Shown here piece by piece: positions 1 through 64,000 of a stretch of DNA of 64,000 nucleotides (position 1 is the stretch's first letter; every line of letters starts with the position of its first letter). Under the pieces are notes generated by a model, which did not search any database, was not told where the DNA came from, and saw only the letters and a program-made list of their open reading frames with translations. This stretch comes from Corynebacterium yonathiae. GTDB lineage: Bacteria; Actinomycetota; Actinomycetes; Mycobacteriales; Mycobacteriaceae. The translations under genes and the position numbers were made by a program. The stretch is taken from positions 1 through 64,000 of the forward strand of contig NZ_JAKOPM010000010.1 in NCBI RefSeq assembly GCF_022288805.1, read 5' to 3'.

Positions 1-101
1 ACTCAATCGGCATTCAAAAAGGCCAAATCTAACCCCCGCGACACGCCGAGCCAGACACACATTTTGACCCTTAACCCTCATATGTGCCAAGAAATACGGC
101 A

Positions 102-135
102 AGGCCGCCGCGAGAAGAGATTCTCACGGCGGCCT
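102..135 (-). terminator. rplY terminator hairpin
   Basis: A 15-bp stem (102-116 pairing with 121-135, one wobble) with a 4-nt loop lies just after the rplY stop on the minus strand. The T-tract that follows on that strand is weak, so termination efficiency is uncertain. Positions 1-101 hold no gene I can support. Confidence 0.6.
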
Positions 136-156
136 ACGCGCTTGAAGGGGAGGGGA

Positions 157-807
157 TTACTCCTCGGAGTCGGAGGACTTTTCGTCCTCATCTGCGGACT
201 CGGCGCCAGCGTCAGCGCCGCCTTCCTCAGCAGCCTCGGCTGCTTCCTCGAGCTCCTCATCAACCTCAGGCAGGGAGATGGAGACGATAACGGTGTCTTC
301 CTCTGCCACCAGGGTGGTATCTTCCGGCATGGTGACATCGGCAGCGGTGATAACCGCGCCATCCTCGAGGCCCTCAATGGAAACCTCGAGCTCCTCCGGA
401 ATGTTCAGTACGTCTGCCTCAACCAGCAGTACGTCAGCATCCTGGATGTGCATGGTGCCTGGGGCCGGCTCGCCGGTCAGGGTAACCGGAACCTCAACCT
501 CAACCTTCTCGCCGCGCTTAATGGCGAGCAGGTCAACGTGGTCGATGTCGAAGGTCAGGACGTTCTGGTCAACGTGCTTAACCATGGTCAGGTACTGCTC
601 GCCGTCGATCTCCAGCTCCAAAACGGCGTTGACACCGTTATTGCGGACGAGGGACTGGATGTCCAGCAGCGGAACTGCGAAGTGAACCGGCTCCTGGTGT
701 GCACCGTAGATGACGCCTGGAACCTTCCAGTCGCGGCGCAGGCGGCGTGCGACACCCTTGCCAAACTCGGTACGTGCTTCAGCCTTGATTACTGGGCGCT
801 GTGCCAT
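157..807 (-). CDS. rplY: 50S ribosomal protein L25/general stress protein Ctc
   Basis: This encodes 216 aa of the long L25/Ctc (TL5) type, which binds 5S rRNA in the large ribosomal subunit. The N-terminal L25 domain covers about residues 1-95 (it starts MAQRPVIKAEARTEFGKG), followed by the beta-rich TL5 C-terminal domain and a very acidic Glu/Asp/Ala/Ser tail from about residue 185. The ATG has a good AAGGAG ribosome binding site. The minus-strand position upstream of prs/glmU matches the mycobacterial order Rv1015c-Rv1017c-Rv1018c, although a different membrane protein gene sits between. The acidic tail is typical of actinobacterial members. Confidence 0.96.
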   Translation of the reverse strand: MAQRPVIKAEARTEFGKGVARRLRRDWKVPGVIYGAHQEPVHFAVPLLDIQSLVRNNGVNAVLELEIDGEQYLTMVKHVDQNVLTFDIDHVDLLAIKRGEKVEVEVPVTLTGEPAPGTMHIQDADVLLVEADVLNIPEELEVSIEGLEDGAVITAADVTMPEDTTLVAEEDTVIVSISLPEVDEELEEAAEAAEEGGADAGAESADEDEKSSDSEE

Positions 808-1032
808 GCTTCATTCTCCTTAGTCAAAGTAGTGCGGCGCGGCCAACGCGATAAAAACGACGAAAGCCTGCCGATGGACGTCTTGGACGAGTCATCGCAG
901 GCGTATATAAAAGCAACATGCTCTAACTTCAATCGCGTCGATAACGGCTTCCTCATCCTGAGGTCGCCCTCGCCGAGACTGAGTTAGATTAGCACGTCAG
1001 GCAACTATAAATCAAAACTCCGGTCCAAGTTT

Positions 1033-2409
1033 TTAGCGGTCATGATCGTTCTTTCGGACGTTGAAATGCTCTGCATCCGGATCTCGCAGCTTCTCTGCGG
1101 CAGGATGCGTTGCGTCTAGCTTTTTCCAGTCTTCTTCTAGCTGGTAATCCTCCGCGTGGAAAGAAGAGTCATCTTCACTGTCAAGTTCCGCGATGACGTC
1201 GCCGGCGAGCTCGTTGCGCAGGTGTGCGCCGGACAAATTGGAATTATAAACCTCACGAGAAAGCTGAGATTGGTCCGCCGTGGTGAACTTTTGCTTCGGG
1301 TCAATCATGCGAAGAATTAGTGCGCGGATCTTGTCGCGGCGGCGAGATTCAGCACTCACGATGCCGCGCCCGCGGCGCAGCCAAGTATAGATGAGCAAGC
1401 CGATGACGATGATGCCGATATAACCCAATACCGGGAACACTATGCCGACGAGGGTGCCAAAAGGAACAAACGACAAAATGAATGCGATCACGACGCTAGC
1501 GACCAAGATAGGCATGTACCGATGTGGCCGGCGAGCACTGAGGCGTCGTGCCATTCCGTAGAAATTGGAAATCGCGGTGGAGAAAATCATCAGGTAGATA
1601 AAGACAGCGGCCGCGGTTCCCAACCAAGGGTGAATCTCATTCAGCATTGCAAGAGTAGGCAGGTCGGCGTCCCAGACATCTTCCACGCTAAGCAGCAGAG
1701 CAATTACCAAAAGCACCAGCATTCCGGAAAAGAGTAGGCCACCGAAGAAACCTCCCCGTCCCGCTTGCTTGGAATTTAGGGTGTCCGCGCCCATAACAAT
1801 GCTCATCGCGGTCGAAGCCATAAGCGCAAGCCCAAGGTAGTTCAAGGCTGCAACCCACCAGAAAGGGAGTGGGGAGTCCACGTTGGCGGTGGCAAAATCA
1901 TGCGCCTGTTGTAGCCCAGAGGGTGGATCAATGAATGCCGCGCCCACGGCCAAAAGCAGCAAGATCAGCACGAAGGGAGTGATCGCTCCGAGGACGCTCG
2001 TCACCTTCCCCACATTCATGGAACCGACGATGAGGACCAAGACAGCCATGAGTGCAGAACCCACCCATGGTTGTAGCCCCCATTGCTGGTGCAGGTTGGC
2101 TCCCCCGCCAGATAGCATGACAAAAGTGTGACAAAACTGGGTGAAAATGATGGCGTAGTCCACAAAGCGTGCAACCGGCTTAGAAGCAATCGAGGAAAAC
2201 ACGCGCCCGTGGGATGTCGCCTGAAAGTAGGAGCCGTACTGCATTGCAATCATGATGGTCAACGGAGCGAGGATTAGCCCTACGGAGGCTCCAACAATTC
2301 CCCATATGCCGAAGGCGGTGAAGTACTGCAAGAGCTCTTGGCCGGAAGCGAATCCGGCACCGACAACGGAACTAAAATATGCGAGAGCTAGTAGAAATAC
2401 CTTTTTCAC
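1033..2409 (-). CDS. YkvI-family multi-pass membrane protein
   Basis: This encodes 458 aa with about ten hydrophobic segments in the first ~350 residues. It opens with a glycine-rich first helix (SSVVGAGFASGQE), typical of the YkvI group within the APC-like transporter fold. The last ~100 residues are hydrophilic and charged, predicted cytoplasmic, and contain no domain I recognise. The substrate is unknown. It is a single gene between rplY and prs, with its own upstream gap of about 120 bp that also contains the prs terminator. In mycobacteria this position is occupied by lpqT, so this looks like a lineage-specific replacement (inference). Confidence 0.75.
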   Translation of the reverse strand: MKKVFLLALAYFSSVVGAGFASGQELLQYFTAFGIWGIVGASVGLILAPLTIMIAMQYGSYFQATSHGRVFSSIASKPVARFVDYAIIFTQFCHTFVMLSGGGANLHQQWGLQPWVGSALMAVLVLIVGSMNVGKVTSVLGAITPFVLILLLLAVGAAFIDPPSGLQQAHDFATANVDSPLPFWWVAALNYLGLALMASTAMSIVMGADTLNSKQAGRGGFFGGLLFSGMLVLLVIALLLSVEDVWDADLPTLAMLNEIHPWLGTAAAVFIYLMIFSTAISNFYGMARRLSARRPHRYMPILVASVVIAFILSFVPFGTLVGIVFPVLGYIGIIVIGLLIYTWLRRGRGIVSAESRRRDKIRALILRMIDPKQKFTTADQSQLSREVYNSNLSGAHLRNELAGDVIAELDSEDDSSFHAEDYQLEEDWKKLDATHPAAEKLRDPDAEHFNVRKNDHDR

Positions 2410-2483
2410 TTAAAACCTCAAAAGAGAGAGTGCAAATGACAGTATTTAGGCTAGGAGACTTGCCGCGACCTCGCAGCAAAAAT

Positions 2484-2520
2484 TAAAGGTGGTGAGCAAA
2501 AGTCATGCTCACCACCTTTA
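2484..2520 (-). terminator. prs terminator
   Basis: A near-perfect inverted repeat (arms based on AAAGGTGGTGAGCA and its complement) with a short loop lies right after the prs stop. On the minus strand it follows prs directly, consistent with intrinsic termination of the glmU-prs transcript. Confidence 0.75.
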
Positions 2521-2532
2521 AGTAATTGTTGT

Positions 2533-3507
2533 TTAGGCGCGGTCGAAGAGGGTGGTTACAGAACCGTTCTCGAAGATCTCGTGGATGGTCTGTGCCAGCA
2601 GCGGCGCGATGGACAGCACCGTGAGGTTGGACCAGCCTTCGGTGGACTGCGGCAGGGTATCGGTGGTGATAACTTCCTCCGCACCGCACTCAGACAGACG
2701 CTCGCGGGCGGGATCGGAAAAGACGCCGTGGGTGCAGGCAATGATGACCTTCTTGGCACCGGCGTCCTTCAGTACGCGCACGGCGCCGGCAATGGTACCG
2801 CCGGTGTCAATCATGTCGTCGAGAAGCACGCAGTCCTTGCCCTCAACATCGCCGACCACGCGGTTGGACACCGTCTTATTGGCCTCGGTATTGGAGCGGG
2901 TCTTGTGTACAAAGGCTAGCGGGGCATCGCCCAAGTCATGGGCCCACTTTTCCGCAACCTTGACACGGCCAGCATCTGGGGAGACCACGGTGATGTTATC
3001 GGTGGCGTACTTGGACTTGATGTAATCGGTCAGGATGGGCTGAGCGTGCATGTGATCAACCGGGCCATCGAAGAAGCCCTGAATCTGATCGGTGTGCAGG
3101 TCCACGGAGACGATGCGGTCCGCGCCGGCTGCCTGCAGGAGGTCTGCCACTAGGCGAGCGGAAATCGGCTCGCGGCCCAAGTGCTTCTTATCCTGGCGTG
3201 CATATGGGTAGAAGGGCAGGATGGCAGTGATGCGCTTCGCGGAGCCGCGCTTGAGAGCATCGATCATGATGAGCTGCTCCACCAGCCACTTATTGAGTGG
3301 CTGAGTGTGCGACTGCATTACGAAACAGTCTGCACCACGCACGGACTCTTCAAAGCGGATAAAGATTTCGCCATTGGCGAAGTCACGAGCGGTAGTAGGA
3401 ACCAGATCCGTCTTCAGCTCCTTAGCCACAGCTTCTGCCAGCTCTGGGTGTGCACGCCCAGAGAAGAGCTTCATGTTCTTGCTGCTACCAGTTACCTTGC
3501 CAGTCAT
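2533..3507 (-). CDS. prs: Ribose-phosphate pyrophosphokinase (PRPP synthetase)
   Basis: This encodes 324 aa, the usual length for class I PRPP synthetases, which make 5-phosphoribosyl diphosphate from ribose 5-phosphate and ATP in the cytosol. Visible family motifs are the ATP-binding region around FPYARQDKKHLGREPIS, the divalent-cation motif VDLHTDQIQGFF and the PRPP loop DDMIDTGGTI. In corynebacteria PRPP also feeds decaprenyl-phosphoryl-arabinose synthesis for arabinogalactan. It lies 15 bp after glmU on the same strand, so the two are probably co-transcribed, as in mycobacteria (Rv1018c-Rv1017c). Confidence 0.97.
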   Translation of the reverse strand: MTGKVTGSSKNMKLFSGRAHPELAEAVAKELKTDLVPTTARDFANGEIFIRFEESVRGADCFVMQSHTQPLNKWLVEQLIMIDALKRGSAKRITAILPFYPYARQDKKHLGREPISARLVADLLQAAGADRIVSVDLHTDQIQGFFDGPVDHMHAQPILTDYIKSKYATDNITVVSPDAGRVKVAEKWAHDLGDAPLAFVHKTRSNTEANKTVSNRVVGDVEGKDCVLLDDMIDTGGTIAGAVRVLKDAGAKKVIIACTHGVFSDPARERLSECGAEEVITTDTLPQSTEGWSNLTVLSIAPLLAQTIHEIFENGSVTTLFDRA

Positions 3508-3522
3508 GGGAGAATATGCCCC

Positions 3523-4968
3523 TTACTTTTCGTTGTCCTGCGCACGGGCTGCGGCCTCAGCCGCGGGAGTACCCGGACGCTTCTTTTGAACCCAGCCCTC
3601 GATGTTGCGCTGTTTGCCACCGGAGACTGCGAGTGCTCCCGCAGGAACATCGTCTTTTATTACTGTACCCGCACCGGAGTACGCGCCATCACCGACATTG
3701 ACCGGAGCGATAAACATTGTGTCAGAACCGGTGCGCACGTGGCTGCCGATGGTGGTGTGGTGCTTGTTCACGCCGTCGTAATTTACAAAGACGGAAGAGG
3801 CGCCGATATTGGATTGCTCGCCTACGGTGGCATCGCCGATATAGGTCAGGTGCGGCACCTTGGAGCCGCGGCCAATCTGTGCATTCTTTGCCTCTACGAA
3901 GCCGCCGAGCTTTCCATCCTCGCCCACCACGGTCTTCGGACGGATATAGGTAAACGGGCCGACCTTAGCGTTGGTGCCGATGACAGAATCGCTGCCATGA
4001 GTGCGCACAACGGAAGCACCTTCGCCCACCTGCATATTGGTCAGAGTGGTGTCAGGACCAATCTCGGCATTATCGGCGATGCTGGTCGTTCCCCATAGTT
4101 GGGTGCCGGGGTGAATGATGACATCGGAGCCCACGGTGACATTGACCCCAATCCAGGTGGTCTCCGGATCTACGATGGTGGCTCCGCCGCGCATCGCCTT
4201 TTCCACCGTGCGTCGGTTGAGCTCGCGGCCGGCAGTGGCGAGCTGCACGCGGTCATTGACACCCGCAAGTTCGGCCGGATCCGCTGCCACATGCGCGCCG
4301 ACGCCGTGTCCAGCGGTGCGGGCAATCTCGAGCACATCGGTGATATATAGCTCGCCTTGGGCGTTATTGGAGTCGAGCTTCTGGAGGGCGTCGGCAAGCA
4401 CGCGGCCGTCAAAAGCGAAGACGCCGGAGTTAACCTCGTTGAGCTGACGCTGCTCTTCGGTGGCATCTTTTTGCTCGACAATGGCAGACACGCTGCCGTC
4501 TGCAGCGCGAATAATGCGACCATAACCGGTGGGATCCTCCAAACGCATTGACAGCACGGTTACCGCATTGCCCTGCTCGGTGTGGGTAGCGCGCAGGCCC
4601 TCGATGGTCTTTGGGGTAAGCAGTGGTACGTCGCCATTAGTGACGATGATGGTGCCCTCGAACTCCGGAATCGGCTCCAAGCCGCAAGCCACTGCGTGGC
4701 CGGTTCCCAGCTGCTCTTCCTGCACCGCTTGCAGCACCTCGCAGTCCAGCTCTTGAGCGATGGCATCTACGGCGGGGGAGACCTGGTCGCGCTGGTGGCC
4801 TACCACCGTGACAATGCGTTCCGGATTAATCCCGGCTGCGGCATGCAGAGCGTGGCCGAGCAAGCTGCGTCCGCCAATCTCATGCAAGGTCTTCTGCTTG
4901 GTGGACTTCATACGGGTGCCGGCGCCAGCCGCAAGGACGACTACAGCACACGAGGTTGTTGCTACCAC
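3523..4968 (-). CDS. glmU: Bifunctional GlmU (uridyltransferase/acetyltransferase)
   Basis: This encodes 481 aa that make UDP-GlcNAc from glucosamine-1-phosphate, acetyl-CoA and UTP for peptidoglycan and the arabinogalactan linker. The N-terminal pyrophosphorylase domain carries the signature LAAGAGTRMKS near residue 12, and QLGTGHAV and TNGDVPLL follow. From about residue 260 the chain is a left-handed beta-helix of hexapeptide repeats with the acetyltransferase region (SGAGTVIKDDVP). The start is GTG. The short Lys/Arg/Ala C-terminal tail is typical of actinobacterial GlmU. It is the first gene of a glmU-prs operon. Confidence 0.97.
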   Translation of the reverse strand: MVATTSCAVVVLAAGAGTRMKSTKQKTLHEIGGRSLLGHALHAAAGINPERIVTVVGHQRDQVSPAVDAIAQELDCEVLQAVQEEQLGTGHAVACGLEPIPEFEGTIIVTNGDVPLLTPKTIEGLRATHTEQGNAVTVLSMRLEDPTGYGRIIRAADGSVSAIVEQKDATEEQRQLNEVNSGVFAFDGRVLADALQKLDSNNAQGELYITDVLEIARTAGHGVGAHVAADPAELAGVNDRVQLATAGRELNRRTVEKAMRGGATIVDPETTWIGVNVTVGSDVIIHPGTQLWGTTSIADNAEIGPDTTLTNMQVGEGASVVRTHGSDSVIGTNAKVGPFTYIRPKTVVGEDGKLGGFVEAKNAQIGRGSKVPHLTYIGDATVGEQSNIGASSVFVNYDGVNKHHTTIGSHVRTGSDTMFIAPVNVGDGAYSGAGTVIKDDVPAGALAVSGGKQRNIEGWVQKKRPGTPAAEAAARAQDNEK

Positions 4969-5036
4969 GGGTTATTGAACTCCTGGGGGTCGAGTCTGTT
5001 TCTTATCCGGACTACATCCTATAGCCCGAGTGCGGT

Positions 5037-6233
5037 TTATGTGTGAGAAACCTCTTTCAGGCCGCGGGCGCGCCACACACCAAGGAAACCTATCAGGGCA
5101 AGAAAGAGTAGTGCTGCCTCTGGTCCGGCCAGAGCAACCACGGAGGAAATGCCACCGACGATGAGCAAGATGACGCCCATCATCGTATTGGCCGCACCTA
5201 CATACTGGGTGCGTTTATCGCCGCCGGCCATGTCCACCACGTAGGTCTTACGTGCCACGCGAATGGCCGTGTGCGCTAGATTCACGGCGAAAAAGCCAAT
5301 GGGCATGACCCAGGCATTGATGCTATCTGGGGCCCAGTGCGAGCTGGCGACCAAAAGCACCAGCACGAGGGAGGCCACAGCCGCTCCTACAGCCATGGTG
5401 TTTTTGGAGGAATTATCCGAATACACACCGGAGATCCGTCCGCCCACCAACGAGGCTAGGCCCGAGGCAAGCACGAATCCGTACAGCCCGGAAAGGTTGC
5501 TGCTGAGCAGCACGATAAAAGAGGTAGATAGCGCCGAGACCAAAAGAAGCGCGCGGACGATAACGAAGTTGCGAAACTGCCCATCGCTAGTAAAAAGCTG
5601 CCAGGTGTCTTTCCACCAGTGCTTGTCGATGCCCCCTTCGGTTTCCTCCGGCACCGGCTCGTCCACGTGGGAAAATACCCACGCGGCGATGGCCCACGTG
5701 GCCGCGCCAACGCCGAGGACCGTGCCCATCATGGGGATACTGAGCTCGCCCAAAAAGTAAAGGATAACGCCGGTCAGCAAAGTGGCACCGCCACCGAGCG
5801 CCGCCGCGCTACCGGTTACTCGGCCGCGCGTACCCTTGGAAATCGTGCGCGCCTGTACGTCCTTGCCCGCAATCGAGCACAGTGCGCGGAAAAGGGAAAG
5901 GGCAGCCAAAGCCATCAGCGCCACCACGCCCAATAGCGCCCCGCGGGTAAAAAATGCCGCTAGCGCAATGACCGCAGCGGATACCGCTTGGCCCAGCGAA
6001 CCGATAATCCACAGGCGCTTGCGGGCCCTATGCGTAGTCACCCACGGGGTCAGCGCCGCCTGCGGCAGCATCGAACCGGACTCCCGAATAGGGGTGAGCA
6101 AACCGGTAAAGAATGCAGGCACTCCGGCCGCAGCAAAGAGGGCTGGCAGCACCGTCTTGGCCGCCACAATCTGATCGCCCAAATTTTGCAGGCCATTGGA
6201 CCAGATGAAATACCGGGCATTGGATTGAGACAT
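5037..6233 (-). CDS. MFS transporter, 12-TM type
   Basis: This encodes 398 aa of largely hydrophobic sequence with the periodicity of a 12-helix major facilitator. A charged intracellular loop (THRARKRLW) falls where the loop 2-3 motif is expected, and a longer hydrophilic central loop (about residues 185-205, rich in Glu/Asp) separates the two halves. No substrate signature is recognisable. It is transcribed divergently from the TRIC/UPF0126 gene across about 120 bp. Confidence 0.8.
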   Translation of the reverse strand: MSQSNARYFIWSNGLQNLGDQIVAAKTVLPALFAAAGVPAFFTGLLTPIRESGSMLPQAALTPWVTTHRARKRLWIIGSLGQAVSAAVIALAAFFTRGALLGVVALMALAALSLFRALCSIAGKDVQARTISKGTRGRVTGSAAALGGGATLLTGVILYFLGELSIPMMGTVLGVGAATWAIAAWVFSHVDEPVPEETEGGIDKHWWKDTWQLFTSDGQFRNFVIVRALLLVSALSTSFIVLLSSNLSGLYGFVLASGLASLVGGRISGVYSDNSSKNTMAVGAAVASLVLVLLVASSHWAPDSINAWVMPIGFFAVNLAHTAIRVARKTYVVDMAGGDKRTQYVGAANTMMGVILLIVGGISSVVALAGPEAALLFLALIGFLGVWRARGLKEVSHT

Positions 6234-6355
6234 GAGAAATTCGATCTTTCAGAGAAATGAGTTGGTTAAATTAAAGCCATGTTGACACGCCGGAGAGTAA
6301 AACACGGCCGCAGTCACGCCGAAATTCTACCCGCGCGGCAGGAGGCCTAAGAATC

Positions 6356-7072
6356 ATGCATGATGTTGATCCCCTCATCAATTCGCTGTACCAAGCCTTC
6401 GATCTCTTAGGGGTGATTTTGAACGGCATCATTGGCGGCACCATTGCGCGCCGCCGCGAATTCGACATCGTGGGCTTTGTGTTCCTTGCGCTCTTTTCTG
6501 GGTTGGCAGGCGGCATGATTCGTGACATGCTCATCGGCGATGGAGCAGCCGCAGCGATCTCGGACCCGTGGTACCTAGGGCTTGCCTGTGGTGGTGCACT
6601 CATTGCGTTTTTAATCGATCTCAAGGGCAAGGCATGGGAGCTTTTCCGCGAACATGGCGATGCCGTCATCCTCGGCGTGTGGTCCACTACCGGTTGCGTC
6701 AAGGCACTCACACACGGCATGCCACTTATTCCCTGCGTGTTCCTTGGCGTGCTTACCGCGGTGGGAGGCGGAATGGTTCGCGATGTTGCTTCTGGGGAAA
6801 TCCCCTCTATCTTCGGCGGCAGCCCCCTTTATGCCGTGCCGTCCATCCTGACCGGCGTCGTTATGGTGACCTTTGCCCACAACGGACAGTTTGCCCTCGG
6901 CATGATTATTTCCCCGATTGTCGGAAGCGGCATGGCCATTTTGTCCTATTGGCGCGGCTGGGTGTTGCCCCGCGCTGGTGTAGCCCCCGTTAATTACACC
7001 GCGGCCCAAGTGGCTGCCATTGCGAAGAAAGCCGAGCTCAAAGGCTTTCGTCGGGGCAGGAAGAAAAACTAA
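6356..7072 (+). CDS. Trimeric intracellular cation channel family protein (UPF0126/YicG-like)
   Basis: This encodes 238 aa with two copies of the short three-helix UPF0126 repeat. The glycine-rich signature occurs twice: FSGLAGGMIRDMLIGD near residue 50 and VGGGMVRDVASGEIP near residue 140. These are prokaryotic TRIC-type K+/cation channels in the inner membrane; the physiological role is usually unknown. A basic tail (FRRGRKKN) ends five bases before the 3' end of the oppositely oriented tRNA-Gln gene. Confidence 0.88.
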   Translation: MHDVDPLINSLYQAFDLLGVILNGIIGGTIARRREFDIVGFVFLALFSGLAGGMIRDMLIGDGAAAAISDPWYLGLACGGALIAFLIDLKGKAWELFREHGDAVILGVWSTTGCVKALTHGMPLIPCVFLGVLTAVGGGMVRDVASGEIPSIFGGSPLYAVPSILTGVVMVTFAHNGQFALGMIISPIVGSGMAILSYWRGWVLPRAGVAPVNYTAAQVAAIAKKAELKGFRRGRKKN

Positions 7073-7077
7073 AAAAG

Positions 7078-7149
7078 CTTCCCCACCAGGACTCGAACCT
7101 AGAATGACGGTACCAAAAACCGTAGTGTTGCCGATTACACCATGGGGAA
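7078..7149 (-). tRNA. tRNA-Gln (anticodon UUG)
   Basis: A 72-nt cloverleaf reads on the minus strand. The 7-bp acceptor stem is TTCCCCA with TGGGGAA. The anticodon arm has stem ACGGT/ACCGT around loop TTTTGGT, giving anticodon TTG. The T-arm contains GGTTCGAGTCC. The discriminator base is G and CCA is not encoded. It sits between convergent TRIC and the TetR-mfd unit; a tRNA-Gln gene near glmU is also found in mycobacteria. Confidence 0.95.
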
Positions 7150-7231
7150 ACACAGCGAATGCTGTAGGCATAGCGTACCTGACGCCCCCGGGTAAATCAC
7201 AAATTGCGTGGCAAAGGATAGGGTAGAGGGC

Positions 7232-7837
7232 ATGGCTCGACAAAGGATGACCGGCCGGGAACGCCGCGAACAACTCATTTCCATCGGACGCACCGCATTT
7301 GCGGAATTAGGGTTTGAAGGGGCCAGTGTCGAAGAGATCGCGGCTCGCGCTGGGGTATCCAAGCCCGTTGTCTATGAGCATTTTGGGGGCAAGGAAGGCC
7401 TCTACGCGGTCGTCATTGACCGCGAGATGTTGGCCCTGGAAAAGGTCATTACTGATTCTTTGGAAAATGGCAGCTGGCGCGAACGCATCGAGCAGGCCGT
7501 CATGGCCATCTTGACCTATGTTGAGGAAGAAACCGATGGATTCCTCATCCTGGTGCGCGATGCCAAGCCAGGCGATGAACGCAGTTTCTCCACACTGTTG
7601 AATTCCGCAGTGGGACAGGTGTCTTATATCCTGCGGGAAGCTTTCGAGCACCGAGGCATCGATCCAGATTTGGCAGATATTTATGGCCAAGCATTGGTGG
7701 GAATGGTTTCTACCACGGCGCAATGGTGGCTGGATGAGCGCAACCCGGACAAGGAAGTCGTCGCCACGCATATTGTCAATCTATGCTGGAACGGTTTGTC
7801 CGGTATGGAAGTAAAGCCCAAGCTAGGAGGCAAATAG
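7232..7837 (+). CDS. TetR family transcriptional regulator (Rv1019-like)
   Basis: This encodes 201 aa. The N-terminal helix-turn-helix is clear (EEIAARAGVSKPVVYEHFGGKEGLY, given here as the segment near residues 35-60), followed by an all-helical ligand domain of normal TetR length. I chose ATG 7232 because AGAGGG precedes it; the in-frame GTG at 7208 has no ribosome binding site. The stop codon touches the mfd ATG, and the mfd ribosome binding site AGGAGG lies inside this gene, so the two are translationally coupled. The same TetR-mfd pair exists in mycobacteria (Rv1019-Rv1020). Confidence 0.93.
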   Translation: MARQRMTGRERREQLISIGRTAFAELGFEGASVEEIAARAGVSKPVVYEHFGGKEGLYAVVIDREMLALEKVITDSLENGSWRERIEQAVMAILTYVEEETDGFLILVRDAKPGDERSFSTLLNSAVGQVSYILREAFEHRGIDPDLADIYGQALVGMVSTTAQWWLDERNPDKEVVATHIVNLCWNGLSGMEVKPKLGGK

Positions 7838-10800
7838 ATGGCGACCCCAATGCTGGCTGGCCTGCTCAAGGTAGCGGCCTCGGACCCCAAGCTTAAGGGC
7901 ATGATTTCCCATGTGGGGGAAGATCTCCACATCACCGGCTTGGATCAGTCTCGGCCGTGGGCCCTGGGCACTTTGGCCCATCATGCCCCAGTGCTCGTGG
8001 TGACCGCCACTAGCCGTGAGGCGGAAGATCTCACGGCGGAGCTAACGGCGATGCTGGGGGAGAAAGTGGCCATGTTCCCCGCATGGGAGACACTGCCGCA
8101 TGAGCGTCTGAGCCCTGGCGTAGACATCATTGGCCGCCGTGCCGAGGTGATACACAACCTCGGTAGCCTGCAGGTCATTGTTACCGCTGCCCGCGGACTT
8201 TCCCAGCCCATTCTCAAGGATGTAGAAGGCCGTACTCCCGTTTGTCTCGAAGAAGAGCAGGAGTACGACTTTGATGAGGTGGTCCGTGAGCTCGAGTTCC
8301 GCGCTTATAAGCACGTGGACATGGTGGCCAAGCGCGGCGAATATGCCACTCGCGGCGGCATTATTGATATTTTCCCCACCACGCTGGATTATCCGGTCCG
8401 CGTGGAGTTTTGGGGCGATGAGATTACCGATATTCGCCAGTTTTCCGTGGCCGACCAGCGCACTATCCCAGAAATCGAGATGGGCCGCGTAGATATTTTC
8501 CCGGCCCGGGAGCTTCCCATTACGGATACCATCGCAGCACGCGCGGCCGATCTCGCGGTCAAGCACCCGGGCAATCCCGCCTTGGTGGAGCTTTTGACCA
8601 AGGTTAGTGAGCACATTCCGGCCGAGGGCATGGAAGCTCTCCTGCCCGCGCTTTCCGACGCCCCCATGATCACCCTTCCCGAGTTCCTCCGCCCCACCAC
8701 CCACGTGGTGATGGTCGGCCCGGAAAAGATTCGCCGCCGCGTCGCGGATCTAGAAAAGACCGATGCTGAATTCCTGGCTGCTGGATGGGAAGCCGCGGCC
8801 ATGGGTGCTGATGGCCCGTTGGCAACCGAAGGACTCGATACCGAGGCCTCGAGCTACCGCTCCTATGAATCGCTCGAGGTTTCCATCCACGAGTCCGGCC
8901 TGCCTTTGTGGACCTTCTCCCCACCGGGAATGCTCGCTGCCCCAGAGGAGGAGACCCTCCCACTCGAATTCGAGCCAGGGCCCACCCCGCGCGGCAATAT
9001 TGAAGAGATCGACGCCATGATGGCCCAACTGCTCGCGCATACCAATGCCGGCGGCCGCGCAGCCTTCATCGCTCCGGCGCAGGGCGCTATCAAACGCATG
9101 GTGGATCGCTTCGCGGAAAAAGGTATCCGCACTAAGATTGCTACCCCTGGCTGGGAACCTAGCGCGGGGGAAGTTACTCTCTACCAAGCTCTGAGCCACG
9201 CCGGCTTGGTGTTCCCCAAGGTGAAAAAGCCAAAGGATGCTGAGGCCCTCCCACTGGTTGTCGTCACCGAAACCGACCTGACTGGCAACCGCGTAGGCGA
9301 TATTGCCGAAGCAAAAAGGCGCCCTGCCAAGCGCCGCAATAAGGTCGACCCGCTTGCCCTAAAACAGGGCGATTTTGTGGTGCACGAACCCCACGGCATC
9401 GGCAAATTTTTAAAGATGGCCGAGCGCACCATCCAATCCGGCGATGAAACCAGCCGCCGCGAATATATTGTTCTCGAATACGCCCCCTCCAAACGCGGTC
9501 AGCCCGCCGATCAGCTTTGGGTCCCCATGGACTCGCTAGATCTGCTGAGTAAATACACCGGAGGCGAATCGCCCCACCTTTCCAAGATGGGTGGTTCCGA
9601 TTGGAAGAACACCAAGAAGAAGGCGCGCGCCGCGGTGCGCGAAATCGCTGGTGAGCTGGTAGAGCTCTACGCCAAGCGTCAGGCCGCGCCGGGTCACCAG
9701 TTCGCCCCGGATAATCCATGGCAGGCGGAGATGGAGGATAATTTCCCCTTCGTCGAAACCGAGGACCAGATGCTTGCTATCGACGCCGTCAAGCACGATA
9801 TGGAGTCCACGGTGCCGATGGATCGCGTCGTCGTTGGCGACGTGGGCTATGGCAAAACCGAGGTGGCCATCCGCGCTGCCTTTAAGGCCGTGCAAGACGG
9901 TATGCAGGTTGCCGTTTTGGTGCCCACCACGCTGTTGGCGCAACAGCACTTTGATACCTTCAGCGAGCGCATGACCGGATTCCCCGTCAAGATTGAGGTG
10001 CTCTCGCGCTTTACCTCAAAGAAGGAAGCCAAGGAAATCTTCCAGGGATTGGCCGACGGCAGTGTCGATATCGTCGTCGGCACGCATCGCCTCCTGCAGA
10101 CCGGCGTGCACTGGAAGAATCTCGGTCTCATCGTCGTGGACGAGGAGCAGCGATTTGGCGTGGAGCACAAGGAACACATCAAGGCTCTTAAATCCAGCGT
10201 GGACGTGCTCACCATGTCCGCTACGCCTATTCCGCGCACCCTGGAGATGTCGATGGCCGGTATCCGCGAGATGTCTACCATTTTGACCCCTCCAGAAGAC
10301 CGCCACCCAGTGCTGACTTACGTTGGCGCCTATGAGGATAAACAGGTTGCGGCTGCCATCCGCCGCGAGCTGCTGCGCGATGGTCAAACCTTCTTCATCC
10401 ACAATAAAGTCTCTGATATTGAAAAGAAGGCCCGCGAGCTGCGTGACTTGGTACCTGAGGCCCGCATCGTCGTCGCGCACGGCCAGATGAACGAGGAAGT
10501 GCTGGAGCAGACCGTCCAGGGCTTTTGGGACCGCGAGTATGACGTTCTGGTGTGTACCACCATCGTGGAAACCGGCTTGGATATCGCCAACGCCAATACC
10601 CTCATTGTGGAAAACGCCCACCATATGGGCCTGTCCCAGCTGCACCAGCTGCGCGGGCGTGTGGGCCGTTCCCGTGAGCGCGGCTATGCCTACTTCCTGT
10701 ACCCGAAGGGGGCTACGCTTACGGAAACCTCCTATGACCGCCTAGCCACCATCGCTCAAAACAATGACCTTGGTGCGGGTATGGCAGTAGCCATGAAGGA

Positions 10801-11479
10801 TTTGGAGATGCGTGGTGCCGGTAACGTGCTCGGCGCCCAGCAGTCCGGCCACATTGCCGGCGTTGGCTTCGACCTTTACGTCCGCCTTGTTGGCGAGGCG
10901 GTAGAAACCTTCAAATCTCTCGCTCGCGGCGAAGCTCCTACCGTGACGGATAAGGGGCCGAAAGAAATCCGTATCGATCTCCCCGTGGACGCGCATATCC
11001 CAGAGGCTTATATCGATTCTGAGCGCCTGCGCCTGGAGGTCTACCGCAAGCTTGCGGCCTCGCAGGATAATGACGATCTCAAGGCCATTATCGAGGAAAT
11101 GGAAGACCGCTTCGGTCCGCTGCCACAAGAGGTCCTGCGCCTGCTTTCGGTAGCCCGCCTGCGCCACCAGGCGCGCCGCGCCGGGGTATCGGATATCACC
11201 GTGCAAGGTACCCGCATCAAGTTCCACCCAGTGGAGCTGCCGGACTCCAAGCAGGTGCGACTTAAGCGACTGTATCCGGGATCCAGCTTCCGCGCGGCGG
11301 CGAAGGCCATCAATGTGCCGTTCCCGAAGGCGGGGCGCAATGTTACCTCGCCGAAGCTGCGCGATACCGAGCTCATTCAATGGGCGGCGGATTTCTTGAG
11401 CGCGCTTTTCGACGTCGCTCCCGTCAACGTCAGCGGCGCCCAACCCAGCTCCTCGAAGGTGGTGAGCGTAGGGGAGTAG
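7838..11479 (+). CDS. mfd: Transcription-repair coupling factor Mfd
   Basis: This encodes 1213 aa, full length for Mfd, the translocase that removes RNA polymerase stalled at DNA lesions and recruits UvrA. The UvrB-homology region is N-terminal (ATAREAEDL and LPHERLSP region, about residues 50-110). The RNA polymerase interaction domain comes around residues 500-590 (DFVVHEPHGIGKF). The RecG-like translocase starts near 640 with Walker A GDVGYGKTEVA (about 665) and Walker B VDEEQRFG (about 766), then QLRGRVGRS. The TRCF C-terminal domain is about 1000-1150. It is co-transcribed with the TetR gene and converges exactly on the permease gene (stop codons adjacent). Confidence 0.98.
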   Translation: MATPMLAGLLKVAASDPKLKGMISHVGEDLHITGLDQSRPWALGTLAHHAPVLVVTATSREAEDLTAELTAMLGEKVAMFPAWETLPHERLSPGVDIIGRRAEVIHNLGSLQVIVTAARGLSQPILKDVEGRTPVCLEEEQEYDFDEVVRELEFRAYKHVDMVAKRGEYATRGGIIDIFPTTLDYPVRVEFWGDEITDIRQFSVADQRTIPEIEMGRVDIFPARELPITDTIAARAADLAVKHPGNPALVELLTKVSEHIPAEGMEALLPALSDAPMITLPEFLRPTTHVVMVGPEKIRRRVADLEKTDAEFLAAGWEAAAMGADGPLATEGLDTEASSYRSYESLEVSIHESGLPLWTFSPPGMLAAPEEETLPLEFEPGPTPRGNIEEIDAMMAQLLAHTNAGGRAAFIAPAQGAIKRMVDRFAEKGIRTKIATPGWEPSAGEVTLYQALSHAGLVFPKVKKPKDAEALPLVVVTETDLTGNRVGDIAEAKRRPAKRRNKVDPLALKQGDFVVHEPHGIGKFLKMAERTIQSGDETSRREYIVLEYAPSKRGQPADQLWVPMDSLDLLSKYTGGESPHLSKMGGSDWKNTKKKARAAVREIAGELVELYAKRQAAPGHQFAPDNPWQAEMEDNFPFVETEDQMLAIDAVKHDMESTVPMDRVVVGDVGYGKTEVAIRAAFKAVQDGMQVAVLVPTTLLAQQHFDTFSERMTGFPVKIEVLSRFTSKKEAKEIFQGLADGSVDIVVGTHRLLQTGVHWKNLGLIVVDEEQRFGVEHKEHIKALKSSVDVLTMSATPIPRTLEMSMAGIREMSTILTPPEDRHPVLTYVGAYEDKQVAAAIRRELLRDGQTFFIHNKVSDIEKKARELRDLVPEARIVVAHGQMNEEVLEQTVQGFWDREYDVLVCTTIVETGLDIANANTLIVENAHHMGLSQLHQLRGRVGRSRERGYAYFLYPKGATLTETSYDRLATIAQNNDLGAGMAVAMKDLEMRGAGNVLGAQQSGHIAGVGFDLYVRLVGEAVETFKSLARGEAPTVTDKGPKEIRIDLPVDAHIPEAYIDSERLRLEVYRKLAASQDNDDLKAIIEEMEDRFGPLPQEVLRLLSVARLRHQARRAGVSDITVQGTRIKFHPVELPDSKQVRLKRLYPGSSFRAAAKAINVPFPKAGRNVTSPKLRDTELIQWAADFLSALFDVAPVNVSGAQPSSSKVVSVGE

Positions 11480-12955
11480 CTAGAGCGTGAGCCAGCCGGT
11501 GCTCAAGCCCCAAATGGCGGCGGCGGCACCGGCCAAGACAATGGCCACCACGCACCACTCGAACGTGTTAAAAATGCGTTCCTTCTTCCACAAACGGGTA
11601 CCGACATAGGGGATAAGGCCGGGTACTACGGCCAGCGCGCCGAGGAGGACGTAGACGGGATCGGCCGCGTAAATCAGCCACAGGGAATAGATGAACGCGA
11701 GCAAAGAGATCATCAAGTGCTTGCGATTTTCCTTGCGGTTTACCTCTGGTCCGGAAAGATCGAACTTGATGCCCGCCTGCGGGTGAGACAGCCCCTTGCC
11801 ACGCAACGTCAGAAGCAATAGGTACAGGGAAGAAAAGATATACGGTAGCAGATACATGATGGTCGCTAGCTGCACCATGGCGTTATAAGACGCCTCGTTG
11901 AGGTAGAAGACGATGATGAATAGCTGGATGGCCATCGTGGAAATTAGCTGTGCTACCCACGGCGCACCCGCCACGTTGATGGTGCCAATGCGGCGGGGGA
12001 TCAGGCCATCGATGGCCATCATCACGATGGGTTCGGCGCATAACATCTGCCAGGACACGTAGGCACCTAATACCGACAAGCACAGCCCGATGGACACTAG
12101 TGCGCCGCCCCAGGGGCCGATAACTTCAGTGAGCACAGAAGCCATGGAATTATCTGGTAGCGCGGCTAGTTCTTCCTTGGTCATGACGCCAAAGCTTAAG
12201 GTAGACACAGACACCAACAGCGCCAGCACGGAGAAGAACCCAATCACGGTCGCGCGGCCAACATCGGTGCGCTTAGCGGCCTGCTTGGAATAGACGGAGG
12301 CGCCCTCAACACCGATAAAGACCCACACGGTAAAGAGCATGATTCCCTGGACCTGCTCGAAGACGCTGGCTTCGGAAGCGCGCCCCCAGAAGTCCAAGGT
12401 GAATGTATCCCAGCTGAATCCAAGAAAGGCAATGAGCACCACAAAGGCCAGGATGGGCACAATCTTGGCAATCGTGGTGATGAGGTTCATAAACGCGGCC
12501 TGCTTGAGGCCACGGGCAAGCACTGCGAAGATGCCCCAAGAAAGTAGGGAGACGGCAATGGCGGAGGTCCAGTAATGGTCGGCGTCGAAAAGCGGCAGGT
12601 AATGGCCTACCGTATTGAAAAAGAGGGTGGCATACCCTACCTGCGCCATAACGGAGCCCAGCCAATAGCCCCAGCCGGAGGTAAAACCAATAAAATCGCC
12701 CAAGCCGGCGCGCACATAAGAATAAACGCCAGAATCAAGGTGCGGCTTGCGGCGGGCCAAAATCTGGAAAACAAAAGCTACAGAAAGCATGCCGACGCCC
12801 GCGACCAGCCAGCCAATGAGCATCGCGCCTGGGCCGGCAACGGAGGCAATGTTTTGGGGCAGCGAGAAAATTCCCGCGCCCACGGTGGATCCGATAATCA
12901 GCGCGACGAGGGTCCACAACGTCACGGAGTGGGATTTAGTCTGGCTGGAGGTCAT
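11480..12955 (-). CDS. APA-family basic amino acid/polyamine antiporter
   Basis: This encodes 491 aa with about 12-13 hydrophobic helices. The first helix carries the APC-superfamily signature IIGSTVGAGIFSLPQN. The segment around TVWVFIGVEGASVYSKQAAKRTDVG matches the conserved helix 6 and loop of arginine/ornithine and lysine antiporters (ArcD, LysI type). It probably exchanges a basic amino acid across the plasma membrane; the exact substrate cannot be read from sequence. Its 3' end directly abuts mfd and its 5' end faces mazG across about 57 bp, which must hold both promoters. Confidence 0.85.
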   Translation of the reverse strand: MTSSQTKSHSVTLWTLVALIIGSTVGAGIFSLPQNIASVAGPGAMLIGWLVAGVGMLSVAFVFQILARRKPHLDSGVYSYVRAGLGDFIGFTSGWGYWLGSVMAQVGYATLFFNTVGHYLPLFDADHYWTSAIAVSLLSWGIFAVLARGLKQAAFMNLITTIAKIVPILAFVVLIAFLGFSWDTFTLDFWGRASEASVFEQVQGIMLFTVWVFIGVEGASVYSKQAAKRTDVGRATVIGFFSVLALLVSVSTLSFGVMTKEELAALPDNSMASVLTEVIGPWGGALVSIGLCLSVLGAYVSWQMLCAEPIVMMAIDGLIPRRIGTINVAGAPWVAQLISTMAIQLFIIVFYLNEASYNAMVQLATIMYLLPYIFSSLYLLLLTLRGKGLSHPQAGIKFDLSGPEVNRKENRKHLMISLLAFIYSLWLIYAADPVYVLLGALAVVPGLIPYVGTRLWKKERIFNTFEWCVVAIVLAGAAAAIWGLSTGWLTL

Positions 12956-13012
12956 TGGCCTAAAATACCTTGAATAGCCCCATAATGGGAACTCGGGCTA
13001 GACTTTGTGCAC

Positions 13013-13600
13013 ATGACTGTGCTGTTGCTCGATGAACGCTGGCCCACCATGATCCCCATGCAGGCACACGGGAAGTTGCGTGGCCCTGTTATTTTCACCG
13101 GTGAGGTGCCGGTGTCCGTGCGGTGGAATTTTTCCGATCTCCTGGTGGGGGAGGACGCCATCGGAACCTTGGTCAGCACCGATGAACACGATCCCGAAAC
13201 TCGCGCCCGCCTTGCAACCGGCGAGCCCGTCATTCGCGCTGAATCCCTCGCTGATCCAGTCATGCAGGCGCGCCAGACTATGGCCACCGCGCGGCGCATC
13301 GGTGAGTGGGAGCGCGAGCAAACTCACGCCTCGCTCCTGCCTTATCTCGAAGAAGAATCCGCCGAATTCGTCTGGGCTGTGCGCAACCATGAACCGGAAA
13401 GCGAGATGCTCAAGGAATTGGGCGATATCTTCCTGCAGGTACTTTTCCATGCGGAAATCTCTACCTTTTCGCTTGACGACGTCGCCCAGAGCTTCGTCAC
13501 CAAGATGCGCGCCCGTGCCCCGTACCTATTTGATGGCACAACGGAGATAGTCGACGTCGACACGCAAGAGCGGCTGTGGCGTGAAGGCAAGGGAATGTAG
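13013..13600 (+). CDS. mazG: MazG-family nucleoside triphosphate pyrophosphohydrolase
   Basis: This encodes about 195 aa. The all-helical MazG domain occupies the C-terminal half, with metal ligands in EEESAEF (about residue 117) and KELGDIFLQVLFHAE (about residue 143). It hydrolyses (d)NTPs to NMP and pyrophosphate and probably acts in pool sanitation, as shown for mycobacterial MazG. At ~195 aa it is shorter than the E. coli and mycobacterial enzymes and has only one MazG domain. The N-terminal ~80 residues look unlike MazG and are unassigned. ATG 13013 is used; an in-frame GTG lies two codons earlier. Confidence 0.88.
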   Translation: MTVLLLDERWPTMIPMQAHGKLRGPVIFTGEVPVSVRWNFSDLLVGEDAIGTLVSTDEHDPETRARLATGEPVIRAESLADPVMQARQTMATARRIGEWEREQTHASLLPYLEEESAEFVWAVRNHEPESEMLKELGDIFLQVLFHAEISTFSLDDVAQSFVTKMRARAPYLFDGTTEIVDVDTQERLWREGKGM

Positions 13601-13611
13601 GATGGCTTCTC

Positions 13612-14373
13612 ATGAAGAGGCTGGTGCAGATATTCGGGGGCTGTGGGGTGGCCATAGTCGTGATTATCGCGCTAGTGGTATGGCTGTTGACGGGACACGG
13701 TAGTTCTCAGCAGCCTGTACCGGACAGTATTCCGCCCGTGGAAGGCAAGGAGGTCGCACATATTGACGTCAATGCCCCCGGCCGCACCGCGGATAAGCTC
13801 ACTTACTGGGCCGCTGACCTAGCCGAGGAAACCGGTATCCCGCCGGCAGCCCTGCGCTCCTATGGCAATGCTGAGCTCATTGCTCAGCAAAAGTGGCCCA
13901 ATTGTCATCTGCGGTGGAATACCCTTGCCGGACTGGGCTTCGTCGAAACCCGCCACGGTACCTATAACGGCAATTGGTTTAAATCCTCCAAGCTTGACGA
14001 CGCCGGCTACCCCCAGCCCCCCATAAACGGCATTGCCCTCGATGGATTGAACAATACGGCTCACACCCCAGATACCGACAACGGTGAAATCGATGGGGAC
14101 TCCGAATACGATCGCGCGGTCGGACCCATGCAATTCATCCCCACTACGTGGCAAGCGGTAGGTGCCGATGCCAATGGTGACGGCAAGGCAGATCCCAATC
14201 AAATTGATGACGCCGCACTCGGCGCCGCTGGCCTTCTGTGCTTTGGTGACAGAGATCTCTCTGATCCGGATCAGTGGCAGGAAGCGGTCCTGAATTACAA
14301 TCAGTCCAGCGAGTATTTGCAGAAAGTTGCACACGCAGCTAATGCCTACTCGGTTCCGCAGAGAGCCAAGTAG
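13612..14373 (+). CDS. LpqU-like membrane-anchored lytic transglycosylase
   Basis: This encodes 253 aa with one N-terminal hydrophobic segment (about residues 10-28) and a transglycosylase-like domain. The central region has a Glu after a Gly-Phe (LGFVETRHGTY, about residue 104, likely catalytic) and the SLT motif AVGPMQFIPTTWQ (about residue 167). A DANGDGKADP segment resembles a calcium-binding loop. It would cleave peptidoglycan glycan strands outside the membrane. Mycobacterial LpqU (Rv1022), in the same place between mazG and eno, is a lipoprotein; here I see no lipobox cysteine at the end of the helix, so it appears anchored by the helix instead. Confidence 0.88.
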   Translation: MKRLVQIFGGCGVAIVVIIALVVWLLTGHGSSQQPVPDSIPPVEGKEVAHIDVNAPGRTADKLTYWAADLAEETGIPPAALRSYGNAELIAQQKWPNCHLRWNTLAGLGFVETRHGTYNGNWFKSSKLDDAGYPQPPINGIALDGLNNTAHTPDTDNGEIDGDSEYDRAVGPMQFIPTTWQAVGADANGDGKADPNQIDDAALGAAGLLCFGDRDLSDPDQWQEAVLNYNQSSEYLQKVAHAANAYSVPQRAK

Positions 14374-14405
14374 TGTCACACAGCAAAGTTTTCTGTCACA
14401 ATTGA

Positions 14406-16941
<2,536 letters not shown>

Positions 16942-17024
16942 TCGAATTTATGTTCACCAGTATAAGAGTTTGCGTCAGCATTGGCAGGGCTATCAGCGAA
17001 AAAATGTGTGAAATATCAGGGGCG

Positions 17025-17597
17025 CTAATAGCTGAAAATAGTGTCGGCTATTGCCTCCAGTTCTTCATCATCGAATTTCTTACCGCATGTGGCCAGAGAG
17101 CCGACCCTAGCCATGTACATAGTAAACAGTTTGTCGGGGAGGGGAGCGGCCGCTGTCATGTCAAAGGCTTCGTAGATGGGCGCGTATTTTCTATCGAATT
17201 CTGCAAAGTCGGGAACGAGTTCCTCGAATGCCTTGTCGCCGTGGGAGAGCAAGTATTTGCCATTGTCCAAGATCGGACCATCCTTGCAGGCGACGTTTCC
17301 GGCTTTCTTGAGGGACGTGGCATTGACATCGTAGCTGGTGGGCCCGTCGTCGTCATCAGAGGCTCCCGCCCCGAACATATTCAAATAATAGTCCGGAATC
17401 GTCCCGTGCTCTTTGATGTGGTAGATGAAGCCGCTCTTGGTATTGAGATCGTAGCTTCTGCTTGTGGCGGTTGGGGTCGAGCTGCTGGTCGTGGAGGAAT
17501 CAGCCTGGACGGTAGATTCTTCCTCATGGTCAGAAGTGCTGCAGGCGCTGAGTAGAGTACCGATGGTTACTAGTGGAAGTGGGCGCTTGAGGGGCAT
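17025..17597 (-). CDS. Secreted lipoprotein, paralogue A of a tandem pair
   Basis: This encodes 190 aa with a signal peptide and lipobox LLSAC near residue 18, then a Ser/Thr-rich linker. The mature domain shares a pattern with the upstream gene: YDLNTKSGF near the start, a Lys-Lys-Ala-Gly/Asn-Val-Cys-Lys segment, a Met-rich stretch, a CGKKF/CGDEF motif and D-D/E-E-L-E-A/K near the C-terminus. Two conserved cysteines could form a disulfide. ATG 17597 has AAGGAA upstream; a longer frame to 17711 would overlap the neighbour and lose the signal peptide. Function unknown. Confidence 0.8.
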   Translation of the reverse strand: MPLKRPLPLVTIGTLLSACSTSDHEEESTVQADSSTTSSSTPTATSRSYDLNTKSGFIYHIKEHGTIPDYYLNMFGAGASDDDDGPTSYDVNATSLKKAGNVACKDGPILDNGKYLLSHGDKAFEELVPDFAEFDRKYAPIYEAFDMTAAAPLPDKLFTMYMARVGSLATCGKKFDDEELEAIADTIFSY

Positions 17598-17634
17598 GAC
17601 TATTCCTTGAGCGAGGAGAATATTGTTCGAGGCT

Positions 17635-18162
17635 TTAGCTCGGGTGCATGGACGCCGCGACTTTTTCCAGTTCTTCATCGCTAAACTCATCGCCACAGGA
17701 CATAACAGCACCCAGGGGAGTCATCGCTGCGGCCATGTACTTGTCATTATCAGGTGCATCATCGGGGATGTTGAGGGCCTCAAAAACGTCACCATATTTT
17801 TCTTCGGGTCCGCCTGCTGACATAACAGCTTCACCTAGCTTGTCAGTATCGCCCTGGAAATAGTCCTTTGAGATTTGCAGCAATTCGTCATTCTTACAGG
17901 TGACTTCGCCGGCCTTTTTGACGGACGCTGCGTTGGGTTCAAAGCTCTCCGGCTTATTATTCCCGTCTAGTTCCTTAGCATCGTGGTCGATATAATCATC
18001 TGGCAGGGTCTTATATTCCTTGAGGTAGTCGGCCATGCCGTCTTTGGTGTTTAGGTCGTAGCCGTCGCCGTACACTGGATATTCGCCGTCTTGGGCGGAG
18101 GGACTACAGCCGGCGAGGAGTAGGCTGGCGGTCAGAACGGGTAAGAGGCGCTTGAAGGTCAT
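17635..18162 (-). CDS. Secreted lipoprotein, paralogue B of a tandem pair
   Basis: This encodes 175 aa with a clean lipoprotein signal (LLPVLTASLLLAGC, Cys about residue 19). The mature part shows the same blocks as the downstream gene: YDLNTKDGM, VKKAGEVTCK, MSCGDEFSDEELEKVA. It is transcribed first, 37 bp ahead of paralogue A, and divergently from the ftsB-like gene. The pair arose by tandem duplication and has diverged strongly. I recognise no known family. Confidence 0.82.
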   Translation of the reverse strand: MTFKRLLPVLTASLLLAGCSPSAQDGEYPVYGDGYDLNTKDGMADYLKEYKTLPDDYIDHDAKELDGNNKPESFEPNAASVKKAGEVTCKNDELLQISKDYFQGDTDKLGEAVMSAGGPEEKYGDVFEALNIPDDAPDNDKYMAAAMTPLGAVMSCGDEFSDEELEKVAASMHPS

Positions 18163-18260
18163 AAAATTTCCTTACTGAGAGGGAGAATTTCTTTTAGTGT
18201 ACCCAAACTGCGCGTGCCACGTCCCTGTTACAGGAGTGACGACGCTAGGATGAAAGACCT

Positions 18261-18821
18261 ATGGCACGTGAGAAGAAGACGCAGCGAAACCGGAGCCGCT
18301 CTAGGGTTCCGGTAGCCTCGCGTGCTGCGGATATCCGCAAAGCTCAACGTGCGCAGCTAAAGCAGAAACAAAAGCCAGACCGGATGAGTATTGCCGGTGT
18401 GGGCGTAATTGTTGCTATCGTCCTTGTCGTTTTATTGGCTATCGCTGTCCCCCTGCGCAACTACTACCATGGCCGGTCTGAAATTGCCCGCCTTCACGAG
18501 TCAATTGCCGCAAAGCAGGATGAAAAAGCCGCCCTGCTGGAAAAGATTGATAAGTATAAATCCGATGAGTACATCAAGCAGGAAGCACGGCGTCGATTCG
18601 GAGTAGTGGACGAGGGGGAGACTGCGTACCGCATTATTGATCCGCAGATTAAGCCGGATGACCAGCTCACTACAGATGGCCAGAAAGAAGAGGACTCTCG
18701 CGAATGGTACGAGGTGTTGTGGGATTCCGTAGCCGAGCCGCCTGAGGAGGAAGCCCCATCCGAACAGGTAAATCATCTTCCCATTGAGCCGGCTCCGGAA
18801 GAGGATGCGGATGTGCGATAA
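18261..18821 (+). CDS. FtsB/DivIC-like septum formation initiator (Rv1024-like)
   Basis: This encodes 186 aa: a basic cytoplasmic N-terminus (about residues 1-48), one transmembrane helix (about 49-70, IAGVGVIVAIVLVVLLAIAV), then an extracytoplasmic coiled coil (about 75-105). The FtsB-family signature YIKQEARRRFGVVDEGE ends the coil. An acidic Pro/Glu tail follows. The family links FtsQ and FtsL in the divisome. It heads a tight unit with DUF501 and ppx, in the same order as Rv1024-Rv1025-Rv1026. Confidence 0.92.
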   Translation: MAREKKTQRNRSRSRVPVASRAADIRKAQRAQLKQKQKPDRMSIAGVGVIVAIVLVVLLAIAVPLRNYYHGRSEIARLHESIAAKQDEKAALLEKIDKYKSDEYIKQEARRRFGVVDEGETAYRIIDPQIKPDDQLTTDGQKEEDSREWYEVLWDSVAEPPEEEAPSEQVNHLPIEPAPEEDADVR

Positions 18822-18829
18822 TTGTCCGC

Positions 18830-19378
18830 ATGACCGTCACTGATGCAGATATCGCTGTAGTAACTGAGCAATTGGGCCGGACTCCGCGCGGGGTGCTGGA
18901 GGTTTCTTATCGCACGCCGGATGGACAACCTGCGGTGATCAAGACGGCGCCCAAGCTTGCCGACGGCACTCCGTTCCCCACCCTCTACTACCTCACTGAC
19001 CCACGGCTTACGGCCGAAGCTTCACGCTTGGAAGTTGCCCACGTAATGAAGTGGATGGAAGCCCGCCTGAGCGAGGACGAGGAATTGGCTGCCGATTACC
19101 AGCGCGCTCACGAGTACTTCTTGGCCAAGCGAAATGACATTGAAGATCTTGGTACCGACTTCTCTGGTGGTGGTATGCCGGATCGTGTGAAGTGCCTGCA
19201 TGTGCTCATTGCCTACGCCCTTGCAGAGGGACCACAGCATTTCCGACTTGGAACTGAAGCGGTTGCCATGGCTGCCGACCACGGCAAGCTCCGGGGAACT
19301 GCCATCCCGCAAGATTGGCCGACTGTAGAAAATCTGCGGATTGACCTAACCCAATTTGATTTTTCTAACGCGGAATAG
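18830..19378 (+). CDS. DUF501 family protein (Rv1025-like)
   Basis: This encodes 182 aa of the DUF501 family, cytoplasmic and without a known biochemical activity. Conserved features are the N-terminal substrate-like block GVLEVSYRTPDGQPAVIKT, the segment PTLYYLTDPRLTAEASRLE and GMPDRVKCLHVLIAYALAEGP. Linkage between an FtsB-like gene and ppx is conserved in Actinobacteria. It starts eight bases after the ftsB-like stop and ends ten bases before the ppx ATG, so the three are probably one operon. Confidence 0.92.
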   Translation: MTVTDADIAVVTEQLGRTPRGVLEVSYRTPDGQPAVIKTAPKLADGTPFPTLYYLTDPRLTAEASRLEVAHVMKWMEARLSEDEELAADYQRAHEYFLAKRNDIEDLGTDFSGGGMPDRVKCLHVLIAYALAEGPQHFRLGTEAVAMAADHGKLRGTAIPQDWPTVENLRIDLTQFDFSNAE

Positions 19379-19388
19379 GAGGAATGCT

Positions 19389-20354
19389 ATGACTCGCGTT
19401 GCTGCGATCGATTGCGGTACCAATTCGATTCGCTTGCTTATCTCTGAAATTCAGGAAGACGGCAAGGTTCGCGATATTACCCGCACTATGGAAATCATCC
19501 GCCTAGGAGAAGGAGTGGACGCCACTGGTGAGATCGCCCCTGCCGCCCTAGATCGCGCACGCGTTGCCTTGGAAGGCTACGTGCGGCAAATGAAGTTTGA
19601 GAAGGTCACTCGCGTGCGAATGGTCGCCACCTCCGCCACTCGCGACGCCAAGAATCAACAGCAATTCTTCGATATGACCGCTGAGCTGCTTGGCCAAATC
19701 CAGCCAGGCGCACAGGCTGAGGTCGTTTCTGGTGAGGAAGAGGCCGTACTGTCGTTTAATGGTGCCGTGGCCGATCTGGAGCCAGACCGCGGGCCATTCT
19801 GCGTCATCGATCTGGGCGGCGGCTCGACCGAGTTCGTCGTAGGCACGGCGGATGGCGATATCCTGGGGACTCACTCGGCCCGGATGGGATGCGTCAGACT
19901 CACCGAGCGCATTATGCGTACCGACCCGCCAACCGAATCCGAGATTGAGATTGCTACGGAATACGTTGCTGAGCGCACAGCAGAGGTAGAAAAAATCGTG
20001 CCCATTGATAAGGCACGCACCATCGTCGGATGTGCTGGCACTTTCACTACCCTGTCAGCTCTAGCGCAAGGCCTTGAGCGTTACGACGCCGATGCTATTC
20101 ATGGTTCTGAACTTCGTTTTGAGGCCTTGCGGGTGCTTTTACAGCAACTTATTGGCCTGCCTTCCGACGTTCGCGCGCTCAACCCGGTCATCCACCCCGG
20201 CCGCGCCGACGTCATTGGTGGTGGAGCAGTAGCCGTGGAAGGGATTATGCAGCTTATCGAGCGCAACGGCGATGCACGAAGCTTTTTCATTAGTGAAAAG
20301 GACATTCTCGACGGCATTATCGCTGGTCTAGCTGCGAAGGGTACCCCTCGTTAA
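19389..20354 (+). CDS. ppx: Ppx/GppA family exopolyphosphatase
   Basis: This encodes 321 aa with the actin-like ASKHA fold: phosphate-binding loop DCGTNSIRLLI near residue 8 and second loop IDLGGGSTEFVVG near residue 140. It hydrolyses polyphosphate and/or pppGpp. It is the short (~320 aa) actinobacterial form lacking the C-terminal HD domain, corresponding to Ppx2 (Rv1026). ATG 19389 has the strong site AGGAGGA; the upstream in-frame start at 19356 overlaps DUF501 and is not supported. Confidence 0.95.
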   Translation: MTRVAAIDCGTNSIRLLISEIQEDGKVRDITRTMEIIRLGEGVDATGEIAPAALDRARVALEGYVRQMKFEKVTRVRMVATSATRDAKNQQQFFDMTAELLGQIQPGAQAEVVSGEEEAVLSFNGAVADLEPDRGPFCVIDLGGGSTEFVVGTADGDILGTHSARMGCVRLTERIMRTDPPTESEIEIATEYVAERTAEVEKIVPIDKARTIVGCAGTFTTLSALAQGLERYDADAIHGSELRFEALRVLLQQLIGLPSDVRALNPVIHPGRADVIGGGAVAVEGIMQLIERNGDARSFFISEKDILDGIIAGLAAKGTPR

Positions 20355-20395
20355 CCCCTGCGGGGTGAGGTGTCCTAAAATATTCCTTGCCCCTC

Positions 20396-20472
20396 GCCCC
20401 CATAGCCCAATCGGCAGAGGCAGTCGACTTAAAATCGATTCAGTGTGGGTTCGAGTCCCACTGGGGGCACCA
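20396..20472 (+). tRNA. tRNA-Leu (anticodon UAA), short variable loop, CCA encoded
   Basis: Acceptor stem GCCCCCA/TGGGGGC, anticodon stem GTCGA/TCGAT around loop CTTAAAA (anticodon TAA), and T-arm GTGGG TTCGAGT CCCAC are all visible. The discriminator is A at 20469 and CCA is encoded at 20470-20472. The body is 74 nt with a variable loop of only five bases, so it lacks the long class II arm usual for tRNA-Leu. Its 3' end is duplicated at 21089. Confidence 0.88.
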
Positions 20473-20497
20473 TGTGAAGTCTCGAGACATCGTTCCG
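20458..20497 (+). repeat. Left copy of 40-bp direct repeat (tRNA-Leu 3' end)
   Basis: This 40-bp segment covers the 3' end of the tRNA-Leu T-arm and acceptor plus the first arm of the following hairpin. It is repeated exactly at 21089-21128, with imperfect similarity for about 18 bases further. The position at a tRNA 3' end resembles attL of an integrated element. Confidence 0.85.
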
Positions 20498-20516
20498 GTC
20501 GATGTCTCGAGACTTC
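20478..20516 (+). terminator. Hairpin after tRNA-Leu
   Basis: A long inverted repeat (AAGTCTCGAGACATCG and its near complement) follows the tRNA and is succeeded by CTCGTTTTC. It is a plausible tRNA terminator. A second copy at 21109-21147 is followed by a better T-run and may be the original one. Confidence 0.65.
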
Positions 20517-21088
20517 TCGTTTTCAGTTGCCCCGACTGGGGTTGAGTTCGTTGTCTTTTTGTTGTAATAGATTTTTTCTTCGGTGGGTGTGTAGGCGGCG
20601 ATTTGTGCCCCGGTGGCGGATATTTTGATGTCTACGCGGTTGTCGATGCAGACCATGGTGATTGGTTTGCCGTCCCATCTGCGTGAAGTTCTGGCGCAGT
20701 TCTAGGATGCGGTCGACAGTGCTGGGATCGGGTGTTCGAGGATTAGAGTGAGGGCGTTTAGAGCGTGGTTCTAGAGCTTTGATTCCGTCTTCTCGGTAGC
20801 GGGCTTGAAGTGTTCGGATCCATCTGGTGCTGATGTTGAAGTGCTCGGCTGTTTCAGCTTGAGTCATGCCGGTAGCAAGCATTGTTTCAATGATGATTTT
20901 AGGGGCGGGTTTTGAGTTGTTCTCCACTTATTCAGCATGGCGGAACTATGTCTCGAGACATGCCGGTTCACCCCCGCGGGGCACTCTCGCCCTAAATTGT
21001 GCTGCCGGATCGATGTAATGAGACATTCCCGCAGGACAAACCGGAACGATCTCATAAGACATGCGGAACGATGTCATGGAACCAGACA
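20498..21088 (-). mobile_element. Decayed insertion element in the tRNA-Leu scar
   Basis: The ~590 bp between the two 40-bp direct repeats holds an internally deleted transposase gene on the minus strand plus an array of degenerate motifs related to CGGAACGATGTCTCGAGACAT (I count sites near 20945, 21005, 21041 and 21064). No intact gene remains. It looks like the residue of an IS, or of a larger tRNA-targeted element. Confidence 0.7.
20523..20927 (-). pseudogene. Truncated IS481/IS3-like transposase
   Basis: The N-terminal ~85 residues form a typical helix-turn-helix transposase start (MLATGMTQAETAEHFNIS, then RTLQARYREDGIKALEPRS and a Pro/Arg linker). After about residue 85 the frame turns into basic nonsense, while another minus frame (about 20520-20656) encodes what looks like the true C-terminus (DNRVDIKISATGAQIAAYTP). 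The whole catalytic rve (DDE) core is missing. It is therefore an internally deleted, frameshifted remnant and cannot be active. Confidence 0.8.
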
Positions 21089-21128
21089 CCACTGGGGGCA
21101 CCATGTGAAGTCTCGAGACATCGTTCCG
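21089..21128 (+). repeat. Right copy of 40-bp direct repeat (partial tRNA-Leu 3' end)
   Basis: An exact second copy of 20458-20497, including ACTGGGGGCACCA of the acceptor end but no tRNA body. The hairpin that follows (to about 21147) ends in TTTTT. From 21147 to 21330 I see only the promoter region of the next gene, including a GC-poor stretch around 21240. Confidence 0.85.
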
Positions 21129-21330
21129 ATCGGTGTCTCGAGACTTTTTCTTCGGTGGCAGTACAAATATTGTGAGGCCAAGGGCTTGAGGCGGGTGTCC
21201 GCTACAGTGCCCTTACGGGAGCTCCACACAGAATTTCTACTTTAAAGTAAAAATCGTGGAACTTAATGCTGGGCTATCTCGTTGATCGTAATGAGAAAGC
21301 TAATCTGCACCTCTCTTAGAAAGGACAACC

Positions 21331-22098
21331 GTGCGTTCAAGCAATCCGGTAATGAGTTCTCTGACCGAAAGCAGCAACCGCCAGAGCTCTGGATACGGGG
21401 ATGAAGCCGCCCGCCCCATGACCGTTGATGACGTCGTCACCAAAACGGGAATTACCCTCGGCATTATCATTGTCGCCGCGGCCATTAACTTCTACCTTGG
21501 AACGGTAAACCTTGGTATTGCCATGGGTTTGACTCTGGTCGGTGGCATCGGCGGGTTCATTACCGTACTTGTAGCCTCTTTTGGCAAGAAGTGGGGCTCC
21601 GCTGCAGTGACGCTGATTTACGCCGTGTTTGAAGGCCTGTTCGTCGGTGGTTTCTCCCTTATGTTCACCAACGTGAGCTTCCAGGGTGAGGGAGGCTCAG
21701 CCATCATTGGCCAGGCCATCATCGGCACCATTGGCGTATTCATCGGCATGCTAATTGTGTACAAGACTGGCGCAGTGAAGGTGACCCCAAAGTTCACCAA
21801 GATTCTATTTGGCTTGGTTGCCGGCGTTGCAGTTATGGCACTTGTTAACTTCTTGGGCGCGATTTTCTTTGACTTCAACCCACTGCGTGATGGTGGCCCG
21901 ATTGCCATTATCTTCTCACTGGTGTGCATCGTGCTCGGTGCTTTGTCCTTCTTGACTGACTTTGATCAGGCTGACCGCATGATTCGTGCCGGTGCACCTG
22001 CTAAGCAGGCGTGGGGCGTTGCGCTTGGCCTGGCAGTGACCTTGGTCTGGCTCTACACCGAAATTCTGCGTCTGTTGAGCTACTTCCAGCGCGACTAA
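21331..22098 (+). CDS. Bax inhibitor-1/YccA family membrane protein
   Basis: This encodes 255 aa with seven hydrophobic helices after a ~45-residue polar N-terminus, the BI-1 (TMBIM) architecture. The C-terminal helix is preceded by LSFLTDFDQADRMI, the conserved di-aspartyl region of the family, and the chain ends WLYTEILRLLSYFQRD, the usual bacterial ending. Bacterial homologues such as BsYetJ are pH-sensitive calcium leak channels; the role here is inferred by family only. The GTG start has AGAAAGGAC upstream. It is monocistronic with a strong terminator. Confidence 0.92.
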   Translation: MRSSNPVMSSLTESSNRQSSGYGDEAARPMTVDDVVTKTGITLGIIIVAAAINFYLGTVNLGIAMGLTLVGGIGGFITVLVASFGKKWGSAAVTLIYAVFEGLFVGGFSLMFTNVSFQGEGGSAIIGQAIIGTIGVFIGMLIVYKTGAVKVTPKFTKILFGLVAGVAVMALVNFLGAIFFDFNPLRDGGPIAIIFSLVCIVLGALSFLTDFDQADRMIRAGAPAKQAWGVALGLAVTLVWLYTEILRLLSYFQRD

Positions 22099-22115
22099 CC
22101 TTTCTGTTTGTACTT

Positions 22116-22143
22116 GGCCCGCACTTTGGTGCGGGCCTTTTTG
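22116..22143 (+). terminator. Terminator of the BI-1 gene
   Basis: The stem GGCCCGCAC/GTGCGGGCC with loop TTTG is followed by TTTTTG, 18 bases after the stop codon; a classic intrinsic terminator. Confidence 0.9.
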
Positions 22144-22157
22144 TTCTCTAAAAATGC

Positions 22158-22171
22158 TTACAAACTTGTAA
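22158..22171. promoter_or_regulatory. 14-bp palindrome, possible operator
   Basis: TTACAA, two bases, TTGTAA forms a perfect 6-2-6 palindrome just after the BI-1 terminator and about 290 bp upstream of the lipoprotein gene. It resembles a dimeric regulator site; no regulator can be named. Confidence 0.3.
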
Positions 22172-22462
22172 TTATTGGGGTAGTGCAGGGGGGATAAAGT
22201 AAGGGTTTAATCTTGGGCTGGTCGACAAATCCGTCTCAGGTATAGCACAGCTAATGAGCAGGAAACTTCGCCTTTTAGACGTTATGGATGTGACGTATGG
22301 GGCGTATAGTTTTGTTAAATTGCCGTTAACCTACGTGGTTGCGTAGAAATTTCTTAGAGATTCATGCATGCTGTGTACCGGAACGGGAGATGCGAAGTGA
22401 AAAGTTCTCTGTTTCACTCATCCTGTTCCTCTCGTTAGAAAGTGAGTGCGCGAAGGATTGTT
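22172..22462 (+). other. Intergenic region upstream of the DUF3558-like gene
   Basis: There are about 290 bp without an open reading frame that I can support. It is AT-richer than its surroundings (for example around 22300-22360) and must contain the promoter for the following lipoprotein gene. A short inverted pair (GTGAAA near 22398 with TTTCAC near 22411) may form a small hairpin. I see no recognised riboswitch. Confidence 0.4.
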
Positions 22463-23183
22463 GTGAAGCGTCAGGTCACCGTAGCAACGTTGATAGCCAG
22501 TAGCACCGTCATGCTGGGTAGCTGTGTTGCGGATATCGGTACGAGGAGCGCGTCAGAGGAAACTACGAAAGTGGAGAATGCTGGCGGCATTAGTTCTACC
22601 GAAGGCGCAGGGGGAGCCGACGGGGACCCGGGGGATGATGCAGACGACAATCAGGGGGGAATCGGCACTCGCCGCTGGCGAGAAGGATGCGGAAGGCGCC
22701 GGCCAACCGGGGGAGGCCGGCGCCACGGGGCTGGAAGAATCATCCGGCGTCCTGCCGCCATTGGGGGAATTCGATCCGGCTGATCCGAGTTTTGAGCTTT
22801 TCGATCCGTGTACGGAACTTCCGAAAAAGCATCTCCAAGCCGCCGGGCTTGGCGAACAGATAGAAGATTCAGAAAGGAAATCTGGGTTCTCTTTTTGTGC
22901 TTTTGAAAACCTCGAAGGCTCAACCGGTTCTGTCATTGGATTGACCTCGTCACGTCAAGCATTTAAGTCCTCGACAAAGCAGTCCTCTTCGCTTTCTGAC
23001 GGCGGAGGACGCCGTATGCCGGTAGTGCAGATTGAAAGCGAAATGTTTGGGGATATGTTTTGCACTGTCGGAGTTTCCACGTCGCGGGGAATTCTAAAAG
23101 TTAGTCATTCTGGGGACCAGTTCGAGGATGACTACCAAACGAAATGTTCAAAAGCCGAAGAGATACTAAACAACTTTTACTGA
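22463..23183 (+). pseudogene. DUF3558-like lipoprotein, frameshifted at a G6 tract
   Basis: GTG 22463 (AAGGA upstream) starts a lipoprotein signal (VATLIASSTVMLGSC) followed by a Gly/Asp-rich linker. At 22654-22659 a run of six G breaks the frame. Removing one G joins it to a second frame that continues to 23183, whose domain looks like DUF3558 (ELFDPCTELPKKHLQAAGL, then GFSFCAFENLEGS and a late Cys). The total would be about 239 aa. All three expected Cys are kept and no other lesion is visible, so this is a fresh mutation, a phase-variable gene or a sequencing error. It sits 19 bp upstream of the 608-aa gene, so the two probably belong together. Confidence 0.75.
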
Positions 23184-23202
23184 ATTAGACATCGGGGGAA
23201 TT

Positions 23203-25029
23203 ATGGAATTGCGACCAAGCAACATCATGGCTACGGCTATGAAGACTGGGAATCTGAAGGAAGAGGTTGCATTATCTGGTGGACGAATTTATTCACCTCT
23301 TAATGCTGGTTTTTCGCCTGTGACAGGGATTGACCATGTGGGAACAGTACATCAGCGAGTTCTTGAAACTGATCCGGGCTCTGCACGGCATTCCTTGAGA
23401 GCATTTTCAGAGCAACTGGACTGGCTCCATGACAGCTTAGGTCGAGAAGCACGCGGCTTTCAGGCGCAGGAGGACGCGAATAGTCGGGGAATGGATATTG
23501 CGGATGCGGGTGGGGATATCGGCGTTGAGTCTATGCCGATTATGAACCAGCCGGAGCCGGGGTACAGCCCATTTGGATTCACCATGCCAGTGGTAAATGT
23601 GGGAACCGACATCATGAAATTGGCAACGGACCTAATGTCGACGCAGATTTGGGACGTGTCGGAAGCGAACGCTCGGTGGAGCTCGTTGGCGTCGGAAGTT
23701 GACGATATCGTCAGCGGTTTGGAAGAAGCAGCTGGGTCTTTAGAAAGTGAAAATGACAGCGAGGCTACGTCGAGAGCGGCGGCAAAGATTAGGGAAGTAG
23801 CGGCGTCGGGAAGCTACTTCGTGGCAAATGCCAATGTCATGGAGGAGAAGCTGACGGGATTCCATGCCAAGCTCATGGGGATCCAGCCGACCGCCATGGC
23901 CATGGCCATGCAAGTGATGGCTATCCCGGAACCGGCGGAGCGCAAGATTGCAGAAAAGGCTGCATTGGCGATGCTGCAGCCGGACTTGCAGCGATTTGCG
24001 GTAGAGGCCATGCCCTACCAGCACGCGTTAATGGAGCAGTCACCGGCGTCGGGAGGCGGAGGCATCGATGCGGGTCTCGCTGGAGTCGAAGGTGATGGAC
24101 AGCGATACAACACCGATGCAGTAGTGTGGCCGAAAAAGATTGCGGAAGCGATCGCGCGGGGAGATTTGGGACCGGGGAACTTTGACATCGTAAATGGCAA
24201 GGTCAACGGGCTAGATGCAGTGGGGATGGGCCCGCAGGAGATTAATGATTTTCATCAGCAGATGCATGCTGGCGGCAGGAACGCACTGGAAAAGCTGGGC
24301 TTGGGAGATGAAATTGCTATCAGCGGCAACGAAGTGGCCACCCAGGGGGCATCGATGCTGGGTGTCACCGCGCCAAATGGGGCGATGGGCCAGGTTCCTA
24401 GTGGCACCGCACATCCTGGCGCCGCAGGAGTAAATGCAGGGACGCTGAGCGGAAGCGGTGTGGCTGCGCCAGCAGCCACCGCACATACCGCGAACGCAGG
24501 AATTCCCCCAATGATGGCAGCAGGAAGATCCACGGATGCGGGACGCAGTGTTCTGGGTGGGCAGTCGATGCGAGGTAGATTCGGCCCAGGCAATGCGCGC
24601 AGTGGTGCAGATATTACCCGTGCCGGAAGTGGGGCCCAACTGGGACAAGGTCTTGGACGCGGAGTTGGGGTCGGAGTTCCCCACGCCGGCGTTGGTGCGG
24701 GTGTGCGGGCTGATGCTGGCGGTGGTGGAGGAACCAGCGGCGGCTCGGGCATGCGCGCCGGCGTGGGAGGTGGCCCTAGTCTTGGATCGGGAAGCGGCGA
24801 AAGCGGTGCGGCGTCGCGTAGCGGCAATGCCGGGCGTTCTACCGGCGGGGTGCGGGCGTATGGACCGATGATGGGGATGCGCGGTAAGGACAGTGAGAGA
24901 AAGCGCGTAAAGTCCGTGACCACGCAGGTAGAACGAGACCCAAATAAGCGCGACCTATTAGGCGAGCCACCCGCTGTAGTGCCCGGTGTAATCGGGGACT
25001 GGGTGCGAGAAACGGATCCAGAAAAATAG
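23203..25029 (+). CDS. Large Gly/Ala-rich protein of unknown function
   Basis: This encodes 608 aa without a signal peptide or clear membrane segment. Residues ~50-90 and ~150-275 are predicted helical, with long heptad-like stretches and several Trp (DWLHDSLGREA; ARWSSLASEVDDIVSGLEEA), loosely recalling WXG100/PPE-type exported proteins. From about residue 395 to 560 it is low-complexity Gly/Ala/Ser with Val-Gly repeats, and it ends in a charged tail. ATG 23203 has GGGGGAA upstream. It follows a DUF3558-like lipoprotein gene. The helical N-terminus and disordered C-terminus suggest an exported or surface-associated protein, but this is inference only. Confidence 0.8.
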   Translation: MELRPSNIMATAMKTGNLKEEVALSGGRIYSPLNAGFSPVTGIDHVGTVHQRVLETDPGSARHSLRAFSEQLDWLHDSLGREARGFQAQEDANSRGMDIADAGGDIGVESMPIMNQPEPGYSPFGFTMPVVNVGTDIMKLATDLMSTQIWDVSEANARWSSLASEVDDIVSGLEEAAGSLESENDSEATSRAAAKIREVAASGSYFVANANVMEEKLTGFHAKLMGIQPTAMAMAMQVMAIPEPAERKIAEKAALAMLQPDLQRFAVEAMPYQHALMEQSPASGGGGIDAGLAGVEGDGQRYNTDAVVWPKKIAEAIARGDLGPGNFDIVNGKVNGLDAVGMGPQEINDFHQQMHAGGRNALEKLGLGDEIAISGNEVATQGASMLGVTAPNGAMGQVPSGTAHPGAAGVNAGTLSGSGVAAPAATAHTANAGIPPMMAAGRSTDAGRSVLGGQSMRGRFGPGNARSGADITRAGSGAQLGQGLGRGVGVGVPHAGVGAGVRADAGGGGGTSGGSGMRAGVGGGPSLGSGSGESGAASRSGNAGRSTGGVRAYGPMMGMRGKDSERKRVKSVTTQVERDPNKRDLLGEPPAVVPGVIGDWVRETDPEK

Positions 25030-25035
25030 CATAGA

Positions 25036-25067
25036 AAAAGGGCCGGGGAATTTCCCTCGGCCCTTTT
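25036..25067. terminator. Bidirectional terminator
   Basis: A symmetrical hairpin (AAAAGGGCCG with CGGCCCTTTT, AT-rich loop) lies between the convergent 608-aa gene and the small lipoprotein gene. It has A-runs and T-runs on both sides, so it can terminate both transcripts. Confidence 0.88.
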
Positions 25068-25076
25068 GGTCTCTTA

Positions 25077-25349
25077 TTACTGCGGCAGCTCGGTGGCGGT
25101 GCCGTTCAAGTGCGGCTGTGCCGGCTCCTCAGGGAGGTCAGACTCGACTACGGGTGCTTCTTCCACGACGGACTCGGGTGCGGAAGAGCTGGTTTCAGTA
25201 TCTTCCTGCATTGGGGCCTCTCCGGTGAAGGTAGAGGCATTTTCTACCTTAGAATCAGAATCCTGCTCGTTCGGCGGGTGGCAAGCAGCGAGGGAGAGGC
25301 CGGCGGTAAAGACGAGACCAGCGGCAGCGTAACGGGAGAACTTCTTCAT
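25077..25349 (-). CDS. Small acidic lipoprotein
   Basis: This encodes 90 aa: lipoprotein signal with LSLAAC (Cys about residue 23), then a short acidic, Ser/Glu/Pro-rich mature part with no cysteine and no recognisable domain. It probably serves as a disordered surface lipoprotein. It lies downstream of greA on the same strand, 41 bp away, and ends at a bidirectional terminator. Homologues of such short lipoproteins are hard to assign. Confidence 0.72.
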   Translation of the reverse strand: MKKFSRYAAAGLVFTAGLSLAACHPPNEQDSDSKVENASTFTGEAPMQEDTETSSSAPESVVEEAPVVESDLPEEPAQPHLNGTATELPQ

Positions 25350-25390
25350 GGGGATATGCTCTTTCTCCAGAGTGGGGATTGGTTAGAGGT

Positions 25391-25912
25391 TTAAGACTCG
25401 CGTGGAGCAGCGGCCTTAGCAGAATCATACGGTGCTGCGGACTCGATGGTGACCGAAATGGTCTTGCCATTTGGAGCGGTGTATTCGCGGGTCTCGCCCT
25501 CTTGTGCTCCGAGAATGGCGGCACCTAGCGGGGACTGCTCGGAGTAGGTTTCCAGATCCTTGTTATCGGAAGCAGCGGCGCGGGTACCGATAAGGAAGGT
25601 CTCCTTATCGTCCTTGTCACCGTTGTAGTAAACGTGAACTACGGAACCGGTATGAGCCACACCCTCTTGCACGGCACCGCGCTCGGTAGTGGCATTCGCG
25701 AGAACCTCAGAAATCTGCTTGATGCGGGCCTCTTCTTGGTCCTGCATCTCACGCGCGGCATCGTAACCGGCGTTTTCCTTGAGGTCGCCTTCCTCACGGC
25801 GCTCGTTGATTTCAGCCGCAACTACTGGGCGGTGATCGATAAGCTCCTGCAGCTCGGCCTCGAGCTTCGCTTTGGTCTCTGGGGTGATGTACTGCTTTTG
25901 CTGCTCAGCCAT
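25391..25912 (-). CDS. greA: Transcription elongation factor GreA
   Basis: This encodes 173 aa, slightly longer than E. coli GreA as in other Actinobacteria. The N-terminal coiled coil carries the acidic tip EEGDLKENAGYDAAREMQ with the two conserved acidic residues that stimulate RNA polymerase transcript cleavage. The C-terminal FKBP-like domain ends with the pattern SPLGAAILGAQEGE. It rescues backtracked polymerase. Its order next to DUF4307 and mca matches Rv1080c-Rv1081c-Rv1082. Confidence 0.97.
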   Translation of the reverse strand: MAEQQKQYITPETKAKLEAELQELIDHRPVVAAEINERREEGDLKENAGYDAAREMQDQEEARIKQISEVLANATTERGAVQEGVAHTGSVVHVYYNGDKDDKETFLIGTRAAASDNKDLETYSEQSPLGAAILGAQEGETREYTAPNGKTISVTIESAAPYDSAKAAAPRES

Positions 25913-26032
25913 TCTGCAACCTTCCGTAGATAGGAATTGTGGTCAAAGCCCCTGCTTATCCTTGGGGCCATAAGTAAAAGTGGAACCAGGCAAATGCCCA
26001 GTTCTAGGCGCTACAAATCCTAGCACACGCGG

Positions 26033-26503
26033 TTAACGGCTTTCCGCGTAGTCGGGGTTATCCATATCCAAGTATTCCGGGATATTGCCGGAGCAACCGT
26101 AGGCTCCACCGGCCACGGCGCGGGCGTTGGTCGGGACGTCGACTGCAATGCGTTGGGTTTCGTTTCCACCAGCGGGAACCGGGAACTCGCGGCGGCCTAC
26201 TTCGGACTTGGAATAGTCAAAGGCCTGGACAATGCAATAAGCATCTTCATCAATGTGATTGCGGGTGACATCGACCCAAACGCGGGTGGAGTCATCGCTT
26301 AAAACCTTTTGAGTCACGATGGACACCTGCGCGTTTACGCTCTCCTTCTGCTGGAAATACCGGAAACCAAAGAAAAGAAGCGCGATAAAAATAGCGACAA
26401 AGATCAGCACTAGGGCCCTGTTAGTCCAGCTACCAGAGTTCTTTTCAGATGAGCCGCGGGAACCATAGCGGGCGGCTGAGCGAGATTTTCCGGCGGAAGT
26501 CAT
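26033..26503 (-). CDS. DUF4307 membrane protein (Rv1081c-like)
   Basis: This encodes 156 aa: a basic cytoplasmic N-terminus, one membrane helix (about residues 28-48, ALVLIFVAIFIALLFFGFRY), then an extracytoplasmic beta-rich domain with two Cys (DAYCIVQAF and AYGCSGNIP) that may pair. ATG 26503 has GGAAG upstream; the GTG three codons earlier is less likely. The family is restricted to Actinobacteria and has no known function. It is divergent from mca over about 95 bp. Confidence 0.87.
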   Translation of the reverse strand: MTSAGKSRSAARYGSRGSSEKNSGSWTNRALVLIFVAIFIALLFFGFRYFQQKESVNAQVSIVTQKVLSDDSTRVWVDVTRNHIDEDAYCIVQAFDYSKSEVGRREFPVPAGGNETQRIAVDVPTNARAVAGGAYGCSGNIPEYLDMDNPDYAESR

Positions 26504-26598
26504 GGCTTCCACTCTAGTCGAGGACCACTGTTTTCCAATTATCTACTAGGATAATCATCTGTTCACAGAACCTAGATTAATAAGGGGATGGATTTTCG

Positions 26599-27489
26599 GT
26601 GAGCGATTTTCGCCTACTAGCTATCCACGCGCACCCAGACGATGAGTCTTCCAAGGGTGCCGCAACCACCGCGCGCTATGCCGCAGAAGGCAATGAGGTC
26701 TTGGTGCTGACCTGTACCGGCGGCGAGCGCGGCGATGTGATTAACCCCGCCATGGATCGCCCTGGGGTTAAGGAAAGAATGGGCGAGGTTCGCCGGGAGG
26801 AAATGGCAAACGCTGCGCGGGCGCTGGGCGTACAACATCGCTGGCTGGGACACGTAGACTCCGGATTGCCGGATCCGGTAGAAGGCAAGTCGTTGGAGGA
26901 ACTGCTACCGGAGGGCTGTTTTGCCTTGCTGGGAGATGACGCCGTTGCACAGGAATATGTCCAGGTAATCCGTGAGTTCCGTCCACACGTCATCGTCACT
27001 TATGACGAGAATGGTGGGTATCCGCACCCAGACCACCTGATGGTGCATCGAGCATCCATGATTGCTTGGGAGAAAGCGGGCGATGCCGAGTATCACCCAG
27101 AGTTGGGGGAGCCGTGGGCGCCGCTGAAGCTGTACTATTCGCATGGTTTTGTCTACCAACGCATGAAAATGTTCCATGATTTGCTCCAAGAGGAAGGCAA
27201 GGCCAGTCCTTATGGGCCGATGCTGGCACGCTGGGACACTGCTTTCGGAGATATTATGGCGCGTGTAACCACCCAGGTGGAATGCGCGAACTACTTCAGC
27301 AACCGCGAGGAGGCTCTGCGGGCGCATGCCACGCAGATCGACCCGGCTGGTGCCTTCTTGGCGACGTCGGTAGAGGTCCAGCAGCGCCTCTGGCCCACCG
27401 AGGAGTTTGAGCTGGCAAAGACACGCGTTTCTACCTCTTTGCCGGAAAATGACCTTTTTGCAGGCATCGAAGAGAAAGAAGAGGCCTAG
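26599..27489 (+). CDS. mca: Mycothiol S-conjugate amidase
   Basis: This encodes 296 aa of the LmbE/PIG-L deacetylase fold. Zinc ligands are in HAHPDDES (His, Asp-Asp near residues 11-15) and HPDH (about residue 143). Mca hydrolyses mycothiol S-conjugates to mercapturic acids and GlcN-Ins for detoxification in the cytosol. The length and the TGGERGDV segment fit Mca; the related MshB has a different C-terminus, but separation from MshB rests mainly on synteny with Rv1082. The Rv1083-like gene follows after three bases. Confidence 0.93.
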   Translation: MSDFRLLAIHAHPDDESSKGAATTARYAAEGNEVLVLTCTGGERGDVINPAMDRPGVKERMGEVRREEMANAARALGVQHRWLGHVDSGLPDPVEGKSLEELLPEGCFALLGDDAVAQEYVQVIREFRPHVIVTYDENGGYPHPDHLMVHRASMIAWEKAGDAEYHPELGEPWAPLKLYYSHGFVYQRMKMFHDLLQEEGKASPYGPMLARWDTAFGDIMARVTTQVECANYFSNREEALRAHATQIDPAGAFLATSVEVQQRLWPTEEFELAKTRVSTSLPENDLFAGIEEKEEA

Positions 27490-27492
27490 AAT

Positions 27493-27804
27493 ATGAGTAT
27501 GTATGGCTCTTTCGTTCTTGCCGCAAATGACGTATTGGTACTTGCCCAAGGCACCGAAGGTGCAGAAGGCGGCCCAATGGGCCCTGAATTTGGCAAGGCT
27601 TCGCCCATTGGCCTGCTGATCTTGGCGCTTATGGGAGTTGCTGTGTTGTTTGCGGGATGGAATTTTCACCGCCGTTATTCCCGCTTTCGCCGCCGCATGA
27701 TGTTTGCGGAAGACCACGGCATTGATCCTTTTGATGAGGAAGCGGTGGATGAGGCGATGAAGGAAGCCGGCATTTACGATAACCGCAAGAAGTCCATTTT
27801 CTAG
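27493..27804 (+). CDS. Small single-span membrane protein (Rv1083-like)
   Basis: This encodes 103 aa with one clear membrane helix (about residues 38-56, IGLLILALMGVAVLFAGW) followed by a very basic segment (RRYSRFRRRMM) and an acidic tail. By the positive-inside rule the C-terminus is cytoplasmic. The function is unknown. It is wedged between mca and the prenyl diphosphate synthase gene with almost no spacing, as in mycobacteria. Confidence 0.83.
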   Translation: MSMYGSFVLAANDVLVLAQGTEGAEGGPMGPEFGKASPIGLLILALMGVAVLFAGWNFHRRYSRFRRRMMFAEDHGIDPFDEEAVDEAMKEAGIYDNRKKSIF

Positions 27805-27816
27805 GCGGTTAGACTG

Positions 27817-28593
27817 ATGAGCGTGAGTTCTCTCAAGCAGCTGGCTTACCCAGCTTATGAAGCCCGCCTAGCGAGCCTGATTAAGGGTAAACCGCAGCCC
27901 AAGCACATCGCTATCATGGCCGATGGCAATCGCCGGTGGGCGCGTGAGGCTGGTTTTACCGATATCAGCCATGGCCACCGCCAAGGCGCGAAGAAAATCG
28001 GAGAGATGATCTCGTGGTGCCGCGATACCGATATCGAAGTCGTCACCATCTATTTGCTGTCCACCGAGAACCTAAAACGCAGCGAACAAGAAGTAGAGCT
28101 GCTCTTTGACATCATCTCGGATGTGGTCAGCCATCTATCTCATAGCGATGTCGGTTGCCAAGTACGCCTTGTGGGCCACCTCGATCTGCTCCCGGATGAT
28201 ATTCGCCAGCGCATGGTTACGGCGGCAGCGACAACCAAGGACAATAATGGGGTCGTTGTTAATGTGGCCGTCGGTTATGGCGGGCGCCAAGAAATCGTCG
28301 ACGCAGTGCAGAACCTTGTGCGCACGGAAGCAAAGAAGGGAACTTCCGCGTCGGAAATGGCGGATCGCGTCACCGCAGAGTCTATTGGTGAGCACTTGTA
28401 TACCAAGGGGCTTCCAGACCCCGATTTGGTAATCCGTACCTCTGGTGAACAACGACTATCGGGCTTCCTCCTGTGGCAGGCTGCGTATTCGGAGATCTGG
28501 TTTACAGATACCTATTGGCCGGCATTCCGTAAGGTGGATTTCCTTCGTGCTTTGCGCGATTATTCGCAGCGCTCGCGACGCTTTGGAAAATAG
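27817..28593 (+). CDS. uppS: cis-prenyl diphosphate synthase (UppS family, Rv1086-like)
   Basis: This encodes 258 aa of the cis-prenyltransferase family. The pyrophosphate/Mg-binding motif is HIAIMADGNRRWAREAGF (about residue 28), with HRQGAKKIGE and the C-terminal block DLVIRTSGEQRLSGFLLWQ then SEIWFTDTYWPAFR. Rv1086 is the short-chain Z,E-farnesyl diphosphate synthase that feeds decaprenyl phosphate synthesis for the cell wall; corynebacteria have more than one paralogue, so product chain length here is inferred from position. It converges on coaA. Confidence 0.92.
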   Translation: MSVSSLKQLAYPAYEARLASLIKGKPQPKHIAIMADGNRRWAREAGFTDISHGHRQGAKKIGEMISWCRDTDIEVVTIYLLSTENLKRSEQEVELLFDIISDVVSHLSHSDVGCQVRLVGHLDLLPDDIRQRMVTAAATTKDNNGVVVNVAVGYGGRQEIVDAVQNLVRTEAKKGTSASEMADRVTAESIGEHLYTKGLPDPDLVIRTSGEQRLSGFLLWQAAYSEIWFTDTYWPAFRKVDFLRALRDYSQRSRRFGK

Positions 28594-28596
28594 CGG

Positions 28597-29523
28597 TTAG
28601 AGTTTGCGCATCCGCACCTGTTCTACTAGGTGATGCGAGCCCTTTCTAAGTACGAGGGAGGCCCGCACGCGAGTGGGCAGAATATTTTCCACCAGATTGG
28701 GCAAGTTGATGGACTGCCAAATTTCGCGTGCTTGGTCGCGGGCTTCTTCATCGTTCATGTCTGCAAAGGCAGAGAAGTGGGCGTTGGGCTCGCGGAATGC
28801 GGTATGACGCAGGGTGAGGAAGCGGTCGATGTACCACTGCTCGATGTCGTCGGTGCGGGCATCGACGTAGACAGAGAAATCAAAGAGATCTGCCACGGTG
28901 AGCGTAGGGCTTGTTTGCAGCACATTGAGCCCCTCTAAGATCAAGATGTCGGGCTGATGAACTTCCTGGTATTCCCCTTCGACGATGTCATAGGAAATAT
29001 GGGAATACAGCGGCGCCTTAACCAGTGGTTTCCCTGATTTTACGTCTGTGACAAAGCGGAGCAGCGCGCGCCGGTCATAGGATTCCGGAAAGCCTTTGCG
29101 CTGCATGAGGCCGCGTTCTTTTAGCGTCTTGGTGGGGAATAGAAAGCCGTCGGTAGTAACCAGCGCGACCTTGGGGTGGGAATCCCAGTGTTGCAGTAGC
29201 ACCTGAAGGAGGCGAGCCGTGGTGGACTTTCCCACGGCTACGGAACCGGCTACGCCGATGACAAATGGAACGTGCGTGTGGGGATTGCCCAAAAAGGATT
29301 CGGTGGCTGTGGTCAATTGCTGGCGTGCCATGACCTGCATATGGATAAGGCGGGAGAGGGGGAGGTAGACATCAGCTACTTCGTCCAAGTCAATGCGGTC
29401 TCCTAAGCCGCGTAGCTTTTCTACCTCGGTCTCCGTGAGCACCTGGGGCATAGATTTACGCAGTTCACGCCAGGTCTCACGGTCAAAGTCTAGGTAGGGA
29501 CTCGAATCCAGTGTGCGCGCCAT
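28597..29523 (-). CDS. coaA: Type I pantothenate kinase
   Basis: This encodes 308 aa. It phosphorylates pantothenate in the first committed step of coenzyme A synthesis. Walker [19 protein letters not shown] lies near residue 98; downstream are the kinase motifs VTTDGFLFP and [10 protein letters not shown] place the start at ATG 29523 ([14 protein letters not shown]), which matches the family; the open frame extends 38 codons upstream into the glyA promoter region with unlikely composition. It is divergent from glyA, as Rv1092c-Rv1093. Confidence 0.96.
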
Positions 29524-29641
29524 GGCTCTATTGTCGCACTTGCCTAAACTATGGGTAAAAGTATGCCCCCTTAGGGTGCATGGCACGATAAGATATGCAG
29601 CAGCCCATACCGCTTGATTTTGAGAAGGGGACCTCACTTTT

Positions 29642-30925
29642 ATGGCTTCTTTTACCTCTGACCTCCGCGACCTCGATCCGGACGTATTTGGCGCAATTCA
29701 GGGAGAAATCTCCCGCCAGCGCGAAACTCTGGAGATGATCGCATCTGAGAATTTCGTTCCTCGTGCTGTGCTCCAGGCCCAAGGCTCTGTGCTTACCAAT
29801 AAATACGCCGAGGGCTACCCGGGGCGTCGCTACTACGGCGGCTGTGAGCATGTCGATGTCGTGGAGGACCTAGCTCGCAACCGCGCGAAGGAGCTTTTCG
29901 GTGCGGAGTTTGCCAACGTGCAGCCGCACTCCGGTGCGCAGGCGAATGCGGCGGTGCTGTCTACCATTGCTGAGCCGGGAGACAAGATTTTGGGCCTATC
30001 CCTAGCACACGGCGGCCACCTCACGCACGGAATGAAGCTAAACTTCTCTGGCAAGCTTTATGATGTCGCAGCTTATGAGGTGGATCCAGAGACCATGCGC
30101 GTGGATATGGATAAGCTACGCGAGCAGGCTCTGAAGGAGAAGCCGAAGGTCATTATCGGCGGCTGGTCTGCCTATCCGCGCACTATGGACTTCGCAGCTT
30201 TCCGTGAGATCGCTGATGAAGTGGGCGCATACCTGTGGGTAGATATGGCTCACTTCGCCGGCCTCGTGGCTGCCGGCTTGCACCCAAGCCCGGTTCCGCA
30301 TGCGGATATCGTGTCTACCACCGTGCACAAGACCCTGGGCGGTCCGCGTTCCGGCATGATTTTGGCAAAGCAGGATTATGCCAAGAAGATCAATTCCAAC
30401 GTCTTCCCTGGGCAGCAGGGAGGACCGTTGATGCACGTGGTCGCTGCGAAAGCTATCGCTATGAAGATTGCCGCGACCGAGGAATTCAAGGGGCGCCAGG
30501 AGCGCACCTTGGAGGGCGCTCGCATCCTGGCGGAGCGTCTTACCGCAGAGGACGCAAAGGCAGCTGGAGTGGATGTGCTCACCGGCGGCACCGACGTGCA
30601 CTTGGTCCTTGCGGACCTGCGCAATTCTGAACTGGACGGCCAGCAGGCAGAGGATCTGCTGCACGAGGTAGGTATCACCGTTAATCGCAATGCCGTGCCG
30701 AATGACCCGCGCCCGCCGATGGTCACCTCTGGCCTGCGCATTGGTACCTCTGCGCTGGCGACTCGGGGCCTCGATGCGGAGGCCTTTACCGAGGTTGCAG
30801 ATATTATCGGCACCGCCCTGGTGCAAGGCAAGAATGCCGATGTGGAGGCCCTGCGCGCCCGCGTGGGCAAGATTGCCCAGCACTACCCGCTGTATGAGGG
30901 CCTCGAGGACTGGAAGCTAGTCTAG
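29642..30925 (+). CDS. glyA: Serine hydroxymethyltransferase
   Basis: This encodes 427 aa. It is the PLP-dependent enzyme that interconverts serine and glycine with tetrahydrofolate, supplying one-carbon units. The N-terminal signature is [20 protein letters not shown]; the PLP lysine is in [14 protein letters not shown] (Lys about residue 230). Other conserved blocks are [17 protein letters not shown] and HVVAAKAIA. The AGAAGGGG site is about 12 bases before ATG. The 3' end overlaps the convergent DUF5997 gene by four bases. Confidence 0.97.
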
Positions 30926-31287
30926 TCCTTAACCTCATGGCCACGGGCCTGCGCCATGGTGGCGCGGGCCTTCTGGAGCCATTCCGGCTGCTCTTGAAGG
31001 AGCTGATTGATTTCCGCTGTGGTCAGCGGCTTATCCATGTCGTTCTTTTTGAGCGCGGTAACGGAGATGCCTAGTTTATGGGCGACCTCGGGGCGGGGGT
31101 GAGGCCCTTCGCGGCGCAAGGTTTGCAGCCACTCGGGCGGGTTATGCTGCAATTCGCGCAGCTCTTCGTGGCTAATGGCACTGTTTTGAAACTCGTCCGG
31201 CGCGGCGGGCAGGTAGATACCTAGCTTCTTCGCCGCGGTCTGGGCACGCATGGCGGTGCCGGATGGTTGCTTATGTTCTTCAGTCAC
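30922..31287 (-). CDS. DUF5997 family protein
   Basis: This encodes 121 aa, small and soluble, with two similar segments: [24 protein letters not shown] and [19 protein letters not shown]. The repeated L-x(4)-P-E-W-L-Q pattern suggests an internal duplication. The family occurs in Actinobacteria, usually next to the LysR-type substrate-binding-domain gene, as here (divergent, with coding ends within about 40 bp). Function unknown. Confidence 0.82.
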
Positions 31288-31322
31288 GTTTTTACCGTAG
31301 CACTTTCAGTAGACTGTCCTCT

Positions 31323-31997
31323 ATGCTGCGCTTAGCTTTTGCCACCGGCACGGAGCCTGGAAAGTGGTTCCGCCGATTCGAAGAAAATACTGCTCACGGT
31401 GGTTTATGCACCGTTGATGCTGATGATGCGCTGGTTCCGCTTTTAGCTGGCGAGGTGGATTTGGCCCTTGTGCGTCTGCCGGATATGCGCGTCGATGACA
31501 CCTTTCATGTGGTGCGACTTTATAAAGAGGCACCAGGCATTGCGGTTCCAAAGGACTCGGTCTATGCGGAGGTAGGCGAAGAGCTTATGCTTGCCGACGT
31601 CGCCGATGAACACCTTAACTACCGCCTCGCCGATTCCGGTCTTGTCGATGTCCCCGCGGTTCGGGAAGCCCTCCAAGTAGTAGCGGCCAATGTGGGCGTT
31701 GCGATTGCGCCTCGGCCCCTACTCAAGGTACTGAGCAAGAAGCAGGTGGTGCCGCTGGGGTTGAAGGATGAGTCCGTGCCGGTGACGGAAATTGCGTTGG
31801 TGTGGCGCAAGGAGGAAGACGGGGAGGCAATTCAGGATTTCGTGGGCGTCGCTAAGGGGCGTACAGCGCGGTCCTCGCGGCAGGAGAAACCGAAACGCAG
31901 CGCTAGGGAAAAGGCGAAAGCAAAGCAAGTGCGTAGAAACGTTAACAATTCGTTACAAAAGAGAAAGAAAGGCTCTAAGCTGCGTAAACGTAGGTAG
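31323..31997 (+). CDS. LysR-type substrate-binding domain protein without HTH
   Basis: This encodes about 224 aa. From its first residues (MLRLAFATGTEPGKWFRRFEE) it follows the periplasmic-binding-like effector domain of LysR regulators, but the N-terminal winged helix is absent. The last ~50 residues are extremely basic and Lys/Arg-rich (for example KPKRSAREKAKAKQVRR), a possible nucleic-acid-binding tail. ATG 31323 is more likely than the earlier GTG/ATG options, which overlap DUF5997. This stand-alone effector domain plus basic tail is conserved beside DUF5997, so they may act together. Confidence 0.8.
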   Translation: MLRLAFATGTEPGKWFRRFEENTAHGGLCTVDADDALVPLLAGEVDLALVRLPDMRVDDTFHVVRLYKEAPGIAVPKDSVYAEVGEELMLADVADEHLNYRLADSGLVDVPAVREALQVVAANVGVAIAPRPLLKVLSKKQVVPLGLKDESVPVTEIALVWRKEEDGEAIQDFVGVAKGRTARSSRQEKPKRSAREKAKAKQVRRNVNNSLQKRKKGSKLRKRR

Positions 31998-32143
31998 TCC
32001 TTTATTGTTTGCTGTCTACTTCCTGTCTGTGTGGGTGGCGCCGGCTGAACGGCGCCGTTACGGTGGGCCTTGTTCGCCACGAAGGGCGATTTAACAACAA
32101 ATTTAGAACTAACTTACTTTCTTGTTGAAAGGATGATGCAGTA

Positions 32144-32767
32144 ATGCAGAAGATGACCCGTCGTATTGCAGGTGGCTTTGCAGCCGCAACCCTATCCGTT
32201 GCGCTCGTAGCTTGCTCCGATGCTGAGGATGCAGCTAACGACGCTAAGGACAGTGCCGGTTCCGTAGCAGCCGACGCTACCGACGCTGCTGGTTCCGCCG
32301 CCGCTGACGCCACCTCTAAGGATGACGCTGACGACGCAGACGATTCCGAAGGCGCAGAAGCTTCTGACTCCGATGATGCGGACGACAAGGGTGGCGATAC
32401 CAAGTCCATCGCTACCGCTAACGGTGACGTAGACGTTCCTGCTGATTTCGCTTCCGCTATTGAAGAGAAGAAGGCTGAGTGGGGTGACGTAAAGAGCATC
32501 GAGCAGGGCGACGATGACGAGTTCCTCGCTAGCTTTGATAACGGCAACCTGCTGACCTTCGATGACGATGAGGGCGCTCAGCCAATCGTCGGCAAGATTG
32601 CTGAGACCTGGAAGGAACAGGGCGGTTTGGACGCAGAGGTAGGCCTGCCTAAGGCTGCTGAGGAGGCAGTTTCTGAAGGCAATGGTTGGACCCAGCAGTT
32701 CGATGATGGCGTCATCTCCTGGATCCAGGACGAGAGTGGCAAGTTCACCTCTTCCGTAGAGAAGTAG
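32144..32767 (+). CDS. LGFP-repeat lipoprotein
   Basis: This encodes 207 aa. The lipoprotein signal ends in LVACS (Cys near residue 24). The mature N-terminus is a long Asp/Ala/Ser-rich linker (about residues 25-85) probably spanning the wall. The C-terminal domain contains an LGFP-like repeat (LDAEVGLPKAAEEAVSEGN followed by WTQQFDDGVISW), a motif of corynebacterial proteins that bind or anchor to the cell envelope, including mycolyltransferases. GAAAGGA precedes the ATG. It is monocistronic with a terminator. Confidence 0.87.
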   Translation: MQKMTRRIAGGFAAATLSVALVACSDAEDAANDAKDSAGSVAADATDAAGSAAADATSKDDADDADDSEGAEASDSDDADDKGGDTKSIATANGDVDVPADFASAIEEKKAEWGDVKSIEQGDDDEFLASFDNGNLLTFDDDEGAQPIVGKIAETWKEQGGLDAEVGLPKAAEEAVSEGNGWTQQFDDGVISWIQDESGKFTSSVEK

Positions 32768-32785
32768 ATCGCTTTTTTGAGTTCT

Positions 32786-32818
32786 TCCCTTCGCAGCATC
32801 CGCTGCGGAGGGATTTTT
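32786..32818 (+). terminator. Terminator of the LGFP lipoprotein gene
   Basis: A 12-bp stem (TCCCTTCGCAGC with GCTGCGGAGGGA, one wobble) around ATCC is followed by TTTTT. Confidence 0.9.
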
Positions 32819-32950
32819 CGTTTTCTTAATGTTCATCTTGCACCCATGTAATTTCAACCTTCGGTGCCTACTTTGGGTGGCAACCCCGGGGAGTCGGGGT
32901 CATTCGGAAGAAGTCTGATCTACCGCACACTAAGGGAGAACCCTGCCACC

Positions 32951-34315
32951 ATGTCTCGTCCCTCTGTACTTTCTACTCCGCTTGCCACTGCTGATAACAC
33001 TGTCGCTACTAAGACCTATGTAGTGGATACCTCGGTCCTGCTTTCTGATCCTTGGGCTCTGCGTAAATTTGCAGAGCACGATGTGGTCCTTCCAGTCGTA
33101 GTTATTTCTGAATTGGAAGGAAAACGTCATCACCCGGAGCTTGGCTGGTTCGCCCGCCAAGCTCTTCGCTTTTTGGAGGAACTGCGAGCTACCTATGAAG
33201 CGCTAGACCAGCCGGTGCCCGTCAACGTAGATGGCGGCACCCTGCGCGTGGAGTTGAATCATCAAGACCAGTCCTTGCTGCCCACCGCATTCCGCGGTCC
33301 AGAGGGTGACCACCGCATCCTGGCCTGTGCCCTTAACCTCGCACACGAGGGTAAGGACACCGTACTAGTCACCAAGGACGTGCCACTGCGTGTGAAGGCC
33401 GGTGCAGTAGGCGTGCAGGCGGATGAGTACCACGCTCAGGATGTAGTTCTAACTGGCTATACCGGAATGGCAACGGTGCAGGCTAGCCCTGCTGTCATCG
33501 ATGCCCTCTACCGTGATGGGGAAGTCATTCTAGATGGTGTCGAAACTGAAAAGGGTACTGCTGTGGACGAACTACCTGTCCACTGCGGCCTCACTTTGAC
33601 GGCCGGCGCGCAATCCGCGCTGGGTCGTATAACTGCGGATGGCGTCGTCGAGCTCGTTCGCGGTGATATCAATGCCTTTGGACTCCAGGGGCGCTCGGCG
33701 GAGCAGCGCATCGCCTTGGACCTACTGATGGATCCAAACGTGGGCATTGTTTCCATTGGCGGCCGCGCGGGCACCGGTAAGTCGGCACTTGCATTGTGCG
33801 CCGGCTTGGAGGCCGTGCTTGAGCGTGGTGAGCACCGCCGCATCGTGGTCTTTCGCCCGATGTATGCGGTAGGTGGGCAGTCTCTGGGATACCTGCCGGG
33901 TACCGAATCGGACAAGATGAACCCGTGGGCGCAGGCAGTCTATGACACCTTGGAGGGCCTGGTGACTGAAAACGTCATGGAAGAAGTCCACGAGCGCGGG
34001 CTGATCGAGGTTTTGCCGTTGACGCATATTCGTGGTCGCTCTTTGCATGATGCCTTCGTCATTGTCGACGAGGCGCAGTCCTTGGAGCGAAATGTTTTGC
34101 TCACCGTGCTTTCTCGTCTGGGCAAGGGATCGCGAGTAGTGCTTACCCATGACGTAGCGCAGCGCGATAACCTGCGCGTGGGCCGTCATGATGGTGTCCA
34201 GGCCGTGATTGAAAAACTCAAGGGGCACGAGCTTTTTGCACATATTACGCTGCAGCGCTCTGAGCGCTCTGCCATTGCGGAGCTCGTCACTGACTTGCTG
34301 GAAGGCGGCGACTAG
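32951..34315 (+). CDS. PIN-PhoH family ATPase/ribonuclease (PhoH2-like)
   Basis: This encodes 454 aa with two domains. A PIN-type nuclease is N-terminal ([19 protein letters not shown] near residue 20; acidic residues in ILACALNLA and VTKDVPLR further on). A C-terminal PhoH ATPase (about residues 230-454) has Walker [13 protein letters not shown] and Walker [12 protein letters not shown]. Mycobacterial PhoH2 (Rv1095) unwinds and cleaves RNA and is preceded by a small antitoxin-like gene; I find no such gene here. ATG 32951 is used, with AAGGGAG about ten bases before; the 5' frame extension to 32864 is not supported. Confidence 0.94.
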
Positions 34316-34384
34316 GCCGGGCTCGTTCGCGTTTGGCGATCTTTATGTGTACAGCGTGGCGAAGATGGGCATAGCCCAGTAATA

Positions 34385-34963
34385 ATGTTGTACATGAGTG
34401 AGAACGCCAAGCAGACGTCTTCGGACGAAAAGAAGAAAGACTTCCGTATCCGTCCCTTCATTGCGGCGGATTATCCGCAGATGCGCGAGATCTATGAACA
34501 GGGCCTCAATACCGGGCACGCCACCTATGAGACCCGCTCTTTGACCTTTGAAGAATTCAAATCGGGCAAGATTATGCCTTCGGTCCACGTAGCAGTTGAA
34601 GCAGATGATGATTCGAAGGTCCTGGGGTGGGTTTCCGCGGCCCCGGTATCCACCCGTACCGTCTTCCACGGAGTAGTGGAGGACTCCATTTATCTAGGCG
34701 CCGATGCACAGGGCCGCGGCATCGGCGGAGCACTTTTGGACCGCTTGATTGAGGTATGTAAGGACCTACACAAGTGGGCTATCCACTCGTGGATCTTCCC
34801 AGAAAACTCGGGTTCTGCGGGACTGCATAAGTCCCGCGGCTTTGTAAAGGTTGGTACCTACTCACACATGGCGAAGATGACCTACGGCGAGCTTGCGGGC
34901 CAGTGGCGAGATACCGATGTGTATGAGCTGCTTTTGCCCAAGCCGGAGGAAAAGAAGCGTTAG
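34385..34963 (+). CDS. GNAT acetyltransferase, phosphinothricin acetyltransferase-like
   Basis: This encodes 192 aa. GNAT fold with acetyl-CoA loop GADAQGRGIGGALLDRLIE (about residue 107). The opening IRPFIAADYPQMREIYEQGLNTGHATYET and the ending HKSRGFVKVGTY match the PAT/YncA group, which N-acetylates phosphinothricin or methionine sulfoximine-like amino acids. Substrate is inferred. ATG 34394 is an alternative start three codons in. It is monocistronic. Confidence 0.87.
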   Translation: MLYMSENAKQTSSDEKKKDFRIRPFIAADYPQMREIYEQGLNTGHATYETRSLTFEEFKSGKIMPSVHVAVEADDDSKVLGWVSAAPVSTRTVFHGVVEDSIYLGADAQGRGIGGALLDRLIEVCKDLHKWAIHSWIFPENSGSAGLHKSRGFVKVGTYSHMAKMTYGELAGQWRDTDVYELLLPKPEEKKR

Positions 34964-35028
34964 CTTTCCCAGCGCACAGGAATAAAGTTAAGAGAGTATC
35001 CGTACCATATCTCTCTAAGGCTTTTAAA

Positions 35029-36136
35029 TGTCTGTGCGTATTCGTGCCCTTGCCTTGTCCATCGTTGCGGCTATGACGGCAGGGCGCTTTCTGTTCCTGC
35101 AGCGGGAGTTGCGTCCTATCCCTCCGCAGGCTCGGTGCCCGTTGCCCAGTTGGATATCACCCAGGTTGACGGTGGTGTGGCTTAGGTTTTGCCACTCCTG
35201 AGCTGCAGTCCCATATCGAGACGGTGACCCGCCAAATGCATGAGCTGCGTGGCAAGGCCTGGGATGCCAATCTTCCGTTTGGCGGTGCCAGGCTTCGCGA
35301 CGTCGCACCGGACCGCACCGCTTATATCAACGGCATATCCTGGAGCAAGGGATTGGAGTACACCGCAATGCAGCGCGCTGCGGAGGAAAACTTTGACTTT
35401 GAGCATCGCCGTGGAGACGGGGAGGATCCGTGGACGGCAAAGTCCGGCGCCTTCTTCGCAGAAAACCTCACTTCGTTACCCATGGAGCGCGCCATTGCCA
35501 GCTGGTCTACTGATGGCGGTTCTGGGAGCGAGTGGAATCAGCTCAACCACTCCAACGGTTCCTATTCTGGCGGTGCGGGGCATATCTACAGCTTGCTTGA
35601 CCCAGCCAACCACTATTTTGCGCAAGCCTAGGTTGGAAACACGACGGCCGGCCATTATTCCGAGCACGCGGTGTCGGGCGCCCCAGAGCGCCTCGAAGGA
35701 CGGCATGCATTTCCCATTGCGGTGCCGGAAACCGCTCTGGCAAGCGCGGCTATACGTTTTAGCGGCGGTACCCATGTGGGCGATTCCAGCAGCATTGGCG
35801 TAAGCATTGCAGGGTGGGACGGTGCCCGGTTAGGGGGCGGGGTCATCGGTAACCTCGTCCGATCCGGAGGTTCTTTCGGTGCATTCTGACGGGACTTATG
35901 AGGCCTTGCAGGAAGGCACGGCTGAGGTGCGTATTACTCCATACCTGCTGCGCAACGGGGAAACTCGCCCGGCCGGAAAAGCACTGAACCAGACGGTAGC
36001 GGTCACCAAAAAGCCAGCGATAAGCGGCATTGGTGGAGGATCGAGCGCCGGCGCGGCTATCGGCATCATTGCCGCCATCGTTGCCATTTTGGGAATTGGA
36101 TCCCAAGTTCTGCGGCAGATGGGTTTCTGGCAATAA
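35029..36136 (+). pseudogene. Decayed secreted CAP/SCP-domain protein gene
   Basis: The frame starts with a signal peptide (RIRALALSIVAAMTAG) and must shift +1 near 35084 to read ALSVPAAGVASYP. It meets TAG at 35183, shifts back near 35185 to GFATPELQSHIETVTRQMHELR, has another in-frame TAG at 35629 (HYFAQA, stop, VGNTTAGHYS) and shifts again near 35880. The pieces add up to a secreted CAP domain (WSKGLEYTAMQRAAEENFDFEHRR; WNQLNHSNGSYSGGAGH) with a C-terminal membrane anchor (SAGAAIGIIAAIVAILGIG). With at least four lesions it cannot be made as one protein. Confidence 0.88.
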
Positions 36137-36137
36137 A

Positions 36138-36162
36138 AAATACCCCGCCGTGAGCGGGGTGT
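36138..36162 (-). terminator. Minus-strand terminator after the MFS gene and trailing frame
   Basis: CCCCGC, loop, GCGGGG is followed on the minus strand by TATTTTTTATTG. On the plus strand no T-run follows, so it serves the TetR-MFS transcript arriving from the right, with a ~180-nt 3' untranslated segment. Confidence 0.78.
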
Positions 36163-36169
36163 GGGGGAG

Positions 36170-36340
36170 CTACATCGTAGGAACGTCCCAGGAACCGAAC
36201 CAGCGCTGCGCCGATAAGTGCATGTTATCGCTCAGTCCGCCAGGAGCATAGCCGAGGGCGGATTCAATGGGGGCGTCGGCAAGCGGGGCTAGGCATGCAG
36301 CTTCTCGTCTGTGGACTGTGCCCGTGCCGGTGAGGCACCG
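36170..36340 (-). other. Open frame continuing in frame after the MFS stop, possible gene remnant
   Basis: Directly after the TAA of the MFS gene, in the same frame, 56 sense codons run to TAG at 36172-36170. The distal half looks protein-like (PLADAPIESALGYAPGG, then SAQRWFGSWDVPTM). There is no start codon near its beginning. It may be a C-terminal relic of a lost gene, or readthrough sequence, or chance in GC-rich DNA. Confidence 0.3.
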
Positions 36341-37909
36341 TTAGTCAATCGTCTCCTTCAGACGCTCCTCGCGAAGAGGCAGCAGAAGAACGAGGGCGAC
36401 GATGACCAACGGAACCATCAGGGCGATGACCGGGGTCAGACCGTCATTATAGGAATTGAGGATTGCTTCCTCGATTGGCTTGGGGAAGGACGCGACCAAA
36501 TCCGGGGTGAGGCTATTAGCGCCCCCGTCGGCATTGCCAAACTTTTCTGCATAGGCGGCGCCCTCCGGGCCCATCTTTTGGAAAGCTTCTGGCATGCGGG
36601 TAGCCATCTCATCCTTCATATTGTGGATGAACATGGAGCCGACCAGGGAAGCACCCAGCGCGGAACCGATCTGGCGGAAGAAGTTATTCGCTGCGGTTGC
36701 CGTGCCCACCTGGGATAGTGGGAAGGAGTTCTGGACGATGAGCACGAGGACCTGAATAACCATGCCTAGGCCGATGCCGAAGACCAAGAACTCGCAGCCC
36801 AGCTGCGTCAGAGAAGTCTCTACGGTCAGGTGAGACATCCAGAATAGTGCACCGGCGGTAATTGCTAGGCCGATGATGGGGTAGACCTTGTAATGGCCGG
36901 TGCGGGCGATGATAAAGCCCACACCCGTGGAGGTGCCGATAAGGCCCACCATCATGGGGATCATCATGAGACCGGCCTTCGTCGGGGTTAGGGTATGAAC
37001 CATCTGCAGATAGGTAGGCATATAGCCTAGAACGCCGAACATTGCCAAGCCAAGCACCACGCCGGACAAGGTGGTAAGGGCCATATTGCGGTTCTTGAAC
37101 AGGCGAACTGGAATGAGCGGTTCCTTGGCCCGCAGCTCCACCAGGATGGTGATGATGGCGCCGACGATGGTGATGGCACCCAAGGTGAGGATCATGGACG
37201 AGCCCCACTCGTACTCGGTGCCGCCCCAGGTGGTCATGAGAATAAGGGAAGCGGTGGTGATGGCGATGAAGGTTGCGCCGAGCCAGTCAAAGCGCTTCAT
37301 GTCGGCCTCACCGACGCGCAGGTGTAGCACCAAGGTGCACACGATGATGGCGAGGATACCCAGCGGAATGTTCATCCACATGCCCCAGCGCCACCCCGGG
37401 CCGTCGGTGAACCAACCACCGAGGACGGGGCCGAGGACGGAGGAAAGGCCAAACACGCCGCCCATGATGCCCATGAACTTACCGCGCTCACGGGAGGAGG
37501 TGACCTCGGCGATGATGGACTGGGAGGAAATCATCATAAAACCAGCACCAAAGCCCTGGACTGCGCGGGCGATAATCAGCAGCGACATGGAGTTGGCAAA
37601 GCCACCCAGCGTAGAACCTACGACGAAGGTGGCGATACCGCCGATGTAGAGCCACTTGCGGCCCAGCATGTCACCCAATTTGCCGGAGATGGGCATGGCG
37701 ATGGTCATGGTGACCAGGAAGGCGGAGATGACCCAGCTCATGTGGTCGACGCCGCCGAGCTCACCAACGATGGTTGGAAGAGCAGAAGAGAAGATCATTT
37801 GGCCCAAGGAGCTCATCAGCATGGTGAGCATCAAAGCCGAGAAAATCAGCCCGAGGTTATCGGCCCGGGACTGGCCCTGCGAGGGGGCCTTAGTGGCCGT
37901 ATCTACCAT
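36341..37909 (-). CDS. DHA2-family (EmrB/QacA) multidrug MFS transporter
   Basis: This encodes 522 aa with about 14 transmembrane helices. Motif A GKLGDMLGRKWLYIGG lies between helices 2 and 3. The antiporter motif C region (VFGLSSVLGPVLGGWFTD) follows in helix 5. Drug/H+ antiport out of the cell is the family role. ATG 37909 overlaps the stop of the upstream TetR gene, so the pair is translationally coupled and the regulator most likely controls it. Substrates cannot be told. Confidence 0.92.
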   Translation of the reverse strand: MVDTATKAPSQGQSRADNLGLIFSALMLTMLMSSLGQMIFSSALPTIVGELGGVDHMSWVISAFLVTMTIAMPISGKLGDMLGRKWLYIGGIATFVVGSTLGGFANSMSLLIIARAVQGFGAGFMMISSQSIIAEVTSSRERGKFMGIMGGVFGLSSVLGPVLGGWFTDGPGWRWGMWMNIPLGILAIIVCTLVLHLRVGEADMKRFDWLGATFIAITTASLILMTTWGGTEYEWGSSMILTLGAITIVGAIITILVELRAKEPLIPVRLFKNRNMALTTLSGVVLGLAMFGVLGYMPTYLQMVHTLTPTKAGLMMIPMMVGLIGTSTGVGFIIARTGHYKVYPIIGLAITAGALFWMSHLTVETSLTQLGCEFLVFGIGLGMVIQVLVLIVQNSFPLSQVGTATAANNFFRQIGSALGASLVGSMFIHNMKDEMATRMPEAFQKMGPEGAAYAEKFGNADGGANSLTPDLVASFPKPIEEAILNSYNDGLTPVIALMVPLVIVALVLLLPLREERLKETID

Positions 37910-38535
37910 CGCATTCCTTTCATAAAGTCTGTTATTAGTGTGAGGGAAGTATCGAGACGTGCGTGAAGGTCTTTGCTGCAATCCGCATCGGGAGATGCCA
38001 ACGCCAACCAGAGTGCCTCGCGGACGAGGCCGGCGATGAGCATCGCCTCGGTGCTCGAAGAGCAGCTATCGAGGACGCGAAGCTTCGGTTCCTTGGTGAG
38101 GCGCTCTTCAATGAGATCGATGAGCTCAATGGATTTTGCCCGCTTCCGGCTTATTGCCGCAGCGGCGGCATCTGGATCATTGGAGATGCGCTTGCGGCGA
38201 TCCCGGATGGTCGGGTTGATGTGGTGTCCTTCCATATGTTGCCTGACGAGCTGAAGGACGAGGCCTACCATGCTGTGCGTTGGTTCAGTGAGGAAGAACT
38301 CCCGCATCTCCTCCGTAAACTCGGTGCTCGGAGCGCCTAGTACGGCGGATTCTTTGGAGTCGAAATAATTGAAGAAGGTGCGCCGAGAAATACCGGCTAC
38401 CTCGCAAATCCTCTCAATCGTGACCGCGCTAAAGGACTGTTCATCCACCAGTTTCGTGGCGGCATCCTCTATGCGCAGGCGCGTCTCGAGACGTTTCTGC
38501 TCGCGTAGTGATAGTTCTTCTTGCACGCCATGCAA
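37903..38535 (-). CDS. TetR-family regulator of the MFS efflux operon
   Basis: This encodes about 210 aa. The N-terminal HTH is IERICEVAGISRRTFFNYFDSKESAVLG (about residues 38-66, quoted in part as VAGISRRTFFNYF). The rest is a helical ligand-binding domain. Only weak starts (TTG 38535, GTG 38526) precede the conserved region. A 26-bp palindrome begins five bases upstream of the TTG, so the protein probably represses its own operon. The coding end overlaps the MFS start by seven bases. Confidence 0.9.
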   Translation of the reverse strand: MHGVQEELSLREQKRLETRLRIEDAATKLVDEQSFSAVTIERICEVAGISRRTFFNYFDSKESAVLGAPSTEFTEEMREFFLTEPTHSMVGLVLQLVRQHMEGHHINPTIRDRRKRISNDPDAAAAAISRKRAKSIELIDLIEERLTKEPKLRVLDSCSSSTEAMLIAGLVREALWLALASPDADCSKDLHARLDTSLTLITDFMKGMRW

Positions 38536-38540
38536 CTTTA

Positions 38541-38566
38541 CACTCGGTGCAAACTTGCACCAAGTG
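38541..38566. promoter_or_regulatory. Palindromic operator of the TetR-MFS operon
   Basis: Two 12-bp half-sites, CACTCGGTGCAA and TTGCACCAAGTG, are separated by AC and match as an inverted repeat with one mismatch. The site lies directly in front of the regulator start codon, where a TetR dimer would block the promoter. Confidence 0.82.
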
Positions 38567-38650
38567 CAATGTTGGTGATTTTGAAGCTGTAATCTCCTTT
38601 ATGTGAGATGTGCCATGGCGCTTACCGACGCCCCTCATCCCAGACATGCT

Positions 38651-38680
38651 AAAACCCGCCCAAGTCCTGCCCGGGCGGGG
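38651..38680 (-). terminator. fumC terminator
   Basis: On the minus strand CCCGCCC, an 11-nt loop, GGGCGGG and TTTT follow the fumC stop by about 20 bases. Confidence 0.82.
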
Positions 38681-38698
38681 TAGCGGTGCGGTGAATGC

Positions 38699-40099
38699 TT
38701 AGAAGCTATCGCGGTCGCGGTTGGTCATGCTTAGCACGTTGAGGCGCTTATCCAACTCTTCTTCGGTGAGGTTCTCGCCGTCGACAAAGCCCAAGTCAAT
38801 AACGGCCTGGCGGACGGTAATCTTCTCATGTAGAGCGTGCTTTGCTGCCTTTGCCGCGTTCTCGTAGCCGATAGCAGAGTTAAGCGGAGTCACGATCGAA
38901 GTGGAAGACTCCGCAAAGTGCTTCATACGCTCCTCATTAGCCTCGATATGATCGATGCACTTATCGGCGAAGACGCGAGAGGAATTGGCCAGCAGGCGAG
39001 CGGACTCGAGCACGTTGCGCGCCATCATCGGGATGAAAACATTGAGCTCGAAGTGGCCCTGGGCGCCACCGAAAGCTACAGCGGCGTCGTTGCCCACTAC
39101 TTGGCCGGCCACCATGGTGACGGCCTCCGGAATGACCGGGTTGACCTTACCCGGCATGATGGAGGAACCCGGCTGCAGGTCCTTCAAGTGGATTTCTGCC
39201 AGGCCGGTCAGCGGGCCGGAGCCCATCATGCGCAGGTCATTGGCAATCTTATTAAGAGATACAGCGACCGAGCGCATAGCGCCGGAGAACTCGACGAGGC
39301 CGTCGCGAGCGGCCTGTGCCTCGAAGTGGTTCTCAGCCTCCTTTAGTTCCTTAACGCCAGTGAGCTTCTTGAGCTCTTCGGTGACCTTGGCTCCGAAGTC
39401 CGCGGAGGTGTTTAGGCCGGTGCCGGTGGCAGTGCCGCCGATAGCCAGCTCACCCAAGCGCGGCAGGGTGGCCTCGATACGCTCGATGCCCAGCTCAATC
39501 TGACGGGCGTAGCCGCCGAATTCTTGACCGAGGGTAACCGGGGTGGCGTCCATCAAGTGGGTACGCCCCGCCTTGACCACGTCGGCGAATTCCTTGGCCT
39601 TCTTGCTCAGGGACTCGTGCAGAACCTTCAGACCTGGAATGAGGTCATTGACGGCTGCTTCCGTAGCGGCCACGTGGGTGGCGGTAGGGAAGGTGTCATT
39701 GGAGGACTGGCCCATATTCACGTGGTCATTAGGGTGAATCTCCACGCCATTCTGGTGTGCCAAGGAGGCGATAACCTCATTGGTATTCATATTGGACGAG
39801 GTGCCGGAACCAGTCTGGAAAACGTCGATAGGGAAAGCATCATTGTGCTTGCCCTCAGCGATTTCGGTAGCGGCGGCAATGATGGCATCGGCCTTGTCCG
39901 CATCCAACTTGCCGGAGTCCTTATTTACCTGGGCGCAGGCTGCCTTAAGGAGGCCAAGTGCACGAATCTGCGCATTTTCCAGGCCGCGGCCGGAAATAGG
40001 GAAGTTATCCACTGCACGCTGGGTCTGTGCGCGCCACAGGGCCTCTGCGGGAACCTTAACTTCGCCCATAGTGTCATGTTCAATGCGGTATTCAGTCAT
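38699..40099 (-). CDS. fumC: Class II fumarate hydratase
   Basis: This encodes 466 aa of the aspartase/fumarase superfamily, converting fumarate to malate in the TCA cycle. The catalytic loop signature [15 protein letters not shown] lies near residue 318; further conserved blocks are [28 protein letters not shown] and [20 protein letters not shown]. It lies after glpX on the same strand, with an 85-bp spacer, as Rv1099c-Rv1098c. Confidence 0.97.
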
Positions 40100-40184
40100 G
40101 TGAAGATCACCTCAGTTAATTGGGGAGTGTGTGCTTTCCAGTATGGCGGAGATCTATGAGGAGGGCCGCCTTCGGGGGTGAACC

Positions 40185-41198
40185 CTACTTTTTGGTTGGG
40201 GTGGTGTAATCCACTACGGAATACTCCTGCAGCTTCGACAGCTTATGGATGGAGTCGATGTAGCGAATGGTGCCGGACTTGGAACGCATAACCAGTGAGC
40301 GGGTAGTAGCGCCGGAATTGCGGTAGGAAACACCGCGCAACATGTCACCATTGGTCACGCCGGTGGCAGCGAAGTAGCAGTTTTCAGAGGAGACCAAGTC
40401 AGTGGTCTTGAGAACGCGGTCCAAATCGTGGCCAGCAGCGCGGGCCTTTTCTGCTTCCTCTTCATCCTTCGGCCACAGCTTGCCCTGGATTTCGCCGCCC
40501 ATACAGCGCATAGCGCAGGCAGTGATGATGCCCTCTGGGGTGCCGCCGATGCCCATCATCATGTCGATGGAGTTGGAATCCTGGCAGGTGGCGATGGCGC
40601 CTGCAACATCGCCATCCATAATGAGGCGTACCTTGGCGCCTGCGGCGCGAATTTCAGAGATGAGCTGCTCGTGGCGCGGACGGTCAAGGACCACCACAGT
40701 CAGATCTTCTGGGCGAATCTTCTTAGCTTCCGCGACGGACTTGATATTCCACTCCACGGATTCGTTGATGTCGATAGCGCCCACGGCCTCGGGGCCGACG
40801 GCTATCTTTTCCATGTAGAAGACTGCAGAAGGGTCATACATGGTTCCACGCTCGGCGGCCGCGATGACGGAGATCGCATTGGGGCGTCCCTCTGCCATCA
40901 AACGAGTACCGTCAACCGGGTCCACGGCGATATCCATGGCTGCACCCTCGCCGGTGCCTACCTCTTCGCCGTTAAATAGCATGGGGGCCTCATCCTTTTC
41001 GCCCTCACCAATGACAACGACGCCGTTCATGGCTACGGAATTGATGAGCTTGCGCATTGCGTCGACCGCCGCGCCATCGCCCTCATTCTTCTGGCCGCGG
41101 CCTACCCAGCGGCCGGAAGCGAGTGCTGCTGCCTCGGTGACACGAACCAGTTCCATCGCCAGGTTGCGGTCAGGAAGATAAGACGTATTTTCGGACAT
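40185..41198 (-). CDS. glpX: Class II fructose-1,6-bisphosphatase
   Basis: This encodes 337 aa of the GlpX type, the gluconeogenic phosphatase of Actinobacteria. Metal and substrate residues lie in [18 protein letters not shown] and [18 protein letters not shown], with [13 protein letters not shown] and [21 protein letters not shown] further on. It is located ahead of fumC. The ~190-bp upstream region separates it from the divergent DUF4245 gene and must contain the promoters of both. Confidence 0.97.
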
Positions 41199-41386
41199 GT
41201 GTAGTGGTTGCCTTCCATAGTTTTCTCATCGAGGGGTGTTCCCCTTGATGCTCTACCTTTCCATTCTCGCACTTTTTTGCTCTAATGGGTTCGATTTTGC
41301 GCCCCATTTGTGGGGGATTGACAAAACTTTCGGGGCAGAAGGGGCCGTGTGGCTTTTTGAAAGCACGCCGTGCGATACTTAGGCGC

Positions 41387-41956
41387 GTGGCTGCAGAAGA
41401 AAGACCAAAGATTTTTGAAGGTGCGAAGGACATCTCCTTGTCCCTCGCCGTCGTGGTGATCATGATGCTGCTGGCCGTGGGAGCGACCGGCCTCTGCTCG
41501 ATTAACTCCGAAACTCAGCAAGGGGCGGTGCAGGAAGTAGATGAGCAAACCTTCCTTGACACCCAAGCCCGTGCGGGGGTTGGTGCTATTCGCAATCCTG
41601 AAATGCCAGAGGGCTGGGAGGCCAATGCTGCCCGTCGCGTTGATATGGGCGGAGAAAACGCCACCGTGGTCAGCTGGGTAACCGCTGACCAAGGGTTTGT
41701 GGAGTCCACACAGACGCAAGTTGCGGCCGATAGAGCAGGGGAGGCCTACGACGCCAACTACCGCGGAATCGAATCCGACCGCGAGATCAAAGGGCACCAG
41801 GTGCGGGTGCTAGAAAGCGATGATGATTCCGTGCGCCGCCTGTGGGTGACGGATTTGGGCGATGCGCGCCTTATCATCTCCGGCGCCGCGGGCGATAGCG
41901 ATTTTGAGGCTGCTACCGCTGCGTTTATCGACGCCGCACCTATAGCCGAAAAATAA
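41387..41956 (+). CDS. DUF4245 membrane-anchored protein (Rv1100-like)
   Basis: This encodes 189 aa: one N-terminal membrane helix (about residues 16-36, LSLAVVVIMMLLAVGATGLC) and a secreted domain with the DUF4245 pattern (MPEGWEANAARR; VSWVTADQGFVESTQT). Function unknown, conserved in Mycobacteriales next to glpX. I selected GTG 41387; the upstream extension lies in the promoter region. The 3' end overlaps the convergent gene by 17 bases. Confidence 0.88.
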   Translation: MAAEERPKIFEGAKDISLSLAVVVIMMLLAVGATGLCSINSETQQGAVQEVDEQTFLDTQARAGVGAIRNPEMPEGWEANAARRVDMGGENATVVSWVTADQGFVESTQTQVAADRAGEAYDANYRGIESDREIKGHQVRVLESDDDSVRRLWVTDLGDARLIISGAAGDSDFEAATAAFIDAAPIAEK

Positions 41957-42308
41957 CCTCGCCCAAGCCTTCTTCCGCGGCGGTAGCGCTAAGACCGTCG
42001 CCGGCCTGGGCAATAACCTCCGCCAAAGCCTCCGCATCCAGGCCACTGAGGCGTGTCTTTCCGGCAAAGACATCGATGCGCTCACGCTGCGAGCGCTGCG
42101 GATAAATAGCAATCTCGCGTACTTTGTCGTCCGTAAAGCGCAGCACCACGGAGCGGGAGAAGTAGCTCACCTCATTATCGTCGCGGGTGTGTGCAGGACC
42201 GAAGAATTCTTCTACGAAATCTCGGGAATCGCCCGCCATGATGGAACCGGCGGCCGCGGATTTCGACACAAAATCCACGCGCTCGCCTGGATAACCATAG
42301 ATCTGCAC
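41940..42308 (-). CDS. Small conserved hypothetical downstream of xseB
   Basis: This encodes 122 aa, soluble and mixed in composition. Its GTG start overlaps the xseB stop by one base (TAGTG), which implies translational coupling within the xseA-xseB transcript. A notable segment is SVVLRFTDDKVREIAIYPQRS, beta-rich. I do not recognise a family and no catalytic motif is visible. Confidence 0.7.
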   Translation of the reverse strand: MQIYGYPGERVDFVSKSAAAGSIMAGDSRDFVEEFFGPAHTRDDNEVSYFSRSVVLRFTDDKVREIAIYPQRSQRERIDVFAGKTRLSGLDAEALAEVIAQAGDGLSATAAEEGLGEVIFRL

Positions 42309-42577
42309 TACTCGTCTCCTTCAGCGTCTGCGTCCTCGGCCTTATCGAGCGCGTCTTCCACACGCTTCGCCGCGCCGTCGAGGTGCGCCTCGCACGCACG
42401 GGCAAGGGCCTCGCCGCGCTCCCAATACTTTAGCGACTCATCCAAGCCCATCTGCCCAAGCTCGAGAATCTTCACGGTCTCAATAAGCTCATCGCGGGCT
42501 TGCTCATAGCTCAATTCTTCTACTGGGGTAAAAGCATCCTGGCCTGGCTGGCCGGTACCAATGGTGTCATCGGACAT
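42308..42577 (-). CDS. xseB: Exodeoxyribonuclease VII small subunit
   Basis: This encodes 89 aa, the helical small subunit with the conserved pattern [17 protein letters not shown], then [24 protein letters not shown]. Several XseB chains bind the XseA stalk to give the single-strand-specific exonuclease. It starts 21 bases after xseA. Confidence 0.94.
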
Positions 42578-42598
42578 GATTTTCTCCTCGGTTGGTGA

Positions 42599-43840
42599 TT
42601 AATCGGCGGCCTGGGAGGCCATAGAAACTGCGGTAATAGAGCCATCGCCCACTCGAATGCGCAGTTGAGCGCCAGGCGGGGATTGCTTATAAGAGGTGAC
42701 AACCTCGGGCCCGGAACCGTCCTTGGGTACTACCTGGACAATGGAGTATCCGCGGGCGAGAGTCGCCGACGGTCCCAACGCCGATACGCGGGCGCGCAGC
42801 GATTCCACGTGGCGGGTTTCCCGCTCCACCATGACTTCAATTTCTCGCCGCATGGTAGCGCGGGTTCGCTCCACCTCCTCGCGGCGCGCACGGATAGGGG
42901 TCATCGGGTCTGCCATGACAGGCCGGGAACGAATATTGTCGAGGCCGCGACGTTCCCTTTCCACCCAGCCGCGCAGCGCGGCCGCCATGCGAGAGCGAGC
43001 CTCTGCGACGATGGCGCGTTCCTCGGCCACAGAGGGCACGACGCGTTTTGCGGCGTCGGTAGGCGTGGCGGCGCGCAGGTCGGCGACGTTATCGAGCACT
43101 GGGCTATCCGGCTCGTGGCCAATGGCAGAGACTACCGGGGTGCCGGCCGCTGCCACTGCGCGCTGCAGTGCTTCTTCCGAGAAGGGCAGCAGATCTTCCA
43201 CGGAGCCGCCGCCACGGGCGATGATGATGACGTCCACCTCAGGATCCGCATCAAGCTGCTGGAGCGCATCAATAACCTCAGGTACGGTATTCGCACCCTG
43301 AACCGCGGTATTGAGGACGCGGAATTGCACCGCCGGCCAGCGGTCATGGGCTACCGCCATCACATCCCGCTCTGCAGCAGAACCACGGCCGGTAATCAGC
43401 CCAATTTTGTGCGGTAGGTAGGGGAGAGGTCGCTTGCGTGCGGGATCGAAAAGGCCTTCAGCAGCTAGCTGTTGGCGCAGCTTTTCAATGCGAGCAAGTA
43501 GATCGCCAATGCCCACATGACGAATTTCGGTGGTCCACAGTGAAAAGGATCCGCGTCCGGCGTAAAAGGCGGGCTTACCGTGAACAATGACGCGGTCGCC
43601 GTCTTTCAGCGGTGCTGACAATGACTGCAACATCGATGATGGGCAAGTCAATTGCACGGACTTTTCCTGCTGTACGTCACGCAGAGTGAGGTAGGACAGC
43701 TTCCAGGTGGGCTTGAAGTTAATTTGGGTCAACTGACCCTCTACCCACAGGTAACCCAGGCGCTCGATCCAGCCCTTGACTTGGTCATTGACCTTGCCAA
43801 CGGGCCAGGGAGTATCCGGAGTATTTGCCGGTTGATTCAC
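42599..43840 (-). CDS. xseA: Exodeoxyribonuclease VII large subunit
   Basis: This encodes 413 aa. An N-terminal OB-fold (about residues 15-110) precedes the catalytic domain with the family blocks [30 protein letters not shown] and [16 protein letters not shown] coiled-coil stalk follows to the C-terminus. It degrades single-stranded DNA to oligonucleotides in repair. It is divergent from ispH across about 140 bp, as in Rv1108c-Rv1110. Confidence 0.95.
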
Positions 43841-43981
43841 ACAGCCTCCCTTTCTTCAGTCTGCCGTGTTCTTCCGTCTAGTTTAGGGGCCAGCGCGGTC
43901 TATTGCCCCGCTCGGGGTAGCCAGAAAGGTGACGTTAGGCCCCACTATTGTTTTGCGTAGTGTTTCGATACTCTGGGAGCC

Positions 43982-44932
43982 ATGACTGATGGTAAAAATG
44001 TTCTCCTTGCGGCCCCGCGCGGATACTGCGCAGGCGTGGACCGCGCGGTCGAGACCGTAGAAAAGGCGCTGGAAAAGTACGGCGCGCCCATTTATGTACG
44101 CAAACAAATCGTGCACAACCGTTACGTCGTAGAATCTCTGGCAGACCGCGGCGTCATCTTCGTCGACGAGGCCTCTGAGGCACCAGAAGGCGCCCACCTA
44201 GTCTTCTCCGCCCACGGTATTTCCCCTGCCGTGCGCGCAGAAGCAACGCAGCGCAAGCAGCTTACTTTGGACGCCACCTGCCCATTGGTTACCAAGGTGC
44301 ACAAGGAAGCCCAGCGCTTCCAGCGCGATGGCTACCACATCCTTCTGGTTGGCCACGAAGGCCACGAAGAAGTAGAAGGCACTGCCGGCGAGGCACCTGA
44401 GGTCACCCACCTCGTGGATGGCATCGGGGGCGTCGCCAAGCTGCCAGAGTTCCTGCAGGATGAGAAGCTTATCTGGCTGTCCCAGACCACGCTATCGGTG
44501 GATGAGACCATCACCATCGTCAATAAGCTGCGCGAGCGCTTCCCGCACTTGGAGAACCCGCCTTCAGACGATATTTGCTACGCCACCCAAAACCGCCAAG
44601 AATCCGTCAAGGCCATCGCCCCACAGTGCGACCTGATGATTGTGGTGGGCTCTAAGAACTCCTCTAACTCGGTGCGCTTGGTTGAGGTGGCGCTTGAGGC
44701 AGGCGCCAAGACTTCCCACCTCGTGGATTTTGCCAAGGAAATCGACGAATCTTGGTTGGAAGGCGTCCAGACGGTCGGCGTAACCTGCGGTGCTTCGGTG
44801 CCTGAGTTGCTGGTACGCGAAGTACTGGAGTTCCTGGACGAGCGCGGTTATAGCGACGTAGAACAGGTAACGACCTCTACCGAGACGATTACCTTCGCCC
44901 TACCGCGCGACCTGCGCCCAGCACGCACCTAA
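43982..44932 (+). CDS. ispH: 4-hydroxy-3-methylbut-2-enyl diphosphate reductase
   Basis: This encodes 316 aa of the LytB/IspH family, the last MEP-pathway enzyme, which makes IPP and DMAPP. The three [4Fe-4S] cysteines sit in [26 protein letters not shown] and [14 protein letters not shown]; the substrate histidines are in VHNRYVVE and [11 protein letters not shown], and the catalytic Glu is in the same block. It is monocistronic with a terminator shared with the convergent DUF6542 gene. Confidence 0.97.
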
Positions 44933-44965
44933 GTAGCGTTTGCCTATACGGCAGTTAAAACGGAA

Positions 44966-44994
44966 GAAAGGCCCGGAAACGGGCCTTTCTTTTG
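44966..44994. terminator. Terminator between ispH and the DUF6542 gene
   Basis: Stem GAAAGGCCCG with CGGGCCTTTC and loop GAAA, followed by TTTT on the plus strand. The stem's own terminal bases give a short T-run on the minus strand as well. Confidence 0.88.
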
Positions 44995-44996
44995 CT

Positions 44997-45800
44997 TTAA
45001 TCCTCGTCGTAGAGGTTATCGTCCCAACCTTGCTTGGGCTGTTCCTTCTCCTGCTGAGACACCGGAACGGAATCGCCAGCGCGCCGGGCTGGATCCGGGC
45101 GCAGTGGATTGTCGCGTTCCTCTTGTTGTATTCGGCGACGCTCTTCACGGTCGCGACCACGTAGGCGATCCTTGGGCGCGGGGCGTGACTTCTTCAGCGT
45201 GTGCGAGGCGCGGCCGCGCTGCGGAGCGGCTTGAGACTGCTTGGAGTTCTTTGCCGGTTTATCGCGAGCCATCAAATCTGCAACCGATAGGCGTTCCTCG
45301 CGGTTGCGTCGGTCTTGTTCAGCGTCGGCACGGCGGGAAGCAGTTTCCATTTCGGCGGTGCGCTTGGCCGTCTTGCGGAAGCGCGCCCAGCGCAGCCAGG
45401 CGATGAGTGCCGCGCCCACCAGGGCAATAAGGAGCCACAGGAACCTCTGGACAAGGGGGAAAGCGGCGGTGACGATCGCCGTCTTGGAAAACGCCGATGC
45501 ACCCTCTGGCAAATTGGCCTTGGTGATAAAGAAACCGGCCACGACCACCGTTATGGAATACACAATGGGGATAGAAGCCACGGTGAGGAAAAGACCCCGC
45601 TCTTCTACGATGAGCGCCACCAGCAGTGAGCCGATGACAAGAAACGCGAGGTAAGCCCACCCGATGGAACCCATCAGAATGGAAATAAACGCGCCGGTGA
45701 GCAAGAGCGCCGCGAGCAGCCCAAGGCCCTTGCCCAGCGCGATGCTGGGGAGACCGGAGCTTTGGGCGGCGGAGGACTTTCTTTGCTTGGCTTGTGACAC
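44997..45800 (-). CDS. DUF6542 multi-pass membrane protein with basic tail
   Basis: This encodes 267 aa. Four hydrophobic segments fill about residues 22-145; the C-terminal ~115 residues are highly charged (Arg/Lys/Glu/Gln-rich), predicted cytoplasmic and disordered. The family is found in Mycobacteriales near ispH and its function is unknown. GTG 45800 is preferred because the frame upstream overlaps rmuC coding sequence and lacks family-like sequence. Confidence 0.82.
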   Translation of the reverse strand: MSQAKQRKSSAAQSSGLPSIALGKGLGLLAALLLTGAFISILMGSIGWAYLAFLVIGSLLVALIVEERGLFLTVASIPIVYSITVVVAGFFITKANLPEGASAFSKTAIVTAAFPLVQRFLWLLIALVGAALIAWLRWARFRKTAKRTAEMETASRRADAEQDRRNREERLSVADLMARDKPAKNSKQSQAAPQRGRASHTLKKSRPAPKDRLRGRDREERRRIQQEERDNPLRPDPARRAGDSVPVSQQEKEQPKQGWDDNLYDED

Positions 45801-45862
45801 GTCGGAAGATCCTACCGGTTGCCGCCGGCCTATGGCTATTTCCACGCACGAAAGCGGCGGAT

Positions 45863-46933
45863 TTATAGTGCCGAATTTCCGCGAGGCCACGTATCAATAG
45901 GCAAGGGCTCCCGCGGGGTGCGATCCGTGCGGCCCGGGATATCCATCTCATGCAATTTGCGGGCGGTGACGCCCACTCGGGAATCGAGCGAGGAAAGCGT
46001 GGCGTTATAAGCTTCGACTGCCTTTTCCAGGTTATGGCCCACCTTTCCGTAGTGATCAGAAAGCGTATTCAGACGCGTATACAGTTCGCGCCCCAAGCGC
46101 TGGACCTCCTTTGCCTTGGCGGAAATATCTTCCTGGTGCCACCCCATGGCCACCGTGCGCAAGAGCGCAAAAAGCGAGCTGGGGGTGGCGATCACTACAT
46201 TGCGTTCAAAGGCGTACTCGATAAGTTCTGGGTCCACCGATAATGCGGCATCAAGGAAGGGGTCTGCGGGAACGAAGAGGATGACAAACTCGGGCGTTGG
46301 TTGAAATGCCTCAATATAATCCTTCTGCGATAGTGCCTGGACGTGGCCGCGCATTAAATGCGCGTGGCGGCGGAGGAAGCCGGCGTGCTCTTCTGGGTCA
46401 TCGGTTTCTAGGGCGTCAAGGTAAGAGGTAAAAGGAACCTTGGCATCGACGATGATGTGGCGGCCACCGGCCAAATTGATGAGCATGTCAGGGCGGACGA
46501 CGCGCCCGCCCAATGGGGCGGAGACCTGGCAATCAAAGTCCACGTGTTTGGTCATACCGCCGAGCTCAACCACGCGCTCCAATTGCACCTCGCCCCAACG
46601 GCCACGCACATTGGGTGAGCGCAAAGCGGTCACTAGTTTGTCGGTGCGTTCGGTCAGGCGGGAGGAGGTGCGGGTCACCGCCTGCACCTGGCTGGAGAGG
46701 GAGGCGAGCAGCGCGGTGCGGTCTTCCTCAATTTCTTGGAGCTGAAATCCCAAGCGGTCCATGGCCTTTTCTAGCGGTTGGAGTTCGGCTTGGCGGCGCT
46801 GCGAGTCTTGCAGCGCGCGGTGCTCGGCGCTCGGCGCGGAGCGCGTAGCGGAGTAAGAATGGGCTAACCAGCCCATTACCGCACCGAGGATGAGGCCGAT
46901 AAAAAGTAGCAGCACGGGCAAAGTGGAAGTCAT
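45863..46933 (-). CDS. rmuC: RmuC-family DNA recombination protein
   Basis: This encodes 356 aa: N-terminal membrane helix (about residues 4-24), a coiled coil (about 35-110) and the RmuC nuclease-like core (RGRWGEVQLERVVELGG; PDMLINLAGGRHIIVDAKVPF; FVILFVPADPFLDAAL). E. coli RmuC limits recombination between inverted repeats; biochemical activity is not settled. ATG 46933 has GGAAG before it, better than the upstream ATG 46963. It lies downstream of the AI-2E gene with a 36-bp gap. Confidence 0.93.
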   Translation of the reverse strand: MTSTLPVLLLFIGLILGAVMGWLAHSYSATRSAPSAEHRALQDSQRRQAELQPLEKAMDRLGFQLQEIEEDRTALLASLSSQVQAVTRTSSRLTERTDKLVTALRSPNVRGRWGEVQLERVVELGGMTKHVDFDCQVSAPLGGRVVRPDMLINLAGGRHIIVDAKVPFTSYLDALETDDPEEHAGFLRRHAHLMRGHVQALSQKDYIEAFQPTPEFVILFVPADPFLDAALSVDPELIEYAFERNVVIATPSSLFALLRTVAMGWHQEDISAKAKEVQRLGRELYTRLNTLSDHYGKVGHNLEKAVEAYNATLSSLDSRVGVTARKLHEMDIPGRTDRTPREPLPIDTWPRGNSAL

Positions 46934-46969
46934 GGCTTCCAGCATGGCACGCGCCGCCGACACGACTCA

Positions 46970-48439
46970 CTATTTTTTCGAATCTCCGTTCAACAGGCCT
47001 TCGAAGGCATCGCGGGCGCGGCGCAGGTTTGCGCGCATGCCGGGCTTTTCATGCTCCTTGGGGGTGGATTCAACATTGAGGGCGGCGTCGAGGGAAGTGG
47101 AATCGCCGTCCGCGGAGACGTCGGCAAACGCGCCTTCTGGGGCTGCATAGTCCGGCATCTTGAGCCATGCCTCGCGCTTATAACGCCCTTGGTCTTCGGT
47201 GTAGCGGCCGATGAGATAACCAGCCACGGTAGAAAAGTCCAGATCCGCGGCGGTCTTTTCGCCCGACTGCAGCTTCATCATGTCTTGGCCGTAGCGGTAG
47301 GCCACCGCAAACATCGCGGCCGCCGGAACCGCGAGGAAGCCACCTATCAGTCCAAAGAGAGCTGAGCCTACCGTTACGGAAACCAGGACGATGACTGGGT
47401 GCAGGTCCATGGCCTTGGACTGCAGCCAGGGCGAGAGGACATTGCCTTCCAACTGCTGGACCAGCAACACTAGGCCGAGGACGAGCAGAGCCTTGGTGAC
47501 GCCAAGGGAGACCAATGCGATGGTGACGGAGAGGGCGCCGGCCACGATCGCGCCGACGAAAGGAATGAAGCCCGCGATAAAGGTGATGATCGCCAAAGCC
47601 ATGGCCAGCGGAACGCCGATAAGGGCGAGGCCGACGCCGATAAAGACGGCGTCGACAAGCGAGACAACTGCTTGCGCGCGAATGAAGCCGCCCAGCGTAT
47701 TCCAGGCGCGAGTAAGCAGCTCAGTAAGGTGCCAGCCGGCGCGCTTGCCCGTGGCATCGCGCAGCCAAGGAAGGAACTTGGCGCCGTCCTTCAAGAAGAA
47801 GAAGGTCAGCACCAGCACGATGAAGAGCGTGACCAAGATGGACGTGGCGGTGCCGATGCCGGTAAAGACCGAGCCTGCGATGGCGCCGGCACGTTGCTGC
47901 AGCCAGGACGCCGCCTCGTCGATGTAGCTACTCATGTCATCGCTATCGAGGTTAAGCGGTGGGCCCTGGGCCCAGAGCTGCAGGCTTTGGATGCCGGAGA
48001 CCGTCTGCAAATACAGTGACCGGGATTGCCGCATGAAATCTGGGGCAACAAACGCAATGAGGCCGCCAACAGCCGTGAAAGAAACCAAAATGGTTACGGC
48101 GGCCGCCAACGCGGCGGGAAGGCCAATATTGCGCAGCTTCTTCGCCACCGGCGCCAGAACGGTGCAAATAATAAGGGCCAAAAGCACCGGCAAAAGGCCC
48201 TGCCAGAAGTTACCTAGCAAATGGTAGAGGGCGTAGAGGAAAACGCAGATGATGAGCAGCCGAACGGCCCATAGGGAGGCGGACTTAACCACCTCGCCGG
48301 CGATGACGGAGCGGTCTACCTGATCACCCGGTGGATGTGGGGATACATCTTCCAGCTTGCTGGTGTCGAAGCTTTCATCAAACTTATCGCCCAAGCCCGC
48401 TTGAGGGTCATCGGGCAGCGGTTGGTTATCAGAATTCAC
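46970..48439 (-). CDS. AI-2E transporter family membrane protein
   Basis: This encodes 489 aa with eight or so hydrophobic segments between about residues 45 and 370, arranged as in the AI-2E/PerM family (now largely seen as transporters of varied substrates). Recognisable blocks are LTFFFLKDGAKFLPWL and FIPFVGAIVAGALSVTIAL. Both termini are long and hydrophilic; the C-terminal 110 residues are charged. Substrate unknown. It is divergent from ychF with only about 45 bp between. Confidence 0.88.
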   Translation of the reverse strand: MNSDNQPLPDDPQAGLGDKFDESFDTSKLEDVSPHPPGDQVDRSVIAGEVVKSASLWAVRLLIICVFLYALYHLLGNFWQGLLPVLLALIICTVLAPVAKKLRNIGLPAALAAAVTILVSFTAVGGLIAFVAPDFMRQSRSLYLQTVSGIQSLQLWAQGPPLNLDSDDMSSYIDEAASWLQQRAGAIAGSVFTGIGTATSILVTLFIVLVLTFFFLKDGAKFLPWLRDATGKRAGWHLTELLTRAWNTLGGFIRAQAVVSLVDAVFIGVGLALIGVPLAMALAIITFIAGFIPFVGAIVAGALSVTIALVSLGVTKALLVLGLVLLVQQLEGNVLSPWLQSKAMDLHPVIVLVSVTVGSALFGLIGGFLAVPAAAMFAVAYRYGQDMMKLQSGEKTAADLDFSTVAGYLIGRYTEDQGRYKREAWLKMPDYAAPEGAFADVSADGDSTSLDAALNVESTPKEHEKPGMRANLRRARDAFEGLLNGDSKK

Positions 48440-48486
48440 CCCACCATCTTGCCTTAAAAGAAGGCGGGTGCGTTAGGATTGGCCCC

Positions 48487-49572
48487 GTGAGTCTTACACT
48501 AGGAATCGTCGGCCTGCCCAATGTGGGCAAGTCCACTTTGTTTAATGCCCTGACCCGTTCCGAGATCCTGGCGGCGAACTACCCGTTTGCCACCATCGAG
48601 CCCAACGTGGGCCTGGTGGAGCTGCCGGATTCCCGCTTGACCCAACTGGCGGAGATGTTTAACTCTGAGCGCATCCTTCCTGCCACCGTGTCCTTCGTGG
48701 ACATCGCCGGCATCGTCTCCGGCGCTTCGCAGGGTGAAGGTATGGGCAACGCGTTCCTAGCCAATATCCGTGAGGCAGACGCCATTTGTCAGGTAGTGCG
48801 CGCCTTCTCTGATGACAATGTCATTCACGTCGATGGCAAGGTGGACCCGCGCAACGATATCTCCGTTATTAATACCGAGCTCATTCTTGCGGATCTCCAG
48901 ACCATCGAAAAGGCCCTGCCGCGCCTGGAAAAGGATGCGCGCAAGAATAAGGATTTGGCCGCCGAGGTGGAAGCAACCAAGAAGGCCCAGGAGATTCTGG
49001 AAGATGATCGCACCCTCTTCGCCGCGGCGAAGGAAGGCGAGATTGACCTCGCACTCGTGCGCGATCTGCACCTGATGACGGCTAAGCCCTTCCTCTATGT
49101 CTTCAATTCGGATGAAGCAGTGCTTACCGACGACGCTAAGAAGGAAGAACTCCGCCAGCTCGTCGCCCCGGCTGAGGCCGTATTCCTCGATGCGCAGACC
49201 GAAACCGAGCTGCTCGAGCTAGAAGAAGACGAAGCCCGTGAGTTGCTCGAGGCCGTAGGCCAAGATGAGCCGGGCCTAGCCACCCTGGCTAAGGCAGGAT
49301 TTGCCACCTTGGGGCTGCAGACCTACCTCACCGCCGGGGAGAAGGAGGCCCGTGCGTGGACCATTAAGCAGGGCTCTGCCGCACCACAGGCAGCTGGAGT
49401 CATCCACACCGATTTTGAAAAGAAGTTCATTAAGGCCGAGATCGTTTCCTTCGATGACCTTGTAGCCGCTGGCTCCATGGCTGAGGCTCGTGCGCATGGC
49501 AAGGTCCGCCAAGAGGGTAAGGACTACATCATGCAGGACGGCGATGTATGCGACTTTAAGATCGGCGGCTAA
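48487..49572 (+). CDS. ychF: YchF/OLA1-type GTPase
   Basis: This encodes 361 aa. The G1 loop is GLPNVGKSTLFNALT (about residue 9), followed by NYPFATIEPNVG and G3 DIAGIVSGASQGEG. The G4 motif is non-canonical (YVFNSDEA rather than NKxD), as expected for the ATP-binding YchF/OLA1 branch. The C-terminal TGS domain includes VIHTDFEKKFIKAEIV. It associates with ribosomes. GTG 48487 is the family-consistent start. Confidence 0.96.
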   Translation: MSLTLGIVGLPNVGKSTLFNALTRSEILAANYPFATIEPNVGLVELPDSRLTQLAEMFNSERILPATVSFVDIAGIVSGASQGEGMGNAFLANIREADAICQVVRAFSDDNVIHVDGKVDPRNDISVINTELILADLQTIEKALPRLEKDARKNKDLAAEVEATKKAQEILEDDRTLFAAAKEGEIDLALVRDLHLMTAKPFLYVFNSDEAVLTDDAKKEELRQLVAPAEAVFLDAQTETELLELEEDEARELLEAVGQDEPGLATLAKAGFATLGLQTYLTAGEKEARAWTIKQGSAAPQAAGVIHTDFEKKFIKAEIVSFDDLVAAGSMAEARAHGKVRQEGKDYIMQDGDVCDFKIGG

Positions 49573-49699
49573 TTCCAGCCGGTCTGAGCTTGGTTTTGGC
49601 GGTGGGCGAGGGGCTTGTCCGCAGAAGCGAAAAGAAGGTAGCGAAGACGAAACTTCCGCGTTACTGTGGGCGGCGCACCCGAACAAAGGAGGTTGCAAC

Positions 49700-50233
49700 A
49701 TGGCTGAACTAGATAACAAGACCATTGCCATCATCGCTACCGATGGCTTCGAAGACTCTGAGCTGACCTCCCCGTTGGAGGCCGTGAAGAACGCCGGCGC
49801 TACCGTGCGTGTCCTCGCCCCAGAGGCCGGCACCATTACCGGCAAGAAGGGTACGGAGATTTCCGTTGACGCCGCTACCGCTGACTCCACTGGCGAGTCT
49901 TTCGACGGCATTATTCTGCCTGGCGGCACCGATAACGCCGACCTCATCCGCTTGGATAAGGCTGCGGTGGAAATCGTGCGCAACCACATGAGCAAGGATC
50001 TGCCGCTCGGCGCCATCTGCCACGGCGCATGGATCCTGGCTGATGCTGAAGCCCTCAAGGGCCGCACCCTGACGTCCTTCCCGTCCCTGCAGACCGACCT
50101 GCGCAATGCAGGTGCCACCTGGGTAGATGAGGAAGTCCACTGCGACCAGGGCTTGGTCTCGTCCCGCACTCCAGATGACCTGCCAGCCTTTAACGCCAAG
50201 CTGGTAGAAGAGTTTGCAGAGGGCCAGCACTAA
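49700..50233 (+). CDS. DJ-1/PfpI-type glutamine amidotransferase-like protein
   Basis: This encodes 177 aa. The nucleophile elbow LGAICHGAWILADA (Cys about residue 109) and EDSELTSPLEAVKNAG near the N-terminus match the PfpI/YhbO/YraA group, linked to stress resistance and protein or nucleotide deglycation. AAAGGAGG precedes the ATG at the ideal distance. The gene is monocistronic, ending in a strong terminator. Confidence 0.92.
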   Translation: MAELDNKTIAIIATDGFEDSELTSPLEAVKNAGATVRVLAPEAGTITGKKGTEISVDAATADSTGESFDGIILPGGTDNADLIRLDKAAVEIVRNHMSKDLPLGAICHGAWILADAEALKGRTLTSFPSLQTDLRNAGATWVDEEVHCDQGLVSSRTPDDLPAFNAKLVEEFAEGQH

Positions 50234-50248
50234 AGCTTCACGAATTTA

Positions 50249-50276
50249 AGCCACGGGAGTTTCCCGTGGCTTTTTC
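50249..50276 (+). terminator. Terminator of the DJ-1/PfpI gene
   Basis: AGCCACGGGA, loop, TCCCGTGGCT and TTTTT: a classic intrinsic terminator. Confidence 0.93.
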
Positions 50277-50319
50277 GATCTTGCGCCGGTGTCACATGCC
50301 CTATAAAGTTAGGATTTCC

Positions 50320-50448
50320 AGAAGGGGAGTAGTTCCCTCGGTTAATTCCGAGATGACTGGTCGACATACTGGCGTTTAGCCCGGCCAGCCAGCGCCCGCA
50401 GTGCCCGCGGCCGTGAACGAGACCTTCGGTCCGCAACCGAACCGAAGG
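50320..50448 (+). ncRNA. yybP-ykoY manganese riboswitch in the CDF leader
   Basis: The leader has the ordered hallmark blocks of the class: GGGGAGTAG (50324-50332), GTCGACATACTGGC (about 50360), a variable GC-rich arm, and CGAGACC (about 50417). After that, CCTTCGGT can pair with ACCGAAGG (about 50440-50447), which directly abuts the ribosome binding site GGGAGAAG. This suggests control of translation, with Mn2+ binding exposing the site. The family senses Mn2+ and often drives exporters. Confidence 0.85.
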
Positions 50449-50459
50449 GAGAAGTGACT

Positions 50460-51371
50460 ATGTCCTCCATAGGCTCAGAGCAGCGCATTCTTGAGCGCTT
50501 CATGCAGCTATCCATCGCCGCCGCTGTGGCTACCATCATCCTCAAGGCCTTGGCCGCTTGGTTTACCGGCTCGGTGGGCTTCCTCTCTGATGCCTTCGAA
50601 TCCCTCGTGAATCTCGTCGCGGCCGTCGCCGGCTTTTATGCCCTCCGGATTGCCTCTAAGCCGGCCGACGATAACCACCAGTTTGGCCACGGCAAAGCCG
50701 AGTATGTCTCCGCCTTGGTAGAGGGCGCAATGATTTTTATTGCGGCCGGCATGATCGTGTACACGGCGATCCAACGCTTCTTTGTTCCGCAGCCGATTGA
50801 AGAGCCGGGCTGGGGCTTGGCGTTGTCAACCCTTTCGTCCGTGCTCAACGGCGCGGTGGGCATCGCGCTCATACATGCAGGTAAGCGCTACCGTTCCGCC
50901 ACCTTGGAGGCGGATGGGCACCATTTGCTTACCGACGTCTGGACTTCCGTCGGCGTCCTTGTCGGCATCGCCGCCGTATTCCTTACTGGCTGGTGGTGGC
51001 TGGATCCTGTAGTGGCGCTCGCAGTGGGCATCAATATCTTATGGACGGGCTATAGCCTCCTGCGCGATTCGGTGAGTAGCCTGCTTTCTGAGGCGCTTCC
51101 CGACGACGAGCGTCAGAACATTAGGCAGCTCCTAGCTCGGTTGGAGCAGGAACACTCGGTAAACTTCACGGATCGTCGCACCGTGGCCTCTGGCCGCCAG
51201 CGGTTGGTGTACCTGACCATGGAGGTGCCAGGGGAGTGGAGCGTCATGCACTCCCACGAGGTTGCAGACGCAGTGGAAATTGCCCTCGACGAGCTTTACC
51301 CAGGCTGCAGTGCGTTCATCCATGTGGAACCAGCCGGCCTGGAAAATCGGCGTCCGTACCTATTCCGCTAA
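50460..51371 (+). CDS. Cation diffusion facilitator, probable Mn2+ exporter
   Basis: This encodes 303 aa with six membrane helices then a cytoplasmic domain (about residue 210 on, ending with VMHSHEVADAVEIALDELYPG and FIHVEPAG). The transport-site ligands appear in helix 2 (FESLVN) and helix 5 (DGHHLLTDVW); Asn where zinc transporters have Asp in helix 2 argues against a plain zinc exporter. The yybP-ykoY riboswitch upstream argues for Mn2+ efflux (inference). ATG 50460 has GGGAGAAG at seven bases or so. Confidence 0.92.
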   Translation: MSSIGSEQRILERFMQLSIAAAVATIILKALAAWFTGSVGFLSDAFESLVNLVAAVAGFYALRIASKPADDNHQFGHGKAEYVSALVEGAMIFIAAGMIVYTAIQRFFVPQPIEEPGWGLALSTLSSVLNGAVGIALIHAGKRYRSATLEADGHHLLTDVWTSVGVLVGIAAVFLTGWWWLDPVVALAVGINILWTGYSLLRDSVSSLLSEALPDDERQNIRQLLARLEQEHSVNFTDRRTVASGRQRLVYLTMEVPGEWSVMHSHEVADAVEIALDELYPGCSAFIHVEPAGLENRRPYLFR

Positions 51372-51886
51372 GACTTAATCTTCTCAGCTTTCTGCCGACA
51401 GCTGAGGTGAATGCGCACTAGACCAATATGTGTGTAGGCCTGTTCGGGTGTACGGTCCTGTATACCGCCTGTGGATATTGGGAGAAAAAGTACACCCTCG
51501 TTAAAGAACTCTGTGGGGGTAGCTGTCACCGCATTTTGGGGGTGTGGTGAACAGTGGACGATTTGGAGATCGTGAGGGGGTGCGTCTAGGGCACTGCAGG
51601 CGAGAGAATCGACATCCGCTTTCCGCAGTTCGGGTGCTTATGGTGCAGATTTTCCAATGTTACAGAACTGTTACTAACCGTTCTGAGCTGCATGAAGCTT
51701 GGATATGGTGAACAAAATCGAGAAAAATCTCCGCTAGCGGTCGAAAAATTTTGATTTCTCCGTATGGTGGTTGTCACAGCAATCAATTGGAGATTTTCAC
51801 CCCCACACTCCACGTGGCGGGGTTAGAAAATGTCCTTTTGTTTGGTTGAAGATAGCTATACCAATAGCAGAAAGGATTTACTGACA
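51372..51886 (+). other. Long non-coding region upstream of the PRC-barrel gene
   Basis: There are about 515 bp with no supportable gene. It contains an 8-bp inverted repeat (GGGTGTAC at 51446, GTACACCC at 51490), a 10-bp palindrome CCGCTAGCGG (51731) inside an AT-rich stretch with repeated AAAAAT/ATTTTT blocks, and a likely promoter region close to the gene (GTTTGGTTGAAGATAGC around 51839-51855). A long 5' leader or an unannotated small RNA is possible. Confidence 0.45.
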
Positions 51887-52795
51887 ATGGGTAAGAACAT
51901 TAAGGACCTCTTTAACGCAACCGCATACGACAAGAACGGCGAGAAGCTGGGCGACGTTAACGAGGTATTCGTTGATGACCAGTCCGGCCAGCCTACCTTC
52001 GTTGAAGTTAACCACGGCCTGTTCGGCATGAGCTCCAGCCTGGTTCCGCTGCGTGGACACGACTTCTCCGGCGATGACCTGAAGCTGGGCTTCTCCAAGG
52101 ACCGTATCAAGGATGCTCCGGACTTCGACTCCGATAAGCCGCTGACCCCTGAAGCACAGTCCGATATCTTCAAGCACTACGGTCTGGATAACGCACGCGA
52201 CGTTACCGACTACAAGGATTCCAACCTTGACTCCAAGCGCGACGTTCAGGCTGGCGCTGACAAGGATCACAACCTGACCGCAGGTGCTGGCGCTGCTGGT
52301 GCAGGCGTTGCTGGTGCACATGCTGACGAGAAGAAGGCAGACACCCACACCACCGATGCCGCTGCTACCGAGCGCAAGGCTGGCGTAGCTGATGACGCTG
52401 CAGCTGCACGCACCAACAACGATGGCGAGCTCATCCGTTCCGAGGAGCAGCTCAACGTCAACAAGGAGCGCGTGGCTACCGGTGAGGCTCGCCTGCGCAA
52501 GTACGTTGTGACTGACACCGAGAGCGTCGAGGTTCCGGTCGAGCGCGAAGAGGTTCGCGTCGAGCGCACTCCGATCAACGCTGAGGATGCCAAGAACTAC
52601 AACGGCGCTATCTCCGGTGACTCCGAGGAAGCTTCCGTCACCCTGCACGAGGAGCGCGTAAACGTGAACAAGGAAACCGTTCCGGTTGAGAAGATCAACC
52701 TGAAGAAGGACACCGTTCGCGACACCGAGACTCACACTGAGGAGCTGCGCAAGGAGCAGATCGACACCGATGGTGTTGACGGCCTCAAGAAGTAA
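51887..52795 (+). CDS. PRC-barrel plus DUF2382 (YsnF/AvaK-like) stress protein
   Basis: This encodes 302 aa. A PRC-barrel domain is N-terminal (about residues 1-90; NATAYDKNGEKLGDVNEVFVD). An Ala/Asp/His-rich linker spans about 110-175. The C-terminal DUF2382 half has two related blocks, IRSEEQLNVNKERVATGEARL and LHEERVNVNKETVPVEKINL, alternating basic and acidic. Such proteins occur in stress regulons (Bacillus ysnF); mechanism unknown. GAAAGGA precedes ATG 51887. The codon use is strongly biased to preferred codons, which suggests high expression. Confidence 0.88.
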   Translation: MGKNIKDLFNATAYDKNGEKLGDVNEVFVDDQSGQPTFVEVNHGLFGMSSSLVPLRGHDFSGDDLKLGFSKDRIKDAPDFDSDKPLTPEAQSDIFKHYGLDNARDVTDYKDSNLDSKRDVQAGADKDHNLTAGAGAAGAGVAGAHADEKKADTHTTDAAATERKAGVADDAAAARTNNDGELIRSEEQLNVNKERVATGEARLRKYVVTDTESVEVPVEREEVRVERTPINAEDAKNYNGAISGDSEEASVTLHEERVNVNKETVPVEKINLKKDTVRDTETHTEELRKEQIDTDGVDGLKK

Positions 52796-52807
52796 AAGCG
52801 CATAGCT

Positions 52808-52845
52808 AAACGCCCGCAAGGATTACCTTGCGGGCGTTTCTTTTT
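52808..52845. terminator. Terminator between the PRC-barrel and symporter genes
   Basis: AAACGCCCGCAAGG, loop ATTA, CCTTGCGGGCGTTT, then CTTTTT; on the minus strand the stem ends in AAACG/CGTTT and can also stop the convergent symporter transcript. Confidence 0.9.
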
Positions 52846-52863
52846 GCCTTTTAGGAGACTGGT

Positions 52864-54225
52864 TTAAGCCTTGACTCCGATGGTCTCGGCCGAGTCAGAA
52901 TCCATAATGTGCTTGACGCCGTTCTCGGCAGCATCCCAGGTTGCTTTGTCCTGGATGCCGGCGCGCTTAGCCACGATGGTGGCGCACAGCACCTGTCCGG
53001 TGACGTTGAGTGCGGTACGGCCCATGTCAATGATTGGCTCGATGGCAAGCAGGAGACCAACACCGGCCAGTGGCAGGCCGAGCGTAGAAAGCGTCAGGGT
53101 GAGCATCACCGTTGCGCCGGTGGTGCCTGCGGTAGCGGCGGAACCGATAACGGACACGAAGATGATGAGCAGGTACTGGGTGAAGTCAAGGTCGATGCCA
53201 TAGAACTGGGAGACGAAGATGGCAGCGATGGCTGGGTATACGGAAGCGCAGCCATCCATCTTGGTAGTCGCGCCCAGCGGAATAGCAAAGGAAGCGTACT
53301 CGGATGGAACGCCCATAGCCTTTTCACTGAATCGCTCGGTAGCTGGCATGACGCCCATCGAAGAACGGGTGACAAAGCCCAGGGAGGTCACGGGCCACAC
53401 GCGCTTGAAGAAGCCGATGACCGGGATCTTGTTGAATTTCAGTACTGCCGGGTAGACCACGGCAAATACCAGGCCCATGCCGACGTACATGGCCAAGACG
53501 AACTTGCCCAGCGAGCCCAGTGCATCCCAGCCGTAGGTAGCTACGGCCTTACCGATGAGGGCCGCGGTGCCAATCGGGGCAAGGCGGATAATCCACCAAA
53601 GGATGACCTGAATGACCTTCAGAAAGGACTCGGTAAAGCGCAGGAAAGGCTCAGCAGACTTGCCGGTCTTGACGGCGGCGATACCAATGGCCAGCGAGAT
53701 GACGAGGAGCTGGAGGGCGCCAAAGCTGAGGGATACTTCGCCGTCGGAAAGCGAGGCGGTAAGGCCCATGAAGTTCTGGGGCAGAAGCTGCTCAAAGAAC
53801 GCGGTCCACGAGCCGACGTGGGAAGGATCCTGCGCGGTGGCAGCATCGATGCTCGTGCCGATGCCCGGCTTCATCACGACGGCGACGATGATGCCCGTCA
53901 GGACGGAGAAGAATGCGGTGATGGCGAACCATACAAGCGTGGAAATTGCCAGGGACGCGGCGTTGGCGACCTTGCGCAGATTAGCGACGGAGGTAACAAC
54001 AGCGGCGAAGATCAGTGGCGGGATCATCACCTTAAGCAGCTGGACGTAGGCGCTGCCGACGCCCGTGAGCAGGGTGGTCAACCAGCCCGGGTTATCTGGG
54101 TCGGTATCCATGCCGGAGGCAATGAAGCCCAGGATAAGGCCGATGATGAGGCCCGCGATGACCTGAGCACCGAATCCCGTGGCCCAGCCGGGAAGCTTGG
54201 AGCGCGAAGATTCTTGTTGAGACAT
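52864..54225 (-). CDS. Dicarboxylate/amino acid:cation symporter (DAACS family)
   Basis: This encodes 453 aa of the GltP/GltT/DctA fold with about eight helices and two hairpins. The substrate-binding signatures are visible: the Ser-rich/Thr loop GFVTRSSMGVMPAT (HP1), TTKMDGCASVYPAIAAIF in place of the NMDGT block, and GTTGATVMLTLTLSTLGLPLAGVG (HP2 and helix 8). It is likely a Na+- or H+-coupled importer of glutamate or C4-dicarboxylates. GATTCCTTTG-like spacing precedes the ATG. The 280 bp upstream holds a REP-like repeat. Confidence 0.92.
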   Translation of the reverse strand: MSQQESSRSKLPGWATGFGAQVIAGLIIGLILGFIASGMDTDPDNPGWLTTLLTGVGSAYVQLLKVMIPPLIFAAVVTSVANLRKVANAASLAISTLVWFAITAFFSVLTGIIVAVVMKPGIGTSIDAATAQDPSHVGSWTAFFEQLLPQNFMGLTASLSDGEVSLSFGALQLLVISLAIGIAAVKTGKSAEPFLRFTESFLKVIQVILWWIIRLAPIGTAALIGKAVATYGWDALGSLGKFVLAMYVGMGLVFAVVYPAVLKFNKIPVIGFFKRVWPVTSLGFVTRSSMGVMPATERFSEKAMGVPSEYASFAIPLGATTKMDGCASVYPAIAAIFVSQFYGIDLDFTQYLLIIFVSVIGSAATAGTTGATVMLTLTLSTLGLPLAGVGLLLAIEPIIDMGRTALNVTGQVLCATIVAKRAGIQDKATWDAAENGVKHIMDSDSAETIGVKA

Positions 54226-54364
54226 AAAGATTCCTTTGAAAATAAAAATGGACAGAGTGGACTATTTTCCAGATACTGTCCTGTTCAACTTCAACATCGC
54301 TCAGCTTATTCCTTCTACGTCTGTAGGTACAAAGTGCGAGTGCTTTGCCGTAGGCGCAACCTCG

Positions 54365-54426
54365 CCTTTCGTGCTCACGGAAAGGTGGATTTGCGCTGGT
54401 TTTATGGTGCTGGTGAGCGCGAAGGG
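54365..54426. repeat. REP-like palindromic repeat, copy 1
   Basis: Left arm CCTTTCGTGCTCAC (54365-54378) and right arm GTGAGCGCGAAGG (from 54413) form an inverted repeat with a ~34-nt centre, followed by GGAGGGAG. It lies between the divergent symporter and nuclease genes. Related copies occur at 55599 and 61527. Confidence 0.72.
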
Positions 54427-54505
54427 AGGGAGCCCGAGCTGCCACGTGTGTCCCATTGCTAACTTTAAGTAGCTACTCTCTTTATCTTTCTCAGGAGGAA
54501 CATTC

Positions 54506-55588
54506 ATGGGCTGGGTTAAACCTCTCCTTGGCATTTTCGCAGTTGGCGCAGTGGCTTCCGTTGCTTTAGGCGGCGGTGACGAAGATACTGTGGTGGTCAA
54601 TCGAGTGATCGATGGCGACACCATTGACGTCGACATAGACGGCGAAAATACCCGCGTTCGGCTACTTAATATTGATACGCCGGAAATCGGCCATAACGGC
54701 GAACCGAGTGAGTGCCTCGCGGAGGAAGCGAAGCAGTACTTGGAAGGACGGCTGCCAAAGGGGAAGGAGGTTCGGTTGGAATATGACTCCGAGCGGACTG
54801 ACAAGTATGGCCGCACTCTTGCCGGTGTCTTTATTGACGATGACTTCATTAACGCGGATGTCGCGGCCGAAGGGCTGGCCACGGCGGTTGTATTTGGCGG
54901 AAACGACAAGTTTTACGACGAAGTGCACAATGCCGAACGCGGCCCTAAAGAGGCCGGCGAAGGGATCTTTGGGGTCTCGGACGAGTGCAAGGTTTCCAGC
55001 GATGAGGACATGGCCGAGGCGCTTAGCGGCGCTGAAGCTGCGGCGGCAGCATTTGCAGCTTTCGGGGAAGCTGATATTGCAGGGTACGAGGATGTATTGG
55101 ACAAGTCAGCAGCTGCGAAGGCCGGATTAGCGGTTCTGACTCGCCACAAAGATGATCGAAGCACCTTCCAGAAAGCAGCGTATCCGGATGCTCCCAAGGA
55201 GATTGCCGCGAAGAAGGAACGCGAGCTTGAGGGGAAGGAGAAACAAACCCGCGAAGAGCTCGAGAAATTGGAGGAGAAAGAGCGAGAGGAAGAGAGGCGT
55301 GAAAAGGAGCGCCAGGAAGAAGAACGCCGCCGTGTAGAGCAGCGGCAAGAAGAGATTCGCCAGCAGGAACGCGACGCGCCGGAAGTAGAGGTAGCGGAGC
55401 AGCCAACGCATGACAAGGTGGCTGACTATAAAGCCCCTGAGCAGCAGCCCGCACCTCAGCCGGCGTCGGTGGTCGATAACTACACTGGGTGCCGCGCTTA
55501 TGGTGGAAACTATGCCATGACGTCAGTAGATAAGAATGGACGTTCATACGCGAAGATCGACTGCACTACCAAGCAACAGATCGGTTAG
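54506..55588 (+). CDS. Membrane-anchored thermonuclease with coiled-coil tail
   Basis: This encodes 360 aa. A short N-terminal hydrophobic segment (about 5-22) leads into a staphylococcal-nuclease domain (about 28-165) with the expected active-site residues: VIDGDTIDVDI, VRLLNIDTPEIG and TDKYGRTLAG. A long charged coiled coil follows (about 230-300, Glu/Arg/Lys repeats), then a Pro-rich linker and a small C-terminal module with two Cys (TGCRAYGGNYAM; KIDCTTKQ). It is probably a secreted or surface-tethered nuclease. The last ~40 residues resemble excalibur-like small domains only loosely. Confidence 0.88.
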   Translation: MGWVKPLLGIFAVGAVASVALGGGDEDTVVVNRVIDGDTIDVDIDGENTRVRLLNIDTPEIGHNGEPSECLAEEAKQYLEGRLPKGKEVRLEYDSERTDKYGRTLAGVFIDDDFINADVAAEGLATAVVFGGNDKFYDEVHNAERGPKEAGEGIFGVSDECKVSSDEDMAEALSGAEAAAAAFAAFGEADIAGYEDVLDKSAAAKAGLAVLTRHKDDRSTFQKAAYPDAPKEIAAKKERELEGKEKQTREELEKLEEKEREEERREKERQEEERRRVEQRQEEIRQQERDAPEVEVAEQPTHDKVADYKAPEQQPAPQPASVVDNYTGCRAYGGNYAMTSVDKNGRSYAKIDCTTKQQIG

Positions 55589-55598
55589 GTACCCTCGT

Positions 55599-55663
55599 CC
55601 TTCGCGCTCACGGGCAGGCTCCCGAGTACTTGGACCACCATTCCCGGTGAGCGTGAGGGAAGG
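55599..55663. repeat. REP-like palindromic repeat, copy 2, at the IS110 boundary
   Basis: Left arm CCTTCGCGCTCACGGG (55599-55614) and right arm CCCGGTGAGCGTGAGGGAAGG (about 55643-55663, one-base bulges) make an inverted repeat. The right arm runs directly into the left end of the IS110-like element. Confidence 0.72.
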
Positions 55664-55785
55664 GGGGTGTCCCTATGTTTTTGTCAAGTGCCAGACCGAT
55701 GTTGACGAGCACAGTCTTGGGAGTAGTTTCTTAGGCGTGCCTAGGAGCCGGCCAGCGTGTGCTGGTCGGCTTCGTCTTTGGGGCT

Positions 55786-56997
55786 TTATGCGGCGACGGG
55801 GCGTGGCGGGATTTCGCGGAAGAACTCCTTGTTTTTCAGCATCGCGTAGATGACATTGCATCGGCGTCGTGCCAGGCAGATGACTGCTGCGTTGTGGCGT
55901 TTTCCTTCAGCGCGTTTGCGTTCGTAATACCGCCGTGACGGTTCGTGGCTGCGGATAACTGCGAATGCGGAGTAGAACAAGGCGTTTTTCAGTCGTTTAT
56001 TGCCTGACCGTGCCGGGAATTCACCTCTGATCGACGAACCGGATCGTCTAGTCACGGGTGCTATTCCAGCATAAGCAGCTAAGTGGCCAGCACTAGCGAA
56101 GTCGGAGCCATCACCGATCGCAAGAAGGATCTGCGCTGCGGTCTTGATGCCGACTCCGGGCATACTCATCAAGACCTCACAAAGAGGGAAATCAGCGAGC
56201 ATCTCTTCAACCTGCTCAGCAATGGTGTTTCGTTGCTCTTTGAGGGCCTGGATGTTTGCAGCCAGTTGAGGAATTACTAACTCGGCGGCATCGCTTCCAG
56301 GCACGGTGACTGTTTGAGCTTTCAGCGCTGTAAAAATGTCGTCTACCAGCGGGGTGGGGTCTTTACGTGTGCGCTTGATCATCCAGTTCAACACTCGTTG
56401 GTATCCGGCTCTTTTTAGCCCCTGCGGTCCCTTGTAATGGATCAATAATTCCAGGATCGGCGTGCGAGTCAGGGTGCTACCAGCAAAAACTCGTTCCAGG
56501 CTGGGGTAGATCTGGGTGAGGACACTGCGAAGCCGATTGACAGTGCGAGTGCAATCGCGGGCGATGTCATCATCGAAGCCGGACAGCATCTTTAGGGCGG
56601 AGAGTACCTCATCATTGCGGTCGACGGCACGTAGCGTGTGGGGCATTGTGCGGGCGGTGTCGGCGATGATGAATGCGTCGCGTTTGTCTGTTTTTGCACG
56701 TCCCGGATAGAGATCTGCAGCTTTGCGCATCGCAAGACCTGGCAGGTATCCGACTTCGCAACCGCAGTCCCGGGCTACAGCAATCGGTAGTGCGCCGATG
56801 GTGTTGGGTTGGTCGACGATCACGAGCACGGTGCCAAGCTTCTGAAGCTGGTGAAAAACGCCTGCTAGTTCGGATTCGAGTTGAGGCAACGGTTTGTCGA
56901 AGACCTTGTTGCCATCACGGTCTAAGGCGCAGGCGTGGTGTTCAGATTTGCCGACGTCTAACCCAAGGAATATGTCGATGGAATGCTCCGGAGACAT
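55786..56997 (-). CDS. IS110-family transposase, copy A
   Basis: This encodes 403 aa. The N-terminal RuvC-like DEDD domain starts FLGLDVGKSEHHACALDRDG (first Asp about residue 13) and includes VIVDQPNTIG and KTDKRDAFIIADTAR. The C-terminal Tnp (transposase_20) domain contains the helix-hairpin-helix-like MPGVGIKTAAQILLAIGD and the serine region APVTRRSGSSIRGE. Such recombinases are guided by a bridge RNA encoded in the element. Length and both domains are complete, so it is probably active. Confidence 0.96.
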   Translation of the reverse strand: MSPEHSIDIFLGLDVGKSEHHACALDRDGNKVFDKPLPQLESELAGVFHQLQKLGTVLVIVDQPNTIGALPIAVARDCGCEVGYLPGLAMRKAADLYPGRAKTDKRDAFIIADTARTMPHTLRAVDRNDEVLSALKMLSGFDDDIARDCTRTVNRLRSVLTQIYPSLERVFAGSTLTRTPILELLIHYKGPQGLKRAGYQRVLNWMIKRTRKDPTPLVDDIFTALKAQTVTVPGSDAAELVIPQLAANIQALKEQRNTIAEQVEEMLADFPLCEVLMSMPGVGIKTAAQILLAIGDGSDFASAGHLAAYAGIAPVTRRSGSSIRGEFPARSGNKRLKNALFYSAFAVIRSHEPSRRYYERKRAEGKRHNAAVICLARRRCNVIYAMLKNKEFFREIPPRPVAA

Positions 56998-57239
56998 GAT
57001 GAGCTCCTAGAAAACGAGATGGGTATGGCGTTGTTCCAGTCGCTGGTGTCATGACCTTCGTTGCAAGCACCCACGTTACAAAGAGACCTAGTTTAAAACT
57101 GGCCGTGTCCCTATCAGCTGTCATCGAAAGTCCTGGCACCCGGCGGCAACACCCCCGGATTATGGAAACTACAGGGCAGGTAAGCCATACCGGGACCAGC
57201 GACTATCCCCATTATCGGGGACACTCACAAGGTAACGGG
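56998..57239 (-). ncRNA. Candidate bridge RNA region, IS110 copy A
   Basis: The 242-bp non-coding segment lies upstream of the transposase start, where IS110-group elements encode the bridge RNA. Small inverted repeats are visible (TATCCCCATTATCGGGGA near 57204-57221; GTGTCCC/GGGGACAC). No experimental or covariance support is available here; the same segment occurs at 61269-61510. Confidence 0.45.
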
Positions 57240-57287
57240 AATGCGACCGGGGAAGCCCAACGCATGTGGGCCTCGAGCATTCGCGTT

Positions 57288-59054
57288 TTAGCGCTTCAGC
57301 CCCGCGATCATGGTCTTCAAGTTGCTGCGCAGGAAATCCTCGTAGGTTCCCGCGACCGTGCCCGGCTTGCCGAGCTCATCGGAGTGCAGTGGCTCGTCGA
57401 AGATCGGAATCCCGGCCTCCTTCGAGACGGTCTTCATGGGGCGCGTATCCACGTTCGACTCCACGAACAGGTGCTTCGGGCGCTTGTCCTTCAGCTGGCG
57501 CACGAGGTGTCCGATCTGCGCGGGGGAGCCGTTTTCATCCGTGTCGATCTGCCAGATATACAGCTGCTCCATGCCGTAGGTGTCGACCATGTATTGGAAG
57601 GCATGTTCACTGGCCACGAGCACACGATCCTCCTTCGGCAGCGCACCGATCTGCTCGCGGTAGTCGGCGTCGATGCTCTCCAGCATGGCCTTGTACTCCG
57701 CCCCCTTCTCCTCGATGTGCTCGGCACGCTCGGGCAGGGCCTCGGCCAGCGCCGCGGTCACGTTCTCGGCCATCGCGATGCCGACGGTCGGGTCCAGGAA
57801 GGCGTGCGGGTTGATCTCCTGATTGCCCTTTTCGTCCTTGAGGTACTTCGGTTCCACGCCCTTGGTGGCCTCGACCATCTGGGAATCGTCCAGGCCCGCG
57901 GTGTTTTTCAGTTTCGCGAGCCAGCCGTGCTCACCGCCCTCGAGGTTCAGCCCGTTGTAGAACAGCAGGTCGGCGTCGCTCGTCGCATCCAGGTCCGCGG
58001 GCAGGGGGTCGTAGTCGTGCGGGTCCGTGCCGGTCGGCACGAGGTTATGGACGTCCACCGCCTCGCCGCCGATCTCCTCCACCAGGTCCGCCAGCAGCGT
58101 GAAGGTGGTGACGACGTTCAGCTGCTCACCGTCTGCCTTCTCCTCCGTCGAGAAGGTCACGGCCCCGAACACGAGGGCACCGCCCACCAGGAGGGCCAAC
58201 AGCGCGGCCAGTGGCTTATTGCCCAGCGAGCGAGCAATCAGTCCCTTGCCTGGCGCGAAGAGGAAAGCCAGCAGGAACAGCGCGCTGGCGGTCAGCACGA
58301 TCGTCACGCCGGAGGACACGTTGTAGCTATAGCTCAGGAACAGCCCCACTACGGAGCTGAGCGCCGAGATCGCCACTGAAAGCCCGATCATCACTCCCAG
58401 CCGGTTCGTCAGCAGGTACGCCGCCGACGCCGGAGTAATCAGCAGGGAGACCACCAGGATCACGCCCACCGTCTGCAGGGAAATGACCGTCACCAGCGTG
58501 AGCACCACCATCAGCCCGTAGTGGATTGCCCGCACGGGCACGCCAGCCGACTGCGCCATGACGGGGTCGAAGGTGCTGAGCTTGAGCTCCTTGTAAAAGA
58601 CCAGCGTGAGAATCAGCACGGCAGCGGCAATACCGATCGAGAGGTTGCGGTCGGCGTCCTGAACGGTCAGGACGTTGCCGAAGAGGATCTCCGTCAGATC
58701 CGTCGCCGTCTGCGCTTTCGCCATGAGCAGCACGCCGATCGCGAAGAAGGTGGAAAAGACGATGCCGATCGCCGAATCGTTCTTCACAGTGGAGCGTTCG
58801 CCGATCAGCCCGATCGCCAGTGTGGCGAGTAGACCCGCGACCACCGCCCCGAGGAAGAGGTTCGTGCCGAGCAGGTAGGAGGCCGCGACCCCCGGTAGTA
58901 CGGCGTGCGAGATGGCGTCGCCGATCAGGGCCATGCCGCGCAGCACGATGAAGCTGCCGACGATGCCGCAGGCCACGCCCACGATCACCGAGGTGATCAG
59001 CGCGTTTTGCAGGTAGCCGTGGCTGAGTAGTGAGTCGAGGAACTCCGCGATCAT
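57288..59054 (-). CDS. Fused metal ABC transporter permease and solute-binding protein
   Basis: This encodes 588 aa. Residues 1-270 are a ZnuB/MntB-type ABC-3 permease (GSFIVLRGMALIGDAISHAVLPG; LITPASAAYLLTNRLG). A further membrane segment (about 280-300, PLAALLALLVGGALVFGAV) replaces a signal peptide and leads into a cluster A-I binding protein (about 305-588). Metal ligands are His in GTDPHDYDP, His in INPHAFLDP, Glu in ASEHAFQYM and Asp in IPIFDEPLH; Glu rather than His at the third site is the MntC/PsaA (Mn) pattern. ATG 59054 has GGAGGAG and overlaps the ATPase stop (ATGA). Confidence 0.93.
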   Translation of the reverse strand: MIAEFLDSLLSHGYLQNALITSVIVGVACGIVGSFIVLRGMALIGDAISHAVLPGVAASYLLGTNLFLGAVVAGLLATLAIGLIGERSTVKNDSAIGIVFSTFFAIGVLLMAKAQTATDLTEILFGNVLTVQDADRNLSIGIAAAVLILTLVFYKELKLSTFDPVMAQSAGVPVRAIHYGLMVVLTLVTVISLQTVGVILVVSLLITPASAAYLLTNRLGVMIGLSVAISALSSVVGLFLSYSYNVSSGVTIVLTASALFLLAFLFAPGKGLIARSLGNKPLAALLALLVGGALVFGAVTFSTEEKADGEQLNVVTTFTLLADLVEEIGGEAVDVHNLVPTGTDPHDYDPLPADLDATSDADLLFYNGLNLEGGEHGWLAKLKNTAGLDDSQMVEATKGVEPKYLKDEKGNQEINPHAFLDPTVGIAMAENVTAALAEALPERAEHIEEKGAEYKAMLESIDADYREQIGALPKEDRVLVASEHAFQYMVDTYGMEQLYIWQIDTDENGSPAQIGHLVRQLKDKRPKHLFVESNVDTRPMKTVSKEAGIPIFDEPLHSDELGKPGTVAGTYEDFLRSNLKTMIAGLKR

Positions 59055-59860
59055 GCTGTCTCCTCCTGGAGGGCTGCCTGCCGTGGCGTGGGGTGGGCTG
59101 GTGCTGACGGCTCGCGGATGACGAGCGCGCCGAAGGCCTTCTGCAGCACGTCGGGGACGAAGACCTCCTCGGTGGGACCCGCCGCGACGAGCTCGCCGTT
59201 GAGGACGATGAGGTCGTTGTAGTAGCCGCGCACCGTGTTCATGTCGTGGTGCACGACGACGACGTGCTTGCCCGCGTCCGCCATCTGCCGCAGCAGGGTC
59301 ACGATCGTCTTCTCGCTGGGGACGTCGATGCCGACGAAGGGCTCGTCCAGGAAGATGTACTCCGCGTCCTGGACGATGGCGCGGGCAAAGAGGACGCGCT
59401 GGAACTGTCCGCCCGAGAGTTCGCTGATGTGGCGGTGGCGAAAGTCCCACATGTCGACGTCCTTGAGAGCCTGGGTGGCTGCTTCGCGTTCGGCCTTGCC
59501 GGGGCGGTGGAAAAGACCCAGGCGCGGGTAAGTGCCCATCAGGACGGTGTCGAAGACGCTGGTGGGGAAGTTGCGGTCGAGGTCAGAGCGCTGCTCGATA
59601 TAAGCGATTGCGCGGCGCTGCTCGGCGGGGGCCTTGCCGTCGAGGGTGACGGGGTAGCCGGCAGGGGCGCCGGTGGGGCCTGTGCCGTGGACGTTGTGTT
59701 TGTCCAGGATCTGGAGCATCGCCTTCATGAGGGTGGATTTGCCTGAGCCGTTGGGGCCGATGATGCCGTGCATGCCGGGGGAGTCGAGGGTGAAGCTGAT
59801 GTTCCGAATCGCGGTGTTCGCGCCGTAGCTCACGCTCAAGTTCTGGACGCTAATACTCAT
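59051..59860 (-). CDS. Metal (Mn/Zn) ABC transporter ATP-binding protein
   Basis: This encodes 269 aa. Walker A GPNGSGKSTLMKA (about residue 40), signature ELSGGQFQRVLFARA, Walker B YIFLDEPFVGID and switch His in HVVVVHHDMN: a ZnuC/MntA-type ATPase that powers the downstream fused permease. I use ATG 59860 (MSISVQNLSVSYG), where family homology starts; the frame continues upstream into the IS and is not supported. It is the first gene of the two-gene operon and has its own upstream promoter region with an operator-like palindrome. Confidence 0.94.
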   Translation of the reverse strand: MSISVQNLSVSYGANTAIRNISFTLDSPGMHGIIGPNGSGKSTLMKAMLQILDKHNVHGTGPTGAPAGYPVTLDGKAPAEQRRAIAYIEQRSDLDRNFPTSVFDTVLMGTYPRLGLFHRPGKAEREAATQALKDVDMWDFRHRHISELSGGQFQRVLFARAIVQDAEYIFLDEPFVGIDVPSEKTIVTLLRQMADAGKHVVVVHHDMNTVRGYYNDLIVLNGELVAAGPTEEVFVPDVLQKAFGALVIREPSAPAHPTPRQAALQEETA

Positions 59861-59881
59861 GGCAGCCAAGAATAGTGTGCA

Positions 59882-59913
59882 GTTCAATGAATCACCAAAT
59901 TCAATGTATTGAA
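59882..59913. promoter_or_regulatory. Operator-like palindrome upstream of the metal ABC operon
   Basis: TTCAAT, GT, ATTGAA (59900-59913) is a perfect 6-2-6 palindrome, and a further half-site GTTCAATGA lies at 59882-59890. It is 20-50 bases upstream of the ATPase start, suitable for a metal-responsive repressor. I cannot assign DtxR, MntR or Zur from the sequence. Confidence 0.5.
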
Positions 59914-60056
59914 CTTTGGGGTGGGGTGGTGTTGGGGGTGTCCCTATGTTTTTGTCAAGTGCCAGACCGATGTTGACGAGCACAGTCTTGGGAGTAGTTT
60001 CTTAGGCGTGCCTAGGAGCCGGCCAGCGTGTGCTGGTCGGCTTCGTCTTTGGGGCT

Positions 60057-61268
60057 TTATGCGGCGACGGGGCGTGGCGGGATTTCGCGGAAGAACTCCT
60101 TGTTTTTCAGCATCGCGTAGATGACATTGCATCGGCGTCGTGCCAGGCAGATGACTGCTGCGTTGTGGCGTTTTCCTTCAGCGCGTTTGCGTTCGTAATA
60201 CCGCCGTGACGGTTCGTGGCTGCGGATAACTGCGAATGCGGAGTAGAACAAGGCGTTTTTCAGTCGTTTATTGCCTGACCGTGCCGGGAATTCACCTCTG
60301 ATCGACGAACCGGATCGTCTAGTCACGGGTGCTATTCCAGCATAAGCAGCTAAGTGGCCAGCACTAGCGAAGTCGGAGCCATCACCGATCGCAAGAAGGA
60401 TCTGCGCTGCGGTCTTGATGCCGACTCCGGGCATACTCATCAAGACCTCACAAAGAGGGAAATCAGCGAGCATCTCTTCAACCTGCTCAGCAATGGTGTT
60501 TCGTTGCTCTTTGAGGGCCTGGATGTTTGCAGCCAGTTGAGGAATTACTAACTCGGCGGCATCGCTTCCAGGCACGGTGACTGTTTGAGCTTTCAGCGCT
60601 GTAAAAATGTCGTCTACCAGCGGGGTGGGGTCTTTACGTGTGCGCTTGATCATCCAGTTCAACACTCGTTGGTATCCGGCTCTTTTTAGCCCCTGCGGTC
60701 CCTTGTAATGGATCAATAATTCCAGGATCGGCGTGCGAGTCAGGGTGCTACCAGCAAAAACTCGTTCCAGGCTGGGGTAGATCTGGGTGAGGACACTGCG
60801 AAGCCGATTGACAGTGCGAGTGCAATCGCGGGCGATGTCATCATCGAAGCCGGACAGCATCTTTAGGGCGGAGAGTACCTCATCATTGCGGTCGACGGCA
60901 CGTAGCGTGTGGGGCATTGTGCGGGCGGTGTCGGCGATGATGAATGCGTCGCGTTTGTCTGTTTTTGCACGTCCCGGATAGAGATCTGCAGCTTTGCGCA
61001 TCGCAAGACCTGGCAGGTATCCGACTTCGCAACCGCAGTCCCGGGCTACAGCAATCGGTAGTGCGCCGATGGTGTTGGGTTGGTCGACGATCACGAGCAC
61101 GGTGCCAAGCTTCTGAAGCTGGTGAAAAACGCCTGCTAGTTCGGATTCGAGTTGAGGCAACGGTTTGTCGAAGACCTTGTTGCCATCACGGTCTAAGGCG
61201 CAGGCGTGGTGTTCAGATTTGCCGACGTCTAACCCAAGGAATATGTCGATGGAATGCTCCGGAGACAT
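60057..61268 (-). CDS. IS110-family transposase, copy B
   Basis: This encodes 403 aa, identical in sequence to the copy at 55786-56997, including the DEDD domain (GLDVGKSEHH) and the C-terminal serine region (RRSGSSIRGE). Absence of differences between the two implies very recent duplication or gene conversion. It lies directly upstream of the metal ABC promoter and is read in the same direction as the operon, away from pcp. Confidence 0.96.
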   Translation of the reverse strand: MSPEHSIDIFLGLDVGKSEHHACALDRDGNKVFDKPLPQLESELAGVFHQLQKLGTVLVIVDQPNTIGALPIAVARDCGCEVGYLPGLAMRKAADLYPGRAKTDKRDAFIIADTARTMPHTLRAVDRNDEVLSALKMLSGFDDDIARDCTRTVNRLRSVLTQIYPSLERVFAGSTLTRTPILELLIHYKGPQGLKRAGYQRVLNWMIKRTRKDPTPLVDDIFTALKAQTVTVPGSDAAELVIPQLAANIQALKEQRNTIAEQVEEMLADFPLCEVLMSMPGVGIKTAAQILLAIGDGSDFASAGHLAAYAGIAPVTRRSGSSIRGEFPARSGNKRLKNALFYSAFAVIRSHEPSRRYYERKRAEGKRHNAAVICLARRRCNVIYAMLKNKEFFREIPPRPVAA

Positions 61269-61510
61269 GATGAGCTCCTAGAAAACGAGATGGGTATGGC
61301 GTTGTTCCAGTCGCTGGTGTCATGACCTTCGTTGCAAGCACCCACGTTACAAAGAGACCTAGTTTAAAACTGGCCGTGTCCCTATCAGCTGTCATCGAAA
61401 GTCCTGGCACCCGGCGGCAACACCCCCGGATTATGGAAACTACAGGGCAGGTAAGCCATACCGGGACCAGCGACTATCCCCATTATCGGGGACACTCACA
61501 AGGTAACGGG
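61269..61510 (-). ncRNA. Candidate bridge RNA region, IS110 copy B
   Basis: Same 242-bp non-coding sequence as 56998-57239, upstream of the transposase. Because the sequence seems identical, both copies would specify the same target. Confidence 0.45.
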
Positions 61511-61526
61511 GAGAATCTGGCCTACA

Positions 61527-61589
61527 CCCTTGCCGCTCACCAAGACTAGGGGGAAGCGCCATTCAGGTGTTGCTGGTGAGCGCGAAGGG
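61527..61589. repeat. REP-like palindromic repeat, copy 3
   Basis: Left arm CCCTTGCCGCTCACCA (61527-61542) and right arm TGGTGAGCGCGAAGGG (61574-61589) form a strong inverted repeat with a ~31-nt centre, followed by TGGGAGGG. It lies between the IS110 copy B end and pcp. Confidence 0.75.
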
Positions 61590-61622
61590 TGGGAGGGCCC
61601 GGGGATCTGGAATACTGGCAGC

Positions 61623-62210
61623 ATGAAAATCCTCGTAACCGCATTCGACGCCTTCGGCGGAGAGAGCATAAACCCCACGGAACGAACTCTTCAGCAACTA
61701 CCGGATCGCATTGGAGACGCGGAGCTCATCAAGCTGGTGATCCCGACGAAGTTCGGGGAATCGCTGCGTCGGGCGATTGAGGCCGCGGAGGGTTCGGCGG
61801 TCGATGCAATTGTATGTTTGGGCCAGGCCGGTGGGCGGGCGCATATCACCCCAGAGCGGGTCGCGATTAACGTTATGGATGCCGATATTCCTGATAATGC
61901 GGGTTATCAGCCGGTGAATGTACCGGTTGTGGAAGGCGGCCCGGCGGCATATTTCTCTACGCTGCCGGTAAAGGAAATGGTTGCGGCAATGGAGGATATT
62001 CCGGCGCGGTTGTCGAATACGGCTGGGACTTTCGTGTGTAACCAGCTGCTCTATGGTCTCTTGCATCACTTCGCAGGGGCGAAGGTGCGCGCAGGATTTG
62101 TCCACGTCCCGTTCATTACAGAGCAGGAGAAAACGGATAAGCCCATGATGGAGCTGGCGGACATCGTTGGGGGGATTAAGCGGGCACTCTGGGCGGTGCA
62201 AGCTAGTTAG
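61623..62210 (+). CDS. pcp: Pyroglutamyl-peptidase I
   Basis: This encodes 195 aa of peptidase family C15, removing N-terminal pyroglutamate from peptides. The N-terminal block KILVTAFDAFGGESINPTE, the Cys nucleophile in AGTFVCNQLLYGLLHH and the His in AGFVHVPFI form the expected triad with Glu near residue 78. ATG 61623 is used because homology starts there; the frame extends upstream through REP-like copy 3 without support. Confidence 0.95.
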   Translation: MKILVTAFDAFGGESINPTERTLQQLPDRIGDAELIKLVIPTKFGESLRRAIEAAEGSAVDAIVCLGQAGGRAHITPERVAINVMDADIPDNAGYQPVNVPVVEGGPAAYFSTLPVKEMVAAMEDIPARLSNTAGTFVCNQLLYGLLHHFAGAKVRAGFVHVPFITEQEKTDKPMMELADIVGGIKRALWAVQAS

Positions 62211-62257
62211 GGTAGCCTTTGTGGCTTTTTTAATCGGTGAAATATAGATTAAAGGAC

Positions 62258-64000
62258 ATGTCTCGCTTTAGCCCTCTCAACTGGCCGGTTGTGCGCCAGC
62301 TGCGCAGTGGCGATCCCTTCGGAAGGGACGTCAATACGCAGTCTCAAAAGAGTAAAGATAAGCATGGGCGCACCGTGGAAGCGGACCGCGTAGTGCAGTC
62401 GGTGTGCCCGTACTGCGCGGTTGGTTGCTCGCAGCGCGTATATGTCAAAGATGACCGCGTCATTCAGGTGGAGGGCGATCCGGATTCGCCCATTTCTCGT
62501 GGACGCCTGTGCCCGAAGGGATCTGCGTCGGAGCAGTTGATTAACTCCGCTACGCGCCTTACCAAGATTAAGTATCGTGCGCCGTACTCGACGGAGTGGC
62601 AGGATCTTGATGAAGATACCGCGATGGAGATGATTGCGGATCGTTTCTTGGAAGCCCGCCGGAACGGTTGGCAGGATGTGGACGATGAAGGTCGCACGCT
62701 CAACCGCACGATGGGCATTGCCGGTTTGGGCGGTGCGACCTTAGATAATGAGGAAAATTACCTCATCAAGAAGCTTTTTACCGCCGCTGGTGCGATTCAG
62801 CTCGAGAACCAGGCGCGTATATGACACTCCGCCACTGTTCCTAGTCTAGGAACTTCGTTTGGCCGCGGCGGCGCAACCCAACCGCTGCAGGATATGGCGA
62901 ATGCGGACTGCATCGTCATTGAGGGTTCTAATATGGCCGAGTGCCATCCCGTGGGGTTCCAGTGGGTGGTGGAAGCCAAGAAGCGTGGTGCCCGCATCAT
63001 TCACGTGGATCCGCGTTATACGCGCACGTCTGCCTTTGCGAATCGCCACATTGGCATTCGCGGCGGTACGGATGTGGTGCTTTTGGGCGCAGTCATTAAC
63101 TACCTGCTGGACAATGACCTGTATTTCCATGACTACGTGGTGGCGTATACCAATGCGCCGATGATCATTTCGGAGGACTACCAGGACACCGAAGATCTGG
63201 ACGGTCTGTTCTCTGGTTATGATCCAGAGACCGGTAAGTACGTCACGGATTCGTGGCAATACGTGCAGAAGCCGGAGGGTGCGTCGTGGAATGTGGAACG
63301 CGATGAGACGCTAGAGCATCCGAATTCGGTCTTCCAGATTCTCAAGCGGCACTACGCGCGCTATACGCCTGAGGTAGTGGAGGAGACCTGCGGTATTGCG
63401 CAGGAGGACTTCTATTACCTAGCGGAGTCGATCGCGCGGAATTCCACGCCGGATCGCACCACCTGCTTTGCTTATGCGTTGGGCTTTACCCAGCACACTC
63501 TGGGTGCGCAGTTTATTCGTACCGCGGCCATCTTGCAGCTGCTCACCGGCAATGTGGGTCGCCCAGGTTCGGGCATTATGGCGCTGCGCGGCCACGCCTC
63601 AATTCAGGGTTCTACCGATATCCCGACTCTGTTCCACTCCTTGCCGGGATATTTGCCGATGCCGAGCGTCGACAAGCAAAGCTGGCCAGAGTTCGTTGAT
63701 GGAATCCGTAATGAGTCGCAGAAGGGCTTTTGGCAGATCGGTGAGAACTATGCGGTCTCGCTGATGAAGTCCTACTGGGGCGATGCAGCCACCAAGGACA
63801 ACGGATGGGGCTATGACCTCATGCCGCGCATTTCTGGTGCGCATTCGACCTATGAAACGCTCATGGCCATGCTGGATGAGCAGGTGGAAGGCTACTTTGT
63901 CTTTGGCCAGAACCCGGCCGTGGCGCAGTCCAACGGCGGTATGCAGCGCCGCGGCTTGGCGGCGCTGAAGTGGCTGGTCGTACGCGATTTCCAGGAGATT
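62258..64000 (+). CDS. Formate dehydrogenase alpha subunit, in-frame UGA (Sec), 3' end outside window
   Basis: At least 581 codons, running off the window. The N-terminal [4Fe-4S] motif is CPYCAVGC...CPKGSAS (Cys about residues 50-90). The motif LENQARI is followed by TGA (62822-62824) and then HSATVPSLGTSFGRGGAT, so UGA falls exactly at the active-site Sec/Cys that binds Mo or W in FdnG/FdhF enzymes. The frame stays open to 64000 with normal domains after it (PVGFQWVVEAKKRGARIIHVDPRYTRT). I see no twin-arginine signal. ATG 62258 has AAAGGA only one base away, so the start is uncertain; GTG 62237 is an alternative. A nonsense mutation is the other reading, less likely. Confidence 0.88.
62837..62853 (+). 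promoter_or_regulatory. SECIS-like hairpin after the UGA
   Basis: GTTCCTA and TAGGAAC form a 7-bp stem with a GTC loop, 12 bases after the UGA. Distance and apical sequence CTAGTCTAG resemble bacterial SECIS elements of formate dehydrogenase mRNAs, in which SelB recognises the loop. It is coding sequence as well. Confidence 0.75.

Follow-up and report, generated by a model that had tools for sequence, protein, structure and literature searches.

The window, the whole 64,000-nucleotide stretch of Corynebacterium yonathiae DNA analysed here, ends inside a gene for a formate dehydrogenase (FDH) alpha subunit, whose reading frame starts at the ATG at 62258 and is open to 64000 except for a single TGA at 62822-62824 (context ENQARI, stop, HSATVPSL). 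Because the gene runs on to position 65524 of the contig (C1), its end at 64000 is merely the edge of the window. The actinobacterial formate dehydrogenase model NF041513 matches the translation with 317.7 bits before and 653.4 bits after the UGA; each half lies below the whole-protein cut-off of 1400, whereas both together reach 1765.1, above it. The features of the locus, with C1 marking contig coordinates beyond the window, are as follows.

62258..64000, plus strand: alpha subunit of formate dehydrogenase (FdnG/FdhA type), codons 1-581 of 1088; matches NF041513 and 1kqf_A
62819..62821, plus strand: codon preceding the UGA, ATA (Ile) with third base A; proposed part of the recoding context, ATA or ATT only in the genus
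62822..62824, plus strand: UGA predicted to be read as selenocysteine, residue 189; TGA in 79 of 79 genus copies, aligned with X of FdnG (1kqf_A)
62837..62853, plus strand: predicted SECIS hairpin, stem 62837-62843 / 62847-62853, loop GTC 62844-62846; judged by conservation, covariation and a Cys control
C1:65525-66583: Fe-S subunit; TIGR01582 at 174 bits, under its cut-off of 334.7
C1:66580-67695: NrfD-type membrane subunit; PF03916
C1:68284-69267, minus strand: selD; 390.4 bits, cut-off 125
C1:69438-69528: tRNA-Sec gene (selC), anticodon TCA; 76.4 bits, gathering score 47
C1:69795-70823: selA (domain); SelA 331.5 bits, TIGR00474 426.7 with cut-off 267.9
C1:70875-72647: selB; 287.4 bits, cut-off 242.25, SelB winged-helix domain PF09107

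The protein carries both an Fe4S4 domain (PF04879) and a molybdopterin domain (PF00384), and its best match among solved structures is FdnG of E. coli formate dehydrogenase N (1kqf_A, E=1.7e-207, query residues 44-1016), in which the non-standard residue X, which we take to be Sec196, aligns with the UGA site. Both domains are thus found together with Sec/Cys at the metal-ligand position, as in Sec-type FDH alpha subunits (FdnG/FdhA). The frame and the structural alignment agree with the initial annotation, which had seen a lone TGA breaking an open frame at the Sec/Cys site of this family.

The genes selD, tRNA-Sec, selA and selB lie on the same contig, 4.3 to 8.6 kb beyond the window edge, where the initial annotation had only expected them somewhere in the genome. 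The SelD is a Cys form with the motif GGGCACK, presumably the site at which some SelD proteins have Sec. The SelB shows 100% identity to the one in the record of strain c21Ua_68 (L148). The presence of selB and selC is the signature of the Sec-decoding trait in the available part of one survey (PMC1273633), and here both occur together with selA and selD; SelB and tRNA-Sec, whose absence would have counted against a selenoprotein, both score above their thresholds. Searching the genome with a covariance model of the FDH SECIS, which detects only close relatives of that element and may miss a selenoprotein with a different SECIS, we found no second convincing site (next best E 0.208), and we dropped the candidates for a second selenoprotein because these matches were weak (E 0.208 and worse). 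Within that reach FDH is the sole client seen, which fits the pattern reported in the accessible part of another survey, in which FdhA or SelD was found in every selenoproteome (PMC1794560).

Upstream of the FDH gene, a search gave no promoter match, and terminator-like sites numbered 2 compared to 0.8 (sd 0.9) in shuffles; both a promoter and a terminator were dropped on these grounds. Two transposase ORFs of 403 aa on the minus strand (window 55786-56997 and 60057-61268) are identical in DNA, and the identity extends for 123 bases on the low side and 242 on the high side. They are of the IS110 type, with PF01548/PF02371 in the second copy, and the ORFs between them resemble a metal ABC transporter by eye, an arrangement reminiscent of a composite element, next to the FDH locus.

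The hairpin downstream of the UGA

Twelve nucleotides past the UGA, as the initial annotation had noted, lies a perfect 7-bp stem (GTTCCTA-GTC-TAGGAAC) with a GTC loop, a UGA-loop spacing of 19 nt and a minimum folding energy of -10.6 kcal/mol over 39 nt. The bSECIS model, as given in the available part of its description, specifies a loop of 3-9 nt with a G in the first two positions, a stem of 4-16 bp, a UGA-loop spacing of 16-37 nt and an MFE of at most -7.5 (PMC13188914), and the loop GUC, the 7-bp stem, the spacing and the energy of the window hairpin fall within all four ranges.

Taken in the window sequence alone, the hairpin is weak evidence, no better than chance, because a null that samples synonymous codons at local usage reproduces it readily. 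The identical 7-bp/3-nt stem arose in 8225 of 200000 synonymous draws (4.1%). For any stem of at least 7 bp within 39 nt the figure was 8545 of 40000 (21%), and 1304 of 3000 draws folded at least as stably as the window sequence, whose folding energy is unremarkable (z -0.13). Within the FDH gene the exact geometry follows only 1 of 1074 codons, and some stem of at least 7 bp follows 151. We therefore set aside folding energy and the single-sequence null as support (z -0.13, 4.1%); chance is excluded by comparison only, through the conserved UGA, the low silent-site variation at the UGA and the compensatory changes.

The comparison covered 78 genomes of the genus, which contain 79 FDH copies representing 41 distinct 42-mers; in extracting the site from the 78 loci we left out two off-target motif matches (one TGT, one TAG). 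All 79 copies have TGA at the Sec site, including that of the second genome of the species (G239, locus L095), and a Cys form occurs in none of them, so the alignment of homologues proposed in the initial annotation bears out its reading of the site. In another genome of the genus (G016) the UGA and hairpin are identical to those of the window, and the 42 nt from the UGA differ by one base, located before the stem. Stem pairs 1 and 3-7 form in 79 of 79 genus copies, with pairs 3-7 making up the core, and 23 of the 79 have a U-U mismatch at pair 2; in 20 loci of other genera all seven pairs form without exception. Close relatives that keep the UGA but lack the hairpin, which would have argued against a SECIS, were not encountered among the genus copies, all of which form the five core pairs.

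We assessed covariation on an alignment of 59 rows, made up of the 41 distinct genus sequences and 18 distinct sequences of other genera, in which compensatory change altering both sides is seen at 2 stem pairs. Cells altered on both sides number 21 compared to 4.9 (sd 1.7) in shuffles, the covariation score is 0.252 versus 0.172, and paired cells amount to 96.6% versus 92.7%. The other two of the five measures did not rise above the shuffles, which were as high in 240 of 500 cases for pairs changed on both sides and in 499 of 500 for further pair types. A lower stem proposed by RNAalifold (columns 8-10 with 39-41) is not claimed here, two of its three pairs being broken in 5 and 7 of the 59 rows.

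The strongest case of covariation is the sixth pair, in which the third, silent codon positions of Pro +6 and Leu +8 pair with each other. Among the 79 genus copies, CCT goes with CTA or TTA in 38 and CCC with TTG or CTG in 41, and mixed combinations are absent; on a quick gene tree, built from part of FDH without the UGA and the next 13 codons, the type of this pair switches at least five times. Relative to expectation, silent sites vary least in the eight-codon windows starting at UGA +0, +9, +7 and +5 (0.45 to 0.47), compared to a median of 0.86 over 1081 windows, although the dip is not unique to the UGA (0.495 in the window at +455). Across these comparisons, the sequences show that the hairpin is under selection, and with the winged-helix domain (PF09107) present in SelB, binding of the hairpin by SelB is predicted.

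Distribution in the genus and the class

The genus sample comprised 242 genomes, including the window's own and one other of its species. A tRNA-Sec scored above the gathering threshold in 78 of them, FDH above its cut-off in 77, with one additional genome (G205) in which the gene is split over contigs, and SelA above its cut-off in 79, one of which (G012) holds a remnant only; the sets with tRNA-Sec, strong SelA and UGA-containing FDH consist of the same 78 genomes. In all 77 genomes with both genes on one contig, the distance between the FDH start and the tRNA-Sec is 6.3 to 31.3 kb (median 6.9 kb; for G105, which has two FDH genes, the nearer one was used). By tblastn of the 78 fetched loci we recovered SelD in 75, SelA in 74 and SelB in 74. 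The loci without any of the three in the fetched stretch were L147 (2.5 kb only), L139 and L142 (both ending before the tRNA-Sec), while L073 was without SelA and SelB, its stretch ending ahead of both; whole-genome search recovered SelA in the genomes of all four.

The SelA remnant of G012 (G012:C1:135783-135956; 24.8 bits over 58 positions, with TGA and TAA inside) comes from a genome that has neither a tRNA-Sec over the cut-off nor an FDH match, and is possibly a trace of trait loss.

The initial annotation had called Corynebacterium a genus not usually associated with selenium use. This needs correcting because C. aurimucosum ATCC 700975 was described in 2010 as having selABD, selC and an fdnG with an internal UGA, with a benefit at low pH suggested (Trost et al., 2010; PMC2830990, in the part available), and because the trait occurs in 78 of the 242 genomes. 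The selABD/selC and fdnG-fdxH region of that strain shares with the window the genus, the genes, the recoded fdnG UGA and their clustering, but it belongs to a different species, and the accessible part of the paper treats SECIS in general terms only (PMC2830990). The matches listed in our literature search, with subscription journals mostly outside its reach, held no further title on Corynebacterium selenoproteins, and the word stem "Corynebacter" was absent from the available main texts of PMC1794560, PMC5029168, PMC5330540 and PMC13188914. The Sec FDH of Corynebacterium is thus solid and not new in kind, its cluster having been described in 2010 in a related species (PMC2830990, as available); roughly one in three of the genus genomes searched has the trait, yet it is little cited.

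Among the genus copies, a divergent Sec FDH type with ENVARI before the UGA occurs at L073 (G105), L145 (G233), L146 (G068) and L147 (G205), the last cut by a contig end; G105 has this type and the usual one about 10 kb apart. On the quick tree the ENVARI type groups with other genera, with modest support. The genus/other label needs 2 changes on that tree, and the starred branches force 1; because they force no more than this one change, horizontal transfer of FDH is not claimed and one origin in the genus is possible. A TAG is found in FDH 183 codons past the Sec UGA at L080 (G142) and 302 codons past it at L145 (G233), and these two copies may be decaying.

The class sample consisted of 296 genomes, 80 of them over the FDH cut-off, and we examined the 30 best-scoring of the 80 loci, leaving out two off-target TGT matches in the site search. 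Among these best 30 the site codon is TGA in 15 and TGC or TGT in 15. Every one of the 15 TGA genes forms the five core stem pairs, 14 of them with all seven, whereas none of the 15 Cys genes does; the TGA genes uniformly have a GTC or GTT loop and CCC for Pro +6, a position taken by Ala, Val or Ser in the Cys genes. Like the window gene, the 15 Cys-type homologues (for example L209 and L224) belong to the NF041513 family with scores over the cut-off; unlike it, they have TGC or TGT at the site and Val at -1 with a third base C or G, and lack both Pro at +6 and the core stem. Cys forms are found within the window's own family in three genomes (L224, L226 and L228). The locus L221 was listed with an internal TGA, yet has Cys at the site, so an internal stop count alone is no proof of Sec.

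Among the SelB loci (L156-L202), 27 of 55 were without a Sec FDH site by motif search of the fetched flank, 18 of these 27 from Brevibacterium; some of the flanks are short, and the selenoprotein may lie elsewhere or belong to another family.

Predicted recoding and the base ahead of the UGA

The genes, the site, the hairpin and the selection on it are evident from the sequences compared, and they make it nearly certain, in our judgement, that the window encodes the catalytic subunit of a molybdopterin-type FDH with an active-site selenocysteine, predicted to be inserted by means of SelB and the hairpin. The aligned X of FdnG, the nearby sel genes and the conserved UGA and hairpin all support the selenocysteine FDH suggested in the initial annotation. 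By established knowledge of these families, from which we infer the insertion of Sec, the activity of the enzyme and the path of the electrons alike, SelD would produce selenophosphate and SelA would convert Ser-tRNA-Sec to Sec-tRNA-Sec; SelB would bring the latter to the ribosome and bind the hairpin right after the UGA, so that Sec is inserted and translation does not stop. Electrons would then pass from FDH to the adjacent Fe-S subunit and on to the NrfD-type membrane subunit. In the E. coli SECIS the apical loop is larger and a U is bulged out, whereas the element described here has a loop of GU followed by C or U on a stem of 5-7 bp.

Were the FDH gene instead of Cys type or in decay, with the TGA a nonsense mutation or a sequencing error, the hairpin would be accidental, and taken by itself it does fall within the synonymous null; a further stop is also present in 2 of 79 relatives. 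Such a reading has next to no probability, however, when all 79 copies have the same TGA, that of the second genome of the species included, when the window frame stays open downstream of the TGA to the gene end, and when a complete Sec machinery lies alongside a gene of which the genus offers no Cys form (0 of 79); it is the UGA in all 79 copies that led us to rule out a pseudogene or a sequencing error. We attach equally little credence to decoding of the UGA by another route, such as near-cognate suppression, with the Sec genes serving another protein: nothing speaks for it directly beyond the fact that Sec insertion is itself deduced here, and against it stand the occurrence of tRNA-Sec and SelA in exactly the genus genomes with Sec FDH, the hairpin that accompanies UGA and is missing with Cys, and the lack of another client in the search with the SECIS covariance model (close relatives only; next best E 0.208).

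Compatible with selenocysteine insertion, and rather unlikely but by no means far-fetched, is partial recoding, in which the UGA would serve as both Sec codon and stop and yield a selenium-dependent mix of full-length enzyme and a 188-residue fragment. In E. coli, UGA-SECIS recoding reaches 30-40% in vivo and needs sufficient selenium, according to the part of PMC4513850 available; the sequence reads the same under partial and full insertion, and no role for the short product is suggested.

Beyond the hairpin, the FDH genes with an in-frame UGA share a bias in the codon before it. In the 79 genus copies this codon is ATA in 72, ATT in 7 and ATC in none, compared to 50 ATA, 1279 ATT and 2253 ATC for Ile elsewhere in the genus FDH genes; among the 20 loci of other genera, 11 have ATA and 9 have ATT, compared to 6 ATA, 46 ATT and 797 ATC elsewhere. 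Pooled over contexts that share descent, and with a species possibly occurring both in the 20 loci and in the 15 of the class comparison, all 104 distinct Sec contexts have A or T immediately ahead of the UGA (ATA 78, ATT 25, GTT 1), whereas each of the 15 Cys genes has C or G ahead of its Cys codon (A or T in 0 of 15). Since ATT and ATC are read by the same tRNA, the constraint seems to act on the base and not through a rare tRNA. We tentatively propose, at slightly worse than even chances, that the recoding signal of actinobacterial Sec FDH reaches upstream of the UGA, such that the -1 base must be A or U and this base or the P-site codon helps SelB to beat termination. Such a rule would not be universal, because fdhF of E. 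coli has GTC ahead of its UGA. The constraint is unmentioned in the available parts of PMC4513850 and PMC8659212 and among the matches listed in a thin literature search.

The bacterium is known from the urine and nose of humans, and its locus is a clean case of a human-associated Corynebacterium that very probably uses selenocysteine; gene callers that take UGA as a stop will split the FDH gene. The 79 Sec copies of the genus, together with the matched Sec and Cys homologues of the class, define an actinobacterial SECIS from covariation, and the comparative Sec/Cys set suggests that the base ahead of the UGA is constrained, which reporters can test.
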